33,286 nucleotides of DNA from Candidatus Omnitrophota bacterium (lineage in GTDB: Bacteria > Omnitrophota > Gorgyraeia > Gygaellales > Profunditerraquicolaceae), in NCBI GenBank assembly GCA_026387265.1, contig JAPLLZ010000027.1:1-33286 (forward strand). Direction: 5' to 3'. The translations under genes and the position numbers were made by a program. Shown piece by piece: positions 1 to 33,286 of the stretch. The number at the start of each line of letters is the position of its first letter. The stretch's first letter is position 1. Under the pieces are notes generated by a model that saw only the letters and a list, made by a program, of their open reading frames with translations, was not told the DNA's origin and did no database searches.

Positions 1-1674
1 CAACCAGGCTTCCATGCTGGAGCATAAATGGAAATACGGCAGTTTACTAAAAGGATAGATTTTGTAGCGGCGTTCTTTATTTTTTATCCGGTCATATGTT
101 TCTTCGCAGGTTCTTTTTAAGTGTTGGGTAGATTTTGAGATGCCTGTAGGCATGCGTTGATTTTTACGTGGCTCAAAAACAACCGATGCAGCCACTACAC
201 CTAAACTGGCTTCATCCAATTGCTCTAGGATATTATCGGCGTATAATTCTGCCAGGACCAGTTCATAACCGTAAATAGTTTTAGCAAATTTCCCTTTGTC
301 GGTAAGTTTCCCGTCATAAATATATCCTAAATCTTTAAGCAGCCTTAGTTTTGCATCTAGAAGATTTAAAGCTTGTTTTTGTTCATTTTTACGGGATTGA
401 TAATAATGCAGGGAGAGGGGGTAGATTTTAAATAAATCATCCTGGTATTTTTCATAAAGATTAAGGATTGTAGCGTAGGAGGTATTTAACTGGCTTTTTA
501 CTTCCTCAGGGTTTCCAAAGATAATCCGGCGCACTTCCTCAAAATTTATTCTTTGCGGGTTAATGCGCGTGTAAACAAAACCCTCTTTGTCGATGCCGCG
601 GCGGCCGGCACGGCCAGCCATCTGAAAGAAGTCGCGGGTTTTTAAATTGCGCACATAGGTGCCATAAAATTTACGCAGGCCGTCGAACATTACCGAACGG
701 CTGGGCATATTTATGCCTAGGGCAAAAGTTTCAGTGGTAAAAATTACTTTTAGCAGGCGGCTGGTAAAAAGCCGTTCGATTACTTCTTTAAGCGTGGGTA
801 GCATTCCGGCATGATGGTAAGCAATGCCACGCTGCACTAATGGATAAAGTAACTGCGCGGATTGTTCATTCTTTAAATTAAACCTTTCCAGTAAATCGTC
901 ATACATTTGAGTAATCGCACGGGTTTCTTTAGCATCGAGGAATTTGAATCCGTATAAATCAAACGCCAACTCTTCGGCGCGCTTACGAGAAAAAACAAAA
1001 TAGATCGCTGGTAAGCCTTCTTTGTTTTGCACATGGCTGATTAATGATTGTAAGCGATTAGGTTTATTGGAACGCAGGCGCTTAAGCTGGTCAAAATTAT
1101 CAACTACTTCATTTGCGCATTGAAAGCTAAAATGTAGCGGTACTGGCCGGGTATCTTCAATAACTACTTTTACGCTTTTGTTATGAATAGATTCAATCCA
1201 GCTGGCGAATTGTTTAATATTGGGAATGGTTGCGGATAAACCCAGAAGATTCATATGTTTAGGCAGGAAAATCAATGATTCTTCCCAAACTGTACCACGT
1301 TCAGGGTTATCAATGTAATGAATTAAAACAAAAATAATCCAGGAGTATTTATCCAGACTGGCTGGCTCATCCAGGATTTTATTGCGGAAAATTTCAGTAG
1401 TCATGATTAAGACCGGAGCCTGTGGATTAATGGAAACATCTCCGGTAAGAATTCCGATATTATCCTGAAATTGGTTTTTAAAGTCCCTGAATTTTTGGTT
1501 AGAGAGGGCTTTAATCGGGGCGGTGTAGATGACCCCTAGATTATTGCGGATTGCTCCCTCGATAATATATTCGGCAATGGCAGTTTTTCCGGCTCCGGTG
1601 GGAGCCGAAACGATTACTGAGTGCCCGGCATTTATATAATCAATGGCTTCTTGTTGGAAACGGTCGTATATCAT
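1..1674 (-). CDS. Ski2/Mtr4-like DExH-box superfamily 2 helicase (3' end outside window)
   Basis: Reverse strand read from ATG at 1674: MIYDRFQQEAIDYINAGHSVIVSAPTGAGKTAIAEYIIEGAIRNNLGVIYTAPIKALSNQKFRDF...; motif I APTGAGKT, motif III LGLSATIPN, motif VI QMAGRAGRRGID. Open to window edge (558 codons). Not in the ORF track. Confidence 0.9.
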   Translation of the reverse strand, partial: MIYDRFQQEAIDYINAGHSVIVSAPTGAGKTAIAEYIIEGAIRNNLGVIYTAPIKALSNQKFRDFKNQFQDNIGILTGDVSINPQAPVLIMTTEIFRNKILDEPASLDKYSWIIFVLIHYIDNPERGTVWEESLIFLPKHMNLLGLSATIPNIKQFASWIESIHNKSVKVVIEDTRPVPLHFSFQCANEVVDNFDQLKRLRSNKPNRLQSLISHVQNKEGLPAIYFVFSRKRAEELAFDLYGFKFLDAKETRAITQMYDDLLERFNLKNEQSAQLLYPLVQRGIAYHHAGMLPTLKEVIERLFTSRLLKVIFTTETFALGINMPSRSVMFDGLRKFYGTYVRNLKTRDFFQMAGRAGRRGIDKEGFVYTRINPQRINFEEVRRIIFGNPEEVKSQLNTSYATILNLYEKYQDDLFKIYPLSLHYYQSRKNEQKQALNLLDAKLRLLKDLGYIYDGKLTDKGKFAKTIYGYELVLAELYADNILEQLDEASLGVVAASVVFEPRKNQRMPTGISKSTQHLKRTCEETYDRIKNKERRYKIYPFSKLPYFHLCSSMEAWL

Positions 1675-1680
1675 AAATGA

Positions 1681-1807
1681 GCGGACAACTTACGGAGTGC
1701 GTAGCAGGACGTAAGTTGTAGTTTACGGCGTAGCCGTAAGCGCCCGCGAATTTATCCTGGGCCTACGAGAAAATCCTAGAGGATTTTTGAGTGATCAGGC
1801 GCAGGAT
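1681..1807 (-). other. Structured intergenic element, copy A
   Basis: + strand coordinates: gcgg(1681-1684)/ccgc(1744-1747) closing stem; hairpin acaacttacg(1685-1694)/cgtaagttgt(1710-1719); hairpin gtttacggc(1721-1729)/gccgtaagc(1733-1741); interrupted hairpin atcctgggcct(1754-1764)/aggcgcaggat(1797-1807) enclosing aaaatcct(1770-1777)/aggatttt(1780-1787). Same plan as 32384-32516. Confidence 0.75.
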
Positions 1808-1849
1808 CTTGGTTATTATTAATAATGATTGTATTATAGAGCAAAATCA

Positions 1850-1878
1850 TTGATTTATCTAATAGAAAATAATATAAT
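1850..1878 (+). promoter_or_regulatory. Putative sigma70-type promoter (TTGATT-17-TATAAT)
   Basis: TTGATT 1850-1855, 17-nt spacer, TATAAT 1873-1878, ATG at 1885. A second match TTGGTT 1809-1814, 17 nt, TATTAT 1832-1837 lies upstream. Confidence 0.55.
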
Positions 1879-1884
1879 AAAACA

Positions 1885-2436
1885 ATGGGTTATGAGGTGG
1901 CGCTGAAGAAAGCTTGGGAAGATTTAGCCAACCTTAAGGCTCCCAATAATTTATCGGTTAAGTTTATGGCGGATGAGTATGCTTTGGAGTTGCCCGCCAG
2001 GAGTATGGTTTCGGTCGCTTGTAATATACCGGCCAAAGATTTTTTAAGTATTCTGATTTTGCATTATTTGGCGCAGAAGCTTAAAGGTTTGCCGGGATTA
2101 ACCGGGCAATGGCTTAGCTTTAGAGAGATTTCCGGGATCCAGGGGTATTATGATGCTTACTACAAGCGGTCGATTGATCCGATTATCCGTAAATATGGTA
2201 AGCAGCCCGATACTCTGGTTAATTGTTTGAGCAGGTTACCCGCCAAATTATCCGCGGGTGCAGATATTAGTATTGTGGTGGAGGTTTTTGCGGGTGTTCC
2301 GGTATTGATTAGATTATGGAAAGCGGATGCGGAGTTTGCTGCGGATGCGAATATTTATTTTGACGCCAGCATAAAAGATATATTTTGTATTGAGGATGTT
2401 GTAGTTTTGGCGCAGTTGGTGGCCAGCCAGTTATAA
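1885..2436 (+). CDS. DUF3786-like protein
   Basis: ORF track; central LTGQWLSFREISGIQGYYDAYYKRSIDPI and C-terminal VPVLIRLWKADAEFAADANIYFDASIKDIFCIEDVVVL resemble DUF3786. Confidence 0.7.
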   Translation: MGYEVALKKAWEDLANLKAPNNLSVKFMADEYALELPARSMVSVACNIPAKDFLSILILHYLAQKLKGLPGLTGQWLSFREISGIQGYYDAYYKRSIDPIIRKYGKQPDTLVNCLSRLPAKLSAGADISIVVEVFAGVPVLIRLWKADAEFAADANIYFDASIKDIFCIEDVVVLAQLVASQL

Positions 2437-2449
2437 AAAAGGGGATAAG

Positions 2450-3010
2450 ATGAAGAAGATTGTAATTCTGTTGTTTATTGGCTTACTAGCTTTGACGGGT
2501 TATCTTTTTGGCGGGGATCTTAATCCGCGTTTTCATTCTCAGGAAGAAGTAAAGTGGAAGTTTCCTTTTGGCAAAAGCTATGATTATACGGATATTTTGG
2601 TTACCCGGGTGGTTGATGGAGATACTTTGGTTCTGGAAAATAATGAGCGGGTGCGTTTGATCGGTATTGATACTCCGGAAATGCATGAATCTGAGAAACT
2701 TACCCGGGATGCTCAGCGCTCCGGAGAGGAGACAAAAATTATTAAGCAATTAGGAAAGCGTTCTTATGAGTTTACCCGGAAACTTGTTGAGGGTAAGCGT
2801 GTAAGGCTGGAATTTGATGTGGAAAGATTTGATAAATATAAAAGAATTCTGGCTTATGTTTATTTGCCCGATGGAACATTTTTAAATGCTTTGATTGTTG
2901 AACAGGGGTATGCTTCGCTAATGACTTATCCGCCGAATGTAAAATATGCGGATTTATTTTCGAGATTGTACCGGGAAGCCAGGGAAAATAGAAGAGGATT
3001 ATGGGAGTAA
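2450..3010 (+). CDS. Thermonuclease family (SNase-like) protein with N-terminal membrane/signal segment
   Basis: VTRVVDGDTLVLENNERVRLIGIDTPE ... RLEFDVERFDKYKRILAYVYLPDGTFLNALIVEQGYA ... ENRRGLWE. Confidence 0.9.
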   Translation: MKKIVILLFIGLLALTGYLFGGDLNPRFHSQEEVKWKFPFGKSYDYTDILVTRVVDGDTLVLENNERVRLIGIDTPEMHESEKLTRDAQRSGEETKIIKQLGKRSYEFTRKLVEGKRVRLEFDVERFDKYKRILAYVYLPDGTFLNALIVEQGYASLMTYPPNVKYADLFSRLYREARENRRGLWE

Positions 3011-3012
3011 AC

Positions 3013-3143
3013 TCTAAGCCCGAAATCCTAAACTCTAAACAAACTCAAAATTAAAAATTCAAAACTTCGATATTAATTAAAATTTGAGTTTTGGATTTAG
3101 GATTTGTTTAGGATTTAGAGTTTAGTGTTTAGAATTTTAGTAG
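3013..3143. repeat. AT-rich inverted-repeat element (cccgaaatcctaaactctaaac ... ggatttaggatttgtttaggatttagagtttagtgtttag)
   Basis: Left part complements the right part, and the right part closely resembles the sequence upstream of greA (about 11915-11960). Confidence 0.6.
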
Positions 3144-3151
3144 GAGGATTT

Positions 3152-4198
3152 ATGTTAAGATTTCTAACCGCAGGTGAGTCGCACGGAAAAGGCATGGTCG
3201 CAATCCTGGAAGGGCTTTGCGCCGGCCTGACGGTAGATACGGCAGCGATAAACAAAGAATTAAAACGCAGGCAGTCCGGTTTTGGCCGGGGAAAAAGAAT
3301 GAAAATTGAAAATGACCAGGTGGAGATTATTTCAGGCTTAAAAAATAAACGTACACTGGGTAGCCCGATTACTTTACTAATTAAGAATAAAGATGCCAGC
3401 ATTGAAAAGCTACATAAGGTAGTTGCGTCTCGGCCGGGCCATGCGGATCTGGCAGGATTATTAAAATATGGTTTTACGGATATCCGGGAAGTTTTGGAAC
3501 GCGCTTCAGCCCGTAGTACAGTAGCTACAGTGGCATTAGGAGCGCTATGTAAAAGATTTCTGGATGAATTCGGGATTATAATTACCAGTAATGTTTTATC
3601 GATCGGCGGTGAATCTACTAAGCAGGGGATAATTTCCAAGATAACCGAAGCCATTGAAAATGAAGATACTGTAGGCGGAATCTTTGAAGTAGTTATTAAG
3701 AATGTTCCGGTGGGGTTGGGAAGTTATGTACAGCCTGATCGGCGCCTGGACGGCCGTTTAGCGGCCGGAATTATTTCTATCCCGGGAGTAAAATCTTTTG
3801 AGGTGGGGTTAGGAAGCGGCTATGGGGTTAGCTTTGGTTCAGAGGTGCATGATGCGATTTATCATAATCGTAAAAAAGGTTATTTTCGTTTGAGCAATAA
3901 TGCCGGCGGAATTGAAGGCGGGATATCTAATGGAGAAGAAATTATTCTACGTGCCTGTATGAAGCCGATTGCTACGTTAATGCGCCCATTGGATTCAGTG
4001 CATATTCATACTAAAAAATCCGCTAAAGCTGCAGTTGAGCGTTCAGATACCTGTGTGGTTGAATCTGCCGGCGTAGTGGCAGAATCAGTCTGTGCATTTA
4101 TTTTAGCGGATGCTTTTCTGGAAAAATTCGGCTCAGATTCATTAAGCGATATCAAACATTCGTATACTAATTATTTAAAACGGATAACGCATGCGTAG
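3152..4198 (+). CDS. aroC: Chorismate synthase
   Basis: LRFLTAGESHGKGMVAILEG ... SARSTVATVALGALCKRFL; start moved from 3125 to ATG 3152, preceded by aggagg. Confidence 0.95.
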   Translation: MLRFLTAGESHGKGMVAILEGLCAGLTVDTAAINKELKRRQSGFGRGKRMKIENDQVEIISGLKNKRTLGSPITLLIKNKDASIEKLHKVVASRPGHADLAGLLKYGFTDIREVLERASARSTVATVALGALCKRFLDEFGIIITSNVLSIGGESTKQGIISKITEAIENEDTVGGIFEVVIKNVPVGLGSYVQPDRRLDGRLAAGIISIPGVKSFEVGLGSGYGVSFGSEVHDAIYHNRKKGYFRLSNNAGGIEGGISNGEEIILRACMKPIATLMRPLDSVHIHTKKSAKAAVERSDTCVVESAGVVAESVCAFILADAFLEKFGSDSLSDIKHSYTNYLKRITHA

Positions 4199-4478
4199 TA
4201 TTGATTACCATAATGTTAAAATTGAAAAATTTAAAAATTCAAATCGGATAATCTTAAAAGGTGAACTTACCAATGAATCCGGTAAGTCTTATAATACCGT
4301 GGCAGTACGCGTTATGCTTTTTGTGAAGAATGTTATCACCGTTAACGAGGTGTTTTTAATTAATGATTTGCCCAATGGGGCAACCAGGGCTTTTGAAAGG
4401 CATATTTACGATCTGGGGTTAGGCCAATCCTTGGAAGATATAACTCGTTACGAGCTATTTACGGAAAATTGCTATTAG
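4191..4478 (+). CDS. Small conserved-looking hypothetical protein (possible FxLYD-like beta domain)
   Basis: 95 aa, overlaps aroC end by 8 nt; ILKGELTNESGKSYNTVAVRVMLF... pattern. Confidence 0.55.
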   Translation: MRSIDYHNVKIEKFKNSNRIILKGELTNESGKSYNTVAVRVMLFVKNVITVNEVFLINDLPNGATRAFERHIYDLGLGQSLEDITRYELFTENCY

Positions 4479-4544
4479 CATATTAAAAATTGCGTGAGAA
4501 AAAATCGCCTCTTTCGTCTATTGTAATAGAAGGGGGTGATGAAG

Positions 4545-4799
4545 ATGGAAGAAAACGCAATTAGCGTTAGCCGCATATTTAAGCTGGATACTGATTCTAA
4601 ACTTAAGGCTTTTGCGGATGTTTCGTTCTCAGGAATGATCATCAAGGGTTTTAGTGTGGTTAATGGCGAAAAGGGATTATTTGTGAGTATGCCGCGCCAT
4701 CAGGGTAAAGATGGTAAATGGTATAACACGGTTACTCCTGTAAGCAAAGAGCTAAAGCAGCAATTAACTGAAGTCGTCCTGGAAGCGTATAAAAGTTAG
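4545..4799 (+). CDS. spoVG: SpoVG family protein
   Basis: KLKAFADVSFSGMIIKGFSVVNGEKGLFVSMPRHQGKDGKWYNTVTPVSKELKQQL; likely start is the Met at 4545 after gggggtgatgaag, not the track start 4536. Confidence 0.85.
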   Translation: MEENAISVSRIFKLDTDSKLKAFADVSFSGMIIKGFSVVNGEKGLFVSMPRHQGKDGKWYNTVTPVSKELKQQLTEVVLEAYKS

Positions 4800-4815
4800 T
4801 TAAAAAAAGCTAAAG

Positions 4816-4857
4816 AACTTAGGGGACGGTTCTTAATCAAGAACTGTCTCCTAAGTT
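4816..4857. repeat. REP-like palindrome (aacttaggggacggttctt-aatc-aagaactgtctcctaagtt)
   Basis: 19-bp stem 4816-4834/4839-4857 with 17 Watson-Crick pairs and two G.T/U pairs, 4-nt loop. Confidence 0.8.
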
Positions 4858-4865
4858 AAGTAAAT

Positions 4866-5372
4866 ATGAATATTTATCTTGTAGGGTTTATGGGTACCGG
4901 TAAAAGTTCTGTCGGCCGGCAGCTGGCTAAACAGAAAAAATGGAATTTTGTCGACCTGGATGAATTAATTGAGCTTAAAGAGCAGCGCAGGATTGTGGAT
5001 ATCTTTGCTAAAGAGGGAGAAGTCTATTTCCGCAAGATTGAAAAGAAAATTCTCAAACAGGTTGCTACTCAAGATAAATTCATCGTGGCTTGCGGCGGCG
5101 GAATAGTTTTGGATTCGGATAATATCAAACAGATGAAAAAAACAGGGCTTTTAGTTTGCCTGCGTGCTAGTTGCCAGGAAATTTTAAAAAGAGTTTCCGG
5201 TAGCGCGCATCGGCCGATTTTAAATGTGGCCAAGCCTCGGGAACGCATTGAGCTTTTGCTAAAAATGCGCGCCCCTTATTATATGCAAGCGGATAAAACA
5301 ATTGATACTTCGCGCTTAACCATCAAGCAGGTAGCGGCTAAGATTACTAAGTTGCTTTCCAGTAAGAAATGA
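4866..5372 (+). CDS. aroK: Shikimate kinase
   Basis: MNIYLVGFMGTGKSSVGRQLA ... DLDELIE ... FRKIEKKIL ... VACGGGIV. Confidence 0.93.
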   Translation: MNIYLVGFMGTGKSSVGRQLAKQKKWNFVDLDELIELKEQRRIVDIFAKEGEVYFRKIEKKILKQVATQDKFIVACGGGIVLDSDNIKQMKKTGLLVCLRASCQEILKRVSGSAHRPILNVAKPRERIELLLKMRAPYYMQADKTIDTSRLTIKQVAAKITKLLSSKK

Positions 5373-6454
5373 ATAATTTTGAGGCCCTAGTAAGTTTAAA
5401 TCTTATTCCGCAAATTGGTAGCGTCAAACTCGGCCAGTTACTTAAGTATTTTGGCCAGCCTCAGGAGATATTTAAAACTTCGGGCCGTTCTTTAGCCGGA
5501 ATAGTGGGTGAGTGTTTGGCTAGGGACATTACTGGTTTTAATACCAAATATTTAAAAGATGATTTAGCCTCGGCTAAAAAGTCAGGGATAAAAATTATTA
5601 CGTTTTTAGATCAGGATTATCCACAGGTACTTAAAGAGATACCTGCTTTCCCGATTGTTCTTTACTGTTTAGGGCAGATAACGCAAGCAGATCGCTTAGC
5701 TGTTGGTATTGTCGGTTCACGCCGGGCTTCTCTTTATGGTTTAAGTAACGCAGAAAATTTTGCCGCCCAGTTATCTGCGCGCGGGGTTACGATTGTTTCT
5801 GGTATGGCCCGTGGAGTAGATACTTGTGCGCACCGCGGAGCTTTAAAGGTTGGGGGTCGTACTATCGCCGTAATGGGTAGCGGTTTTAATCATATTTACC
5901 CTGCGGAAAATGCGGATTTAGCACAAAAGATTTCAGCCTCCGGTGCAGTAGTTTCTGAATTTTCTATGGAAACAAAACCTCTGCCGCAGAATTTTCCCAG
6001 GCGTAATCGTTTAATCAGTGGTTTAAGTCAGGGGGTTTTAGTTACCGAAGCAGCCAGAAATAGCGGGGCGCTAATTACTGCTGATTTTGCTTTGGAGCAA
6101 GGAAGAGATGTCTTTGCTTTGCCGGGCAGGATTGATTCAGTTAGTTCGATGGGAACGAACGCTTTGATTAAGCAGGGTGCTAAGATTATTACTAGCTGTG
6201 ACGATATTTTTGAAGAGCTAGATTTACCAGCGGCCGATATGGTGAAAATTAAACCTGCGGTTGCGCAAGAACAGGAAGTAGTATGTGGAAAGGAAAGCCG
6301 GCTTTATGAATATATTGAACAGCAGCCGGTAGCAATTGATGATTTGGTGCAAAAGTCATCATTAAGCAGTAGTCAGGTTTTGAATTTAGTTTTAAAATTA
6401 CAGCTTAAGAAATTAATTAAAGTATTGCCGGGCAAACATTTTATAAGGAATTAG
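5369..6454 (+). CDS. dprA: DNA-processing protein DprA/Smf
   Basis: VGIVGSRRASLYGLSNAENFAAQLSARGVTIVSGMARGVDTCAHRGAL ... VMGSGFNHIYPAEN ... ENFPRRNRLISGLS-type Rossmann motifs. Confidence 0.94.
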   Translation: MNNFEALVSLNLIPQIGSVKLGQLLKYFGQPQEIFKTSGRSLAGIVGECLARDITGFNTKYLKDDLASAKKSGIKIITFLDQDYPQVLKEIPAFPIVLYCLGQITQADRLAVGIVGSRRASLYGLSNAENFAAQLSARGVTIVSGMARGVDTCAHRGALKVGGRTIAVMGSGFNHIYPAENADLAQKISASGAVVSEFSMETKPLPQNFPRRNRLISGLSQGVLVTEAARNSGALITADFALEQGRDVFALPGRIDSVSSMGTNALIKQGAKIITSCDDIFEELDLPAADMVKIKPAVAQEQEVVCGKESRLYEYIEQQPVAIDDLVQKSSLSSSQVLNLVLKLQLKKLIKVLPGKHFIRN

Positions 6455-8494
6455 ATGGCTAAAAATCTAGTGATTGTTGAGTCGCCGACAAAGGCTAAAA
6501 CCATAACCAAAATTTTAGGGGATGATTTCCGGGTTATTTCATCAATGGGGCATGTGATCGATTTACCGGCTAAGAAGCTTGGGGTAGATGTTGAGGATAA
6601 ATTTAAGCCGGTATATGTGGTGATTCCCGGGCGTAAAAAAATATTGGCGCAATTAAAAAAAGAAGCCAAGGGAAAAGAAAATATATATATCGCTACCGAC
6701 CCTGACCGGGAAGGCGAGGCGATTGGCTGGCAGATTAAAGAGAAGGTGTTTAAGGGTAAAAATGTGATGCGGGTGAGTTTTAATGAGATTACTCCGCATG
6801 CAGTATCGGAAGCTTTTAAAAACGCGCGGGAATTTGATACTAAAATGATTGAGGCGCAGGTTGGCCGCAGGGTGTTGGATCGGATTGTAGGTTATTTTTT
6901 GAGCCCTTTGCTTTGGAAGAAAATTGCGCGGGGTTTAAGCGCCGGGCGCGTGCAATCTGTGGGATTAAGGCTAATTGTAGAAAGAGAGCGCCAAATTCAG
7001 AAGTTTGTGGCTAGCGAATATTGGGAGATTGTTGCAGATTTATTTAAGCCGAAGATCGCCGGAGAAAGTAATTTTTCTGCAAAGCTTGAAAAGATTGATA
7101 ATCAGAAAAGGGAAATTAAGCGCAATGAAGATGCGCAAGAAATTTGTCATCAATTAAAAGATAAAGAGTTTAAGGTCTTGGAAATTAAAAAAACGGAAAA
7201 GAAACGTTATGCCCCGGCCCCTTTTATTACTAGTACAATGCAGCAGGAGGCATTTAATAAACTCAGGTTTAATGCTTCTAAGACGATGTTAGTTGCGCAG
7301 CAGCTTTATGAAGGTATTGATATAGGTGAAGATAATCCGGTAGGCTTAATTACTTATATGCGTACGGATTCGCCTAATGTTGCTGCGGAAGCAATTCAGG
7401 AAGTACGCGAATATATTGGAAGGAGTTTTGGCAAAAACTTTGTTCCGGAGAAACCTAATGTTTTTAAAGCTAAAAAGTCAGCGCAGCAAGCGCATGAGGC
7501 TATCCGGCCCAGTTACGTTTCACGATCACCGGAAAGCTTGAAAGACTTTCTTAACCATGACCAAATACGGCTTTATGAACTTATCTATAATCGTTTTTTA
7601 GCCAGCCAGATGAACCCGGCGGAGTTTTTGGCAACCTCAGTAGATATCCAAGCAGATAAATATTTATTCGCTGCCAACGGCAGCCATTTACTTTTCGAAG
7701 GATTTCTGGCGGTTTATAATAAAATTCAGGATGGGGAAGAAAAAGATGAACAGGATGAGGAAAAAGAAAAAGCCAAAAATGTAATTCCGCCTTTGGAGAA
7801 AGGTGAGATTTTAGGTTTGAATACACTTACGCCTTCGCAGCATTTTACAAAACCGCCTGCCCGGTATTCGGATAGTTCTTTAATTAAAGCCTTGGAGGAA
7901 GAGGGGATTGGCCGTCCCTCGACTTATGCACCGATTATTTATACAATTATTTTGCGTGATTATGTGCGCCGGATAAAAGGTTATCTTAACCCTTCGGAGT
8001 TGGGCTTTAAGGTAAATGATATGCTGGTAGAATATTTTCCTAAAATTCTTGATTTTAAGTTTACCGCGCTTATGGAAGAGGAGCTGGACCAGATTGAAGA
8101 AGGTACCCTTAACCGCCAAAAAGTTTTAGAAGATTTTTACGCGCCATTTAAAGAAAGCTTGGATTTTGCCCAGGCTAATATCGTTAAAGAAGTAATTACT
8201 ACAGACCAGCTTTGCGATAAATGCGGTAAACCTTTAATTGTAAAATGGGGCAGGCGGGGAAAGTTTTTAAGTTGCTCCGGATTTCCGGAGTGCAAGAATT
8301 CCAAGTCGATTACCTCCGGGGTTAAATGTCCTACGGAAGGTTGTGGTGGAGAATTGATTGAGCGGCATTCTAAACGCGGATTTTTTTATGGATGCTCAAA
8401 CTTTCCTAAGTGCACCTTTACTTCGCGTAACTTACCGGAAGATTCAGAGGATAAAGAACAAACCGATAAAGAGCGTCATTCTGAGGCCGAGTAA
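6455..8494 (+). CDS. topA: DNA topoisomerase I
   Basis: NLVIVESPTKAKTITKILG ... ATDPDREGEAIGWQI ... LITYMRTDS; two C-terminal C4 zinc fingers (CDKCGKPL...CSGFPEC; CPTEGCGG...CSNFPKC). Confidence 0.96.
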   Translation: MAKNLVIVESPTKAKTITKILGDDFRVISSMGHVIDLPAKKLGVDVEDKFKPVYVVIPGRKKILAQLKKEAKGKENIYIATDPDREGEAIGWQIKEKVFKGKNVMRVSFNEITPHAVSEAFKNAREFDTKMIEAQVGRRVLDRIVGYFLSPLLWKKIARGLSAGRVQSVGLRLIVERERQIQKFVASEYWEIVADLFKPKIAGESNFSAKLEKIDNQKREIKRNEDAQEICHQLKDKEFKVLEIKKTEKKRYAPAPFITSTMQQEAFNKLRFNASKTMLVAQQLYEGIDIGEDNPVGLITYMRTDSPNVAAEAIQEVREYIGRSFGKNFVPEKPNVFKAKKSAQQAHEAIRPSYVSRSPESLKDFLNHDQIRLYELIYNRFLASQMNPAEFLATSVDIQADKYLFAANGSHLLFEGFLAVYNKIQDGEEKDEQDEEKEKAKNVIPPLEKGEILGLNTLTPSQHFTKPPARYSDSSLIKALEEEGIGRPSTYAPIIYTIILRDYVRRIKGYLNPSELGFKVNDMLVEYFPKILDFKFTALMEEELDQIEEGTLNRQKVLEDFYAPFKESLDFAQANIVKEVITTDQLCDKCGKPLIVKWGRRGKFLSCSGFPECKNSKSITSGVKCPTEGCGGELIERHSKRGFFYGCSNFPKCTFTSRNLPEDSEDKEQTDKERHSEAE

Positions 8495-8549
8495 AACGAA
8501 GCCGAAGAATCTCTAAGGAAGAGATCCTTTGTCTTCGTTTTAGGATGAC
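8475..8549. repeat. Dispersed palindromic repeat (gtcattctgag ... gaatctct ... agagatcc ... aggatgac)
   Basis: gtcattct 8475-8482/aggatgac 8542-8549; aaaacgaag 8493-8501/cttcgtttt 8533-8541; gaatctct 8507-8514/agagatcc 8520-8527. Overlaps the topA 3' end. Confidence 0.8.
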
Positions 8550-8586
8550 AGCATGATATACTTGCAATAATACCAAGGAAAAGCAT

Positions 8587-9624
8587 ATGAAGAGAAGAAC
8601 ATTATTAATGTTATTGCTAGTTTTATTTTTTCCGATCTCTATGTTTGCGGAGGTGATTTTACTTAAATCCGGCAAAACAGTAGAAGGAAAGCTTATAGAA
8701 AAGACAGATAAGTATATAAAGATAGATTTTCAAGGTATCCTGCTGACATATTATATTGATGAGATTGAAAGTGTTGATGGGGCAAAACAAAAATTTTCTT
8801 TAACAAAAGAAGGAAAATTAACCCAAGAAAATAATTTAACTTCTGTTGATACTAAAACTGCAGAAGAATATTTTAAGTGCGGAGTTGTTTCTGTTATTCA
8901 AGGTAATTTACCTCAAGCCATATCTGATTATACCAAGGCTATTGAAATTAATCCTAACCTTGCGAAGGCTTATAATAACCGCGGAATTGTTTATGATAAT
9001 CAGGGTAATCTATCTCAAGCCATCTCCGATTTCACCAAGGCCATTGAAATAAATCCTAATTATGCGAATGCTTACAATAACCGTGGAAGTGCTTATGGTA
9101 AACAGGGTAATTTATCTCAAGCCATATTTGAATTTACTAAGGCCATTGAAATTGATCCTAACATTGCAAGGGCCTATGATAACCGTGGGCTTGCCTATTT
9201 TAACCAAGGTAAATTATCTCAAGCCATTTTTGACCATACCAAGGCCATTGAAATTAACCCTAATTTTGCAGAGGCTTATAGCAGTCGCGGGCTTGCTTAT
9301 GATGAACAACGTGATTTTACTCAAGCCGTATCTGATTATACCAAGGCTATTGAAATTAACCCCAATAATGCAGAGTTCTACTACAGGCGCGCGTTTGCTT
9401 ACGCTCAACAAGGCAATTTACCTCAAGCTATATCTGATTATACCAAGGCCATTGAAATTAACTCTAACTATGCAGCGGCTTACAACGGTCGTGGGGCTAT
9501 CTATTATGGGATAAGGGAATATGGCAAGGCTTGGCTAGATGTGCATAAAGCAGAAGGATTAGGATATGCTGTAAAACCTGAATTTCTCGCGGCACTCAAG
9601 AAAGCATCAGGAAGGGACAAATAG
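8587..9624 (+). CDS. Secreted/periplasmic TPR-repeat protein
   Basis: Signal peptide MKRRTLLMLLLVLFFPISMFA; short N-terminal beta domain (VILLKSGKTVEGKLIEKTDKYIKIDFQG); six or more 34-aa TPRs (QGNLxQAISDYTKAIEINPNxAxAYNNRGxAY). Confidence 0.85.
   Translation: MKRRTLLMLLLVLFFPISMFAEVILLKSGKTVEGKLIEKTDKYIKIDFQGILLTYYIDEIESVDGAKQKFSLTKEGKLTQENNLTSVDTKTAEEYFKCGVVSVIQGNLPQAISDYTKAIEINPNLAKAYNNRGIVYDNQGNLSQAISDFTKAIEINPNYANAYNNRGSAYGKQGNLSQAIFEFTKAIEIDPNIARAYDNRGLAYFNQGKLSQAIFDHTKAIEINPNFAEAYSSRGLAYDEQRDFTQAVSDYTKAIEINPNNAEFYYRRAFAYAQQGNLPQAISDYTKAIEINSNYAAAYNGRGAIYYGIREYGKAWLDVHKAEGLGYAVKPEFLAALKKASGRDK
8902..9513 (+). repeat. Six tandem 102-bp TPR-coding units
   Basis: Units begin at 8902, 9004, 9106, 9208, 9310, 9412 (exact 102-nt period); conserved cores such as taccaaggccattgaaatta. 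Confidence 0.85.
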
Positions 9625-9665
9625 ATTTATTTTGTGCTGAAGTAAAGGGGTAGTTTAAATAGGAT

Positions 9666-10535
9666 ATGGAAAAGTATATTGAAAAGTTTGTGCGCTATTT
9701 GGAAATTGAGAAAAATTATTCTGCGCATACGGTTTTAAACTATAGATTAGACCTTGAGGGGTTTAATAAGTTTATTGCCGGTACTGAGTTAGAGAAGATT
9801 GATTATCTTAATTTAAGAAAATACCTGGCAGTTTTAAAAGAAAAAAATTTCGGGAATCGTACGGTTGGCCGACGTCTTTCAACGTTGCGCAGTTTTTTCA
9901 GGTTCTTATGCCGCGAAGGATATATTAAGACTAATCCCATTCTTATGCTTTCCAGCCCTAAGCTAGAGAAGCATCTGCCCTCATTTATGACCGAGGATGA
10001 GGTTTTGCGGCTTATTGAATCAGCTTTTGCTAAAAACCAGAAAGACGTCGCCGGTTTACGTGACCGGGCTATTTTGGAGGTATTTTATTCCAGCGGTTTG
10101 CGTATTTCGGAGTTGGTGGGGTTAAATTTAGAAGACATTGATTTTATTAGTGGTATTCTTAAAATAAGAGGTAAGGGTAAAAAAGAAAGGATCGTGCCGA
10201 TCGGCGAAACTGCGTTAGCTACAGTTAAAAAATACCTGGACAAGAGAAAGAAGCAGTGTGATATTTTATTTTTAAATCATCACGATCGCAGGATTACCGC
10301 TCGGGGAGTACGTTTTTTATTAATGAAGTATCTCAAAGGTTGTGGAATTAAGCCGGGAGTTTCCGCGCATACTTTTCGACATTCATTTGCTACGCATCTT
10401 CTAAATCATGGGGCAGATTTACGTACAGTGCAGGAATTATTGGGGCATGCTAATTTATCTTCGACACAGATTTATACGCATTTGACTACGGATAAGTTAA
10501 AAAGTGTTTATGATAAGGCACATCCGCATGCTTAA
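9666..10535 (+). CDS. Tyrosine recombinase XerC/XerD family
   Basis: LRDRAILEVFYSSGLRISELVGL ... SAHTFRHSFATHLLNHGADLRTVQELLGHANLSSTQIYTHLT. Confidence 0.92.
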   Translation: MEKYIEKFVRYLEIEKNYSAHTVLNYRLDLEGFNKFIAGTELEKIDYLNLRKYLAVLKEKNFGNRTVGRRLSTLRSFFRFLCREGYIKTNPILMLSSPKLEKHLPSFMTEDEVLRLIESAFAKNQKDVAGLRDRAILEVFYSSGLRISELVGLNLEDIDFISGILKIRGKGKKERIVPIGETALATVKKYLDKRKKQCDILFLNHHDRRITARGVRFLLMKYLKGCGIKPGVSAHTFRHSFATHLLNHGADLRTVQELLGHANLSSTQIYTHLTTDKLKSVYDKAHPHA

Positions 10536-10568
10536 ACTTTAGTAATCCGTAATTAAAACAGGATAAAA

Positions 10569-11867
10569 ATGTTTATAATTTATGATTTGATTTTCTTAAT
10601 TTTTGCTGTATTTTATTTGCCTGTATATTTTATACGGGGTAGAATTAATGCTAGTTTTTTAAGGCGTCTAGGATTTTTTCCGAACTGCCTGAATCTGGAT
10701 AGGCCGATTTGGGTTCATGCCGTAAGTATGGGTGAAGCGATAGCGATCAAAGGGCTTTTGGCTCAGCTAAGGCTGGCTTATCCTGACAAAAAATTTGTTA
10801 TTTCTACGGTTACCGCTACCGGAAATAGGATTGCCCAAAGTTTAGTTAAAGACGGCGACCTTTTGACCTATTTACCATTAGACTTTAGTTTTATTGTTAA
10901 AAAAGTTTTAAAAAAAATTAACCCGTGTATGTTTATTATTGCCGAGACGGAGATTTGGCCGAATTTAATTACCTGTTTGGATAAAATGCAGGTTCCGGTA
11001 ATTACCGTTAATGGCAGGATTTCCGATAATTCTTATGGCGGGTATCGAATAATTAAATTATTTATCCGGCCGATTCTTAGAGTGATTAGGCAATTTTGTG
11101 TGCAAACAGATTTGGATGCCTTACGTTTGAAAAACTTAGGGGTAGAGGAACAAAAGATTCAGGTTACGGGAAACGTAAAATTTGATATTAATTTAGACGA
11201 TTCTTCTCAAATCAAGGTTTTGGATTATCGGGCTAAGCTTTGGCTTGGACAGTTAGATAAATTATTGGTTTGCGGCAGCACGCACCCCAAAGAAGAGGAA
11301 TCAATTTTTTCTTCTTACCGGGATCTTTTATTATCTTTCCCTCAGCTAAAACTTTTAATTGCCCCTCGGCATATTGAACGTTGCCGGGAGGTTTCTAAAC
11401 TGGCAGAAGCCAAAGGGTTTATGCCGGTGTTTGTTTCAAGTATATCCGGGGCTTGTCCGACCTGTATCAACCATCCGGTATTTATTTTAGATACAAACGG
11501 AGAGTTATTGAATTATTATTCTGCAGCGGATATTGTTTTTGTTGGAGGCAGCATGGTTAAAAAAGGTGGCCACAATATTCTTGAGCCAGCTAGTTTGAAA
11601 AAACCGGTAATCTTCGGGCCGTACATGTTTAATTTCCGGGAGATTAGTGAATTATTTCTGAAGAATCAGGCTGCGTTGGTGGCCAGTAATGATAAAGAAC
11701 TAACAGATAAAGTAAAAGAGATTTTAAGTAGCAGTCTTTTGGCCAAAGGGCTAGGCCAGCGTGCTTATGAGGTAATTATTAAAAATCGCGGAGCAACTAA
11801 TAAAACCGTGCAGATCATTAAACAATTAAATATAAACTTGAAACCCGAAATCTTAAATAAGCTATAA
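10569..11867 (+). CDS. waaA: 3-deoxy-D-manno-octulosonic acid transferase
   Basis: WVHAVSMGEAIAIKGLL ... LPLDFSFIVKKVLKKINPCMFIIAETEIWPNLI ... VFVGGSMVKKGGHNILEPASLKKPVIFGPYMFNFREI. Confidence 0.93.
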   Translation: MFIIYDLIFLIFAVFYLPVYFIRGRINASFLRRLGFFPNCLNLDRPIWVHAVSMGEAIAIKGLLAQLRLAYPDKKFVISTVTATGNRIAQSLVKDGDLLTYLPLDFSFIVKKVLKKINPCMFIIAETEIWPNLITCLDKMQVPVITVNGRISDNSYGGYRIIKLFIRPILRVIRQFCVQTDLDALRLKNLGVEEQKIQVTGNVKFDINLDDSSQIKVLDYRAKLWLGQLDKLLVCGSTHPKEEESIFSSYRDLLLSFPQLKLLIAPRHIERCREVSKLAEAKGFMPVFVSSISGACPTCINHPVFILDTNGELLNYYSAADIVFVGGSMVKKGGHNILEPASLKKPVIFGPYMFNFREISELFLKNQAALVASNDKELTDKVKEILSSSLLAKGLGQRAYEVIIKNRGATNKTVQIIKQLNINLKPEILNKL

Positions 11868-11960
11868 GTCTTAAGCTGTAAGTTTTAAGCTTAAGGCTTC
11901 TGTTTTGAATATTCGGATTTAAGATTTTTTTAAGATTTAGAGTTTCGTGTTTAGATTTTG
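11844..11960. repeat. Nested palindromic intergenic repeat between waaA and greA
   Basis: Outer aaatcttaaat 11848-11858/atttaagattt 11917-11927; inner aagtcttaagct 11866-11877/agcttaaggctt 11888-11899. Confidence 0.65.
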
Positions 11961-11999
11961 TTCATCAGCGATAGAAATAAACAGAAAAAGGAGGACAAT

Positions 12000-12473
12000 A
12001 TGTCCGGAGATATTTATTTGACCCAAGAGGGCTATGAAAAGTTAGTCAATGAGTTAGAGTATCTGAAAACAGTGAAACGCCGCGCACTGGCTAAAGCAAT
12101 TGGCGAAGCACGTTCCTACGGAGATATCAGTGAAAATGCCGAATACGATGCCGCTAAAGATGCGCAGGCGCATAATGAAAAAGAAATTTCCGAACTGGAG
12201 GATAAGCTGGCGCGTGTACGTATTTTAGATAAAAATATTCCTAAAGATGAGGTTTTAATCGGAGCTAAAGTAAAGTTGTTAGATATGGATACTGAAGAAG
12301 AGTTGGAGTATACTTTAGTTTCTGAGCTGGAAGCTGATTATAATCAGGGTAAAATTTCCGTGGCCTCTCCGGTGGGGGCAGGATTATTAGGGCATAAGGA
12401 GAATGAGGTAGCTGAGATTAAGATCCCGGCCGGGACTTTAAGGTATAAAATCGTGAAGATCTCTCGGGATTAA
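12000..12473 (+). CDS. greA: Transcription elongation factor GreA
   Basis: MSGDIYLTQEGYEKLVNELEYLKTVKRRALAKAIGEARSYGDISENAEYDAAKDAQ; start moved from 11958 to ATG 12000 after aaaaaggagg. Confidence 0.94.
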   Translation: MSGDIYLTQEGYEKLVNELEYLKTVKRRALAKAIGEARSYGDISENAEYDAAKDAQAHNEKEISELEDKLARVRILDKNIPKDEVLIGAKVKLLDMDTEEELEYTLVSELEADYNQGKISVASPVGAGLLGHKENEVAEIKIPAGTLRYKIVKISRD

Positions 12474-12486
12474 AAGAAAGAGTTAT

Positions 12487-13236
12487 ATGAAAATAAAGAA
12501 AATATTTAACTGGCAGGTAGTTTTAGGCATTATCTTGATTATATTTTCGGCTACTGTGTATTATATTCATTATTTGATTTTTCGGGATGCTCGTCATATA
12601 TTTATCTATCTTATCGGGGATATTGCTTTTGTGTTCCTGGAAGTTCTTTTGGTTACTTTGGTAGTGCATAATCTGCTGGCGCATCGGGAAAAGCAGGTTT
12701 TGTTTAAAAAAATGAATATGGTAATTGGTGCTTTTTTCAGCGAAGTAGGCAAAGGGTTGATAAAATTTTGTATTGTTTTTGATAAGCAAGGTGATGTTTT
12801 AGCTAAAAAATTAATTGTGCGTACGGAGTGGACGGAAAAACAATTTAAGTGTTTGCAAAAGGAAATTGCTAGTTTTACCTGTGAGATTAATTATAAAAGT
12901 GGAGATTTAGAAGGGCTCAAACATTTTTTAGTAGAAAAACGTACTTTCTTGTTGGCGCTCTTGGAGAATCAGAATCTTCTTGAGCATGAGTCTTTTACGG
13001 ATTTGCTTTGGGCGGTGTTTCATCTTACGGAAGAGTTGGAGGGGCGCAATGATTTAAAAGACCTGTTGCCTACAGATGCTGAGCATATTGCTAATGATCT
13101 TAAGCGGGTTTACCGTCAATTAATCAGCCAGTGGTTATTCTATATGAAGCATCTTAAGGCGGATTATCCGTATCTGTTTTCTTTAGCAATGCGCACTAAT
13201 CCTTTTGATAATCAGGCAACAATTCAGGTGCGTTAG
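12487..13236 (+). CDS. Hypothetical membrane protein (two N-terminal TM segments, cytoplasmic helical domain)
   Basis: ORF track; VVLGIILIIFSATVYYIHYLIF and HIFIYLIGDIAFVFLEVLLVTLVVHNLL hydrophobic segments. Confidence 0.65.
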   Translation: MKIKKIFNWQVVLGIILIIFSATVYYIHYLIFRDARHIFIYLIGDIAFVFLEVLLVTLVVHNLLAHREKQVLFKKMNMVIGAFFSEVGKGLIKFCIVFDKQGDVLAKKLIVRTEWTEKQFKCLQKEIASFTCEINYKSGDLEGLKHFLVEKRTFLLALLENQNLLEHESFTDLLWAVFHLTEELEGRNDLKDLLPTDAEHIANDLKRVYRQLISQWLFYMKHLKADYPYLFSLAMRTNPFDNQATIQVR

Positions 13237-13243
13237 GGTTTAA

Positions 13244-13411
13244 ATGTTGGATAAAATCGGCCATTTAAAAGTAGAAATTTTTAAGATTAGAAACAGGGAA
13301 GGTTTTGCCGCCGTGTGTTTTGAGCATCTTACAGAAGGCAAAACTCCCCAGGAAGCTTATGCACGTATGGTTAAAGCTTTGCGCCGGAGCAGTAACAAAG
13401 AGAAGTCTTAA
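13244..13411 (+). CDS. Small 55-aa protein, possibly HicB-like
   Basis: Translation MLDKIGHLKVEIFKIRNREGFAAVCFEHLTEGKTPQEAYARMVKALRRSSNKEKS*; fills the gap between flanking genes; absent from the track. Confidence 0.6.
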   Translation: MLDKIGHLKVEIFKIRNREGFAAVCFEHLTEGKTPQEAYARMVKALRRSSNKEKS

Positions 13412-13437
13412 TAAACTGTTATATTATTACTTAATTG

Positions 13438-13926
13438 ATGAATACAAAATTAGAGAAAACAGATTTAAAATTTATGCGTTTGGCGATCGCCAAAGCTAAG
13501 GAAGGCGTAAAAAAAGGACAAACTCCTTTTGGTGCTTGCATAGTCAAAAATAATAAGATTATTGTCTGCAGCCATAATTTGGTTTGGAAAATTAAAAATA
13601 TTACCGCACATGCTGAGATGGTGGCAATTAGTTCTGCCTGCGAAACCCTTGGAGACATAGATTTATCCGGTTGCACTATTTATTCAACTTGCGAGCCATG
13701 CCCAATGTGTTTTTCTGCCTGCCACTGGGCGAGGATTTCACGTATTGTTTTTGGATCAAGGATAAAAGATGCTAAGAGTTTTGGTTTTAATGAGATGGCG
13801 ATTTCCAATCTGAAATTAAAGAAGTTGATTAAGAGTAAAGTTAAAGTAACTTCCGGTTTGGCGATAAAAGAAAACATTGCGCTTTTTGAATTTTGGAAAA
13901 AACAGGCAAGAGCTCTGGCGTATTAA
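13438..13926 (+). CDS. Cytidine/guanine deaminase family (TadA/GuaD-like) nucleoside deaminase
   Basis: TPFGACIVKNNKII ... TAHAEMVAISSACETLG ... CTIYSTCEPCPMCFSACHWARISRIVFG. Start ATG 13438; the track begins at TTG 13435. Confidence 0.9.
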   Translation: MNTKLEKTDLKFMRLAIAKAKEGVKKGQTPFGACIVKNNKIIVCSHNLVWKIKNITAHAEMVAISSACETLGDIDLSGCTIYSTCEPCPMCFSACHWARISRIVFGSRIKDAKSFGFNEMAISNLKLKKLIKSKVKVTSGLAIKENIALFEFWKKQARALAY

Positions 13927-13969
13927 TGTTTTCATATTGCTTGGTGTAAAAATGGGGAGGTTTTAAAAG

Positions 13970-14353
13970 ATGTATAATGTTGAAATCACGCATAATCAGG
14001 ATTTGGCTTTTACGGCTAAATCTGGACAAGGTGAATTCGTTATTGATGCTCAAGGTCAAGGAATAACACCCCTGGATGCTCTTTTGGCCGGGTTAGGTAG
14101 CTGTATTGGCGTATATATCCGTAAATACGCTCAAGGCGCTAAGTTAGATCTGAAGAACTTTAAGATCAATGTTTCTGGCGACCTTGGTAGTCAATCACCG
14201 TTTTCTTTTAAGCTGATTAATGTTCAGCTAGATCTAAGAAATGCCGGATTAGACGATCGCCGGCAAAGAGCATTACTGGAATTTATTAAGAATTGTCCGG
14301 CACACAATACTTTGAAAGGAAACCCGGTAATCGAGTTCAAATTACTATGCTAG
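13970..14353 (+). CDS. OsmC family protein
   Basis: GITPLDALLAGLGSCIGVYIRKYA ... DRRQRALLEFIKNCPAHNTLKGNPVIEF. Confidence 0.85.
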   Translation: MYNVEITHNQDLAFTAKSGQGEFVIDAQGQGITPLDALLAGLGSCIGVYIRKYAQGAKLDLKNFKINVSGDLGSQSPFSFKLINVQLDLRNAGLDDRRQRALLEFIKNCPAHNTLKGNPVIEFKLLC

Positions 14354-15069
14354 AGATAAAATTAAGACAAATTGGAAATTGCGTTATTTTGGATTTAGGT
14401 GGACGTATAGATGTGGATGCAGCTAATTTGGTAGAGGTAGTCGGCCAATGCGTGCGCGACGGGTATCTGAACATCCTTTGTAATTTAGAGGGTATCCAGG
14501 TAGTCGATTATATGGGTATTTCGGTAATTGCGATTGCCTATAAAGAAGCAACTAATCATAATGGCCGGATGAAATTTGCAAATATCCCGGTACATCTAAG
14601 GGATATGTTTACCATTTCTGGCATGGATAGGGTAATGGAGATTTATGTTTGCGAAGATTTAGCTATCCAGAGTTTTAAAGAAGATAAGGCGATTGAGGAT
14701 ATTAAAAAAATGCAGCTGCGCCGTAGGTTTAAACGGCTGCCGGTTGACTTAAAGATAGAGTTAAAGTTTAAGAGAGATAATTCTCCAACATGCCTGAAGG
14801 TTGAAATGCTTAATTTAAGCGCAATAGGAGCTTTTATCTTTGGTTGTAGTAATTTTAAACTTGGGGATGATGTAATCTTGAAGATGAAACTTGCACCGGA
14901 TCCGGAAGTGTTAGAATTGGATGCCCGGGTAGTCTGGGTTCCGGATAAAGGGATTCAGCCGCATGAATATCCCGGGATCGGAGTAGAGTTTTTCGATATT
15001 ACTTCTAAGCATCAGCAGAAGCTGATTGAATTCATCGAACGTAATCTTTCCTCTATTTCTTCAGATTAA
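14347..15069 (+). CDS. STAS (anti-sigma-factor antagonist)-PilZ fusion protein
   Basis: N-terminal STAS: NCVILDLGGRIDVDAANLVEVV...LEGIQVVDYMGISVIAIAYKEA; C-terminal PilZ: RRRFKRLPVDLKIELKF...VEMLNLSAIGAFIFG...GIGVEFFDI. Start moved to ATG 14347, overlapping the osmC stop. Confidence 0.82.
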   Translation: MLEIKLRQIGNCVILDLGGRIDVDAANLVEVVGQCVRDGYLNILCNLEGIQVVDYMGISVIAIAYKEATNHNGRMKFANIPVHLRDMFTISGMDRVMEIYVCEDLAIQSFKEDKAIEDIKKMQLRRRFKRLPVDLKIELKFKRDNSPTCLKVEMLNLSAIGAFIFGCSNFKLGDDVILKMKLAPDPEVLELDARVVWVPDKGIQPHEYPGIGVEFFDITSKHQQKLIEFIERNLSSISSD

Positions 15070-15080
15070 TTTATTAGAAT

Positions 15081-15737
15081 ATGAAAAAACTAAAAAAACG
15101 CCCGCAGGCAGTTATTTTTGATATGGATGGAGTGATTATTGACTCTATGCCGTATCATTTTATTGCCTGGTATGAGGCTTTGCGCCCTTGGGGGATCAGG
15201 GTGAGTTGTTTTGAAGTTTACGCCCAGGAAGGTGAGCGTTGGGAGACTACTTTAAAAGAGTTGCTTAGGCGTAACAAGATTAAACCTACAGTCAAGGTTT
15301 TAAATACGATTTTTGCTTTACGCCAAAAGATATTTAAGCGTTATTTTAAACGTTTTATCTTTCTTGGTGCTTATGAGTTGCTGGTAGATTTAAAAAAGCG
15401 GGGGTTTTTGCTGGGATTGGTTACCGGTACTCCGCTGGAGGGAATAAAAAAAATTATGCCAGTCAAAATACTTAAACTGTTTACCGGGATAGTAGCCGGT
15501 AACCAGGTTAAAAACGGTAAGCCTCACCCTGAGCCATATCTTCGGGCAGCCAGCCTTTTGAAGATTGCGCCTGAATCTTGTTTAGTTATTGAAAATGCAC
15601 CTTTTGGTATTACTTCAGCTAAGCAGGCAGGGATGAGTTGTATTGCTGTTTCCACCAGCCTGCCGAAAGAGTATTTAACTGCTGCTGACTTGGTTGTAGA
15701 GAACTTAAGTCAGATTCTCACATTAATCCCGCTTTAA
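15081..15737 (+). CDS. HAD superfamily hydrolase (beta-phosphoglucomutase-like)
   Basis: AVIFDMDGVIIDSMPYHFIAWYEAL ... LVTGTPLEGI ... GKPHPEPYLRAASLLKIAPESCLVIENAPFGITSAKQAGM. Confidence 0.88.
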   Translation: MKKLKKRPQAVIFDMDGVIIDSMPYHFIAWYEALRPWGIRVSCFEVYAQEGERWETTLKELLRRNKIKPTVKVLNTIFALRQKIFKRYFKRFIFLGAYELLVDLKKRGFLLGLVTGTPLEGIKKIMPVKILKLFTGIVAGNQVKNGKPHPEPYLRAASLLKIAPESCLVIENAPFGITSAKQAGMSCIAVSTSLPKEYLTAADLVVENLSQILTLIPL

Positions 15738-15849
15738 TTCCATATCTTGTTGCTACTCTTACGTTTTTATACTTGAAATCATTTGCTTGGAAGTATTAGG
15801 TATGATAATATATTAACTTAAAAGCATTAATTTAAAAGAAGGAGTTAAT

Positions 15850-16122
15850 ATGGATTGGAAGGTCTTTGTGGCTACGTTTGGAGCGGTTTTCTTTGCAGAA
15901 TTAGCAGATAAAACTCAGTTAGTAGGTATTGGTATGGCGGCTAAAACCGGTAAGCCATTATCGGTTTGGCTGGGGTCAGTGAGTGCGTATGTTATTGTTA
16001 CCGTGATTTCGGTATTTCTTGGGTCAATTATGGCTAAATATATCCGGCCGGAGATGATTCGTTATATCGGAGCATCTTTATTCATTTGTATTGGAGCCCT
16101 GATGCTGCTTAAGGTGATTTAA
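15850..16122 (+). CDS. TMEM165/GDT1 (UPF0016) family protein, single-repeat form
   Basis: MDWKVFVATFGAVFFAELADKTQLVGIGMAAKTGKPLSVWLGSVSAY; 90 aa with one E-x-x-D-K-T motif. Confidence 0.85.
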   Translation: MDWKVFVATFGAVFFAELADKTQLVGIGMAAKTGKPLSVWLGSVSAYVIVTVISVFLGSIMAKYIRPEMIRYIGASLFICIGALMLLKVI

Positions 16123-16126
16123 GGTT

Positions 16127-17188
16127 ATGTTTTTAGCAAAAGAGTATCTTTATAATTTGGTTACCGGTAAAATTAAAGGCCCTCAGGGAGCTTTTTTAAG
16201 AGGGTGTTTATTTATTCTTTCTTTAGTTTATGGGTTGGGTGTTATTATCATTTCTGGTTTTTATAGAATAAAGCCTATTCAGCTTGGCGCCAAAGTAATC
16301 AGTGTTGGGAATATTACTTTGGGAGGTACAGGCAAGACTACTTTGGTAGAGTATTTATCGACCAAGTTAAGTTCCTCAGGTAATAAAGTAGCAATATTGA
16401 GCCGGGGCTATAAACGGAATTCTCGTTGTGCAGGCGCCCGGGGGATGGGCGATGAGCCGGCGATGTTGGCTAAGAAACTTCCGCAGGTACCAGTAGTAGT
16501 TGATAGAAACAGGATAAGGGCAGCGCAAGTGGCTATTCGAAATCATGCTTCAGGTATTTTAATATTGGATGATGGCTTGCAGCAATGGAGGATATTTAAA
16601 GATTTAGAGATAGTTGCTATTGACGCCGGGAATCCTTTTGGTAATTATCGTATGTTGCCTGCTGGTTTTTTACGTGAACCCCTGTCTGCTTTAAAGCGTG
16701 CTGATATCTTTGTATTAACTCAAGTTTATTCCGGTCAAGATTTGGATGCTTTAACTGCCAGGTTAAAGCGTATAAATTCCCGGGCTTTAATCGTAGAGTC
16801 AAGACATGCGGTTGTAGGGGTAAGCCAACTTGATCAACCAGATGAGCTTATTGCTCTGGAATTTCTTAGGGGTAAATCGGTAGCAATATTTTCTGGTATT
16901 GGTAATCCCGAAGGGTTTCAGAAATCTATCTGTGATTTAGGGATGAAGGTGATTAAATCCCATAGGTTTCAGGATCATTATGATTATACGCAGGCAGATA
17001 TTTTGCAGATTGTGCAGGAGGCTAAAGAAAATAGGTTGGATGCAGTGATTACCACTCAGAAGGATGCGGTTAAGATTAGAGATTTAGGGATTAAGGGGTT
17101 AGAAATACTAGTTTTGGAAATAAAACTAAGCATAATAAAAAATGAAGCAGAATTTGATCGCAGATTATATAAGCTGTATTCTTTTTAG
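16127..17188 (+). CDS. lpxK: Tetraacyldisaccharide 4'-kinase
   Basis: VISVGNITLGGTGKTTLVEYL ... VAILSRGYKR ... GDEPAMLAKKLPQVPVVVDRNR ... LILDDGLQQWRIFKDLEIVAID. Confidence 0.94.
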   Translation: MFLAKEYLYNLVTGKIKGPQGAFLRGCLFILSLVYGLGVIIISGFYRIKPIQLGAKVISVGNITLGGTGKTTLVEYLSTKLSSSGNKVAILSRGYKRNSRCAGARGMGDEPAMLAKKLPQVPVVVDRNRIRAAQVAIRNHASGILILDDGLQQWRIFKDLEIVAIDAGNPFGNYRMLPAGFLREPLSALKRADIFVLTQVYSGQDLDALTARLKRINSRALIVESRHAVVGVSQLDQPDELIALEFLRGKSVAIFSGIGNPEGFQKSICDLGMKVIKSHRFQDHYDYTQADILQIVQEAKENRLDAVITTQKDAVKIRDLGIKGLEILVLEIKLSIIKNEAEFDRRLYKLYSF

Positions 17189-17873
17189 GGTAGCAAGTTT
17201 TTTTACATGTTTGCTACCCTTAAACTTTAGTCTTTTCTTAGGAAGAAGGCTGGGGGATCTGATTTATTTGTTTGACCGCCGGCATCGGGCGATTGCTTAT
17301 GCCAATATTAAAAAGACTGTTGCTGATAATTCGGATTATGCCTCAAGCGCCAGAATTACGCGTAAAACTTATCAAGCCTTTGGACAGAATCTGGTTGAGA
17401 TTTCTTTTATTCCCCGCATAAATAAACAGTATTTTGATAAGTATATTCAGATTGAGAATAAAAATTATATTAAGCAGGCTTTTGAAAGAGGCAAGGGATT
17501 AATTTTTCTTATTGTACATGAGGGTAACTGGGAGCTTTCCAATCTTATTTGTGCAAACTTGGGCATACCTTTTGTTTTATTTGTCCGTGATCAGGGTTTC
17601 CCCAGGTTAAATGCGCTACTTAATACCTATCGGCTTAAGCATGGAGCAAAAATCATTCATAAAGAAGCCGGAGTCAGGGAATTGATTGAGGTACTTAAGA
17701 ATAACCAATCAGTCGGCATGACTGTTGACCAGGGTGGTAAAAAGGGGCAGTTAGTTAACTTTTTTGGCAAAGAAGCTTCGATGTCGACAGGTGCGGTTAA
17801 AATGGCACTGAAGTATGATTGTGCGATAATTCCTGTTTTTAATTCTGGATCAGATGTTTACCGTAACCCGTAG
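17142..17873 (+). pseudogene. Lysophospholipid (lipid A) acyltransferase, LpxL/HtrB-like, interrupted by a frame change near its 3' end
   Basis: IFLIVHEGNWELSNLICANLGIPFVLFVRDQGFPRLNALLNTYR ... VGMTVDQGGKKGQLVNFFGKEASMSTGAVKMALKYDCAIIPVF; stops at 17873. The typical family C-terminus (LQRLINLYEKYIRQYPHEFLWTYKIYKYSK) continues in another frame. Confidence 0.75.
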
Positions 17874-19032
17874 CGCAGATTCTGGAAATGATCTCCATCA
17901 TAATTTACAAAGATTAATTAATCTTTATGAAAAATATATCCGGCAGTATCCACATGAATTCCTTTGGACTTATAAGATATATAAGTACAGCAAGGAAAGA
18001 GAGGTTTTAATTATTTCAGATGGTAAGACCGGGCATTTACGCCAATCTGAGGGAGCAGCGAAGTTAATCATTCAGCAGTTAGCAGTCCGTGGGATAAGGG
18101 CTCGATTGATTATGCGCGAAGTAAAATTTCGCTCAACTTTATCAGGTTATTTTTTGGGTTGGATGGCTAAATTTAGCGGTAAATACCAGGGGCACGGCTG
18201 CGGGATGCGTTATTTGCGCCATGCTTTAAATCCTAAAAGTTGGCAGGAATTAATGAATTCCAGGCCGGATATTGTTATTTCCGCAGGGAGCTCTACTGGT
18301 GTGGTTAATTATCTTTTGGCCAAAGAAAATCAGGCTAAATCTGTGGTGTTGATGCGGCCGGGGAACTTAAGTTTGAGAAAAATTAATTTAGTAATTATCC
18401 CTCGCCATGACAAGCCGCCTAAGAGAAGTAATGTGGTAATTACTGAAGGAGCGCTTAATTTAATCGATAAAGAGTATTTAATTCAAAGAACTAAGAGCCT
18501 AGAGCAGTCCGGGTTACTGCAGGGTCGGCTACTTAATTCCTGTATCGGAGTATTGATTGGAGGTAATAGCAAGAAATTTTCTCTGAGTCCAGAGGCTGTT
18601 GTGGGTTTAATAAAAGAAATTAAGAAATCCGCCGAAGATTTAGATGCGGATATTCTGATTTCGACATCCCGCCGGAGTTCTTTGGAAGTAGAGGAAGTTA
18701 TTAAAAATGAGTTTGCTAATTATGCGCGTTGTAAACTTCTAGTGATTGCGCGCCAGAATAGCAACCCGGATGTTGTAGGCGGGATACTGGGGTTAAGTAG
18801 TGTAATCGTTATTTCTCCGGATAGTATCTCTATGGTTTCTGAAGCGGTGAGTGCCGAAAAATATGTGGTAGTTTTTAAGTCCGATAATCTTAGTGCTAAG
18901 CACCAGAATTTTCTGAAGAACTATCAAAATAAAAAGTATATCTATATGGAGCAGGCTAAAAATTTATCTTTACGGATTAATCAATTACTGCAAGATAAGC
19001 CGCAGATTAATTCTCCAAAAGATAAAATTTAA
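17854..19032 (+). CDS. Acyltransferase C-terminal tail fused to an ELM1-like (DUF1022) putative sugar-nucleotide-processing domain
   Basis: First ~50 codons are the acyltransferase tail; then VLIISDGKTGHLRQSEGAAKLI ... ISAGSSTGVVNYLLAKENQAKSVVLMRPG ... IGVLIGGNSKKFSLSPEAV ... SPDSISMVSEAVSAEKYVVVF. Confidence 0.65.
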   Translation: MFTVTRSADSGNDLHHNLQRLINLYEKYIRQYPHEFLWTYKIYKYSKEREVLIISDGKTGHLRQSEGAAKLIIQQLAVRGIRARLIMREVKFRSTLSGYFLGWMAKFSGKYQGHGCGMRYLRHALNPKSWQELMNSRPDIVISAGSSTGVVNYLLAKENQAKSVVLMRPGNLSLRKINLVIIPRHDKPPKRSNVVITEGALNLIDKEYLIQRTKSLEQSGLLQGRLLNSCIGVLIGGNSKKFSLSPEAVVGLIKEIKKSAEDLDADILISTSRRSSLEVEEVIKNEFANYARCKLLVIARQNSNPDVVGGILGLSSVIVISPDSISMVSEAVSAEKYVVVFKSDNLSAKHQNFLKNYQNKKYIYMEQAKNLSLRINQLLQDKPQINSPKDKI

Positions 19033-19136
19033 AAGTTGTAGAGGGTTTAAACAAGATACTATGAGCCTCGTTGTTTCTCATGATATTTAGTTATAGGGGT
19101 GCAATGGGGTAAAAGTAAGATAAGGAGATGTAGCGG

Positions 19137-21230
19137 GTGAAAATATTACAAATATTACCAGAACTTAATGTTGGCGGGGTTGAAACCGGCACACTGGATC
19201 TTTCCAAATATTTGGTTCGCCTGGGGCATAAATCTGTAGTGGTTTCTGCCGGGGGAGCCTTAGTTAAAGAATTAGAGGCTGGCGGGGCTAAGCATTATAT
19301 TCTGGCAGTAAATAAGAAATCGATTATTTCCATGTTTAAGCAGGTTCCCAAATTAGTGGAAATAATTAAAAAAGAAGAAATTGATATTGTGCATGCTCGT
19401 TCAAGGGTCCCGGCTTGGATTGCTTTTTTTGCCTGCCGCCAAACTCGGGCAATATTAGTTACTACTTGTCATGGTTATTATAAAAAACATTTTTTTAGCG
19501 TAGTCATGGGATGGGCAAAAAGAGTAATTGTACTAAGTAACGTAATTGCCCGGCACATGATTGAAGATTTCTCTGTGCCGCATGATCGGATTAAACTTGT
19601 TCCACGTAGTGTGGATTTGGAAAAATTTAAATATTTGGATCCGAAAAAAAAGAGAAAAGAAGATTTTAATGTCGGCATTATCGGTCGGATCACTCCTTTA
19701 AAAGGGCACCTGCATTTTATTAAAGCAATGGCGCGTATTTCCAGGTTGGTCCCCCGCTTAAAGATTTGGATTGTCGGGGATGCTCTGGCTTCTAAGGAGG
19801 CGTATAAAGAAGAGCTGCAGATTTTAGTGCGCCGGTTGGGTTTATGGCATTGTACGGAGTTTTTGGGTACGCAGCGGGATATCCCCGGGATATTAGAGCA
19901 TTTGGATCTAGTGGTTTTAGCCACGACTACCCACGAGGCTTTTGGCCGGGTAGTGGTTGAGGCACAAGCCGCTGGCGTTCCAGTGGTGGCCACGAAAGTC
20001 GGGGGAGTAATTGATATTATTGAGGATGGTAAAAATGGGCTATTGGTGCCTCCGGCAGATGCTAAGTGTATGGCCGAGGCAATCATGCGTATCTATAAAG
20101 ATGCGCAATTTGCCAGGGATCTGGCGGAAAATGCTTATGCCAAGGTTAAAGAAAAATACAATGTGGAATTGATGGTAAAAAATACCTTAGATGTATACCG
20201 GGAAGTTTTAAATAATTTTAAAATTCTGGTAATTAAATTTAGTTCTTTGGGGGATGTGATTCTTTCTACGGCGGCGCTGCGGGCGATCCGGGAAAAGTTT
20301 CCTCAAAACAATTATAAAATAAGCTTTTTAGTCGGGGAAGAATCCAAAGATATACTTCTGCGGTGTCCATATATCGATGAATTGCTGGTTTGTGATTTAA
20401 AAAATAAAGATAAAGGCCTGGCTGGCTTATGGAATATCGGGCGTATTTTAAGAAAAAAGAATTTTGATTTGGTTATTGATTTACAGAATAGCCGTGCCAG
20501 CCATATTTTAGCTTACTTGAGCGGCTGCATTAACCGTTATGGCTATAATAATAAGAAATTTTCTTTCCTGCTCAATCATACTATTTCTGACCAGAAGCCA
20601 GCGATTGATCCGGTTACTCATCAGTTCAGAGTTTTAAAAATGCTGGGGATTGATTTATTAAATAATGCCTTGGAGCTTTGGCCATCCAATGAAGATCAAA
20701 AAGCAATAGATGAATTGCTCAACGCCCAATGGTTAAGTCAGGCGCAGAAGGTGGTAGGTATTAATATTAGCGCTTCTCAAAGATGGGGCACTAAACTTTG
20801 GCCGTTGGAATATCTAGTCTGCTTATGTGAAGAGTTGGGATTGAAGGATATCCGTGTGATTATTACCGGCACGGCTAGTGATCAGGCGATGGCGAGCATG
20901 CTGATTAATTCCTTAAAGAATACGAAAATTATCAATGCTTGTGGAAAAACGAATATTAATGAATTGGCGGTGTTAATTAAGAAATGCCAGGTTTTTATCT
21001 CCGCTGATTCTTCGCCTTTACATATTGCTTCTTGCGTCGGTACTCCGTTTATTGCCTTGTTTGGCCCTACTGATGCCCGCCGGCATCTTCCGCCTGGAAA
21101 GAATTATGTGGTGATGGATAAAAAATTGCCCTGCAGCCCTTGCTATAAAACTAAATGCCGTACTAAGCGCTGCATGATGCAGATTAGCCCGGCGGAAGTG
21201 TTTGAGGCGGTAATGAAGTTGTTGAAATAA
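19137..21230 (+). CDS. GT4 glycosyltransferase-GT9 heptosyltransferase fusion (GTG start)
   Basis: N half GT4: LNVGGVETGTLDLSKYL ... TTTHEAFGRVVVEAQAAGVPVVATKVGG; C half GT9: ILVIKFSSLGDVILSTAALRAIREKFP ... FISADSSPLHIASCVGTPFIALFGPTDARRHLPPGKNY. Confidence 0.88.
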   Translation: MKILQILPELNVGGVETGTLDLSKYLVRLGHKSVVVSAGGALVKELEAGGAKHYILAVNKKSIISMFKQVPKLVEIIKKEEIDIVHARSRVPAWIAFFACRQTRAILVTTCHGYYKKHFFSVVMGWAKRVIVLSNVIARHMIEDFSVPHDRIKLVPRSVDLEKFKYLDPKKKRKEDFNVGIIGRITPLKGHLHFIKAMARISRLVPRLKIWIVGDALASKEAYKEELQILVRRLGLWHCTEFLGTQRDIPGILEHLDLVVLATTTHEAFGRVVVEAQAAGVPVVATKVGGVIDIIEDGKNGLLVPPADAKCMAEAIMRIYKDAQFARDLAENAYAKVKEKYNVELMVKNTLDVYREVLNNFKILVIKFSSLGDVILSTAALRAIREKFPQNNYKISFLVGEESKDILLRCPYIDELLVCDLKNKDKGLAGLWNIGRILRKKNFDLVIDLQNSRASHILAYLSGCINRYGYNNKKFSFLLNHTISDQKPAIDPVTHQFRVLKMLGIDLLNNALELWPSNEDQKAIDELLNAQWLSQAQKVVGINISASQRWGTKLWPLEYLVCLCEELGLKDIRVIITGTASDQAMASMLINSLKNTKIINACGKTNINELAVLIKKCQVFISADSSPLHIASCVGTPFIALFGPTDARRHLPPGKNYVVMDKKLPCSPCYKTKCRTKRCMMQISPAEVFEAVMKLLK

Positions 21231-21273
21231 ACAGAAGGTGTCGGGAGTGAATAGATTTAAGCCGTAAGTCTTA

Positions 21274-21298
21274 AGTTGTAAGCTTAAAGCTTACAACT
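21274..21298. repeat. Perfect palindrome agttgtaagctt-a-aagcttacaact upstream of a GT4 gene
   Basis: 12-bp perfect arms 21274-21285/21287-21298; flanking gtaagtcttaag shared with 11864-11875. Confidence 0.75.
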
Positions 21299-21339
21299 AA
21301 TTTAACGTGTTAATTAAAGAAAAAAGTGCGATGAATATA

Positions 21340-22437
21340 CTTTTTATTGCTAACCATCTTAATGTAGGCGGTATAACCAGCTATTTATTTACTTTGGCCA
21401 GTGGGCTTAAGAATAAGGGGCATGAGGTTTATCTGGCCTCCAGCGGCGGAGAGCTAGAAGAAAAATTTATTCAATCCGGAATTAAAATTTTAAAAGTATC
21501 TTTAAAAACAAAAAATGAAGTTAGTCCGAAGATATTTTTTAGCTTTTGGAAGCTAAAAAAGATTATCCGTAAATACAATATTGACTTAATCCATTCGCAT
21601 AGCCGCACTACTCAGGTTTTAGGTGATTGGCTGGGCCGTGTTTTAGTTAAGCCGCATATTTTTACCTGCCATGGTTTTTTTAAACCAAAATTATTCCGGA
21701 GGATTTTTGGTTGCTGGGGGAGGAAAGTAATTGTGATCAGCCAGCAGGTAAAAGAGCACTTAATCGCGGATTTTAAGCTCAATGAAAATAAAATCAGCGT
21801 TATTCATAACGGTATAGACACAAAAAAATTTGGTGATTATTCTCGACGCGATAATCTGCGTGCGCAGTTAGGCATGCAGAATGATTTTATCGTAGGCATT
21901 ATTGCCCGTTTATCCGATGTTAAGGGCCATATTTATCTTATTCAAGCGTTACCGCAAGTCATGAAGAAATTTCCAAACACTAAGTTGTTGATTGTCGGCC
22001 AGGGAAAGACTAGGGATGTTTTGTTTAAAAAATCACGGGATTTAGGCCTGGAACAAAATATTATATTTATTCCGGAAGCTAAAAATACGCAAGAGTTGTT
22101 GGCGGCGATGGATATTTTTGTGATGCCTTCATTACAGGAGGGGTTAGGATTAGCTTTAATGGAGGCAATGGCGCAGGGGCTGGCGGTAGTGGGTTCAGCC
22201 GTAGGAGGAATTAAAACCTTGATTCAGGATAAACAGAATGGTTTGTTAGTTGAGCCGGCAAATGTTGCGGCTTTGTCGCAAGCCATTATTGTGTTATTGG
22301 GCGATTTGCAGTTACGCCGTAATTTAGGTGCTCAGGCCCGTAAATTTATTTGTGCTAATTTTTCTCAAGTGGAAATGGTGGATAAGACTGAAATTATTTA
22401 TCAGGAGTCTTTAAATAATATCCAGACAGGAGCATAA
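21340..22437 (+). CDS. Glycosyltransferase family 4
   Basis: MNILFIANHLNVGGITSYLFTLASGLKNKGHEVYLAS ... MPSLQEGLGLALMEAMAQGLAVVGSAVGG. Internal ATG matches the family start better than 21307. Confidence 0.87.
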   Translation, partial: LFIANHLNVGGITSYLFTLASGLKNKGHEVYLASSGGELEEKFIQSGIKILKVSLKTKNEVSPKIFFSFWKLKKIIRKYNIDLIHSHSRTTQVLGDWLGRVLVKPHIFTCHGFFKPKLFRRIFGCWGRKVIVISQQVKEHLIADFKLNENKISVIHNGIDTKKFGDYSRRDNLRAQLGMQNDFIVGIIARLSDVKGHIYLIQALPQVMKKFPNTKLLIVGQGKTRDVLFKKSRDLGLEQNIIFIPEAKNTQELLAAMDIFVMPSLQEGLGLALMEAMAQGLAVVGSAVGGIKTLIQDKQNGLLVEPANVAALSQAIIVLLGDLQLRRNLGAQARKFICANFSQVEMVDKTEIIYQESLNNIQTGA

Positions 22438-22438
22438 A

Positions 22439-23491
22439 ATGAGTGAAAAACTAAAAACCAAGCGTACGCTTATTTTTAATGTTAACTGGCTAGGTGATGT
22501 TCTATTTTCCAGCGCTACCATCAGAAACATCCGTAGAAACTATCCGGATAACTATATTGCCTGTGTAATTCCCAGCCGCTGCTATCCTATATTAAAAGGC
22601 AATCCATATTTAGATGAGGTAATTATTTTTGATGAGCATGACCGGCATAGGGGTATGTTGGATAAACTGAATTTTGTTAATTTGCTTAAAAAAAAGAAAT
22701 TTGACACTGTATTTTTATTGCATCGCTCATTTAGCCGGGCACTTATCTGTCGACTGGCCGGGATTAAGCAGAGGATCGGCCACTATACTAAAAAGCGTGC
22801 ATTTCTATTAACTAAAAAAATTATCCCTCCCAAAAGAGATTCCGTGCATCGTATTGATTACTACCTGGATGTGATTGAAAAAGCGGGCCTGCGTATTGAA
22901 GACCGCTATTTAGATTTTTTTGTCAGCCCGGAGGATGAGCAGCAGGTGGATAGTTTTTTCAAAAAAAATTCGATTACCCAGGAAGATTTTGTAGTAGCGC
23001 TTAATCCTGGTGGGAATTGGTTTCCTAAACGTTGGCCGCCGGATTATTGGGCGCTTTTAGCGGATAGATTAATCGGTGAAATTGGGGCCAAAGTAATTAT
23101 TACCGGCAGTATTTCAGATTTATTGCTGGCTACTCAGATTAAAGATGCGATGAGGCAGCTGCCATTAATTGCCTGTGGTGTTTTTAATATTAAACAATTG
23201 GGGGCGTTAGCTAAAAAAGCGGATCTATTTATTACTGCTGACACCGGGCCTTTACATATTGCTAATGCCGTGGGAGCTAAAAAAATAATTGCAATTTTTG
23301 GGCCTACGGCACAAAGTGTTACCGGGGCATATCCGCCTAATAATGTGGTTATCCTGCAAAAAGATGTCGGCTGCCCAATACCTTGTTATCAACTACGCTG
23401 TCCGGATAATCGCTGTATGAAGGCAGTTACTCCGGATGATGTTTTAAAACAAGTAGTTTCTATTAAAAATTCTGTTTTCAAATGTGATTAA
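22439..23491 (+). CDS. GT9 lipopolysaccharide heptosyltransferase (WaaF-like)
   Basis: TLIFNVNWLGDVLFSSATIRNIRRNYP ... NPGGNWFPKRWPPDYWALLADRL ... ITADTGPLHIANAVGAKKIIAIFGPT. Confidence 0.88.
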   Translation: MSEKLKTKRTLIFNVNWLGDVLFSSATIRNIRRNYPDNYIACVIPSRCYPILKGNPYLDEVIIFDEHDRHRGMLDKLNFVNLLKKKKFDTVFLLHRSFSRALICRLAGIKQRIGHYTKKRAFLLTKKIIPPKRDSVHRIDYYLDVIEKAGLRIEDRYLDFFVSPEDEQQVDSFFKKNSITQEDFVVALNPGGNWFPKRWPPDYWALLADRLIGEIGAKVIITGSISDLLLATQIKDAMRQLPLIACGVFNIKQLGALAKKADLFITADTGPLHIANAVGAKKIIAIFGPTAQSVTGAYPPNNVVILQKDVGCPIPCYQLRCPDNRCMKAVTPDDVLKQVVSIKNSVFKCD

Positions 23492-23573
23492 CCGATAGAA
23501 GAGAGCATGTTTTAAAAGATGAATACATCATTTTCTGATGGTTTGGGTTTAAATATATGAAAGGAAAAGCTGG

Positions 23574-25586
23574 GTGAAAATACTTTTTGTTACTTTAAGT
23601 AATATTGGTGATTGTATTTTGACCTTGCCAGTTTTGGATGGTTTACGTCAAAAATATCCAGACGCTGCGATTACCTGCTTAGTTCCTGCGCGCCCCGGGG
23701 AAATTTTTATTAATAATCCAGCAGTGAGCCAGGTGATCACTTTTAATAAACATGCGAAATTAACGGATAAAATAAAATTATTTTTTTCTTTAAGCAGAAT
23801 GAATTTTGATCTGGTTGTAGACCTGCGCAATAGTTTCTTTGGTGCTTTTTTACCGGCTAAACAAAGAAGCCTATTTTTCGGCCAGTTACTTTGGATTCCT
23901 GCCAAGATTAAACATATGCAGCAAAGGCATCTTTTCCGGGCCGGTATGTTTGATTATTCCAAGGGAAATAGAAAATATCAGTCATTGATTATTACTCAGC
24001 AAGATTCTGATTATATTAATCGTATTTTAACTGAACGGAATTTAGCTAAGAGTACTAAGTTGATGGTCATTGCTCCCGGGGCGCGCAGTCAGGTTAAATG
24101 TTGGGATAAACAAAACTTTAGCCAGCTGTGCAGCCAGTTGATTAAAGAGGGCAATCAGATTATTTTGGTGGGAGATCAGTTTGATCAGCCTGTGTGTGAT
24201 TATCTTGAGCAAGCTAATGGAGAGAAAATTATTAATCTTTGCGCTAAAACTAATCTTGGTCAATTAGCGGCTTTACTTAAACAATCACAACTTTTAATTA
24301 CTAATGATAGTGCGGTAATGCACTTGGCAAGTTATTTAAATGTTCCGGTGGTTGCTATATTTGGTCCTACCGATGAAAAGAAATACGGGCCCTGGTCAGA
24401 AAGAAGCATGGTAGTGAAAAAAGATGTATTCTGTCGTCCATGTGCAAAAGCCCAATGTCGGTTTGGTAATTTGAAATGCTTGGTTTGTATAAAGCCGCCC
24501 GATGTGCTTAGCCAAGTGAAGGCGATATTGGCTGGTAAGAAGGAAGCTATTGAACAAGGTTACCGTAGGATTCTTATTGTGCGTACTGACCGACTGGGAG
24601 ATGTGCTTTTATCTACGCCGGTAATTAAAGCTTTAAGGCAAAAATATCCACAAGCTTATATTTCAATGATGGTTTCTTCGTATACCCGGGAGGTGCTAGA
24701 GGGTAATCCGGATTTGGATGAAGTAATTGCGTTTGATAAAGATGCAAAGAATGCACAAGGTTGGTTATCGGATTTTAAATTTTCCAGGATGCTTGGAAAC
24801 AAGAAATTTGATTTAGCGATAGTTCTACATCCGACTAATCGCATGCATTTAATGATTTTTCTAGCCGGGATACCTAAGCGTCTAGGGTATGACCGTAAAT
24901 TTGGATTTTTACTTACGGATAGGATCAAACATACTAAACAGTATGGAGAAAAACATGAATCAGAGTATGCGCTAGATTTAGTAAGATTTTTGGGGATTGA
25001 GCCTGTGGATAAAAATTTATACATTCCGATAAAACAGGAATCTGAAAAGTGGGTTGAGGATTTATTCGGCCGGATGCAGATTAAGAATAATGATAAATTG
25101 TTAATAATCCATCCGACGGCCAGTTGTCCTTCCAGGATTTGGCCTGCAGAAAGATATGCCCAAGTGGCAGATTCCCTTGCTCAAAAGCATGGTTTTAAAG
25201 TAGTAATTGTTTCCGGTCCCGCAGATATTAAGAAATCTCAGGAAGTGATTAATAATATGCGTTTGCCGGCGCTAGATCTATCCGGAAAGACTTCCATCAG
25301 CCAACTAGCTAGTTTACTGAAAAGATGCCAGTTATTTATTTCAACTGATTCTGGCCCTATGCATGTTGCTACAGCAGTAGGTGCTGCGGTGATTACGATT
25401 TTTGGCCGTAGCCAGGCCGGGCTTAGCCCGCGGCGCTGGGGGCCATTAGGGGAAAAAAGCAGGGTTTTGTATAAAACTGTAGGTTGTACGGTTTGCCTGG
25501 CGCATAATTGTAAGAAAGATTTTGCTTGCCTTAAGGCTACTACGGTTGAAGATGTGCTGAAAGCGGCAGAGGAGATCTTGCTCTAA
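23574..25586 (+). CDS. Tandem GT9-GT9 heptosyltransferase fusion (GTG start)
   Basis: Domain 1: ILFVTLSNIGDCILTLPVLDGLRQKYP...ITNDSAVMHLASYLNVPVVAIFGPT; domain 2: ILIVRTDRLGDVLLSTPVIKALRQKYP...FISTDSGPMHVATAVGAAVITIFGRS. Confidence 0.87.
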   Translation: MKILFVTLSNIGDCILTLPVLDGLRQKYPDAAITCLVPARPGEIFINNPAVSQVITFNKHAKLTDKIKLFFSLSRMNFDLVVDLRNSFFGAFLPAKQRSLFFGQLLWIPAKIKHMQQRHLFRAGMFDYSKGNRKYQSLIITQQDSDYINRILTERNLAKSTKLMVIAPGARSQVKCWDKQNFSQLCSQLIKEGNQIILVGDQFDQPVCDYLEQANGEKIINLCAKTNLGQLAALLKQSQLLITNDSAVMHLASYLNVPVVAIFGPTDEKKYGPWSERSMVVKKDVFCRPCAKAQCRFGNLKCLVCIKPPDVLSQVKAILAGKKEAIEQGYRRILIVRTDRLGDVLLSTPVIKALRQKYPQAYISMMVSSYTREVLEGNPDLDEVIAFDKDAKNAQGWLSDFKFSRMLGNKKFDLAIVLHPTNRMHLMIFLAGIPKRLGYDRKFGFLLTDRIKHTKQYGEKHESEYALDLVRFLGIEPVDKNLYIPIKQESEKWVEDLFGRMQIKNNDKLLIIHPTASCPSRIWPAERYAQVADSLAQKHGFKVVIVSGPADIKKSQEVINNMRLPALDLSGKTSISQLASLLKRCQLFISTDSGPMHVATAVGAAVITIFGRSQAGLSPRRWGPLGEKSRVLYKTVGCTVCLAHNCKKDFACLKATTVEDVLKAAEEILL

Positions 25587-25651
25587 AATTCAGTTGTTTC
25601 TCATCTGATTTGAGCTCATAGGGACTGCGCTGGATAAAAGCTATAAGGTGC

Positions 25652-25679
25652 TTGCCTTTACTATAAATTATGGTACAAT
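25652..25679 (+). promoter_or_regulatory. Putative extended -10 promoter (TTGCCT-16-TACAAT with TGG upstream of -10)
   Basis: ttgcct 25652-25657, tggTACAAT with TACAAT 25674-25679; ATG at 25688. Confidence 0.55.
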
Positions 25680-25687
25680 TATTCTCT

Positions 25688-26617
25688 ATGATTAACCTAA
25701 AGAAGGTAAAAACGTATTCCATCAAAAAACGCTTAAGTAAGGTGAATAAGGGTGATTTTGCGGGTAAACCCGTAAAAGGCAGGAGTTTTACGGCTTTTTT
25801 GGATGCTTTACCCAATATTTTAAAAGCTAAGGATCTGCGTGCGGTTGCTGGTGATATTGTTTCGGCGCGCAAGAAAAATAAAGGGGTTATTTTGATGGCC
25901 GGAGCGCATGTAATTAAATGCGGGCTTAATCCGGTATTAATCGAATTACTTGAGAAAAAGATCATTACCTGTATTTGTTTAAATGGCGCCGGGATTATTC
26001 ATGATTTTGAAATTGCATATCAGGGGAAGACCTCCGAAGATGTTGCGGCGAATCTTAAAAACGGCAGATTCGGAATGGGTAAGGAGACTGCAGATTTTCT
26101 AAATTCTGCAGTTAAAGAAGGAGTTAAAACAGGTTTTGGTTTAGGTTATGCTGTTGCAAATAAAATTGCTACTGCGCGGCTGGCGCATAAAAATTTAAGC
26201 TTGCTTTATAATGCTTATAAACATAAGGTGCCGGTTTGTGTTTTTGTGGGGATTGGTACGGATATTATACATCAGCACCCCTCATTTGATCCTGCTGCAA
26301 CTGGAGTTGGTTCATTGCGCGATTTTCATATTTTAGTGGAAAATATCCGTTCTTTGAATCAGGGAGGGGTGGTTCTAAATTTCGGTTCAGCAGTATTATT
26401 GCCGGAGGTGTTTTTGAAGGCTTTGAATCTTACGCGTAACCTGGGGAATAAAGTTAAAGATTTCACTTCTGCAAATTTTGATATGATTTATCAGTATCGC
26501 GCAGCACAGAATGTTGTCAGCCGTCCGACTGCTTCCGGCGGTAAAGGTTATTATGTTATCGGGCATCATGAGATTATGTTGCCGCTTTTAGCTCAAAGTG
26601 TAATTGAGAATATATGA
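25688..26617 (+). CDS. Deoxyhypusine synthase-like family protein of unknown function
   Basis: VILMAGAHVIKCGLNPVLIELLEKKIITCICLNGAGIIHDFEIAYQGKT ... YNAYKHKVPVCVFVGIGTDIIHQHP. Start moved from 25670 to ATG 25688 because the promoter overlaps the upstream codons. Confidence 0.5.
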   Translation: MINLKKVKTYSIKKRLSKVNKGDFAGKPVKGRSFTAFLDALPNILKAKDLRAVAGDIVSARKKNKGVILMAGAHVIKCGLNPVLIELLEKKIITCICLNGAGIIHDFEIAYQGKTSEDVAANLKNGRFGMGKETADFLNSAVKEGVKTGFGLGYAVANKIATARLAHKNLSLLYNAYKHKVPVCVFVGIGTDIIHQHPSFDPAATGVGSLRDFHILVENIRSLNQGGVVLNFGSAVLLPEVFLKALNLTRNLGNKVKDFTSANFDMIYQYRAAQNVVSRPTASGGKGYYVIGHHEIMLPLLAQSVIENI

Positions 26618-26690
26618 TCCCGCACCTTCGTTATATTTAGATATTAGAAGGTGTAGGGGTAAATTAGTTAATAATACGAAGGTGCGGGAT
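26617..26690 (+). promoter_or_regulatory. Candidate cis-regulatory RNA hairpin/switch over the hldE1 start codon
   Basis: atcccgcaccttcgt 26617-26631 and acgaaggtgcgggat 26676-26690 are perfect complements (15 bp); an internal gaaggtg 26647-26653 can also pair with caccttc 26623-26629; hldE1 ATG is 26689-26691. Confidence 0.65.
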
Positions 26691-27705
26691 GAAGAATTTA
26701 AAAGAAATAGTCCGTAAATTCAATAAAGCAAAGATTTTGGTTGTAGGTGATTTAATTCTTGATCAGCATATTTGGGGGGACGTTGAAAGAATTTCACCTG
26801 AAGCCCCGGTGCCGGTAGTTTGGGCAAAGAAAAGGACATACGCTCCGGGAGGAGCGGCTAATGTTGCTAATAATATCAGCGCTTTTGGCGCAAAGGTAAC
26901 TCTTTGTGGAGTGTTAGGTGATAGTCAAGATCCTGCTACTGAGACATTTCAGCGTGGGGCAAAAAAATTAAATATTGATATGAGTGGGGTATTGTTTGAG
27001 ACTGGGCGCACGACTACCCTTAAGACCAGGATTATTGCTGGTCATCAGCAGGTGGTTAGGGTGGATTGGGAGGATGTGCATAATATTTCCAAAAATATAA
27101 AAGATAAACTTTTTAAATTTTTTGGTGATCATATCAAAAAATTTGACGCAGTGATTATTGAAGATTATGGTAAGGGGCTGTTGGATAGCGAATTGACCAA
27201 GGCTATTATTAAGAACGCCAGATATTCCAAAAAGATAGTGACGATCGACCCTAAAGAGAATAATTTTGATTGTTATAAGCAGGCTACTTGTATTACCCCA
27301 AATCGTAAAGAAGCCCAGAATGCTATTAGGTATCTGAGGATGAAGGATCGGGGAGGTTTATTCAAGATTGATAAAGAGATTTTGTTTACAGATAAAGATA
27401 TTATTAATGCGGGCGAGGCAATTTTAGAGTATTTGCAATTAGAGAGTTTTTTGATTACGCTTGGTGAAAGCGGAATGTGGCTTTTTGAAAAAGGAAAAAA
27501 TAAGCATATTCCGACGGTGGCTCAGGAAGTATTTGATGTTTCTGGTGCCGGGGATACGGTAATTAGTGCTTTTACGCTAGCGCTTTGCGCCGGCGCCACT
27601 AAGCTGGAAGCCGCGCACATCGCGAATTTTGCCGCGGGCATCGTGGTGGGCAAATTAGGCACGGCAGTTACTAGTACAAAAGAACTTTTAGAGAGGATAA
27701 AATAG
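26689..27705 (+). CDS. hldE1: D-glycero-beta-D-manno-heptose-7-phosphate kinase (kinase domain only)
   Basis: ILVVGDLILDQHIWGDVERISPEAPVPVVWAKKRTYAPGGAANVANNISAFGAKV ... FDVSGAGDTVISAFTLALCAGA. Confidence 0.92.
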   Translation: MKNLKEIVRKFNKAKILVVGDLILDQHIWGDVERISPEAPVPVVWAKKRTYAPGGAANVANNISAFGAKVTLCGVLGDSQDPATETFQRGAKKLNIDMSGVLFETGRTTTLKTRIIAGHQQVVRVDWEDVHNISKNIKDKLFKFFGDHIKKFDAVIIEDYGKGLLDSELTKAIIKNARYSKKIVTIDPKENNFDCYKQATCITPNRKEAQNAIRYLRMKDRGGLFKIDKEILFTDKDIINAGEAILEYLQLESFLITLGESGMWLFEKGKNKHIPTVAQEVFDVSGAGDTVISAFTLALCAGATKLEAAHIANFAAGIVVGKLGTAVTSTKELLERIK

Positions 27706-28446
27706 ATGGATGTTATTGGGGTGATCCCGGCCAGGTATTCATCGACCAGGTTTCAGGGTAAAGTTTTAGCGGATATTATGGGCAAACCCATGTTGCAGCA
27801 TGTTTGGGAGCGGGCTAAGCAATCCCGGATGCTAGATGATTTAATTATTGCTTGTGATAATGAAATTATCCTTAAAGCGGCTACCGGATTCGGGGCTAAA
27901 GCGGTAATGACTTCTAAGGAACATACCTGTGGCACTGACCGGATTAGCGAGGTCGTTAATCCTTTAGATGTAAAAGTCATTATTAATATTCAGGCGGATG
28001 AGCCGTTGATTCATCCGATGATGATTGATAGCGTTGCCCGGACATTGTTGGAAGATAAAATGCTGAATATGGCCACGCTGATGAAAAAGATTGATGATGT
28101 TTTAGAATTACTGGATCCAAATGTGGTAAAAGTCGTCGTGGATAAAAATAATTTTGCTTTATATTTTTCGCGCGCGCCTATTCCGTATCTAGCGCCTAAC
28201 GCCGAGATTGATCAAGTGACTTATTATAAACATATCGGTCTTTATGGGTATACTAAGGATTTTCTTTTTACTTATAAAAATCTTCCGGTTTCTAACCTTG
28301 AAAAAACGGAAAAATTAGAGCAGTTGCGTGTTTTAGCCGAAGGTTTCAGAATTAAAGTGATTCAGACACAATTTGATACAGTCGGGGTGGATACTCCTAA
28401 AGATTTAGAGAAAGTTCTGGAGAGATTGAAAAAAGAGGAGAAATAA
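27706..28446 (+). CDS. kdsB: 3-deoxy-manno-octulosonate cytidylyltransferase
   Basis: GVIPARYSSTRFQGKVLADIMGKPMLQHVWERA ... TCGTDRISEV ... INIQADEPLI ... YYKHIGLYGYTKDFL. Confidence 0.95.
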   Translation: MDVIGVIPARYSSTRFQGKVLADIMGKPMLQHVWERAKQSRMLDDLIIACDNEIILKAATGFGAKAVMTSKEHTCGTDRISEVVNPLDVKVIINIQADEPLIHPMMIDSVARTLLEDKMLNMATLMKKIDDVLELLDPNVVKVVVDKNNFALYFSRAPIPYLAPNAEIDQVTYYKHIGLYGYTKDFLFTYKNLPVSNLEKTEKLEQLRVLAEGFRIKVIQTQFDTVGVDTPKDLEKVLERLKKEEK

Positions 28447-29258
28447 TGCATCAGGTTAATGTGGGAAACATAAAATTCGGGGATAAGTTTCCGTTGGTGC
28501 TTATTGCCGGGCCTTGCGCTATTGAATCAGAAAGTTCATGCCTGGATGCTGCTAAAAAGATTAAAGATATTACTACGGCTTTAAACATACCGTTTATTTT
28601 TAAATCCAGCTTTGATAAAGCTAACCGTCTTTCGGTAAGTTCCTATCGCGGCCCGGGAATAAAAAAGGGGCTGTCGATTTTAAAAAAAGTAAAAGATAAG
28701 CTCAAGGTTCCTATTTTAAGTGACGTACATTGTGTAAAAGATATTCCGCTGGCTGCGCAAGTATTGGATATTATTCAGATACCGGCATTTTTGTGCCGTC
28801 AGACGGATATTGTTTTAGCTGCCGCCAGGACGGGTAAAGTGGTAAATATTAAAAAAGGCCAGTTTCTTGCCCCTTGGGACATTTTGCCAATAATTAAGAA
28901 GGTAGAAAGCGTAGGAAGCAAAAAGATTTTAATTACTGAGCGGGGAGTAAGTTTTGGGTATAATAATTTAGTTACGGATTTACGTAGTTTAGCAATCATG
29001 CGGAATTTTGGTTATCCGGTGATTTATGATGCTACGCATAGCGTGCAGCTTCCTGGAGGCCAAGGTGGTTGTTCAGGCGGCCAGACAGAGTTTGTCGCCG
29101 GGTTATCCCGGGCAGCAGTTGCTTTTGGTTGTGATGGTTTGTTTTTGGAGGTGCATTCCGATCCGAAGAATGCTCCTTGCGATGGGCCGAATATGATTAA
29201 TTTTAAGGGCTTAGAAGAACTTTTAAGGCAAGTAAAAAAAATTAGGCAGGTATTATAA
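28446..29258 (+). CDS. kdsA: 3-deoxy-8-phosphooctulonate synthase
   Basis: LIAGPCAIESESSCLDAAKKI ... FKSSFDKANRLSVSSYRGPG ... IYDATHSVQLPGGQGGCSGGQ. Confidence 0.96.
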   Translation: MHQVNVGNIKFGDKFPLVLIAGPCAIESESSCLDAAKKIKDITTALNIPFIFKSSFDKANRLSVSSYRGPGIKKGLSILKKVKDKLKVPILSDVHCVKDIPLAAQVLDIIQIPAFLCRQTDIVLAAARTGKVVNIKKGQFLAPWDILPIIKKVESVGSKKILITERGVSFGYNNLVTDLRSLAIMRNFGYPVIYDATHSVQLPGGQGGCSGGQTEFVAGLSRAAVAFGCDGLFLEVHSDPKNAPCDGPNMINFKGLEELLRQVKKIRQVL

Positions 29259-30226
29259 TGAATATAAATGTAATCAAGCGGGCTAAAGAGGTTTTAGAAA
29301 TTGAAGCACAAGCCATCCGTCTATTAAAGACACGCTTGGGCAAAGGATTTATTAAAGCTGTTGAGTTAATTTTAAAATGCAAGGGCAGGGTAGTAGTCAG
29401 TGGAATGGGGAAAACCGGAATTATCGCACAAAAGTTTTCTGCGACCTTAGCTTCCACGGGTACACCTAGTTTGTTTCTTCATACCGCAGAGGCAATTCAC
29501 GGTGATTTAGGTAAAGTTACCGGTGATGATATTATAATTATTTTATCTAATAGTGGTTCAACCGAAGAAATGAAACAGCTTTTACCGATACTTAAAAAAA
29601 TCGGCGCGCCGATTATTTCGCTTACCGGAAATTCTAAATCTGTGTTGGCTAAATACAGCGATGTAGTTTTGGATGTGAGCGTAAAAAAAGAGGCTTGCCC
29701 GTTAGGTTTGGCGCCGACCGCTTCGACTACTGCTACTTTAGCGATGGCTGATGCGCTTGCGGTATGCCTGTTGGAACGTAAAGGTTTTAAGGAGAAAGAT
29801 TTTGCTTTTTTCCATCCCGGAGGAGCTTTAGGCAGACGCTTGCTTTTGAGTGTTCAGGATATTATGCGCCAGGGTGCGGCCAATGCGATTGTGGGGGAAG
29901 ATAAATTGGTAGCAGAAGTTTTATTATCAATTACCCGTGCCCGCAGTGGTTCTGCCATTGTTGTGGATAAGCGTGGTAAATTAAAGGGAATTTTTACCGA
30001 TGGAGACTTACGCCGGCATTTAGCTAGTGATAAAAATTTACCGGCCCGGCCAATTCATGAGGTAATGACTAAAAATCCTACGGTGGTCAGTAAAGATATG
30101 TTGGCGGCGGAAGCCATGCGCATATTGCAGGATAAAAAGATCGATGAAGTTCCGGTGGTGGATAAATTTATGCATCCGATTGGGTTATTGGATGTGCAGG
30201 ATCTACTTAAAGCAGGATTAATTTAA
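29258..30226 (+). CDS. kdsD: Arabinose-5-phosphate isomerase (SIS-CBS)
   Basis: VVVSGMGKTGIIAQKFSATLASTGTPSLFLHTAEAIHGDLG ... two CBS domains. Confidence 0.94.
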   Translation: MNINVIKRAKEVLEIEAQAIRLLKTRLGKGFIKAVELILKCKGRVVVSGMGKTGIIAQKFSATLASTGTPSLFLHTAEAIHGDLGKVTGDDIIIILSNSGSTEEMKQLLPILKKIGAPIISLTGNSKSVLAKYSDVVLDVSVKKEACPLGLAPTASTTATLAMADALAVCLLERKGFKEKDFAFFHPGGALGRRLLLSVQDIMRQGAANAIVGEDKLVAEVLLSITRARSGSAIVVDKRGKLKGIFTDGDLRRHLASDKNLPARPIHEVMTKNPTVVSKDMLAAEAMRILQDKKIDEVPVVDKFMHPIGLLDVQDLLKAGLI

Positions 30227-30229
30227 AAT

Positions 30230-30772
30230 ATGCCCCTAGAGTTAATTGATGAAAAATTAAAAGCGCGCTTTCAGAAAGTTAAATTGCTGCTTTTGGATGT
30301 AGACGGCGTTTTAACTGACGGCAGGATAATTTATGATTCTTGCGGCCGGGATTCTAAATTTTTTGATGTGCATGACGGATTAGGGGTTTATGTCTTACAT
30401 AAATTCGGAATTAATACAATTATTATTACTGCTAAGAGTTCTAAAACGATTAGGCCGCGTTCAAAAGATATGCACGTTGCGGAAGTTTTTGCTGATATTT
30501 TTCCCAAGACTGTAGTTTTGGATAAGATTATTAAGAAATACCATGTGCTTGCAGACGAGATTTGTTTTGTAGGAGACGATTTAGTTGATTTAGCATTGAT
30601 GCATAAAATTGGTTTGCCGGTAGCTACCGCTAACGCTGCCAATGAAATAAAAGAGGCAGCAGTTTATGTTACTACTTGTATGGGCGGCCGGGGAGCAGTC
30701 AGGGAAGTGGCGGAATTAATTCTCAAATCGCAAGGCAAATGGAATGATGTGCTAAAGTTTTATGAAGCATAA
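30230..30772 (+). CDS. kdsC: 3-deoxy-D-manno-octulosonate 8-phosphate phosphatase
   Basis: VKLLLLDVDGVLTDGRIIYDSCGRDSKFFDVHDGLGV ... ICFVGDDLVDLALMHKIGLPVATANA. Confidence 0.93.
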   Translation: MPLELIDEKLKARFQKVKLLLLDVDGVLTDGRIIYDSCGRDSKFFDVHDGLGVYVLHKFGINTIIITAKSSKTIRPRSKDMHVAEVFADIFPKTVVLDKIIKKYHVLADEICFVGDDLVDLALMHKIGLPVATANAANEIKEAAVYVTTCMGGRGAVREVAELILKSQGKWNDVLKFYEA

Positions 30773-31667
30773 AAAAATAGGTTTATTTTTTGCATTTTTA
30801 TTTCTTACCTGCACACAATTATCAGCAGTTGAAGTTAAAGAAATAAAATCTAATTCTGTAGCCAAGGATTCCAAGGAGTCTGAGCAGCAGATCGGGGATT
30901 TTTCTCTTTCCGGATTTGGGGATAAAGGGAAGAAATCTTGGGATATCGCTGGTAAATCCGCAGATATATTTAATGAAGTAGTTAAATTAAAGCAAGTAGT
31001 AGGCAATAATTATGCGCCGAATGATACGATTAATTTAACCGCAGACAACGGGGATTTCGATAAAAAAAGCGGCGTAGTGCATTTACAGGATAATGTGGTA
31101 ATTACTACGACCAGCGGATCTAAGCTCACTACGGATACCTTGGATTGGGACCGCAAGCAGCAGATTGTGAAGACTTTGGACAAAGTTAATCTTGCCCGCC
31201 AGGACATGAATCTTTGCGGCCAAGGCGCTCAAGGGCAGACTGCCCTGCAGCAGATCGTGGTGAATAAGGATGTAAGATTAGATATTCAAGCTCAGGATAA
31301 ACAGATAAATAAGAAAGAGAAAATTGTGATTACTTGCGATGGGCCTCTAGAGGTAGATTATGAAAAAAATATTGCCATATTTAATAAAAATGTTAAAGTA
31401 GAAAAGCCGGATTTAACCATCTATAGCGATAAAATGCAGGTTTATTTTACTCCGAAACAGCAGGATAATTCATCGGCTAAAGGGCTAGCGACAATGTCTA
31501 GTTCCGTGAATAAGATTGTTGCTTTAGGCAATGTGCGGATATTACGCGGTGAGAATATTTCTTATAGCCAGGAAGCAATTTATACTTCTGTAGATAAAAA
31601 AATAACTTTAACCGGCAGGCCACAAATAATAATTTACCAAACGGAGAATATCGATGCGGCTTCTTGA
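30762..31667 (+). CDS. LptC-LptA-like fusion (LPS export)
   Basis: N part LptC-like: [30 protein letters not shown]...[18 protein letters not shown] part LptA/OstA-like: [42 protein letters not shown]...[23 protein letters not shown]. Confidence 0.83.
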
Positions 31668-32376
31668 AACCAAAGGCTTAGCTAAATCTTATGATGGCCG
31701 CCAGGTAGTTAAGGGCGTGGATATCACGGTTAAGCGCGGAGAGATTGTTGGCCTCCTGGGGCCTAATGGTGCGGGCAAAACCACTACTTTTTATATGATT
31801 GTTGGTATTGTGCCTCCGAATAAGGGGACGATTGTTTTTGATAATCATGATATTACCAATATGGCGATTCATGAACGGGCGCGTTTTGGCATAGGTTACT
31901 TAGCCCAGGAGCCTTCAATATTCCGTAAGCTGACCGTTGAAGATAATATTAATGCAATCCTGGAAACTCTTTCTTTGGGCAGGGCAGAGAGAAAACGCAG
32001 GTTGGCTGCTTTATTAGAAGAATTAAATATCGCGCATTTAGCCAAAAATAAAGCCTATACTTTAAGCGGCGGAGAAAGAAGGCGCTTGGAGATTACCCGG
32101 GCTTTGGTTACTAATCCTTCTTTTATACTCTTGGATGAACCTTTCAGCGGAATTGATCCGATCGTGGTTAATGAAGCTCAGGAAATTATTAAAGAATTAA
32201 AAGCCAAAGGCTTGGGAATTTTATTGACTGATCATAATGTACGTGAAACCCTGTCTATTACTGACCGGGCGTATTTAATTTCAGAGGGATCGATTCTTAT
32301 TTCGGGTACGGCGCATGATTTGATTAATCACCCGCAAGCGCGTCAGGTTTATTTGGGTGAGAAGTTTAGGATGTAA
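31654..32376 (+). CDS. lptB: LPS export ABC transporter ATP-binding protein
   Basis: [20 protein letters not shown] ... [34 protein letters not shown]. Confidence 0.95.
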
Positions 32377-32383
32377 AAGGTAT

Positions 32384-32516
32384 ATTCCGTCTCAGGAGCT
32401 ACACCGAAATTTTCTAAAATTTCGGTGTATTCGACGGAATTAATTCGCAGACGTGGATTCGTTTAATAGAAACCACTACAACTTATGTCGCACTTTGTGC
32501 TCCATAAGTTGTCTGC
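32384..32516 (+). other. Structured intergenic element, copy B
   Basis: attccgtc 32384-32391/gacggaat 32433-32440 enclosing acaccgaaatttt 32401-32413/aaaatttcggtgt 32416-32428; gcag 32447-32450/ctgc 32513-32516 enclosing gtggattc 32453-32460/gaaaccac 32469-32476 and acaacttatg 32478-32487/cataagttgt 32503-32512. Confidence 0.78.
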
Positions 32517-32535
32517 TCATTAAGAAAGGGATCAA

Positions 32536-33286
32536 ATGAAAACGGAAGTTAAGAAGTTAGATAGTACAAAGTGCGAGATTAGCGTAGCAGTAAATGGCGA
32601 GCAGATTAAAAATAAATTTGAAGAAATTTTTGCTCAAGTATCCAAAGAAGCTAAGGTTCCGGGGTTTCGTCCGGGGAAAGCCCCGCGGGATGTTTTAGAG
32701 AAACATTATGCTTCCCGGGTGCATGAGCAGGTTTTAAAAGAGCTGGTTCCGGATGTTTATAATCAGGCAATTGCGGCGGAGAAATTGGATGTGATTGAGT
32801 TGCCGCAGATAACTGATGTTAAGCTTGACCGCAGCAATCTTTCTTTTAAGGCGGTAGTAGAAGTTACTCCGGAGATTGCCGTCAAGAATTATAAAGGTCT
32901 ACCTATAAAATATAAAGCAGTGACGGTAGACAGTGATGAAGTAAAAAGGCATATTGATTCAGTTAAAGAGTCGCGCAAAGCCGATAATCTCGACGATAAA
33001 TTCAGTCGTTCTTTAGGTTATCCAAATTTGGCGGAGTTAGAAAAGGCAGTGGAAAGGCAGATTTTTATTACTAAAGAAAATCAGCAACGTCAGGGAGTGG
33101 AGACTGAATTAATTGAAAACCTAACCAAAGGTTTAGAATTTAAGTTGCCGCAAGGATTAGTAGAGCGGCAAACTCAGGATATGCTCAGGCAGACTAAAAT
33201 TGATCTGGCGATGAAGGGTATTCCTCGGGATAAGATTGATGAGCAGGATAAAGTTCTTTTAGAAAGCATCCAGCCGGAAGCCAAAA
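32536..33286 (+). CDS. tig: Trigger factor (3' end outside window), apparently lacking the PPIase domain
   Basis: MKTEVKKLDSTKCEISVAVNGEQIKNKFEEIFAQVSKEAKVPGFRPGKAPRDVLEKHYASRVHEQVLKELVPDVY...; GFRPGKAP signature. Not in the ORF track because it runs off the window. Confidence 0.9.
   Translation, partial: MKTEVKKLDSTKCEISVAVNGEQIKNKFEEIFAQVSKEAKVPGFRPGKAPRDVLEKHYASRVHEQVLKELVPDVYNQAIAAEKLDVIELPQITDVKLDRSNLSFKAVVEVTPEIAVKNYKGLPIKYKAVTVDSDEVKRHIDSVKESRKADNLDDKFSRSLGYPNLAELEKAVERQIFITKENQQRQGVETELIENLTKGLEFKLPQGLVERQTQDMLRQTKIDLAMKGIPRDKIDEQDKVLLESIQPEAK

Follow-up and report, generated by a model that had tools for sequence, protein, structure and literature searches.

The window analysed here, a stretch of 33,286 nucleotides from a Candidatus Omnitrophota genome, holds two distant intergenic elements with a common fold, one just upstream of a helicase gene (copy A) and one just upstream of tig (copy B). 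The question raised by this locus is what such elements are: leader RNAs, structured mobile repeats, or sites of recombination or processing, as listed in the initial annotation. We conclude, with a probability of about 0.7, that A and B, which have one arm each and are non-autonomous, belong to a mobile family of palindromic DNA that extends across the Omnitrophota, with a GIY-YIG nuclease as its probable mover.

Both elements (1681-1807 on the minus strand and 32384-32516 on the plus strand) were confirmed. Against dinucleotide shuffles, the fold z-scores of the two strands are -6.1 and -6.9 for copy A, and -8.6 and -9.9 for copy B, and none of 200 shuffles folded as well as the copies. The order of stems, the linkers and the compensatory changes reported in the initial annotation were correct as judged from sequence and fold. 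The apical loops, given there as 2 nt long, are better read as TCTA tetraloops. The stems listed are present as described, but an outer stem, TWAAT/ATTWA, had been missed; it lies beyond gcag/ctgc across a TC/TC mismatch and covaries strongly (at one pair U-A 33, A-U 26 and C-G 3 times). What had been taken for a single architecture is really two modules, an arm that defines the family (stems 5-9 of that annotation plus the outer stem) and an exchangeable 5' hairpin module. The parts of the two copies are as follows.

1674..1754, minus strand: arm of copy A (match of the arm covariance model R1 at G000:C33:1671-1756, minus strand, E 7.5e-20; fold; sequence).
1750-1754 and 1674-1678, numbered on the plus strand: outer stem TAAAT/ATTTA of copy A (fold, sequence). 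The further parts of this arm are the TC/TC mismatch, the stem gcgg/ccgc, a side hairpin, and the acaacttacg/cgtaagttgt hairpin with its internal loop.
1755..1807, minus strand: 5' hairpin module of copy A, with outer stem tcctg/cagga, asymmetric loop, and apical hairpin with a TCTA loop (sequence, fold).
32385..32439, plus strand: 5' hairpin module of copy B, with outer stem TTCCGTC/GACGGAA, asymmetric loop, and apical TCTA-loop hairpin (sequence, fold).
32440..32523, plus strand: arm of copy B (R1 match at C33:32438-32526, plus strand, E 2.4e-20; fold).
32440-32444 and 32519-32523, plus strand: outer stem of copy B, TTAAT and ATTAA.
32445-32446 and 32517-32518, plus strand: TC/TC mismatch of copy B, followed by the stem GCAG/CTGC.
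32453-32476, plus strand: side hairpin of copy B.
32478-32512, plus strand: hairpin of copy B with a TC..TC internal loop.

The outermost base of copy A is the A of the helicase ATG, and the layout of its 5' module is common to the modules of other copies in the same genome.

A DNA search retrieved about nine copies from this genome, and the covariance model R1 of the arm, built on 8 sequences with 22 pairs, retrieved 29 arms at E<=5e-4, so that the resemblance of A and B is not due to chance. With R1, arms were found in 30 of 39 near relatives at 0 to 35 copies each, very unevenly even inside one genus. In an even sample of the phylum Omnitrophota, 121 of 195 genomes and 97 of 149 genera carry arms. 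Numbers per genome range from 0 to at least 115, and are highest in G217 (at least 115) and G202 (at least 93). When 85,488 species genomes were scanned for the pattern, almost all matching records were from Omnitrophota. The 94 kb that surround 30 Y1 transposase genes, used as a negative control, contained no arm at E<=0.1. The initial annotation did not recognise the elements as a known RNA family, and this was borne out in that no Rfam match reached the gathering score in the window; at a lax threshold, the elements gave sub-threshold chance matches and nothing credible.

The arm is a palindrome of ~60-90 nt with an almost invariant TC/TC mismatch and the consensus 5'-(T)TWAAT-TC-[GCNC ... 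one or two hairpins ... GNGC]-TC-ATTWA(A)-3'. In short elements, two head-to-head arms stand round a centre of 13-186 nt, or a single arm is joined to a hairpin module that forms the opposite end. The full-length form, of about 380-470 nt, has two arms and an inner inverted repeat, with a single gene filling the centre. Short palindromes such as CCTGCCTACCGGCAGGTAGG are nested in the terminal loops of arms at four loci (L075, L077, L175 and L283).

Selection or a mechanism acting on structure, as suggested when the two copies were first compared, is supported by the larger alignment. Across 68 aligned arms, 97.1% of stem cells pair (79.1% when shuffled), double changes occur at 19 of 22 pairs, and the covariation score is 0.421 compared with 0.143 for shuffles, none of 500 of which reached it. 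While the surrounding pairs change, the TC/TC mismatch is kept in 58 of 68, 113 of 117 and 124 of 127 arms, the second of these sets and part of the third being biased as they were chosen by a search pattern that contains TC/TC.

The pairing can be read as that of RNA or of DNA. Since RNA stems accept G-U on their own strand, they are expected to show an excess of G-T over A-C. In three alignments with 312 arm matches (about 5,970 stem cells) we counted 5802 Watson-Crick pairs, 52 G-T and 58 A-C, whereas tRNAs from the same loci gave 1064, 50 and 17 among 1,200 cells. Because G-T and A-C are balanced and both rare, unlike the RNA expectation and the tRNA control, the palindrome appears to be kept at the DNA level. 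The covariance model favours G-U, so any bias of the search works against this result. These counts point to a structure preserved as DNA, whether through an enzyme reading DNA hairpins or through replication that corrects palindromes.

We then compared the insertion sites across congeners. The insertions are bounded as follows.

1676..1831, minus strand: insertion of copy A, 156 bp between a -10-like TATAAT and the helicase ATG.
32374..32376, plus strand: stop codon of lptB (TAA), which forms the left-hand of the two TAA copies at the insertion edges.
32377..32523, plus strand: insertion of copy B, lacking at the lptB-tig junction (ATGTAA|GAAAGGG) of six congeners.

The site of copy A is empty in five congeners (G022, G041, G017, G006 and G013), in which its flanks lie 4-6 nt apart. 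That of copy B is empty in G041, G020, G021, G042, G016 and G015, with 11-12 nt between the lptB TAA and the tig ATG. Four more copies have empty orthologous sites in relatives. Other genomes have different occupants between lptB and tig. The source genome and G022 carry forward elements with related arms and different 5' modules; G007, G009, G011 and G018 carry reverse-orientation elements or remnants, the end of which supplies the lptB stop codon; and G006, G017, G012, G040 and G014 carry unrelated inserts. Since the same sites are empty in congeners, A and B are insertions that are gained and lost rather than conserved leaders. Mobility, as read from these genome comparisons, is well supported, and of the functions first considered it is the structured mobile repeat that finds support.

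A conserved cis-acting leader RNA or riboswitch, upstream of the helicase, tig, infA, rpmI and other genes, would explain the strong covariation and the many arms placed 0-19 nt before a start codon. Single arms face a gene start in 63 cases and a gene end in 13, but random positions in the same loci are start-biased under the same test (704 starts and 134 ends), so the orientation bias is weak evidence from which no functional conclusion follows. The shared orientation upstream of an ATG, noted for the two copies at the outset, holds for A and B and is the commonest arrangement; many others are turned the opposite way, towards a gene end. Reversed copies occur at stop codons, others lie in ribosomal protein operons and beside tRNA genes, and the genes downstream of arms share no common function. 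At tig, the orthologous arm of G022 has gathered unpaired, uncorrected changes, and selection at this gene therefore does not maintain the pairing. The leader reading is largely refuted by close relatives that have the same genes without the element; G-T is no commoner than A-C in the stems, and we consider this reading very improbable.

The edges of the insertions suggest a target. At lptB-tig the empty site reads ATG-TAA-GAAAGG and the filled site ATG-TAA-[...]CAT-TAA-GAAAGG, so that one TAA has become a TAA at both edges; the ymdB, rpmI and yqeY-type sites are compatible with this. Changes in the internal TWAAT are matched by changes in the outer ATTWA, one example being the form TCAAT/ATTGA. 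The best explanation of these sequences would be insertion at TAA-like sites, for the most part after a stop codon and ahead of a Shine-Dalgarno sequence.

Direct repeats of 12-34 nt were found at about 8 of 131 arms. Most start right after the outer stem and several are formed by tRNA ends. If the elements were MITEs of a DDE transposase, the arms would be terminal inverted repeats, these direct repeats would be IS1634-like target duplications, and the GIY-YIG gene described below would be cargo. At several arms the repeats do begin exactly after the outer stem, and none of 2,620 control pairs reached a score of 16. However, a two-arm insertion with a known empty orthologue duplicates TAA at most and has no long direct repeats, no DDE gene was seen between arms, and all six ORF-sized centres carry GIY-YIG only. 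We regard a DDE origin as quite improbable. A general target duplication seems unlikely, the few clear direct repeats being mostly at tRNA ends or nested. Arms lie beside tRNA genes at L065, L088, L113, L116 and L182, where direct repeats of 12-28 nt consist of the tRNA end and adjoining bases; four of these five begin about 17 nt inside the tRNA.

Neighbouring arms no more than 700 nt apart are arranged head to head in 57 cases, tail to tail in 6 and in tandem in 10. The head-to-head arms flank a centre, usually a hairpin, and so form a two-arm element. Arm ends abut genes, with starts at 0-5 or 10-19 nt. Stop codons at arm ends are mostly within the outer stem (22 of 23), so that the element often supplies the stop codon. 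At L295 8429-8497 (G033:C25) an arm overlaps the end of rplE, apparently altering the C-terminus of the protein. Two stretches between more distant head-to-head arms were considered as possible carriers of a transposase and rejected: one of 1.4 kb in G033 holds ribosomal protein genes and one of 2.6 kb (L179) ordinary genes.

The candidate enzyme came from the centres of intermediate length. Each of the six centres of 257-309 nt contains a gene for a GIY-YIG nuclease of 76-85 aa, and no gene was detected in centres of 13-186 nt. Two longer pairs (centres of 333 and 423 nt) had no GIY-YIG and look like adjacent short elements; the 423-nt one (L175 702-1276) had been tried as a coding centre. 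The element proteins match PF01541 with E 2e-7 to 2e-17, and the alignment columns Y, G, T, R, H, R and E are invariant among them. In about 1.88 Mb of loci, overlaps included, there are ten distinct GIY-YIG frames, 6 of which have an arm on each side, no more than a few tens of bases away. The set of elements comprises six from three genomes, two with broken genes: four genes look intact, the gene on G217 C8 is frameshifted, and that of L218 lacks a start. From codon comparisons, these genes are under purifying selection (C34 vs L413 dN 0.41, dS 1.7; overall dN 0.27-0.41, with dS 1.7 or saturated).

The source genome has an intact element of this kind.

Contig C34, 9-388: GIY-YIG element with arms at 9-71 (minus strand) and 329-388 (plus strand) and a 76-aa gene.

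The start and stop of its gene abut the inner repeat CCCCACACCCAGCA/TGCTGGGTGTGGGG. Two short elements of the same genome, L075 (C64) and L077 (C14), share the CCCCACACCCAG/CTGGGTGTGGGG repeat of the C34 element, one side being degenerate in one of them. Both carry CTGGGTGTGGGG with the right arm, and the last ~70 nt are almost identical to the C34 element, as would be those of internal-deletion derivatives of a C34-type element. L075 and L077 thus have ends in common with an autonomous element, as MITEs do; copies A and B are linked to it by arm homology only. Similarly, short elements of G202 and G217 share CCCAGCACTAATTTTA or CCCCACACCAATT centres with the GIY-YIG elements of G217 and L218. 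In the part of G202 examined (at least 93 arms) there was no GIY-YIG element, no full-length partner was identified for the single-arm type of A and B, and the protein had no match among plasmids. We infer that the GIY-YIG nuclease is probably the mover of the elements.

A different enzyme was suggested by the form of the arms. In a new REP/BIME family, palindromes would be moved in trans by a resident Y1 HUH transposase of the IS200/RAYT type and the GIY-YIG gene would be a passenger. The head-to-head pairs resemble BIMEs, the mismatched hairpins and the pairing of internal sequence with the border occur also in REP and IS608 (PMC8266576), and Y1 genes are present in 35 of 39 relatives. However, the numbers of Y1 genes and arms are uncorrelated (Spearman -0.06, p 0.72): G025 has 31 copies and 0 Y1, while G006, G016 and G021 have 2-6 Y1 and 0 copies. 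None of 30 Y1 loci carries an arm, and the aligned arms have no GTAG or CGTC tag, their borders being TWAAT/ATTWA with TC/TC. The RAYT/IS200-like transposase raised in the initial annotation is therefore present in these genomes without association with the arms, and we think it an unlikely mover.

Copying by a reverse transcriptase, as for a SINE-like retroelement, would fit the variable length of the direct repeats. The stems lack G-U tolerance, though, and PF00078 is absent from the source genome and from five relatives with 22-35 copies (75-94% complete), which leaves this explanation barely credible. Integron attC sites were also considered and rejected; the core-site pattern does not fit on reading.

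A GIY-YIG mechanism could operate as follows. Full-length copies would make a nuclease that recognises the arms once they are extruded, whether as cruciforms or as single-stranded hairpins. Where one strand has TC/TC, the other has tandem G-A pairs; because such pairs are stable in both DNA and RNA, the mismatch could act as a label by which the enzyme tells the strands apart. The enzyme would cut near the outer stem and so insert both full-length and short copies. We know of no GIY-YIG transposon, and the chemistry of insertion proposed here is a guess. Most surviving insertions would be those placed after a stop codon and before the following ribosome-binding site, and effects on host genes, e.g., on mRNA stability or translation, would be putative side effects. 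Near the cut, the internal TWAAT may form base pairs with a TAA-like target. In IS608 it is guide sequences inside the element that pair with the cleavage site, and they are able to retarget it (PMC8266576); the resemblance of the outer-stem pairing to these guides is an analogy only.

Several known systems resemble parts of this family. Free-standing GIY-YIG homing endonuclease genes (e.g., Seg of phage T4) are selfish DNA with a GIY-YIG nuclease as the only gene. These enter an allelic site by repair, without structured arms or miniature derivatives, whereas the Omnitrophota elements reach many unrelated sites. Penelope-like elements use a GIY-YIG nuclease for mobility; they are eukaryotic and have a reverse transcriptase, unlike the elements described here. 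Small GIY-YIG proteins of the UPF0213 type (PDB 1ywl) are also single-domain (a weak match, E 0.0045), but their genes are chromosomal and lack arms; the source genome has one on C64 (L300).

The closest likeness is to REP/BIME/REPIN systems with RAYT (TnpA-REP), relatives of IS200/IS605, which share small intergenic palindromes, a required stem mismatch, head-to-head dimers, patchy copy number, and a coding partner outnumbered by non-autonomous copies (PMC8266576, PMC3733652). In REP and IS608, as in the arms, sequence beside the hairpin pairs with the border (PMC8266576, PMC3733652). REPs are 20-40 nt long with GTAG, whereas the arms are 60-90 nt long with two TC/TC mismatches, and the REP partner is a Y1 HUH enzyme (RAYT), whereas here it is a GIY-YIG protein inside the element, without Y1 association. 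CGTC-tagged palindromic repeats form dimers without a dedicated transposase in the literature (PMC3733652). The arms are also palindrome dimers, but lack the CGTC tag and have a candidate enzyme encoded between them.

A search of 5.39 million open-access papers, covering Omnitrophota repeats, REP relatives, and GIY-YIG in palindromic or miniature elements, turned up no description of this family. Small mobile palindromes as such are familiar; to our knowledge, no small palindromic element is known whose sole gene is a stand-alone GIY-YIG nuclease. We see about even odds that the family is a new class of transposable element, with an autonomous unit of about 380-470 bp, a single-domain GIY-YIG as the sole protein acting on the arms, a TAA-like target chosen by internal base pairing, and REPIN-like non-autonomous copies throughout the phylum. 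We know of no mover for palindromic repeats such as CGTC REPs, and of no role for the small GIY-YIG genes common in uncultured bacteria. The Omnitrophota family joins the two in a concrete, testable pair of enzyme and substrate. If the proposal is right, GIY-YIG chemistry would be added to the short list of DNA-moving enzymes and these would be among the smallest autonomous mobile elements. The family also gives cause for caution: very strong covariation upstream of genes arose here from mobile DNA hairpins and not from RNA, and it was the count of G-T against A-C that exposed the source.

Other repeats were seen nearby. At 3008-3137 the window has a second, unrelated palindromic repeat, AAACTCTAAACAAACTC...GAGTTTAGTGTTTAGA, of about 130 bp, between two genes; the congener G041 has >20 copies of it, some just upstream of start codons. 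At lptB-tig of G040, G012 and G014 (L294, L289 and L284) another repeat, CCCCGCACCTTCTT..AAGAAGGTGCGGGG, supplies with its edge the GTG start of tig. In L284 (G014:C10:70000-71600) an Xre/MbcA/ParS-type antitoxin gene (PF09722) also lies between lptB and tig, followed by a gene that looks like a RES toxin. A repeat of the GTCATCCTGAGC..GAATGACAAA type is inserted at tig and yqeY-type sites (L285 and L286 of G006 and G017, and L314).
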